A DNA stretch of 64,000 nt. Origin: Pseudomonas sp. ERMR1:02 (GTDB lineage Bacteria > Pseudomonadota > Gammaproteobacteria > Pseudomonadales > Pseudomonadaceae). A program made the translations under genes and the position numbers. Positions 1-64,000 of this stretch are shown piece by piece; position 1 is the stretch's first letter; every line of letters starts with the position of its first letter. The stretch is taken from positions 248,001 through 312,000 of the forward strand of contig NZ_NKJI01000006.1 of the NCBI RefSeq assembly GCF_002277815.1, in the 5' to 3' direction. The notes beneath the pieces were generated by a model. It saw nothing but the letters and a program-made list of their open reading frames with translations, ran no database searches and was not told the origin of the DNA.

Positions 1-1595
1 AAAAGTGCCTTGATCGGCAAATTGGTGGGCAGCGCGCAGATTTTCAGTCAGATCATTGCCAGTCAGGCCGGTTTGAGCCGCGATAATCAGAGCGACATGC
101 GTCAGCTCAGTGAACTCATCACCAGCGTTACACCAGCGGTTACCCAGCTCTTGGGCGACGGCCGGGCGATGGGCTCTTACTCGTTGGGACAGGGTTTTCT
201 CAATTCATCGTCGAGCACCCGTTTCGATGAGCTGTTGGCGCAGATCGAAAAGCTCCAGGCCGAATATGGTCTGAAGTTGCAGGACGCGTTGGCTTCCAGC
301 AAAGCCGCGCGGGAAACCCTGGCCGCCCAGGCCGATAGCAGCAAGGCGTCGCTGAAAAAGGCCAGTGAGCTGTTTGAAGAGCAAGTGGTGATGGCCGACA
401 CGCTGGATGCGCCGTGGCAAGGCTTTTACGATCAGGTCACGGGCCTTATGGATCAGACCTACCAACTCAACGAGGCCACCCTGACGTTTCTCGGCAATCA
501 GTTGCAGCAGCGCCTGGAGCAGAACCGCACCCACATGATCTTGCAGGCGGTGGCGTTGTCGGTAGTGTTTGTATTGATTTTTTACCTCTACGGCGGTTTC
601 TACGCCTCGACCCGCACTACGCTTAAACGCCTTGGCGGGGTGATGGACAAAGTGGCGGCCGGCGACATGACGGTGACCTTCAGCGCCAACAGCCGCGATG
701 AGTTGGGCGAGTTGGGCGAGGTGTTCAACGGCACCGTGAAAAAATCCATGATCTGATCGAACGTGTTGGGCAGACCGTCAGCGAGGTCGAGCGCCAGGCC
801 GGGCAAGTGGAGAGCGTCTCCGCGCAAAGCAACCAGGCCGTGGCTGGGCAACGTACGCAGATCGAGCAAGTCGCCACGGCAATGAACCAGATGTCTGCAA
901 CGTCCCTGGAAGTCGCGCGCAGTGCCGCCGCAGCGGTCAGCAGTGCCCACAGTGTCAACGACGAAACCATCAGCGGTCGCGGGCTGGTGCAATCCCAGCA
1001 AGGCAGCATCGCCGCGCTGGCCAGCGAGATCGATCAATCGGTGCTGGTGATCAATCAACTGGCCAGTGACAGCCAGTCCATCAGCCGCGTGCTGGAAGTG
1101 ATCAAGAGTATTGCGGAACAGACCAACCTGTTGGCGCTGAACGCCGCGATCGAAGCGGCGCGGGCCGGGGAGCAGGGGCGTGGTTTTGCGGTGGTGGCGG
1201 ATGAGGTCCGAACCCTGGCAAAGCGTACCCAGCAGTCGACCGAGGAAATCGAGCAGATGATCGCCAAGCTCCACGGTGGTGTCGGCGCCGCGGTGAAGGC
1301 GATGGGCGTCAGCCACGAGATGGCGAGCGGCACAGTAGGGCAGTCGGAAAAGGTCCAACTGGCACTGGAAAATATCCTCGGCGCGGTGGGCTCGATTGTC
1401 GATCAGAACCAGCAGATTGCTGCGGCCGTGGAGCAGCAGACTGCCGTGGCCCACGACATCGACCAGAACATCGTCGAGATCAACCGCGCCGGTGAGCGCA
1501 CCGCCGAAGGTGCGCATCAGACTGAGAATGCCAGTCGGGCGTTGTCGGCACAGGTGGTGGAGTTGAAACAGTTGATCAGTGCGTTTCGGGTTTAA
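1..1595 (+). pseudogene. Methyl-accepting chemotaxis protein, 5' truncated by the window, one frameshift
   Basis: This is the C-terminal two thirds or more of a chemoreceptor that passes ligand or redox signals to CheA/CheW. The visible part has a periplasmic helical region, a transmembrane helix near 535-605, a HAMP linker (about 605-760) and the cytoplasmic signalling hairpin with the conserved tip around 1136-1240 ([20 protein letters not shown]). The reading frame breaks at the A6 run 739-744. Frame 1 stops at 756, while frame 3 carries straight on through HAMP into the signalling domain. One extra A would restore [10 protein letters not shown] and a single protein. Both halves are well conserved, so a sequencing undercall is more likely than decay. 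The ligand cannot be told from what is left. The gene ends before a perfect hairpin at 1608-1653. Confidence 0.88.
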
Positions 1596-1607
1596 CGCCG
1601 CGACGTG

Positions 1608-1653
1608 GATCAAATGTGGGAGCGGCGGTGCGACGCCGCTCCCACATTTGATC
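1608..1653. repeat. REP-type perfect hairpin after the chemoreceptor gene
   Basis: The arms 1608-1627 and 1634-1653 are a perfect 20-bp inverted repeat around a 6-nt loop. The arm holds the GTGGGAGCGGCG core common to Pseudomonas REP sequences. It probably also protects the mRNA end or helps termination of the chemoreceptor transcript, although no T-run follows. Confidence 0.8.
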
Positions 1654-1798
1654 TATTTCCCACAGAAGATATCGCTGAATTTCCTGTAGTATTTTTCCCC
1701 AATCTTGGTGGGCATCCTATTGTTTTTCCCCAGGTTTTGGTTTTTAGTCTTCAATGAAGGAAGATCCACGTTACTAACCACATGGAAGAGTCCCGGTT

Positions 1799-2188
1799 AT
1801 GTCTGTTGCAACGCTTGGAATCCAGGGGCACTGCGCCCATTGCCAGTGCACGCTGTTACTCAAACCCTGGCAGCTCAATGCCATTGCCATCAATGAGCCT
1901 TTCACCTGCTCCCACTGCCAGAAAAGCTTGCAGCTGAACGACCCGAAACAGATCAAACGCTTCAAGTCCCTCGACTCGTTGGCCATGTTGAAGGCGAGTC
2001 TGTTGGTCATGGTGTGCACCGCGTTAATGGTGGCGCTGGTGTTGGAGTGGATGGCATTGCTCAGTGTCGTTGAGCAGTTGAATGTTTCGCTGGTGGCGAT
2101 TTTCGTCTACTTCATCGCCCTGCGATTTGCCCGGCAGCGTCAGCACATGACGCTGATTCTTGAGGCCGCCAAGTCTTACGCCGACTGA
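1799..2188 (+). CDS. Small zinc-ribbon membrane protein, function unknown
   Basis: The product is 129 residues. The N-terminal part has two CxxC pairs (GHCAHCQC near residues 11-16 and CSHC near 37-40), which look like a zinc ribbon. They are followed by a basic stretch and two hydrophobic helices (about residues 63-85 and 90-108), so the ribbon is probably cytoplasmic and membrane-anchored. No enzyme motif is visible. The gene stands alone between the chemoreceptor and an AT-rich islet. Similar zinc-ribbon-plus-two-helix proteins are common in Pseudomonas but have no agreed role. The start is the first ATG of the frame, after AT-rich upstream DNA. Confidence 0.65.
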   Translation: MSVATLGIQGHCAHCQCTLLLKPWQLNAIAINEPFTCSHCQKSLQLNDPKQIKRFKSLDSLAMLKASLLVMVCTALMVALVLEWMALLSVVEQLNVSLVAIFVYFIALRFARQRQHMTLILEAAKSYAD

Positions 2189-2365
2189 CAACCAGATTTT
2201 GAACTGCGGTGGATCTTCGTTCCACCCCGGCAGGTTCCAATGCCCCTTCTCAATAGTCCTTAGTGAACCGTTCGTCAGGACTGTCATTTTTTATAGGTTT
2301 AAAAGGATGAGCAGCCGAGCTTTAATAACTTGAGAGGTAATCATGAAATAAAACTGGAGTCAGAG

Positions 2366-2829
2366 ATGAAAACTACAGAAGAGAATTTGTCGAGTTCTGA
2401 ATCCTTGGAAGATGTATCTATTGTCAATTCGCTATCAGATGAGCAGTTTAAGGAGATGTCAGAAGGCAAAGCGATAAAGAAAGGGACACTGGAGATGTTC
2501 TGGCAAAGTGTTATTTTTGGTTATGTACACTATGAATACCACTGGACTCTTGAGGGGGGCTGTTTATTTGTAAAACTACCGGATATAGCATTCAGAATAA
2601 GTATGGTGGTATGGGGAATAAGTCGAACTTGAACTTTAAAATTAGCGCACTTCAATCTTGGGACAACGACTCGCCGGATAATCTGCGTTCAGATGGCATA
2701 AGGCACCCATATTACGTTGGCGGGATGGTGAATGCGAATAAAAGTGCGAGAATTTCTGCTACGTTCACGTTTGACATAAGTAGGTTGCCAGATCCAAAAG
2801 TTTCGGCATCTACAGTTGTACATTACTAG
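2366..2829 (+). pseudogene. Unknown AT-rich islet gene, one frameshift
   Basis: This is an unrecognised protein of about 154 residues if one base is restored. The ATG at 2366 follows a GGAG ribosome site. The first frame (to 2632) has an acidic, serine-rich N-terminus and then an aromatic segment (FGYVHYEYHW). At the G6 run 2554-2559 one extra G would join it to the frame ending at 2829 (GGLFICKTTGY, then MGNKSNLNF onward), giving a beta-rich, Asn/Ser-rich C-terminal half. I see no signal peptide or membrane helix. Base composition is unlike its neighbours: 44 of 120 bases in 2341-2460 are G or C. That suggests horizontal acquisition. A small secreted or toxin-type protein is possible, but no motif supports a specific call. 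Confidence 0.5.
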
Positions 2830-2861
2830 GCGCCTTATCCCTAGGTAAACGAAGTGGTACT

Positions 2862-3680
2862 TCAAACTTTGTTCTGTGGCACTTGTATGCAGATATCCGC
2901 GAATGACCAGTTGAACAATTCACAAGCGTTAGTAGTGCTAGCATCAGCCAGTCGTTCGGGGCTGACCGCCATGATCCCGGCCAGCGCTTCGCAGATTGCC
3001 GGCAAGTGCGCTGGACTGTTGCGTTGACCGGCAAACATGGCGGGCGCCATGTCCGGCGAGTCGGTTTCCAGTACCACCGATTCCAGTGGCAACTCGGCCA
3101 GCACGCGATGCATGCGCAGTGCCTGAGGCCAGGTTGCGGCGCCGCCCAGGCCCAATTTGAAACCGAGCTTGATATATTCCCGGGCTTCTTCGTGGCTGCC
3201 GGCGAAGGCGTGGATGATGCCGGCACGCTTCAGGCGAAAGCGTTTAAGCGTGGCGATCACCGCCGCATGGCTGCGCCGCACATGGATCAGCGACGGTAAA
3301 TTGAAATCAGCTGCCAGTTGCAGTTGTGCATCGAACAACGCTTGTTGGCGGTCACGGTCGAGGGTTTCGATGAAGTAGTCCAGGCCGATTTCGCCCACCG
3401 CGCACAGTTGTCGATGACCGGCCAGGCGCGCCAGCCATTCACCGAGTTCCGTCAGATGTGCAGGGCGATGATCGTCCAGGTACACCGGGTGCAAACCGAG
3501 TGCGGCATGCAGGTCGGGATCGCTTTGCACCAGATCCCAGACCCGCTGCCAATTGCCCTGATAAACCCCCAGCACCACCATTCGCCGCACGCCGAGGGTG
3601 CGGCTTTCGGCCATCAGTGCCTGACGATCGGCGTCGAAGTCCGGGAAATCCAGATGGGTGTGGGTGTCGATCAGCTCCAC
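2862..3680 (-). CDS. TatD-family metal-dependent hydrolase
   Basis: The product is 272 residues of the TatD/YjjV family of TIM-barrel metal-dependent DNases and hydrolases. The N-terminal metal-binding HTHLD (residues 6-10), the VGEIGLDY segment and the late ETDSPDM motif are present, so the active site looks complete. It starts 3 bases after the fruR stop, so the two are cotranscribed. The TatD-like protein is a passenger in the fructose locus with no proven link to sugar use. The last 25 to 30 codons (2862-2945) are AT-rich like the adjoining islet and end in an unusual tail (FADICIQVPQNKV), which may have been supplied by the islet. Exact paralogue identity is uncertain, so no symbol is given. 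Confidence 0.88.
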   Translation of the reverse strand: MELIDTHTHLDFPDFDADRQALMAESRTLGVRRMVVLGVYQGNWQRVWDLVQSDPDLHAALGLHPVYLDDHRPAHLTELGEWLARLAGHRQLCAVGEIGLDYFIETLDRDRQQALFDAQLQLAADFNLPSLIHVRRSHAAVIATLKRFRLKRAGIIHAFAGSHEEAREYIKLGFKLGLGGAATWPQALRMHRVLAELPLESVVLETDSPDMAPAMFAGQRNSPAHLPAICEALAGIMAVSPERLADASTTNACELFNWSFADICIQVPQNKV

Positions 3681-3683
3681 GAT

Positions 3684-4679
3684 TCAGTCCTGGCGGATAC
3701 GCTGCTTGAAGGTGCGCGCGATGGCCTGCACGCCGGGTTGGTAGTCGGACTGCTCAATGGCCGCCAGAGCCAGTGCCAGCGCTCTATCGGCAATCAGTTG
3801 GTGCTGCTGGGCCATTGCATTGACCGGCAGCGGCAGGAAGTCCAGCAACTGCGTGTCGCCGAACGTGCCGAGGCGCAATGGTCGGGTTTTTAGCGGGAAA
3901 TCATGCAAGGCATCGAACACGCCCTGGAGTAGCACGTAGGACGTAGTTACCAACGCTTCGGGCAGATGCCCTACACGCTGGAGTAATTCTTCCATCAACT
4001 GTTTGCCGCATTCCCGACTGAACGATTCGCCGTGTTCAATCAGCACCTCACCCTTGTACCCGGACAACGCCTCTTTGAAACCGGCGGCCCGTTCCTGGCT
4101 GATGCTCAGTTCCGGGCGGGCGCCGATCAAGGCGATCTGTTTGGGCAGCGGGTCGAGCAGGCTGCGGGTCAGTTGCAGGCTGGCTTCGCGGTCGTCGCTG
4201 ATTACCGAGCAGAAATGTTCCGGCTCCATAACCCTGTCGATGGCAATGACAGGAATGCCTTTGGCCTGCAACTGGCGATAGCTGTCGTCGCCGGTCGGCA
4301 GACAACTGGCGACGATCAGCGCGTCACAACGCCTGGCGCGGAACAGTTTCAGCAACTGCCGTTCGCTGTCCGGCGCATCGTCGGAACTGGCGATCAACAA
4401 CTGATAGCCGCGAGCCCGTGCGCCTTGTTCCAGCAGTTTGGCGATTCGCGCGTAACTGGGGTTTTCCAGATCCGGCAGAATGAAACCCAGGGTGCGGGTG
4501 TGGCGACTGCGCAGCCCGGCGGCCTGGGGATTGGGCGTGAAGCCGTGTTGATCGACCACCGCGCGCACGCGCTCGACGGTAGCGCTGCTGATGCGTTGCT
4601 GTTCGGCCTTGCCATTGATGACATAGCTGGCGGTGGTAACGGACACACCGGCCAACTGGGCGATATCACTGAGTTTCAA
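3684..4679 (-). CDS. fruR: FruR/Cra, LacI-family regulator of fructose use
   Basis: The product is 331 residues. Residues 1-25 are a LacI-type helix-turn-helix (KLSDIAQLAGVSVTTASYV), followed by the hinge and a periplasmic-binding-protein-like effector domain. It is divergent from fruBKA, the usual arrangement in Pseudomonas. In P. putida this protein represses fruBKA and is released by fructose-1-phosphate, the product of the FruA PTS step and substrate of FruK. The matching operator sits at 4823-4834 in the shared control region. The start codon is the first ATG with the complete helix-turn-helix. The gene is cotranscribed with the downstream tatD-like gene. Confidence 0.92.
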   Translation of the reverse strand: MKLSDIAQLAGVSVTTASYVINGKAEQQRISSATVERVRAVVDQHGFTPNPQAAGLRSRHTRTLGFILPDLENPSYARIAKLLEQGARARGYQLLIASSDDAPDSERQLLKLFRARRCDALIVASCLPTGDDSYRQLQAKGIPVIAIDRVMEPEHFCSVISDDREASLQLTRSLLDPLPKQIALIGARPELSISQERAAGFKEALSGYKGEVLIEHGESFSRECGKQLMEELLQRVGHLPEALVTTSYVLLQGVFDALHDFPLKTRPLRLGTFGDTQLLDFLPLPVNAMAQQHQLIADRALALALAAIEQSDYQPGVQAIARTFKQRIRQD

Positions 4680-4822
4680 CCCGTTAATTCCTTGTTTTTT
4701 TAAGCATGCCCGACATTGTCGCTAATCCTACCCGATTCAGGCAGTCGACCATTGTCGCGACGCATCCGACAATTGGACTTCAAGAGTGAGAGATTATCGA
4801 GTAACGTGCCAATCACTCTAGA

Positions 4823-4834
4823 TTAAACGTTTCA
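4823..4834. promoter_or_regulatory. FruR/Cra operator
   Basis: The 12 bases TTAAACGTTTCA are identical to the operator described for Cra in P. putida. The site lies in the fruR-fruB divergent region, 138 bases before the fruB ATG and 144 bases from the fruR start, so it can control fruBKA and perhaps fruR itself. I see only one copy. Confidence 0.82.
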
Positions 4835-4971
4835 GCAGGCGTATTTTCTACGTTATTCGTACCTTTGGTCGGTTCTGCCGCGATACCGCCAAACACTGTC
4901 ATGAGACAGGTGCCTAAGCTGAATCATTCAAAACAATACCTGGCGCCAACAGGCGCCAAAAAGGAGAAAGT

Positions 4972-7833
4972 ATGCTCGAGCTCACTGTAGAGCAGATATC
5001 CATGGGCCAATCGGCTGTGGATAAGTCCGCAGCGTTGCAGTTGCTGGCCCGGCATCTGGTTGCCGATAAGCTTGTCGCCGAGGGTTACCTCGCCGGTTTG
5101 CAGGCGCGCGAAGCCCAGGGCTCGACCTTTCTCGGTCAAGGTATTGCCATTCCCCACGGAACGCCGGAGACACGCGATCAGGTGTTCACCACCGGCGTGC
5201 GCCTGATGCAGTTCCCCGAAGGCGTGGATTGGGGCGACGGACAGATCGTCTACCTGGCGATCGGTATCGCCGCCAAATCCGATGAACACCTGCGCCTGCT
5301 GCAATTGCTGACCCGTGCCCTCGGCGAAACCGATCTGGGCCAGGCCCTGCGTCGCGCCAGTTCCGCCCAAGCCCTGCTTAAACTGCTGCAAGGCGCGCCG
5401 CAAGAGCTGGCGCTGGATGCGCAGATGATCGGCTTGGGCGTTGCCGCCGAAGATTTCGAAGAGCTGGTTTGGCGTGGGGCGCGTCTGTTGCGCCAGGCCG
5501 ACTGCGTCAGCAATGGTTTTTCCGCGGTGTTGCAGCAGGTCGAAGCGTTGCCGCTGGGCGATGGCCTGTGGTGGTTGCACAGTGAACAAACGGTAAAACG
5601 TCCGGGACTGGCGTTCGTCACCCCCGACAAGCCGCTGCGTTACCTCGGTCAGCCGCTGAGCGGGCTGTTCTGTCTGGCCAGCCTTGGCGAGGCCCACCAA
5701 GCCTTGCTCGAACGCCTTTGCGCACTGCTGATCGAAGGTCGCGGCCATGAACTGGGCCGCGCCACCAGTTGCCGCGCAGTGCTTGAAGTACTTGGCGGTG
5801 AACTGCCGGTGGATTGGCCGAGCGCCCGCATCGCGCTGGCCAACGCCCACGGTTTGCATGCGCGTCCGGCGAAGATCCTCGCGCAACTGGCGAAAAGCTT
5901 TGAAGGCGAGATTCGTATCCGCATCGTAGATAGTCAGGACAGCGCGGTGTCGGTGAAAAGCTTGAGCAAGTTGCTCAGCCTCGGTGCCCGTCGCGGTCAG
6001 GTGCTGGAAATCATCTCCGAGCCGAGCATTGCCGCCGATGCGTTGCCCGCGTTGTTGGCAGCCATAGAAGAGGGCCTCGGCGAGGAGATCGAGCCGCTGC
6101 CAGCGGTGAGCCAACCCCGTGAAGAAGTTGTCGAGATAGCCCAAGTGCTGCTCGCTCCGGCGTCCGGCAGCCTTGTACAGGCCATTGCCGCCGCGCCCGG
6201 AATTGCTATCGGCCCGGCACATATTCAAGTGCTGCAAGTCATCGATTACCCGCTGCGCGGTGAGTCCGCTGCCATCGAGCGTGAACGTCTCAAGCAGGCG
6301 CTGGCGGATGTGCGGCGTGACATTGGCGGCTTGATCGAGCGCAGTAAGGCCAAGGCGATTCGCGAGATTTTCGTGACCCACCAGGAAATGCTCGACGACC
6401 CGGAGTTGACCGATGAAGTCGACACCCGCCTCAAGCAGGGCGAAAGCGCCGAAGCGGCGTGGATGTCGGTGATCGAAGCGGCAGCCCGACAACAGGAGTC
6501 GCTGCAGGACGCGCTGCTCGCCGAGCGCGCCGCTGATTTGCGTGATATCGGGCGTCGCGTGCTGGCGCAACTGTGCGGAATCGAAACGCCTGGCGAACCC
6601 GAGCAACCATACATTCTGGTGATGGACGAAGTCGGACCGTCCGACGTGGCCCGTCTTGATCCGGCCCGTGTCGCCGGCATTCTTACCGCCCGGGGTGGTG
6701 CCACCGCCCACAGCGCGATTGTTGCCCGAGCCCTCGGCATCCCGGCATTGGTCGGCGCCGGTGCGGCGGTGTTGCTGCTGGCGCCGGGTACGCCATTGTT
6801 ACTCGATGGTCAGCGTGGTCGGTTGCACGTGGACGCCGACGCGACGACCTTGCAGCGCGCTATTGAAGAACGCGATACCCGCGAGCAACGGTTGAAAGCG
6901 GCCGCCGAACAACGCCATCAACCGGCACTGACCACTGACGGTCACGCGGTCGAAGTGTTTGCCAACATCGGTGAAAGCGCCGGCGTTACCAGCGCGGTAG
7001 AGAACGGTGCGGAAGGCATCGGTCTGCTGCGTACCGAATTGATTTTCATGGCCCACCCGCAAGCACCGGACGAGGCGACTCAGGAAGCCGAATATCGCCG
7101 CGTGCTCGATGGTCTGGCCGGGCGGCCGCTGGTGGTGCGTACCCTCGACGTCGGTGGCGATAAACCGCTGCCCTATTGGCCGATCGCCAAGGAAGAAAAC
7201 CCGTTCCTCGGGGTGCGCGGCATTCGCCTGACCTTGCAACGGCCGCAGATCATGGAAGCGCAGTTGCGCGCCTTGCTGCGGGCCGCCGACAACCGTCCGC
7301 TGCGCATCATGTTTCCCATGGTCGGCAGTGTCGATGAATGGCGCCAGGCTCGGGACATGACCGAACGCCTGCGCCTGGAAATACCGGTCGCGGACCTGCA
7401 ACTGGGGATCATGATCGAAGTGCCATCGGCGGCATTGCTGGCGCCGGTGTTGGCCAAAGAAGTCGATTTCTTTAGCGTTGGCACCAACGATCTGACGCAA
7501 TACACCCTGGCCATCGATCGTGGTCATCCGACGCTTTCGGCCCAGGCCGATGGCTTGCACCCGGCGGTGCTGCAACTGATCGACATCACCGTGCGTGCGG
7601 CCCATGCTCATGGCAAATGGGTTGGCGTGTGCGGTGAGCTGGCGGCCGATCCACTGGCGGTGCCGGTGCTGGTCGGTCTCGGCGTGGATGAGCTGAGCGT
7701 GGGCGCACGCAGCATCGCCGAGGTCAAGGCGCGGATTCGCGAACTCAACCTGACCCAGACCCAAACCCTCGCCCAAGAGGCACTCGCCGTGGGTAGCGCC
7801 AATGAAGTGCGCGCATTAGTGGAGGCCCTGTAA
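4972..7833 (+). CDS. fruB: FruB, fused fructose PTS EIIA-HPr-EI phosphotransferase
   Basis: This 953-residue cytoplasmic protein carries the whole phosphate relay for fructose. Residues 1-145 are an EIIA domain with the phospho-histidine at H62 (GIAIPHGT). Residues 285-370 are an HPr domain (FPr) with H296 in GLHARPA. Residues 400-953 are enzyme I with H580 in GGATAHSA and the C-terminal PEP-binding barrel ending in GVCGELA. PEP phosphorylates EI, then HPr, then EIIA, then FruA. The stretch 150-280 resembles a second, degenerate EIIA in which the histidine motif reads GDGLWWLH. The ATG follows an AAGGAG ribosome site. The gene overlaps fruK by one base (TAATG). Control is by FruR from 4823-4834. 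Confidence 0.95.
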   Translation: MLELTVEQISMGQSAVDKSAALQLLARHLVADKLVAEGYLAGLQAREAQGSTFLGQGIAIPHGTPETRDQVFTTGVRLMQFPEGVDWGDGQIVYLAIGIAAKSDEHLRLLQLLTRALGETDLGQALRRASSAQALLKLLQGAPQELALDAQMIGLGVAAEDFEELVWRGARLLRQADCVSNGFSAVLQQVEALPLGDGLWWLHSEQTVKRPGLAFVTPDKPLRYLGQPLSGLFCLASLGEAHQALLERLCALLIEGRGHELGRATSCRAVLEVLGGELPVDWPSARIALANAHGLHARPAKILAQLAKSFEGEIRIRIVDSQDSAVSVKSLSKLLSLGARRGQVLEIISEPSIAADALPALLAAIEEGLGEEIEPLPAVSQPREEVVEIAQVLLAPASGSLVQAIAAAPGIAIGPAHIQVLQVIDYPLRGESAAIERERLKQALADVRRDIGGLIERSKAKAIREIFVTHQEMLDDPELTDEVDTRLKQGESAEAAWMSVIEAAARQQESLQDALLAERAADLRDIGRRVLAQLCGIETPGEPEQPYILVMDEVGPSDVARLDPARVAGILTARGGATAHSAIVARALGIPALVGAGAAVLLLAPGTPLLLDGQRGRLHVDADATTLQRAIEERDTREQRLKAAAEQRHQPALTTDGHAVEVFANIGESAGVTSAVENGAEGIGLLRTELIFMAHPQAPDEATQEAEYRRVLDGLAGRPLVVRTLDVGGDKPLPYWPIAKEENPFLGVRGIRLTLQRPQIMEAQLRALLRAADNRPLRIMFPMVGSVDEWRQARDMTERLRLEIPVADLQLGIMIEVPSAALLAPVLAKEVDFFSVGTNDLTQYTLAIDRGHPTLSAQADGLHPAVLQLIDITVRAAHAHGKWVGVCGELAADPLAVPVLVGLGVDELSVGARSIAEVKARIRELNLTQTQTLAQEALAVGSANEVRALVEAL

Positions 7834-8774
7834 TGGCCAAGATATTAACCCTGACCCTCAACCCCGCGCTGGACCTCACCGTGCAGTTGCCACACCTGGA
7901 ACCCGGTCAGGTCAACCGCAGCGACGCCATGCACACCCACGCCGCCGGTAAAGGGGTAAACGTGGCGCAAGTGCTGGCGGACCTCGGGCATCAAGTGACG
8001 GTCAGCGGTTTCCTCGGTGAAGACAACCTGCAAGCGTTCGAAACGCTGTTCGCCAAACGCGGGTTCACCGACGCGTTTATCCGCGTGCCCGGCGAGACAC
8101 GCAGCAATATCAAACTGGCGGAAAGCGATGGCCGCATCACCGACCTCAACGGTCCGGGGCCACTGGTCAGTGCGGCGGCGCAGCAGGCATTGCTTGATCG
8201 GCTCGACCGGATTGCCCCGGCGCATGACGCTGCCGTCGTCGCCGGCAGCCTGCCGCAAGGCGTCAGTCCGCAGTGGTTGCAGGCGTTGATCCTGCGCTTG
8301 AAAAGCCTCGGTTTGAAGGTCGCCCTCGACACCAGTGGCGAGGCCTTGAAGGCAGCGCTCAAAGCCGCTCCATGGTTGATTAAGCCCAACACACAAGAGC
8401 TGGCCGAGGTGCTGGGTTGCGAGGTGGTTTCGGTCCTGGCCCAGGCTGAAGCGGCGAGCCGCTTGCACGCCCAAGGCATCGAGCATGTGGTGATTTCCCA
8501 CGGCGCCGAGGGCGTGAACTGGTTCAGCGTCGGCTCGGCGTTGCACGCAACACCGCCCAAGGTAAGCGTCGCCAGTACGGTTGGCGCGGGTGACTCGTTA
8601 CTGGCGGGCATGCTCCACGGTTTGCTCAGCGCCGATACGCCTGAGCAGACCTTGCGTACCGCCACGGCGATTGCCGCGATGGCGGTTACCCAGATCGGTT
8701 TCGGTATCGGCGATTCAGCGCAGTTGGCACAGCTCGAACAGGGCGTGCGCGTGCGTCCCCTGACAGAACAATAA
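7833..8774 (+). CDS. fruK: 1-phosphofructokinase FruK
   Basis: The product is 313 residues of the PfkB/ribokinase family. It phosphorylates the fructose-1-phosphate made by FruA to fructose-1,6-bisphosphate and removes the FruR effector at the same time. The AAGKGVNVAQ substrate-binding stretch near residue 35 and the anion-hole and catalytic-base motif VGAGDSLLAG near residue 250 are intact. It is translationally coupled to fruB through the shared TAATG, and fruA follows 11 bases later. Length is normal for the family. Confidence 0.94.
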   Translation: MAKILTLTLNPALDLTVQLPHLEPGQVNRSDAMHTHAAGKGVNVAQVLADLGHQVTVSGFLGEDNLQAFETLFAKRGFTDAFIRVPGETRSNIKLAESDGRITDLNGPGPLVSAAAQQALLDRLDRIAPAHDAAVVAGSLPQGVSPQWLQALILRLKSLGLKVALDTSGEALKAALKAAPWLIKPNTQELAEVLGCEVVSVLAQAEAASRLHAQGIEHVVISHGAEGVNWFSVGSALHATPPKVSVASTVGAGDSLLAGMLHGLLSADTPEQTLRTATAIAAMAVTQIGFGIGDSAQLAQLEQGVRVRPLTEQ

Positions 8775-8785
8775 GAGGGTTTGTC

Positions 8786-10524
8786 ATGAAGTTAGCCATT
8801 GTTACTGCCTGCCCGAACGGCATGGTCACCAGTGTGCTGTGCGCACGCTTGCTTGATGCCGCGGCCCAGCGTCAGGGCTGGAGCACCAGCGTCGAAATCA
8901 GCGATGTGCTGCATCCCGAAAGACAATTGTCGGCGGTCACTATCGAAGCGGCCGAGTGGGTGTTGCTGGTGACAAGCGCACCGGTGGATATGTCGCGATT
9001 TGTTGGCAAGCGAGTCTTCCAGAGCACCCCGGCGCAAGCCCTGCAGGATGTGGAAGCGGTGCTGCGACGTGGCGCCGAAGAGGCTCGGACTTATCTTGCG
9101 CCTGAGGCCGCCGTCGAGCCTGTTGCCGTCGCCAAAAATGCCCCGCGTCTGGTCGCGATCACCGCGTGCCCGACCGGCGTCGCCCACACGTTCATGGCAG
9201 CCGAAGCCTTGCAGCAAGCGGCCAAGCGCCTGGGCTACGACCTGCAGGTGGAAACCCAAGGCTCAGTCGGCGCGCGTAATCCCCTCAGCGCACAAGCGAT
9301 TGCCGATGCCGATGTGGTGCTGCTGGCGGCGGATATCGAAGTCGCCACCGAGCGTTTCGCCGGCAAGAAGATTTACCGCTGCGGCACCGGCATTGCCCTC
9401 AAGCAGGCAGAAGCGACGCTGAATAAAGCGCTGGCCGAAGGCAAGCAGGAAAGCGCCTCGACCGGTACCAAAGGGCCAGTCAAGCAAGAGAAGACCGGGG
9501 TCTACAAACATCTGCTGACCGGTGTGTCGTTCATGTTGCCGATGGTGGTGGCGGGCGGTCTGATGATCGCCTTGTCGTTCGTGTTCGGCATCACTGCGTT
9601 CAAGGAACCCGGCACGCTCGCGGCGGCGCTGATGCAGATCGGTGGCGACACGGCGTTCAAGCTGATGGTGCCATTGCTGGCGGGCTACATCGCCTACTCG
9701 ATTGCCGATCGTCCGGGCCTGGCGCCAGGGATGATTGGCGGTCTGTTGGCAAGCACCCTGGGCGCCGGTTTTATCGGCGGGATCATTGCCGGTTTTATCG
9801 CCGGTTACGCGGCCCAGGCGATCAATCGTTATGCGCGGTTGCCGCAAAGCCTTGAGGCGCTGAAGCCGATCCTGATCATCCCGTTGCTGGCCAGTTTGTT
9901 CACCGGTCTGGTGATGATCTACGTGGTCGGCAAACCGGTGGCCGGGATGCTCGAAGGGCTCACGCATTTCCTCGACAGCATGGGCACCACCAACGCGATT
10001 CTGCTGGGTGTGCTGCTGGGCGGGATGATGTGCGTCGACCTCGGCGGGCCGATCAACAAGGCGGCGTATGCGTTCTCTGTCGGGCTGTTGGCGTCGCAGA
10101 GTTACGCACCGATGGCGGCGACCATGGCGGCGGGTATGGTGCCACCGATTGGCCTGGGGATTGCCACGTTCATCGCCCGGCGCAAGTTCGCCCAGACCGA
10201 ACGCGAGGCCGGTAAAGCAGCGCTGGTACTGGGCTTGTGTTTTATCTCCGAGGGCGCGATTCCGTTTGCCGCCAAGGACCCGCTGCGGGTAATCCCGGCG
10301 AGCATCGCCGGCGGTGCTCTGACCGGTGCGTTGTCGATGTATTTTGGCTGCAAGTTGATGGCGCCCCACGGCGGGTTGTTCGTGATGATGATTCCGAATG
10401 CGATCAATCATACGCTGCCGTATTGCTGGCGATTGTGGCGGGGAGTTTACTGACAGCGGTGGTGTATGCGCTGGTCAAGCGGCCTGAGACGGTTGAGTTG
10501 GCGTTGGAACCAGCCGAGGCCTGA
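8786..10524 (+). pseudogene. fruA: FruA, fructose-specific PTS EIIB'BC permease, one frameshift near the 3' end
   Basis: This membrane component brings in fructose and phosphorylates it at C1. It has two EIIB-like domains (TACPNGMV near residue 8 and TACPTGVAHT near residue 131, whose cysteine takes the phosphate) followed by the multi-helix EIIC domain from about residue 235. The frame is lost at about 10423. As written it stops at 10453 after PYCWRLWRGVY, but the next frame continues as LLAIVAGSLLTAVVYAL to a normal end at 10524. One extra T would give PYLLAIVAG and a full 579-residue protein. This is probably a homopolymer undercall. If real, it would remove the last membrane helix. The ribosome site AAGAGGG precedes the ATG. 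Confidence 0.92.
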
Positions 10525-10534
10525 CACCGATCCC

Positions 10535-10636
10535 CTGTAGGAGCGAGCTTGCTCGCGATGGTCGTGAACGATAACGCGTTGAACCAGATGCCCAGCGGTG
10601 CCTATGGATCTTTCGCGAGCATGCTCGCTCCTACAG
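10535..10636. repeat. REPIN (GTAGGAGCGAGC class)
   Basis: Two inverted REP copies face each other, CTGTAGGAGCGAGCTTGCTC at the left and its near complement ending CTCGCTCCTACAG at the right, about 50 bases apart. It lies between fruA and the PhoD-like gene. Confidence 0.85.
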
Positions 10637-10650
10637 AGGTCGAGAACACC

Positions 10651-12191
10651 ATGAGCGAATTTGACCTCGGCCGCCGTCGAGTCATACAAGCTGTAGGCGC
10701 CGGGCTGTTGCTGCCGGGGCTGGCGCCAGCGGTGATCGCTTCGGTCAAGGATCGTCCACAGCTCACTGACGGCGTGCAATCGGGCGACTTGCTCGGCGAC
10801 CGCGCAATCATCTGGAGCCGTTGCGATCGTCCGGCGCGGATGGTGGTGGAGTGGGATACCCGCAGTCTGTTTCCCAACCCCCGTCGATTCGTTTCGCCCC
10901 TGGCCGATGCCGGCACGGACTTCACCGCCCGGGTTGAGCTCACCGGGCTGCCCGCCGATCAGGCGATTTTCTATCGTGTGCAGTTTGAAGATGCCCAGAC
11001 CGGCGTCGCCAGCGAGCCCTGGTTCGGCCATCTGCGCAGTGTGCCGCAGACCCGTCGCGACATCCGTTTCGTCTGGAGCGGCGATACCGCTGGTCAGGGC
11101 TTCGGCATCAATCCGGACATTGGCGGCATGCGCATCTACGAGGCCATGCGCCTGCGTCTGCCGGATTTTTTTATCCACAGCGGCGACACCATCTACGCCG
11201 ACAACCCCGTGCCTGCGCAGCTTGTCACCGAGAGCGGCCGGGTGTGGCGCAACATCACCAGCGAGGCCAAAAGCAAAGTCGCCGAAACCCTCGATGAATT
11301 CCGTGGCAATTACCGCTACAACCTGATGGACGAAAACATCCGCCGCTTCAACGCCGAAGTGCCGCAGATCTGGCAGTGGGACGACCACGAGGTGGTGAAC
11401 AATTGGTCGCCGGGCAAACAACTGGATGCGCGCTACAAGAGCAAAGATATCCACAGCCTGGTGGGTCGCGGGCGTCAGGCCTGGCTCGAATACGCACCGA
11501 TGCGTTGGCAAATCGCCGATGGCGGCGGGCGGATTTATCGCCAGCTCGCCTACGGGCCAATGCTCGATGTATTCGTGCTCGATATGCGCAGTTATCGCGG
11601 TGCCAATGACGACAACCTGGGCGACGTCAAACCTTTCCTTGGACGCGAGCAACTGGACTGGCTGAAGGCTTCGCTGAAAGCCTCCAATGCCCAATGGAAA
11701 GTCATCGCCGCCGACATGTCGATTGGGCTCGAGGCACCGGATGGCGAGGTCAGCCCCGGTGTGAGGCGCTGGGAAGCGGTGGCCAATGGCGACCCCGGAC
11801 CGGCCCAGGGGCGCGAATTGGAAATTGCCGAGTTGCTGGGCTTTTACGGGCGCAGCAAGTGCGCAATTTCGTGTTCCTGACGGCGGATGTGCATTACTGC
11901 GCGGCGCACCACTATCACCCGGACCGTGCCGCGTTTCAGGATTTCGAGCCGTTCTGGGAGTTTATCGCCGGCCCTCTGAATGCCGGCAGCTTCGGACCGG
12001 ATACGCTGGATAAAACCTTTGGCCCTGAGATGGTGTTCCAGAAAGCACCGCCCGCGCAAAACACCTCACCGTTTGCCGGGTTTCAGTTTTTTGGCGAGGT
12101 GAATATCGACGGGCAAAGCGGGGAGTTGAGCGTGATATTGCGGGATCTGGATGGGGTAGCGGTGTTTGAGCAGAAGTTGCAGCCGGTTTAA
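10651..12191 (+). pseudogene. PhoD-like alkaline phosphatase, Tat-exported, one frameshift
   Basis: This is a PhoD/MPP_superfamily phosphoesterase (phosphodiesterase or monoesterase, Ca/Fe-dependent in known members). The N-terminus after the ATG at 10651 has a twin-arginine signal (LGRRRVIQAVGAG), so it folds in the cytoplasm and is exported. The family metal-binding motifs are visible: WSGDTAGQG, FFIHSGDTIYAD and the WQWDDHEVVNNW segment. At about 11859 the frame breaks. The first part stops at 11880, and the next frame continues with VRNFVFLTADVHYCAAHH, a further metal motif, to 12191. One extra G in AAG-TG would give a 513-residue protein of usual family length. This is probably an assembly undercall. 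Confidence 0.88.
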
Positions 12192-12207
12192 TGTCGCGCG
12201 TTGATGC

Positions 12208-12240
12208 TGATCGTTCCCACGCGGAGCGTGGGAATGATCA
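12208..12240. repeat. Single REP palindrome (GATCGTTCCCACGC class)
   Basis: The 15-base arms flank a GGA loop with one mismatch (TGATCGTTCCCACGC / GCGTGGGAATGATCA). It lies between the convergent ends of the PhoD-like gene and piuB, so it may also act as a shared 3' hairpin. Confidence 0.75.
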
Positions 12241-12251
12241 GGCGTGGGGTG

Positions 12252-14810
12252 TCAGTAAACGTCGCGGCGGTAGCGGCCCTGTTCGATCAGGCGCTCAACC
12301 TCGGCGGCGCCGAGCACTTCATTGAGCACTTGATCCACGCCCGCCGCCATACCCTGCAGGCTCCCGCAGATGTAGATCACGGCACCCTCCGCCAGCCATT
12401 TCTTCAGTTCATTGGCCGATTCACGCAGGCGATCCTGTACGTAGATCTTCTGTGCCTGGTCCCGTGAAAACGCCAGGTCCAGGCGCTGCAAATCGCCGGA
12501 AATCAACCACTCTTCCAGCTCGTCGCGACACAGGTAGTCGTGCTCCCGATTGCGCTCGCCGAACAGCAGCCAGTGACGTTGTTGGCCATCGGCAATCCGC
12601 GCCTTGAGCAAACTGCGCAGCCCGGCCAGCCCGGTGCCGTTGCCTAGCAGGATCATCGGCACCGGTTCGTTCGGCAGGTGGAAACCGCTGTTGCGTCGAA
12701 CCCGCAGGCTGATGCTGCCTCCCAGTGGTGCGTGTTCCGTGAGCCAGCCGGAGCCGACGCCCAGGCTGCCATCGGCATGCTGCTCCTGGCGCACGATCAA
12801 TTCCAGGATGCCGTCGGCGGCAGTCGAGGCGATGGAGTATTCGCGCATGGCCAGTGGCACGAGGGCATCCAGCAGCGCTTGCGCGTGCAAACCGACCAAG
12901 TGGCTGCGGTTTTCGGGCAGCTGTCGGCTGGCAAGGGCTTGTTCCAACGGTTGCGACAACCCATCGAGCGCAATCGTGGCCCGACCGTCAATCCCCAAAC
13001 CTTCGAGGAAATGCTCGATCGCCCATGGGCAATTGCGCGGCAACACTTCCACCAGGTCGCCGGCCAGCCAACTGCTGGTGGTCGGTGCGGTGAGACCCAG
13101 CAAGTAGACCGCCGAACCACTACTGTCGGGGTTGAGCAATTCGCGGCGGGTCAGGGTCCAGTTGTCGTAGCTTGGCGCTTGCCAGGTGTCCACGGGCGCC
13201 TGGCCGGTCAATAGACCCAGTTGCTGTTGCCAGTGACGCAAGGCGTAAGGGTCTCCGCTGTCGACTTCCACAGGGGCGAACAGGGTCTTGCCACCGTGTT
13301 TGCCCAGCCAGGTATGCAGGCGACGGGCGAAACCGCAGAAGTGTTGGTACTGCCGGTCACCGAGGCCGAGCACGGCGTAGTTCAGGCTTTCCAGGCTCAA
13401 CGTCCGGCCCAGTACTTTGCGCTCGAAACCACGGGCGCTGTCCGGCGCTTCGCCGTCGCCGAAGGTGCTGACCACGAACAGCGCGTTGCTTGAATCACGC
13501 AGGTCCTGTTCGCTGACGCTCGCCAGCGGCTGTACTTTCACCGGCAGACCGGCAGCCTGCAATTGGCCGGCAGTCTGCCACGCCAGTTGCTCGGCGAAAC
13601 CGCTCTGGCTGGCGAAGCCGATCAGCCACGCCGGGACGTCGCTACCTGGTTGGGCGAGACCTTCGCGGGCGTCCTTGATCCGGCGTTTTTTGCGACGACG
13701 ATCGAGGTAGAGCATCCAGCCGGTTATGAAAAACAGCGGCATGGTCAGGGCGGTGATCGTCAGGATGATGCGCCCGCCAATGCCGAAGTAACTGCCGACG
13801 TGCAGCGCGTAGATGCTGGTCAGCAACTGCGCCTTGAAGCTCTTGTCGCTGTAGCGGTCGTGCCGTTTGATCTCACCGGTGAGCGGGTCGAGGGTAATCT
13901 GGTTCAGCGCGCGGTCGTGGGGCGAGTCTTTCAACAGGTAATACACAGTCGCCGGTTGTCCGGCCACGGGTGGCATGCGGGTGTTGTAGAAACGCAGGTC
14001 GGGACCTGCCGCACTATAGATGCTGCTCCACATGGCCGAGTAATCGGCCGTCGGCGCCGGGCCGCTGGGTGCCGGGCCACGACCACCGCGAACGCGTTCG
14101 TTCTGCGGCGAGTCGGAGAGTAGTTGCGTCAGGCCCTTGTTGTACCACTCGTAGGACCAGGACAGCCCGGTCAACGCTGCCAAGAGGTAAAACACCAGGC
14201 ACCAGGTGCCGGCGACCGAATGCAGGTCCCAGTTGAAGCTGCGGCCTTTTTTCTTCCAGTCCAGGGTCAGCCAGGCGCGCCAGCTTTTCCACTGGCGAGG
14301 CCAGCGCAGGTACAGGCCGGACAGGCAGAAGAACACCAGGATCAGCGTACAGGCGCCGGTGATCTGCCGACCGGTGTCGCCCATGGCGAGGAAACGGTGC
14401 AGTTGCAGCATCAGGCCGAAGAAGTCCTGGCCGGTGGCGTCGCCCAGTAGTTCGCCGGTATACGGGTCGAAGTAACGCATGGGACCGCGACGTTCACCCG
14501 GCGCAGGGGTGAAGAATGCACGTGCGGCTACGTCGCTATCGATGTCGACCGAGAGCATCGCGACTTTCAAGCTCGTTTGCGCTTCGACTTTTTCCACCAA
14601 TTCGGCGGGCGGCAGCACACCGGCGACCTGCTTTTGCACCTGCAACACAGAAGGGTTCAGCGCGTACAGGATTTCATCCTGAAACGAAACCGTTGCCCCG
14701 GTGATGCCCATCAGGGCCAGGACGAGCCCTGCGCTGATGCCAAAAAACCAGTGCAACTGGAACAGGGTTTCTTCAACACGTCGCTCGCCTTGTTCGTTCA
14801 AAATAGTCAT
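12252..14810 (-). CDS. piuB: PepSY-flavodoxin-reductase membrane protein (PiuB-like)
   Basis: This large inner-membrane flavoprotein probably reduces ferric siderophore iron. The N-terminal 400 residues or so are a PepSY_TM module with four membrane helices ([19 protein letters not shown] first). A flavodoxin (FMN) domain follows ([17 protein letters not shown]), then a sulfite-reductase/P450-reductase type FAD-NAD(P)H domain ([33 protein letters not shown]). It lies directly downstream of piuA, matching the P. aeruginosa piuB-piuA-piuC order as I recall it. I take the ATG at 14810 (MTILNEQ). An ATG 15 bases upstream (MRAV) is equally possible, and neither has a clear ribosome site. Confidence 0.82.
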
Positions 14811-14909
14811 CACGGCGCGCATTATGCCGTGGGTTTTCGAGAAACATTCTTTTTTACACACAAAAGCCCCATTCACCTGGGTGAACGGGGCCTCTGCTTT
14901 CGCGCTCTC

Positions 14910-15011
14910 CTGTAGGAGCGAGCATGCTCGCGATGAACTCGAGAACGACGCGGGGTTTCAGGTTTCCCGCGTCATCGTTGACGACCATCGCGAGCATGCT
15001 CGCTCCTACAG
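14910..15011. repeat. REPIN (GTAGGAGCGAGC class)
   Basis: The inverted REP pair CTGTAGGAGCGAGCATGCTC ... GAGCATGCTCGCTCCTACAG lies between the piuA stop and the piuB start on the leftward transcript. A hairpin here could lower piuB expression relative to the receptor. Confidence 0.85.
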
Positions 15012-15036
15012 AAGGGGTTTCATGTTCACGTTTCCA

Positions 15037-17359
15037 TTAGAAGTGGAAGTTGGTGCTCAGCAGCGCAGTACGGCCCGCCGCCTGGTTGGCGAAGTGAGTC
15101 GAGAAGGCCTTGTCGTAGTAGGTTTCATCGGTCAGGTTCTGCACGTTCAGTTGCAGATCGATGTTTTGGTTAGCTTGTAGGCAGCCATCGCATCGTAGCG
15201 AACGTAGGAATCGACCATGGTGGTGTTGGCCACACTACCGAATACGTCGTCGACGTAGAACGCACCGCCACCGATGGTCAGCTTCGGAGTGACCTGATAG
15301 GTCGTCCACAGGCTGGCGCTGTTTTTCGGCGTGTTAGGCAGTTCGTTGCCGTCGTTGGCTTTGTTGGCCGGCAGGTCACCACCATCGACTTGCTCGCTGT
15401 CCATGTAGGCGTAGCCGGCGAAGACTTGCCATTTATCGGTGAGCTTGCCGGTGGCCGACAGTTCGAAACCTTGAACGCGGGTTTTGCCGACGTTTTGGTA
15501 CGTCGTGGGGTCGATTTGCACACGAGCATTGTCTTTCTCGGTGCGGAAGATATCGGCAGTCAGCGACAGACGATCATTCATCAGGTCCCACTTGGTACCG
15601 ATTTCGTAGTTCTTGGTGGTTTCCGGCTCCATGGCGCTCCTCAGCAGGTTGCCGTTGCGATCCGGAGTGCCGCCCAGCGGGTTGCCTTCTTGACCTTCAC
15701 CAAGGGCGTTGCCCGGTGGGGTGGCGGAAGTGGCGTAGGACGCATAGATGCTGCCGTTTTCTGCTGGCTTGTAGACCACGCCGAACTGACCAGTAACGAA
15801 CTCGCTGGTATCGTCGCCCTTGAACGTAGTGTTGCCTGCGGCTGTGTAGGTTTTGTAATCGGTGTCGAAGTGGTCATAACGCAGCCCCATGTTCACCAGC
15901 CACTGCTCGGACAACTCCAGGGTGTCGAACACATACAGAGCATACGTGTTGGCCTTGGTGTCGGTGCCGGCGTAGTTCCGCGAAATGGCACCGTTCCACG
16001 GGTCGTTCGGGTTCGGGTTGGACAACGAGGTGCAGTTGTAACCGCTCGGAGCGCCGATCAACGCTGGCGAGCAGTTGGTGGTTACGGCCGCTGTGCCAGG
16101 TGTGGTGTCAGTGTTGACGTTGTACGAGGATTTTTGCTTTCCTCACGGCTTAACTCGATACCGGTAGCAAAGCTGTTCTTGAAGCCGGCGATGTAGACAT
16201 CACCAAACAGATCGGTCTGGTTGGTCGTTGTTTCGGTGTTGCTGACACGGGTATTCGCCCGACGCCAGACGCTGCCATTGTTGACGTTGCCTTTGCTGTC
16301 GTCCGGCTGGGTCAGGATGTAGTCCTGCATGTTGGTGCCGTGGCGCAGGGTGTTCTTGACGGTCAGCGCGTCGTTCAGGTCGTGTTCGATGGCGATAGTC
16401 GCGGTATCGGTACGGCCCTTGCGGAAGTCGCGGTTGTTCAAACCGTAGAAGTTGCTGCTGTCGCCGCCGTCGTTGGGCTTGTCCGGGTTGGCCTTGGTAC
16501 GGGCCGTCGAGCCTGCGGTAGGGATCGAGTACGGAATTCCAGAGTCCGGCGTGTCGTTGTTTTCCAGATGGTAGTAGTCAAGGTTGACGCGGGTGTCGGT
16601 GCCAAGACCAAAAGCCAGGGAAGGCGCAACGCCCCAGCGATCGTAATCGACACTGTCGCGACCGGCGACATTGCTTTCGTGGCTCAACAGGTTCAGACGG
16701 CCGGCAACGGTGTCGGAGAATTGATAGTTGCCGTCCATGGTGTAGCGTTGGGTCTGGTCCGAGCCCCAGGTAAAGCCACCATCAAACGAGTTGCCCAGGT
16801 GCGCTTTCTTGCTCACCAGGTTGATGCTGCCGCCAGCCGCGCCACGGCCGCCGATGGCCGAGTTCGGGCCTTTGCTGACTTCGATCGATTCAACGGCGAA
16901 GATTTCGCGGCTCTGCGAACCTGTATCGCGCACGCCGTCCAGGTAGGTATCGCCCTGGGCATCGAAGCCGCGAATGAATGGACGGTCGCCCTGAGGGTTG
17001 CCGCCTTCGCCCGCGCCGAAGGTGATGCCTGGAACGGTGCGCAGCGCGTCCTGCATGTTCAGGGCGCCGGTGTCCTTCAGGACCTGTTGCGGGATGACCG
17101 TGATCGAGCGCGGTGTGTCTACCAGTGGTGCGGTGTATTTGGGCGAGGAGGCTTTTTCGACGTTGTAGGAGGTCGCGTCCTGGGCTTCGCCGGTGATCGC
17201 GGTAGCGCCCAGCGAAATGGAGTTACTCGGCGCTTTCTCGTCGGTTTTTTCAGCCGCGAAAACCATATGGCCCGCAGAGCCGGCAGTGATTGCCACGCCA
17301 ATTGCAGAAGCGAGCAGACGTGGTGAGCTGACCGGTAATTGTGGGTGTTGACGTGACAT
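15037..17359 (-). pseudogene. piuA: PiuA-like TonB-dependent siderophore receptor, two frameshifts
   Basis: This outer-membrane receptor of the Fiu/PiuA catecholate type takes up ferric siderophores (and, in P. aeruginosa, siderophore-drug conjugates). It has a signal peptide, a plug domain (DTPRSITVIPQQVL, then RPFIRGFDAQG and SKGPNSAIGGRGAAGG) and a 22-strand barrel ending in the usual aromatic residue (LLSTNFHF). The frame breaks twice. At T5 16131-16135 (A5 on the coding strand) one more A would give SREESKKSSYNV. At 15164-15167 (A4) one more A would give LTKNIDLQLNVQNLTDETYY and the proper end at 15037. The repaired length is 774 residues. Both breaks are single-base losses in homopolymers. 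Expression is likely iron-regulated, but no convincing Fur box was found. Confidence 0.9.
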
Positions 17360-17394
17360 TTTTTATTCCCCTCCCCAAGGATTTGAGGCGGCGG

Positions 17395-17470
17395 AATATA
17401 ATGTAAACACGTATTTGTATCAATTGCGATAAATTGCTATTTGCACTGAATTTACATTCTTTACAATTTA
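17395..17470. promoter_or_regulatory. piuA-piuC divergent control region
   Basis: This AT-rich stretch lies between the divergent starts. ATGTAAA at 17401-17407 and TTTACAT at 17451-17457 are inverted copies 43 bases apart, and TTTACA recurs with a 9-base period at 17451-17456 and 17460-17465. Such a direct repeat is typical of response-regulator sites. A Fur-like match around 17422-17442 is too weak to call. Confidence 0.35.
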
Positions 17471-17567
17471 GCCTTACGGTTTTTGCTGTTTCGTTCGTCT
17501 AGCGGGTTTTACACGGGCAATAAGAATCAATACCATTGGCGCCCCTTGGTTCTCAGGCGTCCTTCCC

Positions 17568-18248
17568 ATGCTGTTGCACATTCCCGGCTTGTTCGACAAA
17601 GAAGAAGTGCAGCGCATTCGCGAGGCTCTGGAACAGGCCGATTGGGCCGACGGCAAGATCACCGCCGGCTATCAGTCGGCCAAGGCCAAACACAATCTGC
17701 AATTGCCGGAAGGTCATCCACTGGCCAAGGAAATCGGCGCAGCCATGCTGGAGCGGCTGTGGAAAAATCCGCAGTTCATGTCAGCGGCGCTGCCGCACAA
17801 GGTCTTTCCTCCGTTACTGAACTGTTACACGGCCGGTGGCAGTTTCGACTTCCACATCGACAATGCCGTGCGTCAACCCCAGGGCAGCATCGAGCGTGTG
17901 CGCACCGATCTGTCGGCGACGCTGTTTTTCAGTGAGCCGGAGGATTACGACGGCGGCGAGCTGGAAATCCAGGACACCTTCGGTACCCAGCGTGTGAAGT
18001 TGCCGGCCGGCGATATGGTGCTGTACCCCGGCACCAGTTTGCACAAGGTCAACGCGGTTACCCGAGGAGCGCGTTACGCCTCGTTTTTCTGGACCCAAAG
18101 CCTGGTGCGTGAAGACAGTCAGCGTGCGCTGTTGTTCGAGATGGACGGCGCGATCCGGCAACTGACCCAGGATGTGCCGGAACATCCTTCGCTGATCCGC
18201 CTGGCCGGCACCTACCACAATCTGTTGCGCCGCTGGGTCGAGGTATGA
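17568..18248 (+). CDS. piuC: PKHD-type Fe(II)/2-oxoglutarate hydroxylase PiuC
   Basis: The product is 226 residues of the YbiX/PiuC family of non-haem iron dioxygenases. The metal ligands H96, D98 (FDFHID) and H159 and the 2-oxoglutarate-binding R169 are all present at the family positions. The enzyme is thought to act in iron uptake beside the PiuA receptor, but its substrate is not known. It is divergent from piuA. It overlaps the next gene by four bases (ATGA), so the two are translationally coupled. The start is the ATG that gives the family-typical [10 protein letters not shown]-terminus. Confidence 0.93.
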
Positions 18249-19012
18249 GTTTTCAATTGCGCCGCGAGGAAGTGCTCGACGGTGAACGCCTCAAATCCAT
18301 GCTCGATGAAAGCCCTGCGCATGCTGCCCAGGCGATTCTAATGGCGGCCCGTGAAGGCGTTGTCGATGCTCAGGCGTTGCTCGGGCAGATTCTGCTGGAC
18401 GGGCGAGGGATAGCGCAGGATCAGCCGCTGGCGCTGCGCTGGTTCGCCATTGCCGCCCGACAAGGGCACCTGATGGCGCGCAACATGCTTGGGCGCTGTC
18501 ATGAACATGGTTGGGGTTGTGCTACCCAGGCTTCGGTGGCCGCAGGACATTATCGGGTCGCGGCTGAAGCCGGCCTGGACTGGGCTATGTACAACTACGC
18601 CAATCTGCTGGCGACTGGGCGAGGGGTGAGTGAGGATCAGGCAGGGGCGCTGAGTCTCTATCAGCGCGCCGCCGAACTGGGCCATGCGAAATCGATGAAC
18701 CTGCTGGGGCGATATCTGGAAGAAGGGCGCGTTTGTCCGACTGATGCAAAAGCGGCTCGCGACTGGTATCGACGTTCGGCGATCGGCGGAGATTTTCGTG
18801 GGCAGTTCAGTTATGCAGCTGTGCTGGCCGGTGAAGGAAATATCGATGAGGCGTTGGTCTGGCTGCGCAAGGCTCTGGCCGGCGGGAATCTGAATTTCCT
18901 GCGGGTGGCGAGCAAAGCGCTGTTGAGCGCAACCGATCCAAAGATTCGTGCCTTGGCACCCGCTTATGTCCAGCGACAAGCCGAACTCGAGCAGCAACTC
19001 AAACCCCTGTAG
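18245..19012 (+). CDS. Sel1-repeat (TPR-like) protein coupled to piuC
   Basis: The product is 255 residues of tandem Sel1-like helical repeats of about 36 residues each ([64 protein letters not shown]). Such solenoids bind partner proteins. No signal peptide is evident, so it is probably cytoplasmic. Its ATG overlaps the piuC stop (ATGA), which ties it to iron uptake by operon position only. The TAG stop (19010-19012) lies inside the left arm of the REPIN that begins at 19007, so the repeat supplies the end of the coding sequence. Confidence 0.85.
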
Positions 19013-19108
19013 GAGCGAGCATGCTCGCGATGGGTGTCAACGATAACGCTGGCGGCCTGATGCCCCGCGATGTTCTGGTGTCCATCGCGAGCGTGCTCGC
19101 TCCTACAG
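19007..19108. repeat. REPIN (GTAGGAGCGAGC class) overlapping the Sel1 gene end
   Basis: The inverted pair CTGTAGGAGCGAGCATGCTC ... GAGCGTGCTCGCTCCTACAG lies between the convergent Sel1-repeat gene and speC. Its first bases contain the Sel1 gene stop codon. Confidence 0.85.
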
Positions 19109-19136
19109 CGGGGGGCGTGGCGATCTGGCAGGCACA

Positions 19137-19166
19137 AAAAAGCCCATGACATGTCATGGGCTTTTT
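19137..19166. terminator. Bidirectional Rho-independent terminator after speC
   Basis: This is a perfect palindrome with an A5 tract at one side and a T5 tract at the other (stem GCCCATGAC / GTCATGGGC, 2-base loop). It serves the leftward speC transcript and probably the rightward piuC operon as well. Confidence 0.9.
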
Positions 19167-19182
19167 GATTTCTGCGTGTGGT

Positions 19183-20346
19183 TTACACGTAGAAGGACTT
19201 CAATGGCGGGAAGCCATTGAATTCAACTGCGCTGTAGCTGGTGGTGTAGGCACCGGTCGACAGCCAGTACAGGCGATCACCGATGGCCAGGTTCAGCGGC
19301 AGGCCGTATTTGTAGTTTTCGTACATGATATCGGCGCTGTCGCAGGTCGGGCCGGCGATGACCACTTCTTCCATCTCGCCGTTCTTCTCGGTCCAGATCG
19401 GGAACTTGATGGCTTCGTCCATGGTTTCGATCAGGCCGGAGAACTTGCCCACGTCCGTGTACACCCAACGCTCTACCGCGGTACGCGATTTGCGCGCGAC
19501 CAGTACCACTTCACTGACCAGGATGCCGGCGTTGGCGATCAACGAACGACCTGGCTCCAGGATGATTTCCGGCAGGTCATCACCGAAGTCTTCCTTGAGG
19601 AAACGGATGATTTCTTCAGCGTAGGTTTCCAGGCTGTTGGTGCGGGTGATGTAGTTGGCCGGGAAGCCGCCGCCCATGTTGATCAGCTTCAGGTGGATGC
19701 CGTCTTCTTCTTTAAGGCGCTCGAAGATCACTTTGACCTTGGCGATCGCGGCGTCCCAGACACTGATGTCACGCTGCTGCGAGCCCACGTGGAACGAGAT
19801 GCCGTAAGGCACCAGGCCCAGGTCACGGGCAAGAATCAGCAGGTCCATGGCCATGTCGGTCTGGCAGCCGAATTTGCGCGACAAAGGCCAGTCGGCTGTG
19901 GTCGAGCCTTCGGTCAGGATGCGCACGTAGACTTTCGAACCCGGCGCGGCCTTGGCGATGTTGCGCAGGTCGGCTTCGGAGTCGGTGGAGAACAGGCGCA
20001 CGCCCTTCTCGTAGAAGTAGCGGATGTCCTTGGATTTCTTGATGGTGTTGCCGTAGCTGATGCGGTCGGCGCTGACGCCACGGTCCATCACTTTATCCAG
20101 CTCGTAGATCGAGGCGATGTCGAAGCTCGAGCCTTTTTCTTTAAGCAGGTCGATGATTTCGACGGCCGGGTTGGCCTTGACCGCGTAATAGACTTTGGCG
20201 AATTCGAAACCGGCGCGCAGGTCGTCATAGGCCTGGCTGATCATCGCGGTGTCGATCACCACGAACGGGGTTTCTTGTTTGTCGGCGAACGCCTTCATTT
20301 TCTGGAAGGTTTCGCGCGCGAAATAGTCTTCGACCTGGATCGACAT
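19183..20346 (-). CDS. speC: PLP-dependent ornithine (lysine/ornithine) decarboxylase
   Basis: The product is 387 residues of the fold-III (alanine-racemase-like, eukaryotic-type) decarboxylases that make putrescine from ornithine. The PLP lysine is K57 (YYAVKANP). HVGSQ, the glycine-rich MGGGFP loop, the phosphate-binding EPGRS and the active-site C335-D336 (GPTCDSAD) are intact. Active sites form across a dimer. Neighbour order matches speC near the piu genes in P. aeruginosa. The ATG follows AGGAGCTCCCAAGT. A promoter and a terminator-like hairpin lie upstream in the leader (20453-20579), suggesting attenuation. Some family members also use lysine, which cannot be excluded here. Confidence 0.93.
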   Translation of the reverse strand: MSIQVEDYFARETFQKMKAFADKQETPFVVIDTAMISQAYDDLRAGFEFAKVYYAVKANPAVEIIDLLKEKGSSFDIASIYELDKVMDRGVSADRISYGNTIKKSKDIRYFYEKGVRLFSTDSEADLRNIAKAAPGSKVYVRILTEGSTTADWPLSRKFGCQTDMAMDLLILARDLGLVPYGISFHVGSQQRDISVWDAAIAKVKVIFERLKEEDGIHLKLINMGGGFPANYITRTNSLETYAEEIIRFLKEDFGDDLPEIILEPGRSLIANAGILVSEVVLVARKSRTAVERWVYTDVGKFSGLIETMDEAIKFPIWTEKNGEMEEVVIAGPTCDSADIMYENYKYGLPLNLAIGDRLYWLSTGAYTTSYSAVEFNGFPPLKSFYV

Positions 20347-20452
20347 ACTTGGGAGCTCCTATTGGCAAACGGGTAAAAACAATGGGTGCAAATGAACGTC
20401 CTCCGTATCCCCACTTTGGTTCGCCTACTTCCCAAGGCATGTCGCCGAAAGC

Positions 20453-20489
20453 AAAAAGGCCATGGGAAGCGGTGCTTTCCCTTGGCCTT
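20453..20489 (-). terminator. Terminator-like hairpin in the speC leader
   Basis: Read leftward, AAGGCCAAGGGAA pairs with TTCCCATGGCCTT (one mismatch, 8-base loop) and runs into T5. It lies 107 bases before the speC ATG and about 55 bases after a good promoter, so most transcripts from that promoter would stop here. Confidence 0.75.
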
Positions 20490-20544
20490 GCTGTCTCGTC
20501 GTCAGTACTTGAGCCGGATGGATCGTTTCCAGCATGGACGTTCG
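20453..20544 (-). ncRNA. Candidate short leader RNA or sRNA upstream of speC
   Basis: The predicted transcript starts about 7 bases after the -10 box at 20551-20556 and ends at the hairpin with T5 at 20453, giving roughly 90 nt. It could be a free small RNA or an attenuated speC leader. I recognise no known RNA family in it. Confidence 0.35.
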
Positions 20545-20550
20545 GCGCGA

Positions 20551-20579
20551 ACTTTAGGGCGTGAGGGGCTTGAGATCAA
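20551..20579 (-). promoter_or_regulatory. Sigma-70 type promoter before the speC leader
   Basis: Read leftward, TTGATC (20579-20574) and TAAAGT (20556-20551) are separated by 17 bases, close to consensus for a housekeeping promoter. Confidence 0.5.
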
Positions 20580-20714
20580 CAAAAAATGTCGCGTTGTTGC
20601 ACGCTTCCGTCGTGCGGTCCCTGACAACTAGTGATGTAGCTGACCTGTGTGACGGTGTGATGTTCCCGTTGGAGGGATATTTAGCGGGGGTTCAGGGGAA
20701 TTCGTGGCGCCCCA

Positions 20715-20778
20715 ATCGCGGGCAAGCCCGCTCCCACAAGGACGGCGGTGATCCTGTGGGAGCGGGCTTGCCCGCGAT
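20715..20778. repeat. Divergent REP pair (GTGGGAGCGGGC class)
   Basis: ATCGCGGGCAAGCCCGCTCC and its complement GGAGCGGGCTTGCCCGCGAT are about 20 bases apart, forming one long hairpin downstream of the leftward opuC operon. Confidence 0.85.
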
Positions 20779-20786
20779 GGCGTCCG

Positions 20787-21944
20787 TCAGGCCAACGCGG
20801 TCTCGGCTGGCGAAACAATACTGGTCTTGCCCCCACGGGACTTACCGGAGCTCAAATACTCGGCAATCGATTCCTGCGTAACCTCGCCCAAAAACACCCG
20901 TTCGGCGTCCATCACCGGCAACCATGCACGATTGAACTCGTACATCCTCGACAGCAGGATGCGCAAATGCTCGTCGTACGCCGCCGTGGCGTTGAACTCG
21001 CGCAGGTATTGCCCGCAGGTACCAGCCTGACGGTGCAAGTCGCGACGTCGTACATAACCCTGGGCCTTTTTCTCACCGTCGGTGACCACCACATAACGTC
21101 GGTCATGCTCATCCATCAATTCCAGCGCTTCGGCCACCGAAGTGTCCGGACTGACGGACGGTGCGTTGTCCGCCGCGTCTTCGGCCTTCACCAGCAACAG
21201 GCGCTTGAGGGTGCTGTCCTGGCCGACGAAGTTGCTGACAAAGTCATCTACCGGGTGCGCCAACAGCGTGTCCGGATGGTCGATTTGCAGGAGCTTGCCG
21301 GCGCGGAAGATGGCGATCTTGTCGCCGAGCTTGATGGCTTCGTCGATGTCATGGCTGACCATGATCACGGTCTTGTTCAGCGCTCGCTGCATCTCGAAGA
21401 ACTCGTTCTGGATCATCTCACGGTTGATCGGGTCGACCGCGCCGAACGGTTCGTCCATCAGCAACAGCGGCGCATCCGCCGCCAGCGCCCGAATCACGCC
21501 GATCCGTTGCTGCTGACCGCCGGACAGTTCACGCGGATACCGGTGCAGATACTGCTTGGGCTCAAGCTTGATCATGCTCATCAGTTCGCGGGCGCGGTCG
21601 TGGCATTTCTGTTTGTCCCAGCCAAGCAGCTTCGGTACGACCACTATGTTCTCTTCGATGGTCATGTTCGGGAACAGACCGATCTGCTGGATCACGTAAC
21701 CGATGTTGCGCCGCAGCGTCACTTCGTCGAGACCGGTGGTGTCTTCGCCGTTGATCAGGATCTTGCCCGAGCTGGGTTTGATCAGGCGGTTGATCATTTT
21801 CAACGTGGTGCTCTTGCCGCAACCCGATGGCCCGAGGAACACGCAGATCTCGCCTTCATTGACGGTCAGGCTTACCGAGTCCACGGCTTTCACGTCTTTG
21901 CCGTTGCTTTGGAAGGTCTTGCTGAGGTTTTGAAGTTCGATCAT
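20787..21944 (-). CDS. opuCA: OpuCA-type osmoprotectant ABC transporter ATPase with CBS domains
   Basis: The product is 385 residues. It has an ABC ATPase domain with Walker A GPSGCGKST, signature LSGGQQQR and Walker B LLLMDEP, followed by two CBS domains (about residues 240-370; DEHDRRYVVVTDGEK). In related systems these sense ionic strength or nucleotides. It powers uptake of glycine betaine, choline or carnitine. It is the last gene of a four-gene leftward operon and overlaps the permease before it by four bases (ATGA). That overlap fixes the start at MIELQNLSKTF rather than the in-frame upstream ATG. Naming follows the OpuC family, and the exact substrate is inferred. Confidence 0.9.
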   Translation of the reverse strand: MIELQNLSKTFQSNGKDVKAVDSVSLTVNEGEICVFLGPSGCGKSTTLKMINRLIKPSSGKILINGEDTTGLDEVTLRRNIGYVIQQIGLFPNMTIEENIVVVPKLLGWDKQKCHDRARELMSMIKLEPKQYLHRYPRELSGGQQQRIGVIRALAADAPLLLMDEPFGAVDPINREMIQNEFFEMQRALNKTVIMVSHDIDEAIKLGDKIAIFRAGKLLQIDHPDTLLAHPVDDFVSNFVGQDSTLKRLLLVKAEDAADNAPSVSPDTSVAEALELMDEHDRRYVVVTDGEKKAQGYVRRRDLHRQAGTCGQYLREFNATAAYDEHLRILLSRMYEFNRAWLPVMDAERVFLGEVTQESIAEYLSSGKSRGGKTSIVSPAETALA

Positions 21945-22594
21945 TTCAGGAGTCCTTTTGGGGTCAGCGAGCGTTGCAGCCATTGCACAAGCAGGTCGGC
22001 GAAGATGGCCAGCAGGCTGACCAATACAGCGCCGACGATCAGCATCGACATGTCGCTGCGGCTGATGGAGGCGAGGATGAGCACGCCGAGGCCACCGGCG
22101 CCGATGGTGGCGGCGATGGTCATGACGCCGATGTTCATCACTACGGCGGTGCGCACACCGGCGAGGATCACCGGCACGGCGATGGGCAGTTCGACCATGC
22201 GCAGGCGCTGGCCAAAGGTCATGCCGATGCCGCGCGCGGCTTCGCGGATGCCTGGTTCGACGCTGGTCAGGGCGAGGTAGGTGTTGCGCATGATTGGCAG
22301 CAGCGAATAGAGAAATACCGCCGTGATCGCCGGCATCGGGCCCAAGCCCTGGCCGAACTTCGAGTAGAAAGGCAGCAGCAGACCGAACAGGGCAATCGAC
22401 GGCACGGTCAACAGTACCGTGGCGCTGGCCTGCAAGGGGCCTGCAAGCGCCGGGAAGCGGGTCATCAGTATGCCCAGCGGCACGCCGACCACAATCGCCA
22501 GGGTCACGGCGATGCCAACCAGCGTGATGTGCTGCCAGGTAAGCTGCATCACTTGCTGCCAGTCGAGATGGGAAAAGACGTTCAAGAATTCCAT
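21941..22594 (-). CDS. opuCB: OpuCB-type osmoprotectant ABC permease
   Basis: The product is 217 residues with about five to six membrane helices and the EAA-type coupling loop (EPGIREAARGIGMTFGQRLRMVELP). Together with the second permease at 23521-24237 it forms the membrane channel. It sits between the binding-protein gene and the ATPase gene and is translationally coupled to the latter (ATGA overlap). The family and operon are clear, and the B/D naming of the two permeases is by convention. Confidence 0.9.
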   Translation of the reverse strand: MEFLNVFSHLDWQQVMQLTWQHITLVGIAVTLAIVVGVPLGILMTRFPALAGPLQASATVLLTVPSIALFGLLLPFYSKFGQGLGPMPAITAVFLYSLLPIMRNTYLALTSVEPGIREAARGIGMTFGQRLRMVELPIAVPVILAGVRTAVVMNIGVMTIAATIGAGGLGVLILASISRSDMSMLIVGAVLVSLLAIFADLLVQWLQRSLTPKGLLK

Positions 22595-22606
22595 GACTTT
22601 TCCTCC

Positions 22607-23500
22607 TCAGTTGATGGGGTGTTGGCGCAGAAAGTCAGCGGCCACGGCGGATGGGCTTTCGTGGTCGACATCGACCCGTGCATTGAGCTGGCGCATGGTG
22701 TCGTCGTCGAACAGTTCGGCCAGCGGCTTGAGTTCTTCGGCGAGTTTGGGATGAGCATCGAGAAACGCCTGACGCACCACGGGCGCTGCGGTGTAGTCCG
22801 GGAAGTAGTGCTTGTCGTCTTCGAGCAGTTTGAGCTTGAAGGCGTTGAGGCGTCCGTCGGTGGTGTAGACCAGACCGGCAAACACCTGACCGTTGCGCAA
22901 CGCGCTGTAAACCAGCCCGGCGTCCATCTGGCGGATGTTGTTGCGGGTCAGGTTCATGTCGTACAGCTGCACCATGCCGCCCAGACCGTCAGAACGGTTG
23001 GCGAATTCGGTATCCAGTGCTACCAGATGATTGGTCTTCGCCTCGTCACGCAGCACGTTGTTCAGCTCGCTGATGGTGTTGATCTGCGGGTATTGATCGG
23101 CGACGCTTTTCGGCAGGGCGAGGGCGTAGGTATTGCTGAATTTCGACGGGGTGAGCCAGACCAGTCCCTTTTTCGCATCGAGTTCTTTCACCCGGGCGTA
23201 GGATTGTTCGCTGTCGAGTTTTTCAGTGACATGGTTGTAAGCCACCAGCGATACGCCGGTGTATTCCCACAGCATGTCCAGTTGCCCGCTTTCGTGGGCA
23301 CTGCGGGCGAGGTTGCTGCCCAGACCGCCGGTCACTTGGGCGTCGTAACCCTTCGCGCGCAAATATTGCGAAGTGATTTCCGCCAGCAGGGTCTGTTCGG
23401 TGAACACCCGGGCGCCGATGCGGATCAGCGGTTTTTCAGCCGCTTGGGCAAATCCTGCGAACAGCAGGACGCAGCCTAGTAAAAAGCTTGATGTCTTCAT
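22607..23500 (-). CDS. opuCC: OpuCC-type osmoprotectant-binding protein
   Basis: The product is 297 residues with a signal peptide (MKTSSFLLGCVLLFAGFAQAA, cleaved after AQA). It is a periplasmic betaine/choline-binding protein of the OpuAC family. The family start RIGARVFTEQTLLAE, the MLWEYTGVSLVAYNH segment and the late GLVYTTDGRLNAF segment are seen. A longer frame extends to 23785, but the upstream part lies inside the first permease gene and carries no signal sequence, so the start at 23500 is preferred. Confidence 0.9.
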   Translation of the reverse strand: MKTSSFLLGCVLLFAGFAQAAEKPLIRIGARVFTEQTLLAEITSQYLRAKGYDAQVTGGLGSNLARSAHESGQLDMLWEYTGVSLVAYNHVTEKLDSEQSYARVKELDAKKGLVWLTPSKFSNTYALALPKSVADQYPQINTISELNNVLRDEAKTNHLVALDTEFANRSDGLGGMVQLYDMNLTRNNIRQMDAGLVYSALRNGQVFAGLVYTTDGRLNAFKLKLLEDDKHYFPDYTAAPVVRQAFLDAHPKLAEELKPLAELFDDDTMRQLNARVDVDHESPSAVAADFLRQHPIN

Positions 23501-23520
23501 GATTATTCCTTTGCCGAGGC

Positions 23521-24237
23521 TTAAGACGGGCGCAAGCCGCGTTCGAGCCAGAGGCGGCTGGCCAGTGTCACCAGGCCGTCGAGCAACAGGGCCAACAGCG
23601 CAGTGCAGGCCGCGCCGAGTAGTAGTTGCGGCTGATTGTTCAAGGCAATGCCGGGGAAAATCAGGCTGCCGAGACTGTTGGCGCCGATCAGGAACGCCAG
23701 CGGCGCCGTCCCGACGTTGATCGCCAGCGCCACACGCACCCCACCGATGATGATCGGCACGGCGTTCGGCAATTCGACTTTCCACAGCACCTGGCGCGGG
23801 GTCATGCCGATGCCGACGGCGGCTTCCTTGAGCGAGCCGGGCACGTTTTTCAGGCCTTCATAGGTGTTGCGCACGATTGGCAATAATGAGGCGAGGAACA
23901 GGGCGAAGATCGCCGGACCGCTGCCAATGCCGAGGATGCCCAGGGCGATGGCCAGCACGGCCAATGGCGGAATGGTGTTGCCGATGTTGAAGATCTGCAT
24001 GAAGCGTTCAGCGCGGTCGACCCGGGTCGGACGGCTGAGGAAGATGCCGGCGGGAATGCCCACGACAAGGGCGGCCAGCATGGATGCGAGGACGAGGATC
24101 AGATGAGCTTGCAGGTAAAACAACAAATCGTCGCGGTAGTGTTCGATCGTATCGATGCCGATCCAGTGGATCAGCAGGGCCAGGAGAGCGATTACCAGCG
24201 CACCTCCTATCAGCCCTTTGCCATAGTGGATAGCCAC
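23521..24237 (-). CDS. opuCD: OpuCD-type osmoprotectant ABC permease, GTG start
   Basis: The product is 238 residues, six membrane helices and the EAA loop (VPGSLKEAAVGIGMTPRQVLWKVELP). It is the first gene of the leftward opuC operon. The frame is open further upstream to 24426, but that part overlaps a REPIN. The GTG at 24237 has a strong AAGGAGT ribosome site 7 to 8 bases before it and gives VAIHYGKGLIGGALVI, a normal N-terminus. The following binding-protein gene starts 20 bases after its stop. Confidence 0.87.
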   Translation of the reverse strand: MAIHYGKGLIGGALVIALLALLIHWIGIDTIEHYRDDLLFYLQAHLILVLASMLAALVVGIPAGIFLSRPTRVDRAERFMQIFNIGNTIPPLAVLAIALGILGIGSGPAIFALFLASLLPIVRNTYEGLKNVPGSLKEAAVGIGMTPRQVLWKVELPNAVPIIIGGVRVALAINVGTAPLAFLIGANSLGSLIFPGIALNNQPQLLLGAACTALLALLLDGLVTLASRLWLERGLRPS

Positions 24238-24347
24238 AGGCGGACTCCTTTTTTTCTTTGTCGGCGAACGCAGCTTCGTGTGGCAACGCCATTCCTGGCT
24301 GCCGAAGAAAACGTTCGCGAGAAGCAGCTCATGCCGAACACGTTCCC

Positions 24348-24449
24348 CTGTAGGAGCGAGCCTGCTCGCGAAAAACGCCCAGACAACGCGTACATTCAGG
24401 TACCCAGCGTTATCGTTGACGTCCATCGCGAGCAGGCTCGCTCCTACAG
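24348..24449. repeat. REPIN (GTAGGAGCGAGC class)
   Basis: The inverted pair CTGTAGGAGCGAGCCTGCTC ... GAGCAGGCTCGCTCCTACAG lies upstream of the opuC operon. Confidence 0.85.
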
Positions 24450-24615
24450 GTGAATCTGTACGGCTTATCGAGCCATAAGCGCAGCCTCGTCAGGCTGACT
24501 TGCTGGTTTTTCGGCCCCTGACGAGTGGTCGTAGCAGGGGAGTGGACGCCTCCACCTTTTAAAAGGTTCCATAATCGACAGCATTTGGCCACCGCGCATC
24601 GCGTTTTGCTTCACA

Positions 24616-24756
24616 TAGCAGCTGCCGAGGCACGAGGCTGCGTTCGGCGGCGCAGCCGTCGTAAAACCATGCTCTGCGGTGTTTCAGTTGCACCGGGACC
24701 GCTGATTTGACGACGGCTGCGCCGCCGAACGCAGCCTCGTGCCTCGGTAGCTGCTA
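24616..24756. repeat. Long inverted repeat, 47-base arms (GCAGCTGCCGAGGC class)
   Basis: Arms 24616-24662 and 24710-24756 match at 46 of 47 positions around a 47-base spacer. It is a different REPIN-like class from the GTAGGAGCGAGC elements and is related to the pair at 39846-39980. Confidence 0.88.
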
Positions 24757-24836
24757 CAGGGCGAATGGTGGTCCGTAGGTCACGTTTTAAGCTATACTCG
24801 CCGCCCTTTTTTGAATCACCTGCCAGGCGATTTCCC

Positions 24837-26420
24837 ATGACCAACCAGGCCGCCGAAGTCGCGAAACGCCGCACTTTCGCCATTATTTCCCACCCCGATG
24901 CCGGTAAAACCACCATCACCGAAAAGCTCTTGCTGATGGGCAAGGCGATTGCGGTGGCCGGCACGGTGAAATCTCGTAAATCCGACCGCCATGCCACCTC
25001 CGACTGGATGGAAATGGAAAAGCAGCGGGGTATCTCGATTACCACGTCGGTCATGCAGTTCCCCTATCGCGAACACATGATCAACCTGCTCGACACCCCG
25101 GGCCACGAAGACTTCTCCGAAGACACCTACCGCACTCTGACTGCGGTTGACTCGGCGTTGATGGTGCTCGACGGCGGTAAGGGCGTAGAGCCACGGACCA
25201 TCGCCCTGATGGACGTCTGCCGTCTGCGTGACACGCCGATCGTCAGCTTCATCAACAAACTCGACCGTGATATTCGCGATCCGATCGAACTGCTCGACGA
25301 AATCGAAGCCGTCCTCAAGATCAAGGCTGCGCCGATCACCTGGCCGATCGGTTGCTACCGTGATTTCAAAGGCGTGTATCACCTCGCCGATGACTACATC
25401 ATTGTCTACACCGCCGGTCACGGCCACGAGCGCACCGATGTAAAAATCATCGAGAAACTCGATTCCGATGAAGCCCGCGCCCACCTGGGTGACGAGTACG
25501 AGCGTTTCATCGAGCAGCTCGAATTGGTGCAGGGTGCTTGCCACGAGTTCAACCAGCAGGAATTCCTCGACGGTCAGCTGACGCCGGTGTTCTTCGGTAC
25601 AGCACTGGGCAACTTCGGTGTCGATCATGTCCTCGACGCCGTAGTCGACTGGGCGCCGCGCCCACTGGCGCGCGTAGCGAACGAGCGCACCGTGGAGCCG
25701 GTTGAAGAGAAGTTCTCGGGCTTCATCTTCAAGATCCAGGCGAACATGGACCCGAAACACCGCGACCGTATTGCCTTCATGCGCATTTGCTCCGGCAAGT
25801 ACGAAAAAGGCATGAAGATGCGCCACGTACGCACCGGCAAGGACGTACGCATCGGCGACGCTTTGACGTTCTTCTCGTCGGAGCGTGAGCAACTGGAAGA
25901 AGCCTTCGCCGGCGACATCATCGGTCTGCACAACCACGGCACCATCCAGATCGGCGACACCTTCAGCGAAGGTGAAGTCCTGGGCTTCACCGGCATCCCG
26001 CACTTCGCCCCGGAACTGTTCCGCCGCGTGCGCCTGCGTGACCCGCTGAAATCCAAGCAACTGCGCCAGGGCCTGCAACAGCTGGCCGAAGAAGGCGCGA
26101 CCCAAGTGTTCTTCCCTGAGCGCAGCAACGACATCATCCTCGGCGCCGTCGGCGTGCTGCAGTTCGATGTGGTCGCCAGCCGCTTGAAAGAGGAATACAA
26201 GGTCGAGTGCTCCTACGAGCCGATCACGGTCTACTCTGCGCGCTGGATCGAATGCAGCGACAAGAAGAAGCTCGAGGAATTCTCCAACAAGGCGGTGGAA
26301 AACCTCGCGCTGGACGGCGGCGGTCACCTGACCTACCTCGCCCCGACCCGGGTGAACTTGGCGCTGATGGAAGAGCGCTGGCCGGACGTGAAATTCCGTG
26401 CGACGCGTGAGCATCACTAA
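24837..26420 (+). CDS. prfC: Peptide chain release factor 3
   Basis: The product is 527 residues, a translational GTPase that removes RF1/RF2 from the ribosome after peptide release. The G1 motif HPDAGKTT, the switch region with the [12 protein letters not shown] segment, G3 DTPGHEDF and G4 NKLD are present, followed by the domain II and III sequences typical of RF3. The start is the ATG at 24837 ([19 protein letters not shown]), although the frame is open further upstream. It is monocistronic, with a likely -10 TATACT about 40 bases before the start and a strong terminator after the stop. Confidence 0.96.
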
Positions 26421-26439
26421 GCGCTGAGTTGCAAAGTAC

Positions 26440-26474
26440 AAAAAGCCCCGACGCGAAAGCCTCGGGGCTTTTTT
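26440..26474 (+). terminator. Rho-independent terminator of prfC
   Basis: The stem AAAAAGCCCCGA / TCGGGGCTTTTT (26440-26451 and 26462-26473) has a 10-base loop and ends in T6. Confidence 0.92.
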
Positions 26475-26484
26475 AGTTCTGCCT

Positions 26485-26592
26485 GATCGTTCCCACGCTC
26501 TGCGTGGGAATGCAGCCCGGGACGCTCCGTGTCCAAAAAGCGTAACGCAGAGCGTCACAGGAGGCGTTACCACGCAGAGCGTGGGAACGATC
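26485..26592. repeat. REPIN copy 1 (GATCGTTCCCACGC class)
   Basis: It is about 108 bases with outer arms GATCGTTCCCACGC / GCGTGGGAACGATC and inner GCGT hairpins. It is nearly identical to the copy at 26994-27101, in the same orientation. The next gene's stop codon starts two bases after it. Confidence 0.88.
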
Positions 26593-26593
26593 A

Positions 26594-26959
26594 TCAAAGC
26601 TGAGGGAGAAGTGTTCCCTGGTGGAAAACCATCTGCCATTGCTCGCCCTGCCTACGCCAGATCGAACTGCGCAAGCTGTTGGCTGAGCAGCGCTGGCCAT
26701 TGGCGGTAGCGTGACAGCGGTAAGTCACCAAGACTGTGTGTTCAGACAGATGTTTGGCGATGAACTCGCTGATGGTGCGCTGGGTGAACGCCTCATGAGG
26801 CAGCTGCTCGACCACTTCAGACTTGGTCCAGATGCCGCCACTGGCGCCGAACTCGATGAAGTCGTCAGCGAGCAGGCGTGAGATTTCTTCTGCATCGCAG
26901 CGGGTTGCCTGCGACAGGAGGCGTTGTTCGAGTTTCAGCAGTGTCGGTGACAGTTCCAT
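26594..26959 (-). CDS. NTF2/SnoaL-like (DUF4440-type) protein
   Basis: The product is 121 residues with the cone-shaped alpha+beta fold pattern of the NTF2 superfamily: N-terminal helices (LLKLEQRLLSQATRCDAEEISRLL), a DFIEFGASG strand, and C-terminal strands with RSSIWRRQGEQWQMVFHQG. It is a probable small-molecule-binding or isomerase-like protein of unknown substrate. An AAGG ribosome site precedes the ATG. The gene is framed on both sides by near-identical REPIN copies in direct orientation, so recombination could delete it cleanly. Confidence 0.8.
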   Translation of the reverse strand: MELSPTLLKLEQRLLSQATRCDAEEISRLLADDFIEFGASGGIWTKSEVVEQLPHEAFTQRTISEFIAKHLSEHTVLVTYRCHATANGQRCSANSLRSSIWRRQGEQWQMVFHQGTLLPQL

Positions 26960-27282
26960 GGCAGTGGCCTTTGTCTGAGTTGTTCGGGTTCATGATCGTT
27001 CCCACGCTCTGCGTGGGAATGCAGCCCGGGACGCTCCGCGTCCCAACAGCGTGACGCAGAGCGTCACAGGATGCGTTACCACGCAGAGCGTGGGAACGAT
27101 CATCAATGCAGCCCGGGATGTTAGCGGTTTCGGTTATAGGCGTTATTCAAAACCAATCTCGGCAGCCAGCGCATTCCGTCCCTTCGTTAGCGTCCTATCT
27201 GGAGAACCCGGCTGATCGGAACTAAATTTCATTCAGCGCCAGCCAGGCATTTGTGTTTCACCCGCGAAGGATGGATTCGGCT
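26960..27282. other. 323-base gap between the NTF2-like gene and the acidic protein gene
   Basis: It contains the REPIN at 26994-27101 and a short partial echo of it (CAGCCCGGGATG near 27111). The rest is presumably the promoter of the acidic protein gene. No gene was seen. Confidence 0.65.
26994..27101. repeat. REPIN copy 2 (GATCGTTCCCACGC class)
   Basis: This is the second direct copy of the 26485-26592 element, with only about six differences, located just upstream of the NTF2-like gene. Confidence 0.88.
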
Positions 27283-27540
27283 ATGAACAAGTTGTTACGT
27301 GTCTTATTGCTGTTAAAGGTGGTGGTGATGTTGTCCCTCGGCAGTTCGGCGGTGTGGGCCGAGTGCGAGAATCACGACATCCAGGCATCGAACGGTCAGG
27401 TGGTGCAGGGTGATCAGATGCTGGCCAAGTCCGAGTCCGAGGGGGGCGACCAGGATCAGGGTGGCAGCAAGGGTGACGATGATTCGACCACTGACGAGCC
27501 GGATTCAGATGACGAGGATGAAGGCGACAGCCAGACATAA
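27283..27540 (+). CDS. Small secreted acidic protein, function unknown
   Basis: The product is 85 residues. A signal peptide (MNKLLRVLLLLKVVVMLSLG, cleavage probably after VWA) is followed by a short CENHD segment and then an extremely acidic, low-complexity tail of Asp, Glu, Ser, Gly and Gln (DDDSTTDEPDSDDEDEGD). It is probably periplasmic or extracellular. The acidic tail could bind cations, but there is no homologous family I recognise. The start at 27283 has a GAAGGATGG ribosome site. An in-frame start 30 bases upstream would spoil the signal peptide. Confidence 0.6.
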   Translation: MNKLLRVLLLLKVVVMLSLGSSAVWAECENHDIQASNGQVVQGDQMLAKSESEGGDQDQGGSKGDDDSTTDEPDSDDEDEGDSQT

Positions 27541-27556
27541 ATCGCAGGCAAAAGAA

Positions 27557-27605
27557 AACCCCTTCTACCCCGGCTGATGCGCAATCGGAGTGGAAGAGGT
27601 TTGGT
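27557..27605 (+). terminator. Possible terminator after the acidic protein gene
   Basis: This is an imperfect hairpin, AAACCCCTTCTACCCCG pairing with CGGAGTGGAAGAGGTTT with three mismatches, some of which can form G-U pairs. Confidence 0.4.
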
Positions 27606-27634
27606 CAACACTTTCTCAGCATGCAACACGATTC

Positions 27635-27726
27635 CTGTGGGAGCGGGCTTGCCCGCGATAGCGGTGTGTCAGTCGATATATGAGTTCGCTGATACGACGC
27701 CATCGCGGGCAAGCCCGCTCCCACAG
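27635..27726. repeat. REPIN (GTGGGAGCGGGC class)
   Basis: The inverted pair CTGTGGGAGCGGGCTTGCCC ... GGGCAAGCCCGCTCCCACAG lies between the acidic protein gene and the end of dppF. Confidence 0.86.
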
Positions 27727-27743
27727 GTTTTTTCAAATCACTG

Positions 27744-28724
27744 TCATGCCGCGCCGTCGAGGAATTGCTCGGCGTAGTGGCAAGCCACCTGGCGGTTGTC
27801 GAGCAGGCGCAGGGCCGGCTCTTCAGTGCTGCAACGCTCGGTAGCGTACGGGCAGCGCTTGTGGAACGCGCAGCCGGACGGCGGGTTCAGCGGGTTGGGC
27901 AACTCGCCGACGATCTTGATTTTCGGCTTGTTCGGGTCCGGGTGGATGGTAGGTGTGGCTGACAGCAACGCCTGGGTGTACGGGTGCAGAGGACGGGCGT
28001 AGATGTCGTTCTTCGGGCCCATTTCCACCGGGCGGCCGAGGTACATCACCATCACGTCATCGGCAACGTGTTGCACCACGGCCAGGTTGTGGGAGATGAA
28101 CACGTAGGCGGTATTGAACTCCTGCTGCAAATCCATGAACAGGTTCAGCACCTGCGCCTGGATCGATACGTCCAATGCCGAGGTCGGTTCGTCCGCCACC
28201 AGCACTTTGGGTTGCAGCATCATCGCCCGGGCGAGGGCGATCCGTTGGCGCTGACCGCCGGAGAACATGTGCGGATAACGCTGATAGTGCTCAGGGCGCA
28301 AACCCACCTGCTTCATCATCGCCTGCACTTTCTCGCGACGTTCCGAAGCGCTCAGGCTGGTGTTGATCAGCAATGGCTCGGCCAGCTGATCACCGACTTT
28401 CTGCCGAGGATTCAACGAGGCGTACGGGCTCTGGAACACCATCTGCACGTCTTTGCGCAGTTGCTTGCGCTGGGCCTTGTCGGCGCCGGTCACTTCCTGG
28501 CCGGCGATTTTCAAGGAGCCTGAGGACGGCTCTTCGATCAGGGTCAGGGCGCGGGCCAGGGTAGACTTGCCGCAGCCCGACTCACCTACAACGGCGAGGG
28601 TCTTGCCGGCTTCCAGCTCGAACGACACACCGTTAAGGGCGCGTACGGTGGCGTGTCCCTTGAACATGCCACGGGACACTTCGTAGTGACGGGTCAAGTC
28701 GCGGGCGGTAAGAACGACGGCCAT
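27744..28724 (-). CDS. dppF: DppF, dipeptide ABC transporter ATPase
   Basis: The product is 326 residues, the second ATPase of the dipeptide importer. Walker A GESGCGKST, signature FSGGQRQR and Walker B (VLVADEPTSALD) are intact, followed by the oligopeptide/dipeptide C-terminal domain with its cysteine cluster (CAFHKRCPYATERC), which may hold an iron-sulfur site. Its ATG overlaps the dppD stop by one base (TAATG). It is the last gene of the leftward dpp operon. Confidence 0.93.
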   Translation of the reverse strand: MAVVLTARDLTRHYEVSRGMFKGHATVRALNGVSFELEAGKTLAVVGESGCGKSTLARALTLIEEPSSGSLKIAGQEVTGADKAQRKQLRKDVQMVFQSPYASLNPRQKVGDQLAEPLLINTSLSASERREKVQAMMKQVGLRPEHYQRYPHMFSGGQRQRIALARAMMLQPKVLVADEPTSALDVSIQAQVLNLFMDLQQEFNTAYVFISHNLAVVQHVADDVMVMYLGRPVEMGPKNDIYARPLHPYTQALLSATPTIHPDPNKPKIKIVGELPNPLNPPSGCAFHKRCPYATERCSTEEPALRLLDNRQVACHYAEQFLDGAA

Positions 28725-29692
28725 TACGCCACCTCCTGGTTCAGCGGGTAGAAGCAGCGGGCGAGGCTGTTGCTTTTCGGGTCAAGGGCCGGACGCTGCG
28801 TGCGGCAGTTGTCCTGCACGTACGGGCAGCGCGGCGACAGCAGGCAGCCCTGCGGACGGTCGTAGCGACCAGGCACGATGCCCGGCAGGGTCGACAGGCG
28901 TGAGGCGCCCAGGCTGTGTTCCGGAATCGCCTTGAGCAGCGCTTCGCTGTAGGGGTGTGCCGGGATATCGAACAATTGCGGCACCTGGCCGACTTCGACG
29001 GCTTGACCGGCGTACATCACGCACACGCGTTGAGCGGTTTCGGCCACGACCGCGAGGTCGTGGGTAATCAGCACCAGGCCCATGTTCTGCTCTTTCTGCA
29101 ACGCCAGCAGCAGGTCCATGATCTGCGCCTGAATGGTCACGTCGAGGGCGGTGGTCGGTTCGTCGGCAATCAGCAGTTTCGGCTCGCCGGCAATTGCCAT
29201 GGCGATCGCGACACGCTGACTCATGCCACCGGACAGTTGATGAGGGTAGGCGTCCATACGGCTGGCCGCGCCCGGGATTTCAACTTTTTCCAGCAGTTCG
29301 ATGGCGCGCTTGCGAGCGGCCTTGCTGGACATTTTCAGGTGCAGGCGCAGCACTTCTTCGATCTGGAAGCCCACGGTGTAGCTCGGGTTCAGCGCGGTCA
29401 TCGGGTCCTGGAAGACCATAGCCAGGTCTTTGCCGACGATTTTGCGACGCTGACGGTTGTTGAGCTTGAGCATGTTCTTGCCGTCGAAATTCAGCGCGTC
29501 GGCGGTGACGATCCCCGGATGCTCGATCAGGCCCATCAGCGCCATCATGGTCACGGACTTGCCGGAACCCGATTCGCCGACGATGGCCAGGACTTCGCCC
29601 TTGTCCACGGAAATGTCGAGGCCGTCGACCACCGGAACAGCATTGGCGTCGCCGAAGCGAACGCTGAGATTCTTGATTTCTAACAGTGACAT
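28724..29692 (-). CDS. dppD: DppD, dipeptide ABC transporter ATPase
   Basis: The product is 322 residues. Walker [10 protein letters not shown], signature LSGGMSQR, Walker [13 protein letters not shown] and the C-terminal cysteine motif ([14 protein letters not shown]) are present. It pairs with DppF below the DppBC channel. The frame opens further upstream, but [13 protein letters not shown] at 29692 is the family N-terminus and has a GAGGAGATT ribosome site. Confidence 0.93.
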
Positions 29693-29702
29693 TTGAATCT
29701 CC

Positions 29703-30629
29703 TCAGGCGGCGTTCTTGAGTTTCGGGTCCAGCGCATCGCGCAGGCCGTCGCCCATCAAGTTGATTGCCAGCACGCTGAGCAAAATGGTCAAACCAGGCA
29801 GGCTGACTACCCACCAGGCGCGTTCGATGTAGTCACGGGCCGAAGCCAGCATGGTGCCCCATTCAGGGGTCGGCGGTTGTACGCCAAGGCCGAGGAAGCC
29901 CAGAGCCGCGGCATCGAGAATCGCCGAAGAGAAGCTCAAGGTCGCCTGAACGATCAGTGGCGCCATGCAGTTGGGCAGCACAGTGACGAACATCAGGCGT
30001 GGCAGAGTGGCACCGGCCAGGCGTGCGGCGGTTACGTAGTCGCGGTTCAATTCGCCCATCACCGCGGCGCGGGTCAGACGAACATAGGACGGCAACGAAA
30101 CCACGGCGATGGCGATGATGGTGTTGATCAGGCCAGGGCCGAGGATGGCGACAATCGCCACGGCCAGCAGCAAGGACGGCAGGGCCAGCATGATGTCCAT
30201 CAGGCGCATGATGGTCGGGCCGACCACGCGCGGGAAGAACCCGGCGAACAGACCCAGCAGAATCCCCGGGATCAGCGACATGACGACCGACGACAAGCCG
30301 ATCAGCAGCGACAGGCGCGAACCGTTGATCAGACGCGACAACAAGTCACGACCCAGTTCATCGGTACCCAGCAGGAACTGCAGTTGCCCGCCTTCCAGCC
30401 AGGCTGGAGGGGTCAGCAGGAATTCGCGGTACTGCTCGCTCGGGTCATGTGGCGCGACCCACGGGGCGAAAATGGCGCAAAAAATCACCAGCAGCATGAA
30501 CAACAGGCCGGCAACGGCGCCCTTGTTCTTGGAAAACGCTTGCCAGAATTCTTTGTACGGCGAGGGGTACAGCAGGCTTTGATCCACGGCGGTGGTGGCG
30601 GTGGCTACTGAGGATGTTGGAGTGCTCAT
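29703..30629 (-). CDS. dppC: DppC, dipeptide ABC permease
   Basis: The product is 308 residues: a short cytoplasmic N-terminus, then six membrane helices with the binding-protein-dependent transport signature ([20 protein letters not shown]). It forms the inner-membrane pore with DppB. The start chosen at 30629 ([11 protein letters not shown]) follows GAGGTCAATACCC, 11 bases after the dppB stop. The longer open frame overlaps dppB and is unlikely. Confidence 0.92.
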
Positions 30630-30640
30630 GGGTATTGACC

Positions 30641-31651
30641 TCAGCGCTGATGACGGATGCGTGGGTTGGCAAAGCCGTAGAGGATGTCCACTACGAAGTT
30701 GACCACAATCACCAGGCAGGCGATTAGCAGGATGCCGTTTTGCACAACCGGGTAGTCCCGGGCGCCAATGGCTTCGATCAGCCATTTGCCGATGCCCGGC
30801 CAGGAGAAGATGGTTTCGGTCAGGACCGCACCGGCCAGCAGGGTGCCGACTTGCAGGCCGACCACGGTCAATACCGGAATCAGCGCGTTACGCAGACCGT
30901 GCACGAACACCACTCGAGATGGCGACAGACCCTTGGCCTTGGCGGTACGGATGTAGTCCTCACGCAACACTTCGAGCATCGAGGAACGGGTCATCCGCGC
31001 AATCACCGCCAGCGGGATGGTGCCGAGCACGATGGCTGGCAGGATCAGGTGGTGCAGGGCGTCGAAGAATGCCCCGACGTCATCGGCCAGCAGTGTATCG
31101 ATGAGCATGAAACCGGTGCGTGGCTCGATGTCGTACAACAGGTCGATCCGCCCGGACACTGGGGTCCAGCCCAGGGACACCGAGAAGAACATGATCAGGA
31201 TCAGGCCCCACCAGAAGATCGGCATCGAGTATCCCGCCAAGGAGATACCCATCACCCCGTGGTCGAACAGGGATCCTCGCTTGAGTGCCGCGATCACCCC
31301 GGCCAGCAGGCCCAGGACGCCGGCGAACAATAGGGCGGCCATGGACAGTTCCAGGGTCGCGGGGAATAGGGACGTGAACTCGTGCCAGACGCTTTCACGG
31401 GTACGCAGGGATTCCCCGAGATCGCCGTGGGCCAGTTTGCCGATGTAATCCAGGTACTGGGCGTATAGAGGTTTGTTCAGACCAAGGCGTTCCATTGCCT
31501 GTGCATGCATCTCGGGGTCGACCCGACGTTCGCCCATCATCACTTCCACGGGGTCACCGGGAATCATGCGAATCAACGCGAAAGTCAGCAAGGTGATGCC
31601 GAAGAACGTGGGGATCAGTAACCCCAGTCGGCGGGCAATAAAACTAAACAT
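30641..31651 (-). CDS. dppB: DppB, dipeptide ABC permease
   Basis: The product is 336 residues, six membrane helices, with the conserved N-terminus MFSFIARRLGLLIPTFFGIT and the EAA-type loop (YIRTAKAKGLSPSRVVFVHGLRN). It is the partner of DppC. It begins after a 73-base gap from the binding-protein gene that contains a hairpin (31685-31713), which may keep permease expression below that of the binding protein. Confidence 0.93.
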   Translation of the reverse strand: MFSFIARRLGLLIPTFFGITLLTFALIRMIPGDPVEVMMGERRVDPEMHAQAMERLGLNKPLYAQYLDYIGKLAHGDLGESLRTRESVWHEFTSLFPATLELSMAALLFAGVLGLLAGVIAALKRGSLFDHGVMGISLAGYSMPIFWWGLILIMFFSVSLGWTPVSGRIDLLYDIEPRTGFMLIDTLLADDVGAFFDALHHLILPAIVLGTIPLAVIARMTRSSMLEVLREDYIRTAKAKGLSPSRVVFVHGLRNALIPVLTVVGLQVGTLLAGAVLTETIFSWPGIGKWLIEAIGARDYPVVQNGILLIACLVIVVNFVVDILYGFANPRIRHQR

Positions 31652-31684
31652 CGTGTGGTGTACCTCATCAGCCGGTTAGGCGTG

Positions 31685-31713
31685 CCCGGCATGCCTGGGT
31701 CAGGGATGCCGGG
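31685..31713. promoter_or_regulatory. Intercistronic hairpin between the dpp binding protein and dppB
   Basis: CCCGGCAT at 31685-31692 faces ATGCCGGG at 31706-31713, and no T-run follows. Such hairpins after binding-protein genes usually stabilise the upstream mRNA or cause partial termination. Confidence 0.5.
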
Positions 31714-31724
31714 AGTTTTCTTAT

Positions 31725-33320
31725 TTACTTCACCTGGGTGGTGGCGAAGTTATTCGTGGTGAGGGGGCTAATGTGATAGCCCTCTACGTTGTTGCGCATT
31801 GCGGTAAACATTCTAGTGTGCGCCAGGCTGATCCATGGCTGGTCCTGGTTAAAAATAACCTGAGCCTGTTCGTACAGTGCTGCACGTTCGGCCGGGTCGG
31901 TTTTTTCACGGGCCTGGTCGATCAGGGCCTGGAATTTGTCATTGCACCAACGTGCATAGTTTTCGCCGTTCTTCGCGGCCTCGCAACTGAGCATAGGCGT
32001 CAGGAAGTTATCCGGGTCGCCGTTATCGCCCGCCCATCCGGCGGAAACCATATCGTGCTCGCCGTTTTTGGCGCGTTTGAGCATTTCGCCCCATTCCATG
32101 ACGCGGATGTCGATCTTGATCCCGACCTTGGCCAGGTCGGCTTGCATCATCTGCGCGCCGAGCATCGGGTTCGGGTTGGTCGCACCACCGCCATTGCGGG
32201 TGAACAGGGTGAATACTGTGCCTTCCGGTACGCCGGCTTCCTTGAGCAGGGCGCGAGCCTTGTCCAGGTCGCGGGTCGGGTTTTTCAAGTCGTGGTTGTA
32301 GCCCAGGAGGGTGTCCGGGAATGGGTTGACCGCCGCGGTCGCATTGCCTTTGCCGAACAGGGCGTTGACGGCCGCTTCCTTGTCGAAGGCGATGTCGATG
32401 GCTTTACGTACCCGCACGTCACTCAGGTATTTGTGCTGGGTGTTGATAGCGATATACGCGACGGTCATCGCGTTCAGTTCGTCGACCTTCAGTTTGGTGT
32501 CTTTCTTGATGCTCGGGATGTCATCCGGCTTCGGATACAGCGCCACCTGGCACTCGTTAGCCTTGAGCTTTTGCAGGCGCACATTGTTATCGGTGGCGAT
32601 GGCCAGGATCAACGAGTCAGCCGGTGGCTTGCCGCGGAAGTAGTCCGGGTTGGCCTTGAAGCGAACCTGGGCGTCCTTGTTGTAACGCTGGAAGACGAAT
32701 GGACCGGTGCCGATCGGCTTGTTGTTCAGGTCGCCGGTCTTGTTGGCCTTGATCAGCTGGTCGGCGTACTCGGCGGAGTAGATCGAGGAGAACGCCATGG
32801 CGATGTCGGCCAGAAACGGCGCTTCGCGGCGGGTCAGGGTGAATTTGACCGTATTTTCGTCGACTTTCTCGACGTTTTTCAGCAGTTCTTTGAAGCCCAT
32901 GCTTTCAAAGTACGGGAAGCCTACGCTCGATAGTTTATGCCATGGATGGTTCGGGTCCAGCTGACGCTGGAAGCTCCAGACCACGTCGTCGGCATTCATG
33001 TCGCGGGTCGGCTTGAAGTATTCGGTGGAGTGAAACTTGACGCCTTTACGCAGGTGGAACGTGTAGGTGAGACCGTCTTCGCTGATGTCCCAGGATTCGG
33101 CCAGTGCCGGAATCACCTCAGTGGTACCAGGCTTGAAGTCCGCCAGGCGATTGAAGATGGTTTCGGCCACAGCATCGGCTGTGACTGCAGTCGTGTACTG
33201 GACCATGTCGAAGCCTTCGGGGCTGTTTTCGGTACAAACCACCAGGGGTTTGGCCGATACACCAACCGCGACACTCAGCAACGCGGCCGCGATGGCCGCA
33301 CGTAGGGGAAGCATTTTCAT
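31725..33320 (-). CDS. dppA: Periplasmic dipeptide-binding protein next to dppB
   Basis: The product is 531 residues of the SBP_bac_5 family. It has a signal peptide (MKMLPLRAAIAAALLSVAVGVSA), the family N-terminal LVVCTENSPEGFDMVQYTT, and C-terminal WAGDNGDPDNFL and HTRMFTA segments. It delivers peptides to DppBC. By position it corresponds to the binding protein nearest dppB in P. aeruginosa (dppA4 there, from memory). It is the most divergent of the three dpp binding proteins in this locus, so the ligand range may differ. Confidence 0.9.
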   Translation of the reverse strand: MKMLPLRAAIAAALLSVAVGVSAKPLVVCTENSPEGFDMVQYTTAVTADAVAETIFNRLADFKPGTTEVIPALAESWDISEDGLTYTFHLRKGVKFHSTEYFKPTRDMNADDVVWSFQRQLDPNHPWHKLSSVGFPYFESMGFKELLKNVEKVDENTVKFTLTRREAPFLADIAMAFSSIYSAEYADQLIKANKTGDLNNKPIGTGPFVFQRYNKDAQVRFKANPDYFRGKPPADSLILAIATDNNVRLQKLKANECQVALYPKPDDIPSIKKDTKLKVDELNAMTVAYIAINTQHKYLSDVRVRKAIDIAFDKEAAVNALFGKGNATAAVNPFPDTLLGYNHDLKNPTRDLDKARALLKEAGVPEGTVFTLFTRNGGGATNPNPMLGAQMMQADLAKVGIKIDIRVMEWGEMLKRAKNGEHDMVSAGWAGDNGDPDNFLTPMLSCEAAKNGENYARWCNDKFQALIDQAREKTDPAERAALYEQAQVIFNQDQPWISLAHTRMFTAMRNNVEGYHISPLTTNNFATTQVK

Positions 33321-33399
33321 CGAGAACCCTCTGCAATCGGTTAGAAGGACTAATGCCGCACGGCCGATTCATCACTGAATCAGCCATGCGGCCGGTGCA

Positions 33400-34832
33400 T
33401 TACAGAATGTTGAACGGAACAGTGGTCACGAGACGGAACTCGTTGATGCTGCCGTCAGCCTGGTTTTCACTGGCACGGTGAGCGGTGTAGGTCGCACGAA
33501 CAGTAGTGGCCTTGAGCGGGCCGCTCTGTAGGGCGTAGGTAGCACCGATACCGTATTCGTAATGGGTTTCGCCATCCTGCGACTGGATACCGTCATAACC
33601 CTTGCCGGCCACACCGCCGTTGCCGGTGTAGTGAGTACCGTCGATCCCCAGCCACGCGCCTGGTAAATGTTGAACTTCAGGCCTGGGACGCCGTATTCGG
33701 CCATGTTCAGACCGTAGGCAACCTGGAAGGATTTCTCGTTCGGGCCGTTGAAGTCCGACAGCAGGGAGTTGGCCAGGTAGATGCCGTTGGTTTCGTGCAG
33801 GTAGTCGAAGTACTCGTTACCGTTCACTTCCTGATACGAGAAGGTCAGGCTGTGAGCCTGGTGAGTCAGGCCGAACGACAGGGAGTAGGTGTCGTTGTCG
33901 ATGTCGCCAATCAGCGCCTTACCTTGTTCCTTGGTTTTGTAGTAGTTCAGGCCGGAGGTCAAGCTCAGCACCTGGCTGTCGCCCAGTACGTGGGTGGCGC
34001 CGAAGTAGTACTGGTTCCAGATGTCTTCGGCCTGGGTCGCCCAAAGGCTGGTGGTCAGGCTGGCGAACGGGGTGTAGGTGATACCGCCGGTGTAGACGTG
34101 GTCGGTCTCAACGATTCCGTTGGCGTATTCGGTGCGGAATTTGCGCTGGCTTTCTTCGGTACGCGGGGAGTTGCGATCGAAGGTGGCCAGGTCGAATGCC
34201 AGGTTGTTCAGCTCTTCGCTGTGGATCGCCACACCCTCGAAGCTCGAAGGCAGCGCACGGTTGCCTATGACATCGACCATCGGGCTGCTGAAGTTCATGC
34301 GGCCAGCGGTCAGTGTGGTATTGGAAACGCGAGCCTTGACGTTGGCCAGGCCCAGTTTGCTCCACTGGCCTTGAGCGTCACCGCCTTCTTTGGTCAGGGT
34401 CCGGTTGTTGCCCGCGCCTGGTCGAGTGCCAGGTGCGCCACCGTTGTTGGAAGCCAGGTCCTTGCGGTCACGATCCAGGGCGATGGCGTTGTAGGCCGCC
34501 ACTTCAGTGCTGAAACCGACAGTGCCTTCGGTGAAGCCCGAGTTGTACTTGACGATCGTGCCCTGAACCCAGTTGATGCGACGGTCAGTCGGGGTCGATA
34601 CGCCGTCTTTCTTGTAGGTGAAGTTGCCGCCGCGCTTCAGTTGTTCGTTGGCGTACCAGTTACGGGTAGTGCCGCTGATCGACTGGCCTTCGAGGAAGCC
34701 GGTGGCTTCGCCCTGGGCGCTTTTTTCATTCACGGTAACCGGGGTATACGCCTGGCTTTGGGTTTCTGCGTAAGCCGTGGCGGTTACGCTGCTGATGGCC
34801 AGGGCCAATATTGCGGTGCTGCTCAGTTTCAT
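33400..34832 (-). pseudogene. opdP: OprD-family porin, OpdP-like, one frameshift near the 3' end
   Basis: This is an outer-membrane channel of the OprD family. Within the dpp cluster the expected member is OpdP, which takes up small peptides such as glycine-glutamate. A signal peptide (AISSVTATAYA) and the family segments GFLEGQSISGTTRNWYANE and RMNFSSPMVDVIGNRALPSSF are present. At C4 33646-33649 (G4 on the coding strand) the frame slips. As written it ends at 33426, but one extra G gives RGWGIDGTHYTGNGGVAGKGY and leads to a proper porin end (VTTVPFNIL, stop at 33400), 477 residues. This is probably an assembly undercall. Confidence 0.88.
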
Positions 34833-35002
34833 GGGTGAAGCTCCTTACTTTCTATTATTAATGCCGACCTTTTTGATGGTTCGGCTATTTGCTTGGAACT
34901 CATTTGCGCATCGCAAACGTTTGCTCGCCGCCGGATGGGCGAATTACGGCAATACGCCTGCATGAGGGCGTTATGCGCCCCCAGCGTTTTAGCTACACGG
35001 TT

Positions 35003-36604
35003 TTATTTATCGATGCTGACACCCGAGAACACGTTGCGACCGAAGGGGCTGACCTTGAACCCTTCGATTTTGGCGCTCAACGGCTGGTTGACCGTCGAGT
35101 GGGCGACTGGCGTGATCGGTACCTGCTGTTTGAGTAACTGCTGCGCCTGTTTGTAAAGCTGGGTGCGTTGGTCGCGGTCGGTCACGACTTTGGCCTGCTT
35201 GATGATCTTGTCGTAAGCCGGATCACACCACATGGAGTAGTTGTTGCCACCAATGGCGTCGCAGCTGTACAGCGTGCCGAGCCAGTTATCCGGATCACCG
35301 TTGTCACCGGTCCAGCCGATCAGGCTGATGTCGTGCTCGCCGTTCTTGGTGCGCTTGATGTACTCGCCCCATTCGTAGCTGACGATCTTGACCTTGAGGC
35401 CGATCTTCGCCCAGTCAGACTGAAGCATCTCGGCCATCAACTTGGCGTTGGGGTTGTACGGGCGCTGGACCGGCATGGCCCACAGGGTGATTTCTGTGCC
35501 TTCCTTCACGCCAGCAGCCTTGAGCAGTTCCCTGGCTTTTTCCGGGTTGTAGGCGGCGTCTTTGATGGTCTCATCGTATGACCACTGGGTCGGTGGCATG
35601 GCGTTGACGGCCAGTTGTCCCGCGCCCTGGTAAACGGCGTTGAGAATGCTTTGCTTGTTCACCGCCATGTCCAGCGCCTGACGTACTTCGAGCTGGTCGA
35701 AGGGTTTGTGGCGCACGTTATAGGCGATGTAGCCGAGGTTGAAACCCGGTTTCTCGATCAGTTGCAGTGCCGGGTCGTTCTTCAATGCGGCCACATCGGC
35801 AGGGCGCGGGTGCAGGGTGATCTGGCACTCGTTGGCCTTGAGCTTCTGCACACGCACCGAGGCGTCGGTGTTGATGGCGAAAATCAGATTGTCGAGCTTG
35901 ACCCGGGTCGGGTCCCAGTAGTGCTTGTTGCCGGTGTAACGGATGTTGGAGTCTTTCTGGTAGCTCTTGAACACGAACGGCCCGGTGCCGATGGGCTTCT
36001 GGTTGATATCGCTCGGCTTGCCCTCGGCCAGCAGCTTGTCGGCGTACTCGGCGGAGAGAATTGCGGCGAAGCTCATGGCGATGTTCTGGATGAACGCGGC
36101 GTCCACGCTGTTGAGCGTCATGACCACGGTCAGCGGCCCGGTCTTTTCGACCTTGGCGATGTTCTTGTTCAGGCTCATACCGTTGAAATACGGAAACTCG
36201 GTCGGATAAGCCTTACGGAAAGGTTGTTGCGGGTCGAGCATGCGATTGAACGTGAACAGCACGTCATCGGCGTTGAAGTCGCGGGTCGGTGTGAAGTACT
36301 TGGTTGTATGAAATTTCACCTCAGGGCGCAGGTGAAAAGTGTACTTGAGGCCGTCCTCGGAAATATCCCAACTCGTGGCCAGGCCCGGTACGACATTGGT
36401 CGCGCCTTTTTCAAACTCTGCCAGTCGGTTGTACAGCGGCTCGGCGGCGTCGTTATCGGTCGCAGTGGTGTACTGCGCCGTATCGAAACCGGCGGGACTG
36501 CCTTCAGAGCAGAACACCAGGCTGTTGTTGGCGGCCTGACTCATGGAGGTGACGGCCAACAGGCCGGTGCCCAGCAATGCGGATAAAGCCAAGGTATGGC
36601 GCAT
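35003..36604 (-). CDS. Periplasmic dipeptide-binding protein, second copy
   Basis: The product is 533 residues of SBP_bac_5 with a signal peptide (RHTLALSALLGTGLLAVTSMSQAA). It is very close to the product of the next upstream gene (36911-38536), sharing long blocks such as GTGPFVFKSYQKDSNIRYTG, NAMPPTQWSYD and WAMPVQRPYNPNAKLMAEML. It presumably feeds the same DppBCDF with another peptide range. The ATG at 36604 has a GAGAGGGAG ribosome site. An in-frame ATG 30 bases upstream lacks one. Confidence 0.9.
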   Translation of the reverse strand: MRHTLALSALLGTGLLAVTSMSQAANNSLVFCSEGSPAGFDTAQYTTATDNDAAEPLYNRLAEFEKGATNVVPGLATSWDISEDGLKYTFHLRPEVKFHTTKYFTPTRDFNADDVLFTFNRMLDPQQPFRKAYPTEFPYFNGMSLNKNIAKVEKTGPLTVVMTLNSVDAAFIQNIAMSFAAILSAEYADKLLAEGKPSDINQKPIGTGPFVFKSYQKDSNIRYTGNKHYWDPTRVKLDNLIFAINTDASVRVQKLKANECQITLHPRPADVAALKNDPALQLIEKPGFNLGYIAYNVRHKPFDQLEVRQALDMAVNKQSILNAVYQGAGQLAVNAMPPTQWSYDETIKDAAYNPEKARELLKAAGVKEGTEITLWAMPVQRPYNPNAKLMAEMLQSDWAKIGLKVKIVSYEWGEYIKRTKNGEHDISLIGWTGDNGDPDNWLGTLYSCDAIGGNNYSMWCDPAYDKIIKQAKVVTDRDQRTQLYKQAQQLLKQQVPITPVAHSTVNQPLSAKIEGFKVSPFGRNVFSGVSIDK

Positions 36605-36910
36605 GACGCTCCCTCTCGTTAGGTGTTTTGACAATGAGCCTTCGTCCCGTCCGGGGACGTGGAGGCTTCACTGGTTTCAAGCCATGACGTGCAGCAAAAA
36701 AAACCGATGACCCACGCATGAGCTGGTCGGATCCCGACGGTATGAACCGTGAGTCCGGCAGTAAATGCGAAAAGTCCGAAAGACTTGTGGGAAAAGTCGA
36801 CGCGTCCTAGCGTTCTGCTGTAGTCAGCAGTCGGTTTGGATGTAGGTGGTTTCCTGCTTTCTCGGTAGATAAAGCAACGGCGACGTCAGAAACGTCGCCG
36901 TTGCCAAACC
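36605..36910. other. 306-base gap between two dpp binding-protein genes
   Basis: It holds the ribosome site of the left gene and a hairpin at 36875-36903 just after the right gene. The rest presumably contains a promoter, since a terminator-like hairpin precedes it. No gene was seen. Confidence 0.65.
36875..36903 (-). terminator. Hairpin after the first dpp binding-protein gene
   Basis: A perfect 12-base stem (CAACGGCGACGT / ACGTCGCCGTTG) with a 5-base loop lies 7 bases past the stop at 36911. The T-run is weak (CTTTATC), so it may be a partial terminator. Confidence 0.6.
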
Positions 36911-38536
36911 TTATTTGCTGACGCTTACGCCGTAGAAGGAGTTCAAGCCAAATGGGCTGATCTTGAAGTCCTGCACTTCGGCGCGCATGGGTTGGAACAC
37001 CGTCGAGTGAGCGATAGGTGTCATTGGCGTCTGATCTTTGAGGATGTGTTGCGCCTGCTTGTACAGATCGGTGCGCTTGGCCTGATCCGAGGTGCGCTTG
37101 GCTTGTTTGACGATGTCGTCAAACGGCTTGTAGCACCACTTGGAGAAGTTGTTGCCTTCCAGCGAGTCGCAACCGAACAGCACGTTCAGCCAGTTGTCCG
37201 GATCACCATTGTCGCCACTCCAGCCAATCAGCATTGCCTGGTTTTCGCCACCTTTGGAGCGCTTGATGTACTCGCCCCACTCGTAGCTCTGGATCTTGAC
37301 CTTGAGACCGATCTTGGACCAGTCGGACTGCAGCATTTCTGCCATCAGCTTAGCGTTCGGGTTGTACGGACGCTGTACCGGCATCGCCCAGAGTACGATT
37401 TCGGTGCCGTCTTTCACGCCGGCTTCCTTGAGCAGCTCTTTGGCTTTCTCAGGGTTGTACGGCGCATCCTTGATGGTGGTGTCGTAGGACCACTGGGTCG
37501 GTGGCATGGCGTTGACGGCCAGTTGGCCGGCGCCCTGGTACACGGAGTCGATGATCTGCTGTTTGTTGACCGCCATGTCCAGTGCCTGACGCACTTTCAG
37601 TTGGGCCAGCGGATTCGGCTCGTTGCTGCCCTTGACCTTATCCATCACGTTGTAGGCGATGTAACCCAGGTTGAAACCAGCCTGGTCAGGCAACTTCAGG
37701 GTCTTGTCTTCGCGCAGTGCTTTCAGGTCGGCTGGACGAGGGAACAGAGTGATCTGGCACTCGCCCTTCTTCAGCTTCTGGATACGCACCGACGGGTCGG
37801 TGGTGATGGCGAAGATCAGGTTGTCGATCTTGACGTCTTCAGGCTTCCAATAGTCCTTGTTCCCGGTGTAGCGGATGTTGGAGTCTTTCTGGTAGCTCTT
37901 GAACACGAACGGGCCGGTGCCTACCGGCTTCTGGTTGATGTCGGCGGCCTTGCCTTCCTTGAGCAGCTGGGCAGCGTACTCGGCGGACTGGATCGAGGCG
38001 AAGCTCATGGCCATGTTCTGGATGAACGCGGCATCAACGTCTTTGAGGGTGAACTTGACAGTCTTGTCGTCGACTTTATCGATCTTGGTGATGTTGGTGT
38101 CCATCCCCATGTCGGTGAAGTACGGGAATTCGGTCGGGTACGCTTTGCGGAACGGGTCATCCTTGTTAATCATGCGATTAAAGGTGAACAGAACGTCGTC
38201 GGCGTTGAAGGTACGAGTCGGCTTGAAGTACGGGGTAGTGTGGAACTTGACGCCTTCGCGCAGGTGGAAGGTGTAAGTCAGGCCGTCGGTGGAGACGTCC
38301 CAGCTGGTCGCCAGGCCAGGAATAACGGCGGTGCCGCCGCGCTCGAACTGGGTCAGGCGGTTGAACATGGTTTCTGCAGAGGCGTCGAAGTCGGTTCCGG
38401 TGGTGTACTGACCTGGATCGAAACCGGCCGGGCTACCTTCAGAGCAGAACACCAGGTTACCCGCAGCTTGAGCGAACGGCGCGCTAGCCAATAGGCTGGC
38501 GCCAAGTAAAAACGGAATGACCGCGTGTTTAAGCAT
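36911..38536 (-). CDS. Periplasmic dipeptide-binding protein, first gene of the dpp locus
   Basis: The product is 541 residues of SBP_bac_5 with a signal peptide (LLGASLLASAPFAQAA) and the family start LVFCSEGSPAGFDPGQYTT. It is a close paralogue of the next gene (35003-36604), so a tandem duplication is likely. Together with 31725-33320 it makes three binding proteins for one permease, as in P. aeruginosa, where up to five are known at this locus. GAGGCCACC precedes the ATG. Confidence 0.9.
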   Translation of the reverse strand: MLKHAVIPFLLGASLLASAPFAQAAGNLVFCSEGSPAGFDPGQYTTGTDFDASAETMFNRLTQFERGGTAVIPGLATSWDVSTDGLTYTFHLREGVKFHTTPYFKPTRTFNADDVLFTFNRMINKDDPFRKAYPTEFPYFTDMGMDTNITKIDKVDDKTVKFTLKDVDAAFIQNMAMSFASIQSAEYAAQLLKEGKAADINQKPVGTGPFVFKSYQKDSNIRYTGNKDYWKPEDVKIDNLIFAITTDPSVRIQKLKKGECQITLFPRPADLKALREDKTLKLPDQAGFNLGYIAYNVMDKVKGSNEPNPLAQLKVRQALDMAVNKQQIIDSVYQGAGQLAVNAMPPTQWSYDTTIKDAPYNPEKAKELLKEAGVKDGTEIVLWAMPVQRPYNPNAKLMAEMLQSDWSKIGLKVKIQSYEWGEYIKRSKGGENQAMLIGWSGDNGDPDNWLNVLFGCDSLEGNNFSKWCYKPFDDIVKQAKRTSDQAKRTDLYKQAQHILKDQTPMTPIAHSTVFQPMRAEVQDFKISPFGLNSFYGVSVSK

Positions 38537-39012
38537 GGTGGCCTCATGATTTTGTTGTCATTTTTTAATTTGAGGACGACCTCGTGAGTCGTGCCTGCGG
38601 ATACTTATGCAGGGGCCATACCCAATGCAAGATCCAGAGCGACTACAAGCCTTAAACGGTGGCACGAACGTACCTTAATGTCGCATTTGTGTAAAAACTG
38701 ACGCATTTTAACGTTTGCGCGGCTTTTTTGTAGTGCAACTGGCGCACCTTTATGGTGCGCTCAAGCGTCGGGATGCCCGTGGGTGGGGCGGGGGTGTTAC
38801 CTATTTATACCCTCGTCCTGTGGGGGTGAGTATGGGTGAATGGGAGTGGTTATCGTTGTCTTGGTATGGGTCGATCACAGTGAGTTTTACCAAGTGCAAC
38901 TGATGTCGTTTTTTGGGGTGTGCCCGCCCATCCCCAGATTCAGCATAGACGCTGATTGCAAAAAAAAGGCGATCACCGGGGTGATCGCCTTTTTTGCCTG
39001 CGGGTTAACGAA
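38537..39012. other. 476-base gap upstream of the dpp locus
   Basis: It must contain the dpp promoter on the leftward strand, but no box is certain. 38700-38940 is unusually T- and G-rich with no convincing gene. A strong bidirectional terminator sits at 38962-38995. Confidence 0.65.
38962..38995. terminator. Bidirectional terminator after the SIMPL gene
   Basis: A perfect 16-base stem, A6-GGCGATCACC facing GGTGATCGCC-T6 with a 2-base loop, works for the leftward SIMPL transcript. Confidence 0.93.
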
Positions 39013-39729
39013 TCAAGGCATCAGCACTTCAATCGAACCATCGGCGGTCATGCTGACCTGGCTGGTGCCGGCTTCCACTTCCGGGGTCACCGGTGCGCTG
39101 TCCATGCTGGCGGCTTTCATCATCATCGGTGCGCGCATGTACGGTTGCGGGTAGCCGTTGCTGTTGAGGTTCATATTGACGATCTTGTAGCCCTTGCCGC
39201 CCAGAGCGTCGGTGGCGAGTTGGGCGCGAGCCTTGAAGGCAGTCACCGCGTCCTTGAGCAGGGCGTCTTCGCTGGCCTTGCGGGTCGGTGTGGCGATGGC
39301 GAAGTCCATGCCGCCCATCTTCAGGTCGTTGAGCAGTTCACCGGTCAGCTTCGACAGTGCGGCGAAATCGGTGCTTTCCAGGCGCAGTTCAGCGCGCTCT
39401 CGCCAGCCAGTAATTTTTTGGCCCTTGGTGTCATAGATCGGGTAGCTGTTGCGGCTGCCCTGGCGCAGGGTGATGTCTTTAACCTGCCTGGCCTGGGCCA
39501 GCGCCTTGTTCATGGTGGTGCTGACGTCGGCGGCGAGCTTGGCCGGATCGGTGTTTTGTTCTTCGGTGTAGAGAGTCACGATCATCAGGTCGCGAGCCAC
39601 TTCCTGGCTGACTTCGGCGCGCAGGGAAATCTGGTTGTAGTGAAGCTCGTCGGCAGCCAAGGCCGGGAGGCTGGCGATAGTGCCAACACTCAGGGCGAGG
39701 AGGGCAGCGCTGCGGCGGAATGTGTGCAT
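39013..39729 (-). CDS. SIMPL-domain (DUF541) periplasmic protein
   Basis: The product is 238 residues. A signal peptide (RRSAALLALSVGTIASLPALA) is followed by the SIMPL/DUF541 domain, with segments ISLRAEVSQEVARDLMIVTLY and WRERAELRLESTDFAALSKL typical of the family. Members form oligomeric periplasmic assemblies, and some protect against oxidative stress, but the role here is unknown. It lies between the dpp locus and roxSR, as in P. aeruginosa. The ATG at 39729 has an AGGAGCC ribosome site. Confidence 0.88.
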   Translation of the reverse strand: MHTFRRSAALLALSVGTIASLPALAADELHYNQISLRAEVSQEVARDLMIVTLYTEEQNTDPAKLAADVSTTMNKALAQARQVKDITLRQGSRNSYPIYDTKGQKITGWRERAELRLESTDFAALSKLTGELLNDLKMGGMDFAIATPTRKASEDALLKDAVTAFKARAQLATDALGGKGYKIVNMNLNSNGYPQPYMRAPMMMKAASMDSAPVTPEVEAGTSQVSMTADGSIEVLMP

Positions 39730-40091
39730 GAAGGCTCCTAAGGTGGTGCGCAGGAAATGGTCCGGGCCTGCGTGAAATCATCAGACTCTAGCTTCAATGA
39801 TCCGGTTCGCACAGTTACAACTTCTATACAGATCGACGCGATCCTTTGTAGCAGCTGCCGAAGGCTGCGTTCGGCTGCGAAGCAGCCGCAGATCCGGTAT
39901 GCGCGGTTTTCCTGAAGTACCGCAGTGTCGGATTTTACGACTGCTTCGCAGCCGGACGCAGGCTTCGCCAGCTGCTACAAGGGACGTGTTTCGCCGATGA
40001 CCATGTGGCGGTTTGCCGCACTTTTGCCTGTCAGCCCTTGTGCTTGGTTATACTCCCTGCGATCCGCCTGGAGCGCTCATCAGGAGAGCTC
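39730..40091. other. 362-base gap between the SIMPL gene and roxS
   Basis: It contains a REPIN-like inverted pair (39846-39980) and a likely roxS -10 box TATACT at 40049-40054. No gene was seen. Confidence 0.65.
39846..39980. repeat. REPIN-like inverted pair (GCAGCTGCCGAAGG class)
   Basis: TTGTAGCAGCTGCCGAAGGC and its imperfect complement GCTTCGCCAGCTGCTACAA flank inner copies of GGCTGCGAAGCAGCCG. It is related to, but less perfect than, the element at 24616-24756. Confidence 0.78.
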
Positions 40092-41354
40092 ATGCTCGCC
40101 CCCGTTCAAATCACTTCCGCCACTCGCCAGAATCTCTGGCGGCTGACGTTCATCCGCACGTTGGTGCTGGCCGCCCAGGCCGGTTCCGTGGGCCTGGCCT
40201 ACTGGCTCGAACTGCTGCCACTGCCCTGGTTTCAACTGGCCGCGACCCTCGGTTGCTCGATGTTGCTGTGTGCTTTCACAGCGATTCGCCTGCGTACTAC
40301 GTGGCCGGTCACCGAACTTGAGTACGCCGTGCAACTGGCTTGCGATCTGTTTATCCACAGCGCCTTGCTGTATTTCTCCGGCGGTTCGACCAACCCCTTC
40401 GTCTCCTACTATCTGGTGCCGCTGACCATTGCAGCGGTGACGCTTCCGTGGCGTTATTCGGTGGTTCTGTCGGGCATCGCGCTAACGATGTACACCCTGC
40501 TGCTGGCGCGGTTCTATCCGTTGCAAACCTTCCCGATCGCCCGGGAAAATTTGCAGGTGTACGGGATGTGGCTGAGTTTCGCCCTGGCGGCGGCAGTCAT
40601 AACGTTCTTCGCCGCGCGCATGGCTGAAGAACTACGCCGTCAGGAAGAATTGCGGGCGATCCGCCGCGAAGAAGGCCTGCGCGATCAGCAATTGCTGGCC
40701 GTCGCCACACAGGCGGCGGGCGCCGCCCATGAGCTGGGGACGCCGCTGGCGACGATGAGCGTACTGCTCAAGGAAATGCGCCAGGATCATCACGACCCGA
40801 TGTTGCAGGACGACCTCAGCGTGCTGCAGGATCAAGTCAAACTGTGCAAGCAGACGTTGCAGCAACTGGTACGCGCCGCCGAGGCCAATCGCCGATTGGC
40901 GGTAGAGATGCAGGACGTCACCGATTGGCTCGATGAAGCGCTCAATCGCTGGCACCTGATGCGCCCGGAAGCCAGTTATCGCTTCCAGCGCCTGGGCCAA
41001 GGCACGGTGCCGCGCATGGCGCCCCCGCCGGACCTGACCCAAGCGCTGCTGAATTTGCTGAACAACGCGGCGGATGCCTGTCCTGAAGGACTGCAAGTGA
41101 CCCTGGACTGGAATGCCGAAGATTTGACCATCAGCATCCGCGACCACGGTGCCGGTGTGCCGCTGGCCATCGCCGAGCAGATCGGCAAGCCGTTTTTTAC
41201 CACCAAGGGCAAAGGTTTCGGCCTGGGCCTGTTTTTGAGCAAGGCCAGCGTGACACGCGCCGGCGGCTCAGTGAAACTCTATAGTCATGAGGAAGGCGGC
41301 ACGCTCACCGAGCTGCGCCTGCCCCACGGCGCCCGAGGAGACCAACATGAGTGA
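40092..41354 (+). CDS. roxS: RoxS, RegB/PrrB-type redox sensor histidine kinase
   Basis: The product is 420 residues. It has about six N-terminal membrane helices with the quinone-site signature GGSTNPF (residues 98-104, matching GGxxNPF of RegB), then a dimerisation domain with phospho-accepting H213 (AAHELGTPLA) and an HATPase domain (NLLNNAADACPEG, GFGLGLFLSKA). It senses respiratory redox state and, with RoxR, controls terminal oxidases, including the cyanide-insensitive oxidase. AGGAG at -11 decides the ATG at 40092. The longer open frame has no such site. Its stop lies 7 bases past the roxR ATG. Confidence 0.93.
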   Translation: MLAPVQITSATRQNLWRLTFIRTLVLAAQAGSVGLAYWLELLPLPWFQLAATLGCSMLLCAFTAIRLRTTWPVTELEYAVQLACDLFIHSALLYFSGGSTNPFVSYYLVPLTIAAVTLPWRYSVVLSGIALTMYTLLLARFYPLQTFPIARENLQVYGMWLSFALAAAVITFFAARMAEELRRQEELRAIRREEGLRDQQLLAVATQAAGAAHELGTPLATMSVLLKEMRQDHHDPMLQDDLSVLQDQVKLCKQTLQQLVRAAEANRRLAVEMQDVTDWLDEALNRWHLMRPEASYRFQRLGQGTVPRMAPPPDLTQALLNLLNNAADACPEGLQVTLDWNAEDLTISIRDHGAGVPLAIAEQIGKPFFTTKGKGFGLGLFLSKASVTRAGGSVKLYSHEEGGTLTELRLPHGARGDQHE

Positions 41355-41907
41355 CGAAATCCAGGTTGAAGGCGAAGAACTGCCGCATTTGCTGCTGGTC
41401 GACGACGATGCGACCTTTACTCGGGTGATGGCCCGCGCCATGGCTCGCCGTGGCTTTCGCGTCAGCACCGCAGGTTCCGCCGAAGAGGGGCTGACCATCG
41501 CCCAGAATGATCTGCCGGACTACGCTGCGCTGGATCTGAAAATGGACGGCGATTCGGGCCTGGTGCTGTTGCCAAAGCTGCTGGAAATGGACCCGGAAAT
41601 GCGCGTGGTGATTCTCACCGGTTATTCGAGCATCGCAACCGCCGTGGAAGCGATCAAGCGCGGTGCCTGCAACTACCTGTGCAAACCGGCCGACGCCGAC
41701 GACGTGCTGGCCGCGCTGCTGTCCGAACACGCCGACCTCGACAGCCTGGTGCCGGAAAACCCGATGTCCGTGGACCGCTTGCAGTGGGAGCACATCCAGC
41801 GCGTACTGACCGAGCACGAAGGCAACATCTCCGCCACGGCCCGCGCCCTGGGCATGCACCGCCGCACGCTGCAGCGCAAACTGCAGAAGCGTCCGGTTCG
41901 TCGCTGA
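41347..41907 (+). CDS. roxR: RoxR, PrrA/RegA-type response regulator
   Basis: The product is 186 residues: a receiver domain with acidic pocket VDDDAT and phospho-acceptor D63 (ALDLKMDGDSG), a short proline-free linker, and a Fis-type helix-turn-helix (GNISATARALGMHRRTLQRK). It is the partner of RoxS and overlaps it by 8 bases, so the two are translationally coupled. The GAGGAGACCAAC ribosome site precedes the ATG at 41347. An upstream in-frame ATG within roxS lacks one. Confidence 0.94.
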   Translation: MSDEIQVEGEELPHLLLVDDDATFTRVMARAMARRGFRVSTAGSAEEGLTIAQNDLPDYAALDLKMDGDSGLVLLPKLLEMDPEMRVVILTGYSSIATAVEAIKRGACNYLCKPADADDVLAALLSEHADLDSLVPENPMSVDRLQWEHIQRVLTEHEGNISATARALGMHRRTLQRKLQKRPVRR

Positions 41908-41947
41908 ACCTGCGCTGAACGAATGCGGGCCGTTCCTCGCGACAATC

Positions 41948-41973
41948 CGAACCGATCATCTATGATCGGTTCG
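41948..41973. terminator. Hairpin after roxR
   Basis: A perfect 11-base stem (CGAACCGATCA / TGATCGGTTCG) with loop TCTA lies 40 bases after roxR. No strong T-run follows, so it is a partial terminator or mRNA end. Confidence 0.6.
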
Positions 41974-42004
41974 TGCGTGTACTTTTCTTTATTGAGCCTT
42001 ATCC

Positions 42005-43732
42005 ATGAATCAGAACGCTGAATATTCCGCGGTCAACGATGCTGTGCGCGGGCAGTTTTTTCGAAAAGTCTGGGCGATGACCACGCCTTACTGGCGCAGC
42101 GAGGAGAAGGGCAAGGCCTGGACGCTGCTGATCGCGGTGATTGCATTGTCGCTGGTCAGCGTAGGGATCTCGGTGTGGTTCAACACCTGGTACAAGGATT
42201 TCTACAATGCCCTGCAGAAGAAAGACGAAGCGGCGTTCTGGCAGTTGATTCTGTATTTCTGCGCGATCGCAGCCGTCGCGATTGTCGGTGCGGTGTATCG
42301 GCTCTACCTGACGCAGATGCTGACGATTCGCTGGCGGGCGTGGCTCACCGAGAAATATTTTTCCCGCTGGCTCGGCGACAAGAATTACTACCAGCTGGAG
42401 CAGGGTGGCTACACCGATAACCCGGACCAACGGATTTCCGAAGACCTCAACAACTTCACCTCGAACACGCTGGAACTGGGCATTGGTTTACTTCGCAACA
42501 TTGTCAGCCTGGTATCGTTCTCGATCATTCTGTGGGGCGTGTCAGGCAGTATCGAAGTATGGGGTTTCACCATTCCCGGCTACATGTTCTGGTGCGTACT
42601 GGTTTATGCCGTTGTGGGCAGTTGGCTGACGCATTTGATCGGTCGTCGCTTGATCGGCCTGAACAACCAACAACAACGCTTCGAAGCCGATTTGCGTTTC
42701 TCCATGGTGCGGATTCGCGAGAATGCCGAAAGTATCGCGCTGTACAACGGCGAACCCAACGAACATCGTCGGTTGAGCAGTCGCTTCGGGATGGTCTGGC
42801 ATAATTTCTGGGACATCATGAAGGTGTCCAAGCGCCTGACATTCTTCACTGCCGGTTACAGTCAGGCCGCCATCATCTTTCCGTTCATCGTCGCTTCCCC
42901 GCGTTACTTGTCCGGCAAAATCGAACTCGGCGAGCTGATGCAGATCAGCTCGGCGTTCGGCAACGTGCAGGAAAGTTTCAGCTGGTTCATCAGTGCATAC
43001 CAGAGCCTCGCCTCCTGGCGCGCCACCTGTGATCGTTTGCTGAGCTTCCGTCAGGCCATGAGCGACAACGAAGAACGTGCGCCAGCCATTGACGTGCAGA
43101 ATCAGGGGGATGCGTTGAAAGTGCACAACCTTGGCCTCGATCTCGCGGACGGTCGTCACTTATTGACCAATGCCGACATGACCGTAGAAGAGGGCGAGCG
43201 GGTCATGCTCAGCGGTCGTTCCGGCAGCGGCAAGTCGACCCTGCTACGGACAATGGGGCACCTGTGGCCGATGGGACACGGCAGCATTCGCTTGCCAGCG
43301 GCGCGTTATCTGTTCCTGCCGCAAAAACCTTATTTGCCCATTGGCACCCTGCGTGAAGCGCTGAGTTATCCACAGGCCAGCGACACCTATCAGACCGAGC
43401 GATACGTGCACGTACTGGAAACCTGCCGCTTGCCGCATCTGGTAGCGCGTCTGGACGAAGCCAATCACTGGCAGCGCATGCTCTCGCCGGGTGAGCAACA
43501 ACGCCTGGCCTTTGCCCGCGCGCTGCTTTACGCACCGCAATGGCTATACATGGACGAAGCGACATCGGCGATGGATGAAGAAGACGAGGCGTCGCTCTAT
43601 CAGGCGCTGATCGATCAGCTGCCAGGGCTGAGCATCGTTAGCGTCGGCCATCGCAGCAGCCTCAAGCGTTTCCATCCGCGGCATGTTCGAATCGACAACG
43701 GCCATCTGGTGGATCAGACCGTGACCGCATAA
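42005..43732 (+). CDS. ABC transporter, fused membrane and ATPase domains (SbmA/YddA/ABCD-like)
   Basis: The product is 575 residues. The membrane domain is of the ABC_membrane_2 type (SbmA/BacA and peroxisomal ABCD family), with the WRAWLTEKYFSRWL and DNPDQRISEDLNNF segments. The C-terminal ATPase has Walker A SGRSGSGKST, signature LSPGEQQRLAFARAL and Walker B WLYMDEATSAMDEE. It is a half-transporter that would work as a dimer. Relatives move peptides, vitamin B12 or fatty-acyl compounds, and the substrate here is unknown. It follows roxR by about 100 bases and a hairpin, so it may have its own promoter. Confidence 0.87.
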   Translation: MNQNAEYSAVNDAVRGQFFRKVWAMTTPYWRSEEKGKAWTLLIAVIALSLVSVGISVWFNTWYKDFYNALQKKDEAAFWQLILYFCAIAAVAIVGAVYRLYLTQMLTIRWRAWLTEKYFSRWLGDKNYYQLEQGGYTDNPDQRISEDLNNFTSNTLELGIGLLRNIVSLVSFSIILWGVSGSIEVWGFTIPGYMFWCVLVYAVVGSWLTHLIGRRLIGLNNQQQRFEADLRFSMVRIRENAESIALYNGEPNEHRRLSSRFGMVWHNFWDIMKVSKRLTFFTAGYSQAAIIFPFIVASPRYLSGKIELGELMQISSAFGNVQESFSWFISAYQSLASWRATCDRLLSFRQAMSDNEERAPAIDVQNQGDALKVHNLGLDLADGRHLLTNADMTVEEGERVMLSGRSGSGKSTLLRTMGHLWPMGHGSIRLPAARYLFLPQKPYLPIGTLREALSYPQASDTYQTERYVHVLETCRLPHLVARLDEANHWQRMLSPGEQQRLAFARALLYAPQWLYMDEATSAMDEEDEASLYQALIDQLPGLSIVSVGHRSSLKRFHPRHVRIDNGHLVDQTVTA

Positions 43733-43744
43733 ACCCCACAGCCC

Positions 43745-43836
43745 CAGTAGGAGCGGGGCTTGCCCGCGAAGAACGATAACGCGCTCATAAATAGAGACCG
43801 CGTAACGGCCTTCGCGGGCAAGCCTCGCTCCTACGA
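43745..43836. repeat. REPIN (GTAGGAGCGGGGC variant)
   Basis: CAGTAGGAGCGGGGCTTGCC and its complement ending GCCTCGCTCCTACGAG enclose about 40 bases after the ABC transporter gene. Confidence 0.82.
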
Positions 43837-43915
43837 GAGGGAGGTGGTGGTGATCGTACAACCGCGTTGAGCTATGATGCGGTTTCAGCCGAATTTTTCG
43901 AGACAGATGTTCACC

Positions 43916-44665
43916 ATGGAAAACCCGATCGACGCACCACGCCTCCCTCGCAAGCGCCGCAGCCTCGCTCAGGAACTGGTGACGGTGCTGTCCGAGCAGA
44001 TTCGCGACGGTCACCTCAAGCGTGGCGACAAATTGCCCACCGAGTCGGCAATCATGGACGCCCATGGCGTTAGCCGCACGGTGGTGCGCGAGGCGATTTC
44101 CCGTTTGCAGGCGGCCGGCCAGGTTGAAACCCGCCACGGCATCGGCACCTTCGTGCTCGATACCCCGAGCCCGAGCGGTTTTCGCATCGACCCGGCGACC
44201 GTGGTCACCTTGCGTGACGTGTTGGCGATTCTGGAACTGCGCATCAGCCTGGAAGTGGAGTCCGCAGGCCTCGCCGCGCAACGCCGCAGCGCCGAGCAGC
44301 TTGGTCTGATGAGGGCTGCACTGGATGCGCTGAATGAAAGTGTCTCCCACGCCAGCGATGCCGTGGCCTCGGACTTCCAGTTCCACCTGCAGATTGCGCT
44401 GGCCACCGGCAACCGTTACTTCACAGACATCATGACTCACCTGGGTACCAGCATCATCCCGCGCACCCGTCTCAACTCCGCGCGGCTGGCCCATGACGAT
44501 CAGCAGCACTACATGAATCGCCTGAGCCGTGAGCACGAGGAGATCTACGACGCGATTGCCCGCCAAGACTCCGACGCCGCCCGCGCGGCCATGCGCCTGC
44601 ACCTGACCAACAGCCGGGAACGGCTACGTCATGCCCATGAAGAGGCTGAGGCGCAGCGGGGGTAA
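43916..44665 (+). CDS. FadR-subfamily GntR regulator, probable galactarate regulator
   Basis: The product is 249 residues: an N-terminal winged helix (LKRGDKLPTESAIMDAHGVSRTVVREAI) and a C-terminal all-helical FCD ligand domain with the metal-site residues D-x4-H and later H (SDFQFHLQIALATGN). By position it controls the galactarate genes that follow, probably through the palindrome at 44967-44990. An in-frame ATG at 43907 (MFTMENP) is an alternative start and is nearer to the GAGACAG ribosome site. A -10 like TATGAT lies at 43873-43878. The ligand is inferred to be a sugar diacid or its breakdown product. Confidence 0.86.
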   Translation: MENPIDAPRLPRKRRSLAQELVTVLSEQIRDGHLKRGDKLPTESAIMDAHGVSRTVVREAISRLQAAGQVETRHGIGTFVLDTPSPSGFRIDPATVVTLRDVLAILELRISLEVESAGLAAQRRSAEQLGLMRAALDALNESVSHASDAVASDFQFHLQIALATGNRYFTDIMTHLGTSIIPRTRLNSARLAHDDQQHYMNRLSREHEEIYDAIARQDSDAARAAMRLHLTNSRERLRHAHEEAEAQRG

Positions 44666-44701
44666 GATTTCAGGCGAGGTCATTTGTCGCCTTTCAGATT
44701 G

Positions 44702-44770
44702 CCTTCGCGGGCAAGCCTCGCTCCTACAGGTTTGCGCCGTTCCTGTAGGAGCGAGGCTTGCCCGCGAAGG
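44702..44770. repeat. Divergent REP pair (GTAGGAGCGAGGC class)
   Basis: CCTTCGCGGGCAAGCCTCGC and its exact complement are separated by about 13 bases, forming a long perfect hairpin of 28-base arms after the GntR gene. Confidence 0.87.
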
Positions 44771-44950
44771 GGTCATACGTCATCCACAAAACCGTCAGCC
44801 ACTCCACTGATTGTCTGGCCGAATCTCCCGACAACGTATCTCTGTAGAGCCGTTTGTCGCACCAACTCCGCCCCCCCCACTCAAAGGCCATGAAACCCGG
44901 TCTTCAAACGTTCTTGTCGAACAATTTTCACCCACAGCGATGAAATGCAG

Positions 44951-44990
44951 TTGACGGTTGTATTTTAAGTTGTACGATGACCTACAACTT
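44951..44990 (+). promoter_or_regulatory. kdgD promoter with overlapping palindromic operator
   Basis: The -35 TTGACG (44951-44956) and -10 TACGAT (44973-44978) are 16 bases apart. A perfect palindrome, AAGTTGTA (44967-44974) and TACAACTT (44983-44990) with an 8-base spacer, covers the -10 region, the right position for repression by the neighbouring GntR-family protein. Confidence 0.68.
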
Positions 44991-45044
44991 CAGCGCAGGC
45001 TGATCAGTCTTCTCACAAACGTCGCTACCCAGGGTGTTCGAATA

Positions 45045-45956
45045 ATGAATCCACAAGAACTGAAGTCCATCCTTTCTGCCGGTCTGCTGTCTTTCCCGGT
45101 CACCGATTTCAATGCTCAGGGCGATTTCAACCGCGCGGGCTACATCAAACGTCTGGAATGGCTGGCCCCATACGGCGCCTCGGCCCTATTCGCCGCAGGC
45201 GGCACCGGTGAGTTCTTCTCCCTGGCGGCCAGCGAATATTCGGAAATCATCAAGACCGCCGTCGACACCTGCGCTACCAGCGTGCCGATTCTGGCCGGCG
45301 TTGGCGGTTCGACCCGTCAAGCCATCGAATACGCTCAGGAAGCCGAGCGTCTGGGCGCCAAAGGCCTGTTGCTGCTGCCGCACTATTTGACCGAAGCCAG
45401 CCAGGACGGCGTTGCCGCCCACGTTGAAGCCGTGTGCAAATCGGTCAACATCGGTGTTGTGGTTTACAACCGAAACGTCTGCCGCCTGACCGCGCCGCTG
45501 CTGGAACGCCTGGCCGAGCGCTGCCCGAACCTGATCGGCTACAAGGATGGCCTGGGTGATATCGAATTGATGGTGTCGATCCGTCGCCGCCTCGGTGATC
45601 GCTTCAGCTACCTGGGCGGTTTGCCAACCGCCGAAGTCTACGCCGCGGCCTACAAGGCACTGGGTGTGCCGGTCTACTCCTCGGCGGTGTTCAACTTCAT
45701 CCCGAAAACCGCGATGGATTTCTACCACGCGATCGCTCGCGAAGATCACGCCACCGTCGGCAAGATCATCGATGACTTCTTCCTGCCGTACCTGGACATC
45801 CGCAACCGCAAGGCCGGCTACGCCGTGAGCATCGTCAAGGCCGGGGCAAAAATCGCCGGCTATGACGCAGGCCCTGTGCGTGCACCGCTGACCGACCTGA
45901 CCGGCGAAGAGTACGAAATGCTCGCCGCGTTGATCGACAAGCAAGGTGCGCAGTAA
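45045..45956 (+). CDS. kdgD: 5-dehydro-4-deoxyglucarate dehydratase KdgD
   Basis: The product is 303 residues of the DapA/NAL aldolase family. It turns 5-keto-4-deoxyglucarate into 2-oxoglutarate semialdehyde, CO2 and water. The Schiff-base lysine is K167 ([10 protein letters not shown]). The GGTGEFFSL substrate loop and the Y141 region (VVYNRN) are typical of KdgD. The ATG at 45045 gives the exact family length. The frame is open upstream but crosses the promoter. A terminator follows at once (45973-45999). Confidence 0.94.
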
Positions 45957-45972
45957 CACATCAAATTGAACG

Positions 45973-45999
45973 AGGCCGCTGAGTATTCAGCGGCCTTTT
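45973..45999 (+). terminator. Rho-independent terminator after kdgD
   Basis: A perfect 10-base stem (AGGCCGCTGA / TCAGCGGCCT) with a GTAT loop is followed by TTT. It separates kdgD from the dehydrogenase, so read-through or attenuation is needed if they share a promoter. Confidence 0.85.
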
Positions 46000-46030
46000 G
46001 CGTAAGGCTTTTTGTTTCGAGGGCAGTCCC

Positions 46031-47476
46031 GTGACAGATGCAAAACGTTACGACAACTACATCAACGGTGAATGGGTCGCCGGTGCCGATTACTCGGCCA
46101 ACATCAACCCGTCGGAATTGAGCGACACCATCGGCGACTACGCCAAGGCTGACCTGGCCCAGGTCAACGCTGCCATCGACGCTGCCCGTGCCGCATTTCC
46201 AGCGTGGTCCACGTCCGGTATCCAGGCACGTCACGACTCCCTGGATAAAGTCGGCACCGAAATCCTCGCCCGTCGCGAAGAGCTCGGCACCCTGCTGGCC
46301 CGGGAAGAGGGCAAGACCCTGCCCGAAGCCATCGGCGAAGTGACCCGCGCCGGTAACATCTTCAAATTCTTCGCCGGTGAAACCCTACGTCTGTCCGGCG
46401 ACTATCTGCCGTCGGTGCGTCCGGGTGTGAACGTCGAAGTGACACGTGAAGCATTGGGTGTGGTTGGCCTGATCACTCCGTGGAATTTCCCGATTGCGAT
46501 CCCTGCGTGGAAAATCGCCCCGGCTCTGGCCTACGGCAACTGCGTCGTGCTCAAGCCTGCGGATTTGGTACCGGGTTGCGCCTGGGCACTGGCCGAAATC
46601 ATCTCTCGCGCAGGCTTCCCGGCCGGCGTGTTCAACCTGGTGATGGGCAGCGGTCGTGTGGTCGGTGAAGCGCTGGTCAACAGCCCGAAAGTCGATGGCA
46701 TCAGCTTCACCGGTTCCGTTGGCGTCGGTCGTCAGATCGCCGTTAGTTGCGTGTCGCGTCAGGCCAAGGTCCAGCTGGAAATGGGCGGCAAGAACCCGCA
46801 GATCATTCTCGACGATGCCGACCTCAAGCAAGCGGTCGAGTTGTCGGTGCAGAGCGCGTTCTACTCCACCGGCCAACGTTGCACCGCTTCGAGCCGCTTT
46901 ATCGTCACTGCCGGCATCCACGACCAGTTCGTTGAAGCCGTGGCCGAGCGCATGAAATCGATCAAGGTCGGCCACGCGCTGAAAGCCGGCACCGACATCG
47001 GCCCGGTGGTTTCCCAAGCGCAGCTTGAACAGGACATGAAGTACATCGACATCGGCCAGTCCGAAGGTGCACGTCTGGTCAGCGGTGGTGGTCTGGTGAC
47101 CTGCGACACCGAAGGTTACTTCCTTGCGCCAACCCTGTTTGCCGACAGCGAAGCATCGATGCGCATCAGCCGCGAAGAGATCTTCGGTCCGGTGGCCAAC
47201 GTCGTCCGCGTGGCTGACTACGAAGCTGCATTGGCCATGGCCAACGACACCGAGTTCGGTCTGTCGGCAGGCATCGCCACCACATCGTTGAAGTACGCCA
47301 ACCACTTCAAACGCCACTCCCAGGCCGGAATGGTGATGGTCAATCTGCCGACCGCCGGCGTGGATTACCACGTTCCGTTCGGCGGGCGTAAAGGTTCATC
47401 CTATGGATCACGTGAGCAAGGCCGTTATGCGCAAGAGTTCTACACAGTCGTAAAAACCAGCTACATCGGCTCGTAA
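46031..47476 (+). CDS. 2-oxoglutarate semialdehyde (2,5-dioxovalerate) dehydrogenase, GTG start
   Basis: The product is 481 residues of the NAD(P)-dependent aldehyde dehydrogenase superfamily. It is the last step of the pathway, making 2-oxoglutarate for the TCA cycle. The catalytic cysteine (STGQRCTASSR), general-base glutamate (LEMGGKNP) and NAD-site GSVGVGRQ are present. A GTG at 46031 with GAGGGCA upstream gives the family-standard length and N-terminus (TDAKRYDNYINGEWV). The open frame runs 33 bases further, but only to a TTG. Confidence 0.9.
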   Translation: MTDAKRYDNYINGEWVAGADYSANINPSELSDTIGDYAKADLAQVNAAIDAARAAFPAWSTSGIQARHDSLDKVGTEILARREELGTLLAREEGKTLPEAIGEVTRAGNIFKFFAGETLRLSGDYLPSVRPGVNVEVTREALGVVGLITPWNFPIAIPAWKIAPALAYGNCVVLKPADLVPGCAWALAEIISRAGFPAGVFNLVMGSGRVVGEALVNSPKVDGISFTGSVGVGRQIAVSCVSRQAKVQLEMGGKNPQIILDDADLKQAVELSVQSAFYSTGQRCTASSRFIVTAGIHDQFVEAVAERMKSIKVGHALKAGTDIGPVVSQAQLEQDMKYIDIGQSEGARLVSGGGLVTCDTEGYFLAPTLFADSEASMRISREEIFGPVANVVRVADYEAALAMANDTEFGLSAGIATTSLKYANHFKRHSQAGMVMVNLPTAGVDYHVPFGGRKGSSYGSREQGRYAQEFYTVVKTSYIGS

Positions 47477-47484
47477 TGCAACAC

Positions 47485-47508
47485 CGCGGTATCGGCATCG
47501 ATACCGCG
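47485..47508 (+). terminator. Hairpin after the semialdehyde dehydrogenase gene
   Basis: A perfect 10-base stem (CGCGGTATCG / CGATACCGCG) with a GCAT loop, 8 bases past the stop. There is no strong T-run, so it is perhaps a processing or partial termination site. Confidence 0.55.
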
Positions 47509-47512
47509 ATTC

Positions 47513-47614
47513 CTGTAGGAGCGAGCTTGCTCGCGAAGGTCTTGAGGTCGCGGCGGTCAACCTGATGCCCCGCGTCATCGTTGACTCCCATCGCGAGCAG
47601 GCTCGCTCCTACAA
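47513..47614. repeat. REPIN (GTAGGAGCGAGC class)
   Basis: CTGTAGGAGCGAGCTTGCTC and the complement ending CTCGCTCCTACAAG lie between the dehydrogenase gene and gudP. Confidence 0.85.
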
Positions 47615-47666
47615 GGAGCGATAAAGATTCACCCCGCATAAAAATAATCAGTGGGAGTACATCTAC

Positions 47667-49037
47667 ATGCAATCGACCCAGAAGCCGACTCACGTCCGCT
47701 ATTTGATCCTGCTCATGCTTTTCCTGGTGACCACGATCAACTACGCCGACCGGGCGACCATCGCAATCGCTGGCTCCAGTCTGCAAAAAGACCTCGGCAT
47801 TGACGCGGTCACTCTCGGTTACATCTTCTCCGCATTCGGTTGGGCCTACGTGGCCGGGCAAATTCCCGGTGGCTGGCTGCTTGACCGTTTCGGTTCGAAA
47901 AAAATCTACGCGCTGAGCATCTTCACCTGGTCGGTGTTCACCGTGCTGCAGGGTTATGTCGGCGAGTTCGGAATGTCCACGGCGATCGTTGCGTTGTTCA
48001 TGCTGCGCTTCCTGGTGGGGCTGGCCGAAGCACCGTCCTTCCCCGGCAACGCACGCATCGTCGCGGCCTGGTTCCCGACCGCTGAACGCGGTACGGCCTC
48101 GGCGATCTTCAATTCGGCGCAATACTTTGCCACGGTATTGTTCGCACCACTGATGGGCTGGATCGTCTACAGCTTCGGCTGGCAGCACGTGTTCATCGTC
48201 ATGGGCGTGATCGGCATCATCTTCTCGCTGATCTGGCTGAAAGTTATCCACAGTCCGCGCCAGCACCCGAGGATCAATGACGCCGAGTTCAAGCACATCG
48301 CCGACAACGGCGGCATGGTCGACATGGACCAGGACAAAGGCAAAGGTAAAAAGGTCGACGGTCCGAAGTGGGACTACATCCGCCAGCTACTGACCAACCG
48401 CATGATGCTTGGCGTGTACCTGGGTCAGTACTGCATCAACGGCATCACCTACTTCTTTCTGACCTGGTTCCCGGTGTACCTGGTGCAAGAGCGCGGCATG
48501 ACCATTCTCAAGGCCGGGTTCATTGCCTCGTTGCCGGCGATCTGCGGCTTTATCGGTGGTGTGCTTGGCGGCGTGATTTCCGATTACCTGCTGCGCAAGG
48601 GCCATTCCCTGACCTTCGCCCGCAAGGCGCCGATCATCGCCGGTCTGTTGGTCTCCAGCAGCATTGTGGCCTGTAACTACGTCGACATCGAATGGATGGT
48701 CGTGGGCTTCATGGCCCTGGCGTTCTTTGGCAAAGGCGTGGGCGCACTGGGCTGGGCCGTGGTGTCCGACACATCGCCGAAACAGATCGCCGGTTTGAGC
48801 GGTGGCCTTTTCAACATGTTCGGTAACCTCGCCTCGATCACCACCCCGATCGTCATCGGTTACATCATCAGCTCCACCGGTTCGTTCAAATGGGCGCTGG
48901 TGTTTGTCGGTTGCAACGCACTGGTCGCGGTGTTCAGCTATCTGGTCATCGTGGGTCCGATCAAGCGTGTGGTGCTCAAAGAGCCACCGCTCAATGGTCC
49001 AGAAACCAACAATAAATTGTCTCAAGCGCATTCCTGA
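47667..49037 (+). CDS. gudP: GudP-type galactarate/glucarate MFS transporter
   Basis: The product is 456 residues with twelve membrane helices of the anion:cation symporter branch of the major facilitator family. The conserved N-terminal [31 protein letters not shown] and [17 protein letters not shown] segments are typical of GudP. It imports D-galactarate and D-glucarate by proton symport. GTGGGAG lies before the ATG. garD follows 11 bases after the stop, so the two are cotranscribed. Confidence 0.92.
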
Positions 49038-49048
49038 GGAGCGGCGTC

Positions 49049-50602
49049 ATGCAGTTGATTGAACATTCCGACTCGCCGCGCTACATCCGCCTGCACGAGC
49101 GGGACAACGTAGTGATCGTGGTCAATGACCAAGGCGTGCCCGCCGGCACTGAGTTTGCGGATGGCCTGGTCACCGTGGACTTCGTTCCACAGAGCCACAA
49201 GGTCACCCTGGAGGACATTCCCGAGGGTGGCCAGGTAATTCGTTACGGCCAGACCATTGGCTACGCGTTGCAGCCGATACCGCGCGGCAGCTGGGTCAAG
49301 GAAGATCAACTGCGCATGCCGACCGCGCCGCCGCTGGACAGCCTGCCGCTATCCACCGAAGTGCCGGCCGCGCAAGCACCGCTGGAAGGCTATACCTTCG
49401 AGGGTTATCGCAATGCCGACGGAACCGTCGGCACGCGCAACATTCTTGGCATCACCACCACGGTGCAGTGCGTGACCGGTGTGCTGGATCACGCGGTCAA
49501 GCGCATCAAGGACGAGTTGTTGCCCAAGTACCCACACGTCGATGACGTGGTGGCGCTGACCCACAGTTACGGGTGTGGCGTGGCAATTACCGCCACTGAC
49601 GCGTACATCCCGATTCGCACTGTGCGCAACCTGGCGCGCAACCCGAACCTGGGCGGCGAAGCGTTGGTAATCAGCCTGGGCTGCGAGAAATTGCAGGCTG
49701 GGCAGGTGATGCACGAAGGCGACAGCTCGGTGGATTTGAGCGAGCCGTGGCTGTATCGCCTGCAGGATTCCAGTCACGGTTTTACCGAGATGATCGAGCA
49801 GATCATGGCACTGGCTGAAACCCGCTTGAAGAAGCTCGATCAACGCCGCCGGGAAACCGTACCGGCGTCCGAGCTGATCCTGGGCATGCAGTGTGGCGGC
49901 AGTGATGCATTTTCTGGAATCACCGCCAACCCGGCCTTGGGCTATGCCTCGGATCTGTTGTTGCGCGCCGGTGCGACGGTGATGTTTTCGGAAGTGACCG
50001 AAGTGCGCGACGCGATCTACCTGCTGACTTCACGGGCGCAAACCAGGGAAGTCGCTCAGGAGTTGGTGCGGGAAATGGATTGGTACGATCGTTACCTGGC
50101 CAAGGGCGAAGCGGACCGTAGTGCCAACACAACGCCGGGCAACAAGAAGGGCGGGTTGTCGAACATTGTCGAGAAGTCGTTGGGCTCGATCGTCAAGTCC
50201 GGCAGCAGTGCGATCACTGGTGTGCTCGGCCCTGGCGAGCGTTTCAAGGAGAAAGGTCTGATCTTCTGCGCGACCCCAGCCAGCGACTTTGTCTGCGGGA
50301 CGTTGCAGTTGGCAGCGGGAATGAACCTGCATGTGTTTACTACCGGTCGCGGCACGCCTTACGGGCTGGCCATGGCGCCAGTGGTGAAGGTGTCGACCCG
50401 GACTGAATTGGCGCAGCGCTGGCCGGACCTGATCGACATCGACGCCGGGCGCATTGCTACCGGACGCGCTTCTATCGAAGACCTTGGCTGGGAGTTGTTC
50501 CACTACTACCTGGACGTGGCCAGCGGCAAGAAGCAGACATGGGCGGAGCGGCACAAACTGCATAACGACATCACCCTGTTCAACCCGGCGCCGATCACCT
50601 AA
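49049..50602 (+). CDS. garD: Galactarate dehydratase GarD
   Basis: The product is 517 residues of the UxaA/GarD family. It dehydrates D-galactarate to 5-keto-4-deoxyglucarate, the substrate of KdgD. The N-terminal 90 or so residues form a SAF domain. The main domain has the conserved [32 protein letters not shown] and [20 protein letters not shown] segments of the iron-dependent catalytic region. GAGGAGCGGC precedes the ATG. It is the last gene of the cluster and is followed by a REP pair. Confidence 0.94.
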
Positions 50603-50616
50603 GACCGAGTCGCCTG

Positions 50617-50693
50617 CTTCGCGAGCAAGCCCGCTCCCACATATAATCTGCGTCGTATGGAGATCCAATGTGGGAGCGGGCTTGCTCGCGAAG
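50617..50693. repeat. Divergent REP pair (GTGGGAGCGGGC class)
   Basis: CTTCGCGAGCAAGCCCGCTC and its complement are about 25 bases apart, after garD. It also lies within the false 5' extension of the next open frame. Confidence 0.85.
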
Positions 50694-50770
50694 GCAGACT
50701 ACCAGACGCCGATGTCCTTGGTGGCTTATCATTAGCCCCTAACGACGCCCACCTCAAGGTCCTCCCCGGC

Positions 50771-51712
50771 ATGCTGGCAATCTTCCTCGAAACCCTGAAC
50801 ATCACCGCACCGGTGTTTGCCATGCTGTTTCTGGGGGTGTTGCTCAAGCGCATCGACTGGATCAACGACAACTTCATCCACACCGCATCGTCCCTGGTGT
50901 TCAACGTCACCATGCCGGCATTGCTGTTCCTGGGCATTCTGCATGCCGACCTGAACGCTGCGTTGCAACCGGCGCTATTGATCTATTTCTCCCTGGCGAC
51001 CCTGGTGTGCTTTGCCATTGCCTGGGTCTGGGCAATTATCAAGTGTCCGCGCGAAGACCGCGGGATCTATACGCAGGGAGCTTTTCGCGGCAACAACGGG
51101 GTGATCGGCCTCGCGCTGGCGGCGAGCATGTACGGCGACTACGGGATTTCCCTCGGCGCGATTCTCGCGGCGCTGGTGATCCTGTTCTACAACACCTTGT
51201 CGACCATCGTCCTGGCGGTGTACAGCCCGGTGATCAAGTCCGACCCGTGGAGCATCTGCAAAAGCGTATTCAGCAATCCGCTGATCATCAGTGTCATCGC
51301 GGCGGCGCCGTTCGCGTATTTCAAGATCGGCTTGCCAGGATGGCTGGAAACCTCTGGCCAGTACCTGGCGCAAACCACGTTGCCATTGGCGCTGATCTGC
51401 ATCGGCGGCACGCTGTCGCTGGCGGCGTTGCGCAAAAGCGGCAGGTTGGCGCTGAGTTCAAGCCTGGTGAAAATGCTCGGCCTGCCAGTGCTCGCAACAC
51501 TGGGTGCGTGGCTCTGGGGCTTTCGCGGGGCGGAGCTGGGGATTCTGTTTCTGTACTTCGGCAGCCCGACCGCCGCGGCGAGTTTCGTCATGGCCCGGGC
51601 GGCGAATGGCAACCATGAGCTGGCGGCGGCGATCATCGTCATCACCACGCTGATGGCGGCGATCACCACCAACATCGGGATCTTTTTGTTGCAGTGGGGT
51701 GGGTGGATCTAG
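50771..51712 (+). CDS. AEC-family (auxin efflux carrier-like) transporter
   Basis: The product is 313 residues with about ten membrane helices in two five-helix repeats, as in the AEC/MdcF family. The segments NITAPVFAMLFLGVLLKRI, GAFRGNNGVIGLALAASMYG and FYFGSPTAAASFVMARA-like stretches (LYFGSPTAAASF) are typical. Relatives carry malonate or other organic anions, and the substrate here is not known. The ATG at 50771 gives the normal N-terminus. The open frame reaches back to 50657, but only through the REP element. The ribosome site is weak (CAAGGTCC). Confidence 0.85.
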   Translation: MLAIFLETLNITAPVFAMLFLGVLLKRIDWINDNFIHTASSLVFNVTMPALLFLGILHADLNAALQPALLIYFSLATLVCFAIAWVWAIIKCPREDRGIYTQGAFRGNNGVIGLALAASMYGDYGISLGAILAALVILFYNTLSTIVLAVYSPVIKSDPWSICKSVFSNPLIISVIAAAPFAYFKIGLPGWLETSGQYLAQTTLPLALICIGGTLSLAALRKSGRLALSSSLVKMLGLPVLATLGAWLWGFRGAELGILFLYFGSPTAAASFVMARAANGNHELAAAIIVITTLMAAITTNIGIFLLQWGGWI

Positions 51713-51743
51713 CTTCAGAATCATCAGTGTTCTTTAGATCCAT

Positions 51744-51810
51744 TCGCGGGCAAGCCTCGCTCCTACAGGGATCTGCGCAATCCTTGTAGGAGCGAGGCTT
51801 GCCCGCGAAG
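51744..51810. repeat. Divergent REP pair (GTAGGAGCGAGGC class)
   Basis: TTCGCGGGCAAGCCTCGCTC and its complement enclose about 16 bases between the convergent AEC and CMD-family genes. Confidence 0.86.
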
Positions 51811-51823
51811 GCGATGGGCCTGC

Positions 51824-52204
51824 TTACTCCGGCTTCTGGTAGCTATCAATCACTTCCTGAGCCGCCCGAAATGCATCGATCGCCGCCGGCACGCCGGCAT
51901 ACACCGCGCAATGCAGCAGCGCCTCGCGAATCTCTTCCACAGTGCAGCCGTTGTTCAGCGCACCACGCACATGACCTTTCAACTCCTGCGGACACTTCAA
52001 CGCCGTCAACGCGGCAAGGGTGATCAGGCTACGGGTTTTCAGTGGCAACCCTTCACGATTCCACACACCGCCCCAAGCATGCTCATTGACGAAATCCTGC
52101 AGCGGCTGGGTGAATTCGGTGGCATTGCCCAATGCGCGGTCGACGAAGGCGTCACCCATCACTTGGCGACGTACTTCAACGCCGGTTTTTTTATTTTCGG
52201 TCAT
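51824..52204 (-). CDS. Carboxymuconolactone decarboxylase (CMD/PcaC-like) family protein
   Basis: The product is 126 residues, all helical, of the CMD/AhpD-like family. It carries the family core (LPLKTRSLITLAALTALKCP, ELKGHVRGALNNGCT and EALLHCAVYAGVPAAIDAF). It may be a true gamma-carboxymuconolactone decarboxylase relative, but no other protocatechuate genes are near, so the reaction is not assigned. There is no CxxC of the AhpD redox type. Its start overlaps the stop... of the exchanger gene on the same strand by four bases (ATGA), so it is translationally coupled to that gene's end or start region. The call rests on sequence pattern alone. Confidence 0.84.
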   Translation of the reverse strand: MTENKKTGVEVRRQVMGDAFVDRALGNATEFTQPLQDFVNEHAWGGVWNREGLPLKTRSLITLAALTALKCPQELKGHVRGALNNGCTVEEIREALLHCAVYAGVPAAIDAFRAAQEVIDSYQKPE

Positions 52205-53262
52205 GGCAATTCCCTCTTGTGGTGTTGGCGACGCCAGGCGCGCAGCGAGGTGAATAGCAAGTACGCCACCAGCGCCGGCAGGACGAAAAACAGCATCAGA
52301 TGTTCAAGCTTGCCCGCCAGCGGCATGCCGGTGGTGAACGACACCACGTGCAGACCGTAAGCCAGGTACAAGCCCAAAAACAGCAGACCTTCGGCGCGGG
52401 TCACCCGGTAACCGGAATAGAACACCGGCAGGCACAGCGCAGCGACGCCGAGCATCACCGGCAGGTCGAAATCCAGGGCGTTGGGCGATACCGACAGCGG
52501 CGATGGCGCGATCAACGCTGTGACGCCCAGCACACCCAAGAGGTTGAACAGGTTGCTGCCGATCACGTTGCCCACGGCAATCTCCCGCTCACCGCGCAAC
52601 GCGGCGATCAGCGAGGTAGCGAGTTCCGGCAGCGACGTGCTGATGGCGACGATGGTCAGACCGATGATCCGCTCCGACAGCCCGAGGTCGGTGGCGACCG
52701 ATACCGCCGCACCCAGCAGCAAATGCCCGGCGTATACCAGCATTGCCAAACCGACGGCCATCATCAGCAAGCTGCTGATCCACGGTGCTTGCTCCATCTG
52801 GTCATGACTGGATACCGGACGCACCGAATGCCGCGACTGGCGCAGCAACAAGGCGAGATATAGCAGCAGTGCTGCCAACAGCATCACACCGTCAGCTCGG
52901 GTCAGTTGTTCATTCCACGCCAGCACGAACACCAGCAGGCTGGCGCCGATCATCAGGGGAATGTCCAGGCGCACCAATTGCCGTGAAACCCGCAGCGGGA
53001 TGATCAGCGCCGACAACCCGAGGGTGACGAGGATGTTGAAGATGCTGCTGCCGATCACGCTGCCGACGGCGATGTCGGCGTTGTGCGCCAGGGTCGCTTG
53101 CAAGCTCACCGCCATCTGCGGTGCGCTGCTGCCGAGGGCGACGATGGTCAGGCCGATGATCAGCGGTCGCACATGCAGGCGCGCGGCCAGGCGCACCGCG
53201 GCGCGCACCATCATTTCGGCGCCGGCAATCAACAGCACCAGCCCGCTGAGCAATTCGATCAC
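52201..53262 (-). CDS. CaCA-family sodium/calcium exchanger (YrbG-like)
   Basis: The product is 353 residues with ten to eleven membrane helices and two alpha-repeats. The second repeat has the standard acidic motif (ISTSLPELATSLIAAL, then GNVIGSNLFNLLGV). In the first repeat the glutamate is replaced by glutamine (LGSSAPQMAVSLQATL, then GSVIGSSIFNILVTL), so ion binding may differ from classical exchangers. It lies upstream of the CMD-family gene on the same strand and overlaps its ATG by four bases (ATGA). The start is the first ATG of the frame. Confidence 0.87.
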   Translation of the reverse strand: MIELLSGLVLLIAGAEMMVRAAVRLAARLHVRPLIIGLTIVALGSSAPQMAVSLQATLAHNADIAVGSVIGSSIFNILVTLGLSALIIPLRVSRQLVRLDIPLMIGASLLVFVLAWNEQLTRADGVMLLAALLLYLALLLRQSRHSVRPVSSHDQMEQAPWISSLLMMAVGLAMLVYAGHLLLGAAVSVATDLGLSERIIGLTIVAISTSLPELATSLIAALRGEREIAVGNVIGSNLFNLLGVLGVTALIAPSPLSVSPNALDFDLPVMLGVAALCLPVFYSGYRVTRAEGLLFLGLYLAYGLHVVSFTTGMPLAGKLEHLMLFFVLPALVAYLLFTSLRAWRRQHHKRELP

Positions 53263-53312
53263 GCTGATCAGGGGTAAATCGGCTAGTCCGAAAATGGTCG
53301 GGGCTCCGTCTT

Positions 53313-53684
53313 TCAGTCGAGGGCTTGCACGCGAACTCGTGCGGTGCCGCTCTTGAGCATGCCCAAACGTTCGGCGGCTTCATGGGACAGGTCGATCAGG
53401 CGCCCACGGGTGTGTGGCCCACGATCATTGATGCGCACCACGCAGGACTTGTCGTTGTTCAGATTAGTGACTTTCACCCGCGTGCCGAAGGGCAACTGGC
53501 GATGGGCGGCGGTCAGGGTATTCTTGTCGAAACGCTCGCCGCTGGCGGTGCGTTTGCCTTGGTGTTTGGCGCCGTAATACGAGGCCATGCCGGTTTTATC
53601 GTATCCGTGTGGATCGATGGTGTCGGTGCTGGCGCAACCGGCCAGCAGAGAGAGCAGGGCGCTAGCGATGAGCAGACGCTTCAT
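53313..53684 (-). CDS. RlpA-like double-psi beta-barrel lipoprotein
   Basis: The product is 123 residues with a lipoprotein signal (LLSLLAGC, lipidated C17) and a compact RlpA-like double-psi barrel (GMASYYGAKHQGKRTASGE, LPFGTRVKVTNL, VVRINDRGP, RLIDLSHEAAERLG). It is a septal-ring lytic transglycosylase-like fold that acts on denuded glycan strands. It lacks the C-terminal SPOR domain of full RlpA, so this is a short paralogue. It lies next to gatB on the same strand. Confidence 0.86.
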   Translation of the reverse strand: MKRLLIASALLSLLAGCASTDTIDPHGYDKTGMASYYGAKHQGKRTASGERFDKNTLTAAHRQLPFGTRVKVTNLNNDKSCVVRINDRGPHTRGRLIDLSHEAAERLGMLKSGTARVRVQALD

Positions 53685-53704
53685 AGAAAGATTTCCCGAA
53701 ACAA

Positions 53705-53789
53705 TTGTAGGAGCGAGCCTGCTCGCGATGGTGTGTCAGCTACATTGATGCCGGCTGACACTCCATCGCGAGCAAGCTTGCTCCTACAA
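53705..53789. repeat. REPIN (GTAGGAGCGAGC class)
   Basis: TTGTAGGAGCGAGCCTGCTC and the complement GAGCAAGCTTGCTCCTACAA lie between gatB and the RlpA-like gene. Confidence 0.84.
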
Positions 53790-53826
53790 GGGGTTGAGCC
53801 AGGCGTAATATCTGGCTCCATTCTCA

Positions 53827-55272
53827 TCAGCCTTCGAGCTTGCTTTTGAGCAGTTCGTTGACCTGTTGCGGGTTGGCCTTGCCTTTGGAGGCTTTCATGG
53901 CCTGGCCGACGAAGAAGCCGAACATCTTGCCGCGTTTGGCTTCGTCTGCCGCGCGATATTGCTCAACCTGTTCGGCGTTGGCCGCCAGCATTTCGTCCAG
54001 CACGGCCGAGATCGCACCGGTGTCGGTCACTTGCTTGAGGCCGCGCTTGTCGATGATCTCGTCCGCGCTGCCTTCGCCGTTGGCCATGGCTTCAAACACT
54101 ACCTTGGCGATCTTGCCGGAGATGGTGTTGTCCTTGATGCGCAGGAGCATGCCGCCCAGAAGCTCTGCGGAAACTGGCGACTCTTCGATGTCCAGGCCTT
54201 GCTTGTTCAACAGGCTGCCCAGTTCAACCATGACCCAGTTGGCCGCCAGCTTGGCGTCGCCGCCGATGCTTGCGACTTTTTCGAAGTAATCGGCTTGCTC
54301 GCGGCTGGTGGCCAGGACGCTGGCGTCGTAGACCGACAGACCGAACTGCTCCTGGAAGCGCTCGCGTTTCTGCGGCGGCAACTCAGGCAGGGTGGCGCGC
54401 ACGTCATCGAGGAACGAGTTCTCAATCACCACCGGCAGCAGGTCCGGATCGGGGAAGTAACGGTAGTCGTTGGCTTCCTCTTTGCTGCGCATCGGACGGG
54501 TTTCGTCCTTGTTCGGATCGTACAGGCGAGTCTGCTGGATCACCTTGCCGCCGTCTTCGATCAACTCGATCTGACGCTGAATTTCAGTGTTGATCGCCTT
54601 CTCGATGAAGCGGAACGAGTTGACGTTCTTGATCTCGCAGCGGGTGCCGAACTCGACCTGACCTTTCGGACGGATCGACACGTTGCAGTCGCAACGCAGC
54701 GAGCCTTCGGCCATGTTGCCGTCGCAGATGCCGAGGTAGCGCACCAGGGCGTGGATCGCCTTGACGTAAGCCACGGCTTCCTTGGCGCTGCGCATGTCCG
54801 GTTCGGAGACGATTTCCAGCAGCGGTGTGCCGGCACGGTTCAGGTCTATGCCGCTGGCACCGCTGAATTCTTCGTGCAGGCTCTTGCCGGCGTCTTCTTC
54901 CAGGTGCGCACGGGTGATGCCGACGCGTTTGACCGTGCCGTCTTCCAGAGCGATGTCCAGGTGGCCCTTGCCGACAATCGGCAATTCCATCTGGCTGATC
55001 TGGTAGCCCTTCGGCAGATCCGGATAGAAATAGTTTTTACGGGCGAACACGTTGTGCTGGCCGATCTCGGCGTCAATTGCCAGACCGAACATCACCGCCA
55101 TGCGCACCGCTTCCTGGTTCAGCACCGGCAATACACCAGGCATGCCCAGGTCAATCAGGCTGGCCTGGGTGTTCGGCTCGGAACCGAAAGTGGTGGAACT
55201 ACCGGAAAAGATTTTCGACCGGGTGGTGAGCTGGGTGTGAATCTCCAGCCCGATCACGACTTCCCATTGCAT
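53827..55272 (-). CDS. gatB: GatB, Asp/Glu-tRNA amidotransferase subunit B
   Basis: The product is 481 residues. It binds mischarged tRNA and activates the acyl group in the GatCAB complex, which converts Asp-tRNA(Asn) and/or Glu-tRNA(Gln) to the amidated forms. The N-terminal cradle ([13 protein letters not shown], then [10 protein letters not shown]) and the C-terminal helical and YqeY tail (about residues 330-481) are complete. It is the last gene of the leftward gatC-gatA-gatB operon, 10 bases after gatA. Confidence 0.96.
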
Positions 55273-55282
55273 GTGTGTCTCC

Positions 55283-56734
55283 TCAGAAGCCGGTTGGGGT
55301 GCGGGTGTGCCAGTCAGTGTTCAACTGATACTGGTGGGCAACGTTCAACAGGCGGCCTTCCTGGAAATACGGGGCTAGCAGTTGCACGCCGACCGGCAGA
55401 CCATCGACAAACCCGGCAGGCATGGACAAGCCCGGCAGGCCGGCGAGGTTGGCGGTGATGGTGTAGACGTCTTCCAGGTACGCAGCGACCGGGTCGCTGT
55501 TCTTGGCGCCGAGCTTCCAGGCCGGGTTCGGCGTGGTCGGGCCGAGGATGATGTCGACCTCATTGAAGGCTGCCATGAAGTCGTTCTTGATCAAGCGACG
55601 AATCTTCTGCGCCTTCAGGTAGTAGGCGTCGTAGTAACCGGCCGACAGCGCGTAGGCACCGACCATGATCCGGCGCTGCACTTCCGGGCCGAAACCTTCG
55701 CCACGGGAACGCTTGTACAGGTCTTCCAGGTTTTTCGGGTTTTCGCAGCGGTAGCCGAAACGCACGCCGTCGAAACGCGACAGGTTCGAAGAGGCTTCCG
55801 CCGGGGCGATCACGTAGTACGCAGGAATCGCGTGCTGCATGTTCGGCAGGCTGATTTCCTTGACCACGGCACCGAGCTTTTCCAGTTCCTTGACGCTGTT
55901 ATGGATCAGGTCGGCGATACGCGGGTCGAGGCCGGCACTGAAATACTCTTTAGGCACACCGATACGCAGGCCTTGCAGCGAACCGTTCAGGCTGGCGCTG
56001 TAGTCCGGTACGGGTTCGTCGATGCTGGTGGAGTCGTTCGGATCGAAGCCGGCCATACCTTGCAACAAAATTGCGCAGTCTTCGGCTGTGCGTGCCAACG
56101 GACCGCCCTGATCGAGGCTGGAGGCGTAAGCGATCATGCCCCAGCGCGATACACGACCGTACGTCGGTTTCAGGCCAGTGAGGTTGGTCAGTGCCGCGGG
56201 CTGACGAATGGAGCCCCCGGTGTCGGTGCCGGTGGCCGCAGGTAACAGACGAGCGGCAACCGCAGCAGCGGATCCACCCGACGAACCGCCCGGAACGTGC
56301 TCCAGGTTCCACGGGTTTTTCACCGCGCCGTAATAGCTCGACTCGTTGGCCGAGCCCATGGCGAACTCGTCCATGTTGGTCTTGCCCAGGGTCACGGCCC
56401 CGGCAGCGGCCAGCTTGGCGACGACGGTGGCGTCGTACGGTGCTTTAAAGTTGTCGAGCATCTTCGAGCCGCAGCTGGTACGGATGCCCTGTGTGCAGAA
56501 CAGGTCTTTGTGGGCGATCGGTACGCCGAGCAGGGCGCCGCTCTCACCATTGGCCCGGCGTGCGTCAGCGGCTTTCGCCTGCTGCAGCGCCAGGTCTTCG
56601 GTGATGCTGATGAAACTGTTGAGCTGAGGATCGAGCTGGGCGATGCGCGCCAGCAGGACTTTGGTCAGTTCTTCGGAAGAAAATTTTTTATCGGCGAGTC
56701 CGCGGGCGATCTCGGCCAGAGTCAAATGATGCAT
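55283..56734 (-). CDS. gatA: GatA, amidotransferase subunit A (glutaminase)
   Basis: The product is 483 residues of the amidase-signature family. It releases ammonia from glutamine for GatB. The Ser-cisSer-Lys triad is visible as K76 (IAHKDLF), S151 (PGGSSGGS) and S175 ([10 protein letters not shown]). Length and termini are normal. It is second in the leftward gat operon, between gatC and gatB. Confidence 0.96.
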
Positions 56735-56750
56735 TGCAGGCTCTTTCCCT

Positions 56751-57038
56751 TTAGTCGATGACTTTCGGAACCAGGTACAGGCCGTTTTCGACCGCTGGTG
56801 CGATGGACTGGTAAGCCTCGCGATGATTGGTCTCGGTCACGACGTCCGCACGCAGGCGCTGGCTGGCTTCCAGTGGGTGGGCCAGCGGTTCGATACCGTC
56901 GGTATTGACCGCCTGCATTTCGTCGACCAGTCCGAGAATGCTGTTGAGGGCCGAAGTGATATGTGGAAGATCGGCATCATTGAGGCCAAGACAGGCCAGA
57001 TGAGCGATTTTTTCCACGTCGGAGCGTTCTAGTGCCAT
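56751..57038 (-). CDS. gatC: GatC, amidotransferase subunit C
   Basis: The product is 95 residues. It is the small clamp subunit that holds GatA and GatB together, with the typical [13 protein letters not shown] start and EPLAHPLE motif. It is the first gene of the operon. The start at 57038 is preceded by a GGAGAATC ribosome site. Its promoter shares the 211-base divergent region with mreB. Confidence 0.95.
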
Positions 57039-57237
57039 CGGGATTCTCCAGTGGAAAACAAAACGGACGGCGTCCGTGTGTTAGATTGTCGGAACACTAC
57101 CGCACTTCTACGGTCATAAGGCCGCGATTGTGGGGCTTGGTGCACAGAAAAGCGGTCAATTTAACATATTGGCGCCTTGCCCAAAATCCCTGTCGTTGTT
57201 AGAGTTTGCCGCACTTTTTTACCCACGCGTTGCCTAG

Positions 57238-58287
<1,050 letters not shown>

Positions 58288-58430
58288 GTCGCCGGATCGC
58301 CTTCATGCTGTTGAGCGCGCAGGCGGCACTTTGCAGTGCTGCCTGTTCGCGTTTATCTTCTGTCAGTCTGCATCCAGGCCGGTTTGATGCCGTATGAATA
58401 AAGAGAACATTTGCCTGGGAGGAGCGGCTT

Positions 58431-59561
58431 ATTAAACCGCTTTTCACCAAGGGTCCCTCACTGGGCGTGCGCTTGTTGGTGCTGGTCGTGCTTTCGGTCG
58501 CGCTGATGGTGGTCGACGCCCGCTTCACACTGCTCAAGCCAGTGCGTAGCCAGATGTCGCTGGTGCTGATGCAGTCTTACTGGATCACCGACCTGCCACA
58601 GCGGCTATTCCAGGGTGTGGCCAGCCAGTTTGGCAGCCGCACCGAACTCGTCGCCGAAAACGAAAAACTCAAAAGCGAAAACCTGCTGTTGCAGGGGCGC
58701 ATGCAAAAGCTTGCCTCCCTGACCGAGCAGAACGTTCGGCTGCGCGAGTTGCTCAACTCGTCGGCACTGGTCAACGAAAAGGTTGAAGTGGCCGAGTTGA
58801 TCGGCATGGACCCCAACCCCTTCACCCATCGCATCATCATCAACAAAGGTGAGCGTGACGGCGTAGTCCTCGGTCAGCCGGTACTCGATGCCCGTGGCCT
58901 GATGGGTCAGGTGGTCGAGTTGATGCCCTACACTTCCCGCGTCTTGCTGTTGACCGATTCCACCCACAGCATTCCGGTGCAGGTCAACCGCAATGGTCTG
59001 CGGGCGATTGCCAGCGGCACCGGTAATCCGGAGCGCCTTGAACTGCGTCACGTGGCGGATACCGCCGACATCAAGGAAGGCGATCTGCTGGTCAGTTCCG
59101 GCCTCGGTCAGCGTTTTCCGGCGGGCTACCCGGTGGCCACGGTCAAGGAAGTGATTCACGACTCCGGCCAGCCGTTTGCCATCGTCCGCGCGGTGCCAAC
59201 CGCGGCCCTGAATCGCAGCCGTTATCTGCTACTGGTGTTCAGCGACAACCGCACGGCTGAAGAACGTGCCAACGACGCCGCGCAGGCTCAGGAATCCCTG
59301 GATGCTCAGGGCGGTGGGCCGATCATCCCCGCGACCGTGCCGAAACCTGCGATTGTTCCGGCCGCCGTTGCGGCGCCCGCAACTCCAGTTGCTCCAGCGA
59401 CTGCCCCTGCTGCTGCCGCCCCGGCCAAGCCTGCCGCCACACATCCCGCCGCAGCCAAGCCGTCTGCGGCCAACAAACCAGCGGCGGCTAAACCCGCTGC
59501 CGTGAAACCTGCTGCCAAACCGCCTGTCTCCGCGCCGGCTACTACTGGGGGACGAGAATAA
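58431..59561 (+). CDS. mreC: MreC, rod-shape protein, probable ATT start
   Basis: The product is 376 residues if translation starts at the ATT at 58431. It has one membrane helix near the N-terminus (VRLLVLVVLSVALMV), a coiled coil (ELVAENEKLKSENLLLQG onward) and the beta-rich MreC domain up to about residue 280. It ends in a long Ala/Pro/Lys low-complexity tail (about residues 300-376). It links MreB to penicillin-binding proteins across the membrane. The GGGAGGAG ribosome site fits the ATT (spacing about 7), whereas the first GTG (58467) has no site and would remove IKPLFTKGPSLG. mreD starts on the stop (TAATG). Confidence 0.9.
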   Translation: MKPLFTKGPSLGVRLLVLVVLSVALMVVDARFTLLKPVRSQMSLVLMQSYWITDLPQRLFQGVASQFGSRTELVAENEKLKSENLLLQGRMQKLASLTEQNVRLRELLNSSALVNEKVEVAELIGMDPNPFTHRIIINKGERDGVVLGQPVLDARGLMGQVVELMPYTSRVLLLTDSTHSIPVQVNRNGLRAIASGTGNPERLELRHVADTADIKEGDLLVSSGLGQRFPAGYPVATVKEVIHDSGQPFAIVRAVPTAALNRSRYLLLVFSDNRTAEERANDAAQAQESLDAQGGGPIIPATVPKPAIVPAAVAAPATPVAPATAPAAAAPAKPAATHPAAAKPSAANKPAAAKPAAVKPAAKPPVSAPATTGGRE

Positions 59562-60052
59562 TGGTCGGTGTCAAAGCCTCCCGAAACGGCTGGATAGTCT
59601 GGCTGACGTTTGCCATCGGCATGCTGCTCAGCGTTTCGCCGCTGCCGCAATTCATGGAAATCCTTCGCCCGCTGTGGCTCGCCTTGCTGCTGGCGTTCTG
59701 GGCGTTGGCCCTGCCGCAGAAAGTCGGGATGGTCACTGCGTGGTGCCTGGGCCTGGCTGAAGACGTGCTGTACGGCACGTTGCTGGGCCAGAACGCATTG
59801 ATCCTGACCCTCATCACCTATCTGGTGCTGGCGCTGCAACAACGCTTGCGGATGTTCCCGATGTGGCAGCAGAGCCTGGTGCTACTGGTGATCTTCGGCC
59901 TCGCGCAGCTTGTTCAACTATGGCTGAGCGCCCTGACTGGCAATCGTCAGCCAACGCTGGCACTGGTATTGCCGGCACTGGTCAGCGCGTTGCTCTGGCC
60001 GTGGGTCAGCTTCGGTTTGCGCGGATTGCGCCGACGCTACAAAATCAATTAA
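59561..60052 (+). CDS. mreD: MreD, rod-shape membrane protein
   Basis: The product is 163 residues with five to six membrane helices (GWIVWLTFAIGMLLSV first). It is the third member of the MreBCD elongasome. Its ATG overlaps the mreC stop by one base. Sequence conservation in this family is low, so the call rests mainly on the helix pattern, the ILRPLWLALLLAFWALALP-type segment and its position between mreC and maf. Confidence 0.92.
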   Translation: MVGVKASRNGWIVWLTFAIGMLLSVSPLPQFMEILRPLWLALLLAFWALALPQKVGMVTAWCLGLAEDVLYGTLLGQNALILTLITYLVLALQQRLRMFPMWQQSLVLLVIFGLAQLVQLWLSALTGNRQPTLALVLPALVSALLWPWVSFGLRGLRRRYKIN

Positions 60053-60094
60053 TTCGGTCAGGCATTTGCCCATACCACGACAGGGAGATGTCTG

Positions 60095-60687
60095 ATGAAA
60101 CTTTACCTCGCCTCAGGCTCGCCGCGTCGGCGTGAACTGCTCACGCAGATCGGCGTGCCGTTCACCGCCATCAGTGCGGACATCGATGAAGCCCCCTCAC
60201 TAACGAATCCCCTTCGGCCTATGTCGAGCGTCTCGCACGCGGCAAGGCTGCGGCTGGGCGCGATGCTGTGGTGTCCGATGCTCCGTTCTGCGTACTGGGC
60301 GCCGATACCGCCGTCGTGCTCGACGGCAAAATTCTCGGCAAACCGGTTGATGAAGCTGACGCTTGCGCCATGCTGAAGATGTTGTCCGGGAATGAACATG
60401 AAGTCCTGACGGCCATTGCGCTGCTCGACGGTGAGCGTTGCGAGTCGCGAGTGGTGCGCAGTGTGGTGCGTTTTCGCCCCATCGGCAGCGACGAAGCGGT
60501 GGCCTACTGGGCTAGCGGCGAGCCGCAGGACAAGGCCGGTGGTTATGGAATTCAAGGACTGGGTGCGGTGTTTGTCGCCGGGCTCGATGGAAGTTACTCG
60601 GCGGTGGTTGGACTGCCGCTTTGCGAAACCGCGCAACTGCTGGGCCATTTCGGCATACCCTGTTGGCAAACCCTTAACGCGCGCTGA
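60095..60687 (+). pseudogene. maf: Maf-like nucleotide pyrophosphatase, one frameshift
   Basis: This enzyme hydrolyses non-canonical or modified nucleoside triphosphates and is linked to septum control. The start ([20 protein letters not shown]) and the later [18 protein letters not shown] and [16 protein letters not shown] motifs are fully conserved but lie in two frames. At C5 60192-60196 one extra C would give [21 protein letters not shown] and a complete 197-residue protein. As written it would stop at 60376. This is probably an assembly undercall. It lies between mreD and rng, as usual. Confidence 0.92.
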
Positions 60688-60744
60688 GCGTCGTACTGAC
60701 AAGATGCGGCCATTATCGTGAACATGCCTGAACGAGACCCTGCC

Positions 60745-62202
60745 ATGAGTGAAGAGATCCTGATCAACATCACGCCGATGGAATCACGCGTGGCGGTGGT
60801 CGAAAACGGTGTCCTGCAAGAGGTCCATGTCGAGCGCACGCAAAAGCGCGGGATCGTTGGCAATATCTATAAAGGCAAAGTCGTGCGGGTATTGCCGGGC
60901 ATGCAGGCGGCGTTCGTCGATATTGGCCTGGATCGCGCTGCATTCATTCATGCCTCGGAAATTTCCCTGCGTGAAGGTCCTGCGGTAGAGAGCATCAGCT
61001 CTCTGGTGCACGAAGGCCAGAGCCTGGTGGTGCAGGTCACCAAGGACCCGATTGGCTCCAAGGGCGCGCGCCTGACCACTCAGTTGTCGATCCCGTCGCG
61101 CTATCTGGTGTACATGCCGCGCACCGCACATGTCGGCATTTCGCTGAAGATCGAAGACGAAGCCGAGCGCGAACGCCTCAAGCAAGTGGTCAGTGACTGT
61201 GTTGCCAAAGAAGGCATCAAGGAGGCCGGCGGTTTTATCCTGCGTACAGCGGCTGAAGGCGCCGGGGCAGACGAAATCCTCATGGACATTCGCTACCTGC
61301 GCAGACTCTGGGATCAGATCAACGCCCAAATCCTGACCATCAGTGCGCCGAGCGTGATCTACGAAGACCTCGGCTTGGCGCTGCGCACCCTGCGTGACCT
61401 GGTAAGCCCGAAGATCGAGAAGATCCGAATCGACTCACGGGAAACCTTTCAGAAAACCACGCAGTTCGTCGCCGAACTGATGCCGGAGATTGCCGATCGT
61501 CTTGAGCATTACCCCGGCGAGCGGCCGATTTTCGACCTGTACGGCGTCGAAGACGAAATCCAGAAAGCCCTGGAACGCAAAGTCCCGTTGAAGTCCGGCG
61601 GTTATCTGGTGGTCGATCCGGCGGAAGCCATGAGCACCATCGACGTCAACACCGGGGCGTTCGTCGGTCATCGCAACCTTGAGGAAACCATCTTCAAGAC
61701 CAACCTCGAAGCCGCGACCGCCATCGCTCGCCAACTGCGCCTGCGCAACCTGGGCGGGATCATCATCATCGACTTTATCGACATGGAAGATGAGGAGCAC
61801 CAGCGCCAGGTGCTGCGCACATTGGAGAAACAGCTCGAGCGTGATCACGCCAAGACCAACATCATCGGCATCACCGAGTTGGGCCTGGTACAGATGACGC
61901 GCAAACGCACCCGCGAAAGCCTCGAACAAGTGTTGTGCGAGCCGTGCTCCAGTTGCCAGGGCCGTGGCAAGTTGAAGACTCCGGAAACCATTTGCTACGA
62001 AATCTTCCGCGAAATACTCCGGGAAGCTCGCGCCTATCAGGCGGAAGGCTATCGTGTATTGGCGAACCAGAAAGTCGTCGACCGCCTGCTCGATGAGGAG
62101 TCGGGCAACGTCGCCGAACTGGAAGTATTTATCGGACGCACCATTCGGTTTCAGGTAGAAACCATGTATTCCCAGGAACAATACGACGTGGTGCTGCTCT
62201 GA
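60745..62202 (+). CDS. rng: Ribonuclease G
   Basis: The product is 485 residues of the RNase E/G family. It processes 16S rRNA 5' ends and takes part in mRNA decay. It has an S1 RNA-binding domain (GNIYKGKVVRVLPGMQAAFV), the DNase-I-like catalytic domain with metal-binding aspartates in VDVNTGAFVG and IIIDFIDM, and the zinc-link (CEPCSSCQGRGK) that joins dimers. The ATG at 60745 (MSEEILINITPMES) is the family start. The open frame reaches 60718 through a less likely start. Confidence 0.96.
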   Translation: MSEEILINITPMESRVAVVENGVLQEVHVERTQKRGIVGNIYKGKVVRVLPGMQAAFVDIGLDRAAFIHASEISLREGPAVESISSLVHEGQSLVVQVTKDPIGSKGARLTTQLSIPSRYLVYMPRTAHVGISLKIEDEAERERLKQVVSDCVAKEGIKEAGGFILRTAAEGAGADEILMDIRYLRRLWDQINAQILTISAPSVIYEDLGLALRTLRDLVSPKIEKIRIDSRETFQKTTQFVAELMPEIADRLEHYPGERPIFDLYGVEDEIQKALERKVPLKSGGYLVVDPAEAMSTIDVNTGAFVGHRNLEETIFKTNLEAATAIARQLRLRNLGGIIIIDFIDMEDEEHQRQVLRTLEKQLERDHAKTNIIGITELGLVQMTRKRTRESLEQVLCEPCSSCQGRGKLKTPETICYEIFREILREARAYQAEGYRVLANQKVVDRLLDEESGNVAELEVFIGRTIRFQVETMYSQEQYDVVLL

Positions 62203-62277
62203 TTCGCCATGTCTTAATTTTTCCTGCACGGCTGGCCTCAGCTTTTTGCAAAACTTTTGCCATGGGAGCCAACTGAC

Positions 62278-64000
62278 ATGGAGCGTCTGACACGCATTTT
62301 GGCTGCACTGACCCGCTGGGGTCTGGGCCTGTGCGCGTTGGTTTTGGTCTTGATGGCGTTGTACGTCAGTCTTGGTCGGGAACTCGCGCCGTTGGTGGCC
62401 GAGTACCGTGCCGAAGTCGAAACCCGGGCCAGCGAGGCCCTTGGCATGCCACTGCAGATTGGCGAGCTGGAAGGCAGCTGGAGCGGATTCGCACCTGTTC
62501 TGTCGGCACACGATGTGACGGTTGGCGAGGGCGCCAATGCCCTGCACCTGGAAAATGTGCGCGCGGTGCCGGACCTGTGGGCCAGCCTGTTGGCCCGTGA
62601 AGTGCGCATCGCCCATCTGGCGTTCAGTGGCCTGAAGATCAGCCTCAAGCAGGGCGATGACGGTCAGTGGGCGCTGGAAGGCTTGCCGGTCCAGGACGAG
62701 CAGCCTTTGGACCCGGAGCAGTTACTCAATCGCATGCAAATGATCCGGCAGTTGTCGGTGCTCGACAGCCAGGTCACTTTGCAGCCGTGGGGAGCGTCAC
62801 CGCTGACCCTGACATACGTCGGCCTGAATCTGAAAATCGGTGCCACTCGTCAGCGACTCGATGCCCGGTTGACCCTGCCCGATGGCCAGCCGGTGGCCAT
62901 GAGCCTGCGGACCCGCATTCGTGCCAGTCAGTGGAAGGACGGTGAGGCCCAGGTTTACTTGAGCCTGCCGCAAAGCGATTGGTCGAAATGGTTGCCTGAG
63001 AGCATCAGCCAACAGTGGAATTTTTCCGAGATCAAGGCCGGTGGCGAGTTGTGGGCGACCTGGGGTCAGGGCGTGTTGCAAAGCGCTGCGGTACGTGTGA
63101 ATGCGCCGCAACTCAAGGGCTCCTATACCGATCGAAAGCCGGTCAAGATCGACAATCTGGCGCTCAACGGCTATTTCCAGCGCAGCGACGACGGCATGTT
63201 GGTGACGGTGGATTCCCTGGCCATGAGCCTCGGCGAAACCCGATGGGAATCACATCTGCAAGTCAAGCAAACGGCGGCTTCCGACAAATCGCAAGAGCTC
63301 TGGCATCTGCAGGCCGACCGTATCGACCTCACTCCACTTACACCATTACTTAACGCCCTGGCACCCTTGCCTGAAGGCTTTGCCACGGTTGTAGAGCGAC
63401 TCAAAGTCACGGGTGGACTTCGCAATGTGCTGATCGACGTGCGGCCCAATGCCACCGACGAAAGCAAGTTCAGCTTCGCCGCCAACCTCGATCGAGTCGG
63501 TTTCGACGCCTATCATGGCGCTCCGGCGGCACGAAACGTCACGGGCAGCATCAGCGGCGACCTTGGACACGGCGAATTGCGCATGGACAGCAAGAATTTC
63601 ATGCTGCACCTGGACCCGATTTTCGCCAAACCCTGGCAATACATTCAGGCCAATGCTCGCCTGACCTGGAAGCTCGACAACGAAGGCTTCACCCTGATCG
63701 CGCCCTACCTGAAGGTGCTGGGCGAAGAGGGCAAGATCGCCGGCGACTTCCTGATTCGCCTGCATTTCGATCACACCCAGGAAGACTATATGGACCTGCG
63801 GGTCGGTATGGTGGACGGTGACGGTCGCTACACCGCCAAGTACTTGCCGGCAGTCCTCAGCCCGGCGCTGGACGAATGGTTGCGCACGGCGATTCTCAAA
63901 GGTGCGGTGGACCAGGGGTTCTTCCAGTACCAAGGGTCGTTGAACCATGACGCAACAGATACGGCGCGCAGCATCAGTCTGTTTTTCAAGGTGCACGATG
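62278..64000 (+). CDS. yhdP: YhdP-like AsmA-family protein, 3' end outside the window
   Basis: The first 574 codons of a much longer gene (family about 1250 to 1280 residues). An N-terminal membrane helix (WGLGLCALVLVLMALYVSL) is followed by the repeating beta-groove DUF3971/AsmA-like region. These proteins form a bridge for phospholipid transport from inner to outer membrane and are important for envelope barrier function. The ATG at 62278 has GGGAG upstream at about -12. No frameshift is seen in the visible part. Its place after rng matches the conserved Pseudomonas order. Confidence 0.93.
   Translation, partial: MERLTRILAALTRWGLGLCALVLVLMALYVSLGRELAPLVAEYRAEVETRASEALGMPLQIGELEGSWSGFAPVLSAHDVTVGEGANALHLENVRAVPDLWASLLAREVRIAHLAFSGLKISLKQGDDGQWALEGLPVQDEQPLDPEQLLNRMQMIRQLSVLDSQVTLQPWGASPLTLTYVGLNLKIGATRQRLDARLTLPDGQPVAMSLRTRIRASQWKDGEAQVYLSLPQSDWSKWLPESISQQWNFSEIKAGGELWATWGQGVLQSAAVRVNAPQLKGSYTDRKPVKIDNLALNGYFQRSDDGMLVTVDSLAMSLGETRWESHLQVKQTAASDKSQELWHLQADRIDLTPLTPLLNALAPLPEGFATVVERLKVTGGLRNVLIDVRPNATDESKFSFAANLDRVGFDAYHGAPAARNVTGSISGDLGHGELRMDSKNFMLHLDPIFAKPWQYIQANARLTWKLDNEGFTLIAPYLKVLGEEGKIAGDFLIRLHFDHTQEDYMDLRVGMVDGDGRYTAKYLPAVLSPALDEWLRTAILKGAVDQGFFQYQGSLNHDATDTARSISLFFKVHD

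Follow-up and report, generated by a model that had tools for sequence, protein, structure and literature searches.

In E. coli, the galactarate and glucarate genes are controlled by CdaR, an activator whose family is unrelated to GntR. Among GntR-family regulators, the operators of the FadR subfamily are described as a pair of boxes, TKGT and ACMA, with three nucleotides between GT and AC (PMC4494728). The same account links an arginine at the position of FadR Arg35 with G as the second base of TKGT, and reports, for 23 GntR groups, additional boxes at a distance of 7–12 nt from the centre of the site, the function of which it leaves open (PMC4494728).

The window analysed here (the whole stretch of Pseudomonas sp. 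ERMR1:02 DNA, 64,000 nt) carries kdgD, an aldehyde dehydrogenase gene, an MFS transporter gene and garD in this order on one strand, with a GntR/FCD gene upstream of kdgD (Table 1). The start of gntR was placed by inference at the ATG of MENPID, because the upstream ATG at 43874 falls within the -10. The product of this gene has the domain pair of the FadR subfamily, scoring 70 bits for PF00392 (cut-off 27) and 88.5 bits for PF07729 (cut-off 24.3), and shares 23% identity with E. coli FadR (E 1e-10). Scores for the named GntR equivalogs (NanR, LldR, ExuR, the UxuR regulator, GlcC, PdhR and FadR) were all below the curated cut-offs, the best being 111 of 260 bits for NanR, 102 of 311 for LldR and 93 of 396 for ExuR. 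The regulator keeps FadR Glu34, Arg45, Thr46 and Arg49, and has Ser for Arg35 and Val for Thr47. REP-like inverted repeats, recognised by eye, form a pair between gntR and kdgD (44700–44775) and are seen again after garD (50615–50695).

Table 1. Features of the gntR–kdgD–garD locus, in window coordinates
Feature	Position	Strand	Basis
Candidate core operator GTTGTACGATCAC, gntR promoter, over the -35/spacer region	43850..43862	-	exact in 78/79 relatives
Probable gntR -10, TATGAT	43873..43878	+	position relative to core fixed in 78/78
GntR-family regulator, FadR subfamily (GntR HTH + FCD)	43916..44665	+	Pfam PF00392, PF07729
Predicted kdgD sigma-70-like promoter, TTGACG (44951-44956)-16-TACGAT (44973-44978)	44951..44978	+	-10 within candidate operator; conserved in alignment
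Palindrome AAGTTGTA-N8-TACAACTT, candidate core operator + third half-site	44967..44990	+	exact match, conservation
Candidate core operator GTTGTACGATGAC	44969..44981	+	exact in 78/80 kdgD promoters; recurs at gntR, oprD
Putative core boxes TTGT and ATGA, FadR-type reading	44970..44973, 44977..44980	+	3 nt apart
Putative third half-site ACAA, 7 bp beyond core, completing the palindrome	44984..44987	+	7-bp phase enrichment
kdgD, 5-dehydro-4-deoxyglucarate dehydratase	45045..45956	+	TIGR03249, 440 bits, cut-off 374
Aldehyde dehydrogenase, probably alpha-ketoglutarate semialdehyde dehydrogenase	45998..47476	+	best NCBIfam NF042993 under cut-off; PF00171
MFS transporter, galactonate/glucarate type	47667..49037	+	TIGR00893 above cut-off
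garD, galactarate dehydratase	49049..50602	+	TIGR03248 above cut-off

The palindrome, AAGTTGTA-CGATGACC-TACAACTT, is present with zero mismatches, and nothing else in the window matches its 24-nt pattern at ≤3 mismatches, a threshold at which 7 of 100 shuffles yielded a match. The preliminary description had located it across the -10 of TTGACG-16-TACGAT and downstream of a GntR-family gene, and both its coordinates and its sequence proved exact. TTGACG-16-TACGAT is the sole promoter-like site between 43750 and 45100 (shuffles average 0.2), and the palindrome overlaps its -10. In the whole assembly, the window site is the only exact match to the 24-nt pattern; at ≤3 mismatches there are 6 matches per strand versus 27 per strand for the reversed control, and the whole pattern was rejected as a genome-wide repeated motif because its count lies below that of the control. 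The perfection of the palindrome was not counted as evidence either, because the window is rich in inverted repeats of that size: 89 perfect ones of 8 bp with a spacer of 0–20 are present (longer ones counted more than once) versus 16–49 in ten first-order Markov simulations, and 8 with a spacer of exactly 8 versus 0–6. What exceeds chance is the conservation of the palindrome and the recurrence of its left part, not the inverted repeat per se.

Conservation at kdgD was assessed in the best 80 of 583 confirmed loci, all from close Pseudomonas relatives and with 80 distinct upstream sequences (loci L085–L114, not oriented to one strand, are included in no count). Of these promoters, 78 carry an exact copy of the 13-nt core GTTGTACGATGAC, the left part of the palindrome, and the remaining two have GTTGTACGATAAC; the inner 20-mer GTTGTACGATnACnTACAAC, which comprises the core with the right arm, is likewise kept in 78, and 63 keep the full arms of the 24-nt pattern. 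Averaged over positions, the commonest base reaches a frequency of 0.998 across the core and 0.98 across the palindrome; the means are 0.87 for the 36 nt on the upstream side, 0.85 for the 36 nt on the downstream side and 0.53 for the next 34 nt upstream. Such conserved flanks, together with the inclusion of TACGAT in the core, could mean that the block is preserved as a promoter (-35, -10 and start) and leader, and not as an operator. We consider this very improbable, given that the same 13 nt are found reversed over the -35/spacer region of gntR and just upstream of a TTGACA at oprD, places in which they do not form a -10. Slightly more improbable still is an RNA hairpin acting as a leader or terminator signal: the transcript strand does fold the arms into a 7-bp stem, but the folding is no better than that of shuffles (z 0.42; 129/200 at least as good), the greater part of the palindrome precedes the start that the -10 would predict, and it is the core, not the stem, that is conserved.

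The candidate operator core also marks the promoter of the regulator itself. Gene and upstream region of gntR are held by 79 of the 80 kdgD-relative loci (L065 excepted), and 78 of these 79 have GTGATCGTACAAC (the reverse complement of GTTGTACGATCAC) upstream of gntR, every time 10 nt before a TATGAT-like -10, the single relative without it being L082. At this promoter the core is oriented opposite to that at kdgD, and the palindrome lacks its right arm. The arrangement points to an apparent autoregulation of gntR through the core in its own promoter. Autoregulation of this kind would not be universal, because six genomes of one other genus (L258–L263) have no core in the 130 nt upstream of gntR; their kdgD upstream regions carry GTTGTACGATGACTTACAAC, a palindromic form.

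A search of the 6.7-Mb assembly with GTTGTACGATSAC gave five exact matches, all of them at gntR (one), kdgD (one) or oprD (three). The three oprD cores, found in the 370 bp that precede an OprD-type porin gene, come from a ~178-bp repeat in which REP-like sequence is also present; the units, with one core each, stand in tandem at C15:81880–82460 (L137 5880–6460). The porin gene (L137 6468–7562) has its frame broken near the start, which could reflect a draft error or a pseudogene, and has intact relatives in other genomes; the porin matches BenF-like and OpdK porins. Allowing one mismatch raised the number of core matches to 20 (5 exact and 15 with one mismatch) versus 13 for the reversed control, so most one-mismatch sites are taken to be noise. 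One of them, GTTGTACGACGAC, lies beyond the TTGACA of the porin promoter; another, GTTGTACGACCAC, lies ~30 nt before a stretch matching an MFS transporter (83% identity to the one in L199); for the other 13 we found no regulon neighbour save weak hits at L120 (gntR query, 28%) and L133 (chemoreceptor query, 30%).

Across 59 Pseudomonas genomes, this one included, we counted 130 exact cores versus 9 matches to the reversed pattern (61 of the 130, two of them from this genome, were assigned to gntR/kdgD by coordinates). The core accompanies the regulator: it is present in 51 of the 53 genomes with the regulator (all save G041 and G042) and in none of the six without it (G003, G007, G014, G032, G037 and G054), which yield weak kdgD matches at best (E 4e-28 to 6e-21). 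The picture was similar for 72 genomes of the family's other genera (29 cores versus 7 reversed matches), with the core in 17 of 25 genomes that have the regulator and in 2 of 47 that lack it (G574 and G601, one exact core each); the 8 regulator-positive genomes without an exact core have near variants upstream of gntR, such as GTTATCGTACAAC or GTCGTCGTACAAC, and near variants are likewise seen there in G041 and G042. Fisher values for this co-occurrence are 6e-7 and 1e-8, which overstate independence because the genomes share ancestry. Outside the family the regulator is rare, only this genome and G404 passing E 1e-60 among 274 genomes of the class. Further GntR paralogues are present in many genomes. 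The preliminary description had proposed an operator at kdgD; conservation, recurrence at gntR and co-occurrence strongly favour an operator for the adjacent GntR regulator, though not one that serves kdgD alone.

The core at kdgD reads TTGT-ACG-ATGA, the second box being ATGA here and ATCA at gntR. Its TTGT box and 3-nt spacing fit the TKGT/ACMA model, whereas the second box departs from ACMA; a one-mismatch site on C21, TTGTACGACCA, fits both boxes and the spacing in full. T as the second base of the first box is unsurprising, because the residue equivalent to Arg35 is Ser and the link drawn in the published account is between Arg and G (PMC4494728). Judging from these residues and bases, Ser at this position may go with T in place of G.

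We looked for further boxes around the core in 60 classified sites, reduced to 52 non-redundant ones at 80% flank identity. An AYRA box (a definition made after the sites were seen) stands to the right of the core at the 7-bp phase in 21 of the 52 sites versus 0–3 at each of 31 other offsets (13 to 44), and without the DUF4440 class in 10 of 41 versus at most 3 elsewhere. A phased box to the left of the core occurs at 1 of 52 sites, with no enrichment. This third box, 9–12 nt from the core centre (44975), is distributed by class: it is present at DUF4440 (11/11), kdgD (5/6), 2-hydroxyacid dehydrogenase (2/3), MFS (2/4) and enolase-family (1/2) promoters, and there is none at gntR (0/9), chemoreceptor (0/6), aldehyde dehydrogenase (0/5), oprD-udh (0/4), udh (0/1) and T2SS (0/1) promoters. 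It reads ACAA at kdgD in the window and ATGA, ACGA or ATAA at other promoters. A third AYRA box was also found by reading in 10 of 15 kdgD upstream regions, L243, L248, L249, L250 and L254 being without one. Phased boxes were also seen outside the family, where L136 has a regulator 57% identical to this one, beside a gene 58% identical to the L200 uronate dehydrogenase; the sequence upstream of that regulator, TTGT-CTG-TTGT-CGG-TTGT-CAG-ACAA, has its TTGT boxes in 7-bp phase.

These data bear on what the recognition unit is. The preliminary description took it to be the palindrome with its N8 spacer, in which case a dimer of another, non-FadR-type regulator would grip both GTTGTA arms. Both arms are kept at kdgD, as the 78/80 count for the 20-mer attests, and the palindromic form recurs in L258–L263. 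Even so, we judge this reading improbable: gntR, oprD-udh and chemoreceptor promoters keep the 13-nt core and lack the right arm, leaving the left 13 nt as the shared unit; the cores track the GntR gene across genomes; and the frequent ATGA, ACGA or ATAA in the third box elsewhere implies a box in phase and not a mirror image. The operator unit is probably the FadR-type box pair TTGT-ACG-ATGA, the palindrome being this pair plus the third box ACAA.

To see which genes the core precedes in relatives, we surveyed 64 single-core regions (L167–L230) plus L137 and L231, of which 65 were counted and L231 was left out. The cores were found before or between gntR (10 loci), kdgD (7), a DUF4440 protein gene (12), a 4HB-type chemoreceptor gene (7, one uncertain), aldehyde dehydrogenase (5), MFS transporters (4), oprD (4), an enolase-superfamily gene (4), 2-hydroxyacid dehydrogenase (3), a type II secretion pseudopilin (3) and uronate dehydrogenase (1), with 5 loci of no class (L196, L198, L213, L216 and L217, left out of the promoter-class counts). 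Class labels are loose for L191 (a chemoreceptor 45% identical, or MFS), L169 (53% identical) and L180 and L209 (between divergent genes). Part of a udh gene follows oprD in the three oprD loci that reach that far; oprD and then a partial udh gene were read in L177, L179, L228 and L209, and the core of L209 precedes an MFS gene on the opposite side by 108 nt and is 422 nt from oprD. The four enolase-superfamily sites are near a gene 62–66% identical to uronate dehydrogenase, and for the enolase-family protein the match is 1rvk, an isomerase/lactonizing enzyme. Aldehyde dehydrogenase (74–83% identical) is also close to gntR in L167, L168, L190, L193 and L195. The uronate dehydrogenase behind the core in L200 matches PDB 3rft (E 7e-84), and comparison of the N-terminal part of the chemoreceptor with the PDB gave no convincing relative.

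Three further observations were made in these regions. The commonest extra gene encodes a small DUF4440/SnoaL-like protein (L170, L172, L176 and 9 other loci), probably exported, as judged by eye from a signal-like N-terminus. In G009 (L194 1980–2160), kdgD and a chemoreceptor gene are transcribed divergently; the region between them holds two core-like sites placed back to back, and a third stands closer to the chemoreceptor. At about position 2001 in L173, L174 and L208, divergent pseudopilin genes belonging to a type II secretion cluster flank the core.

The core thus occurs at pathway genes beyond the local operon, which suggests a galactarate/hexuronate regulon. The link to galactarate made in the preliminary description is supported, with garD and kdgD in the operon and uronate dehydrogenase behind the core elsewhere, and in relatives the core is also found at porin, udh, transporter and chemoreceptor genes. 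Some of the wider targets (enolase-family, DUF4440, T2SS and aldehyde dehydrogenase) might instead belong to paralogues that share the motif. Three of the four enolase-family genomes (G011, G019 and G055) have a second regulator ~70% identical and ~3 kb from the site, and these three genomes also hold the T2SS sites (L173, L174 and L208). We think such a division of targets rather unlikely, though less so than the alternatives above; the genome studied here has one such regulator at E≤1e-40, with exact cores at gntR, kdgD and oprD, and the question concerns the extended regulon and leaves kdgD untouched.

On the evidence of sequence, then, the palindrome is very likely an operator of the upstream FadR-subfamily GntR regulator, a repressor in this reading. 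The regulator would bind the core TTGT-ACG-ATGA as a dimer over the kdgD -10 and keep RNA polymerase off until galactarate, glucarate or a derived keto-acid releases it. The mirrored right arm would act as a third half-site in 7-bp phase that strengthens binding at kdgD, through affinity or a further subunit. With the core over its -35/spacer region, gntR would be repressed likewise, and the copies at oprD, where sites flank TTGACA on both sides, and at other genes would extend control to a hexarate/hexuronate regulon. More tentatively, a single FadR-type repressor may work through a modular array of boxes in 7-bp phase, two of them at its own gene, the porin and the chemoreceptor and three at kdgD, some transporters and DUF4440, setting promoter-specific strength across a hexarate regulon of the Pseudomonas family; the regulon could further control chemotaxis toward plant sugar acids and, in certain species, type II secretion connected with them.

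If this is true, a GntR regulator that appears to have had no assignment gains an operator, together with a predicted regulon across the Pseudomonas family in which uptake, the oxidation of uronates, the breakdown of hexarates and a chemoreceptor are brought together. The promoters of kdgD and gntR would be natural three-box and two-box versions under one regulator, on which the extra half-sites of GntR operators can be tested. A galactarate/glucarate sensor would be expected on this reading, which also predicts the class of ligand of the 4HB-type chemoreceptor.

With the CdaR system of E. coli the kdgD locus has substrates in common, while the regulator family differs. The preliminary description had called the operator previously undescribed, which stands within the literature searched and reaches no further: in titles and the beginnings of abstracts we found no paper tying the regulator to galactarate in Pseudomonas, and the papers listed for the motif letters were unrelated. 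PP_3603, a GntR gene of P. putida, figures in one proteomics table (PMC7188995). As far as these searches show, the regulon is new and the kind of operator is known. The operators of FadR, LldR, PdhR, DgoR and ExuR, as described in PMC4494728, are like this one in a TTGT-type first box and a 3-nt gap, in overlapping the promoter, in apparent autoregulation and in having the regulator adjoin its target operon; they differ in an ACMA second box, which here is usually ATGA or ATCA. ACAA at 44984–44987 falls within the 7–12 nt range described for the additional half-sites of GntR operators (PMC4494728), and is here 7-bp phased, near-invariant at Pseudomonas kdgD and absent at gntR. Finally, Atu1419 of Agrobacterium fabrum, in the account of PMC7797058, is likewise an FCD-type GntR regulator with a palindrome over a -10 and with sites at its own and another promoter, but its palindrome is a 10-bp one, ATGTATACAT, it is a tetramer, and its effector and pathway are other than those proposed here.
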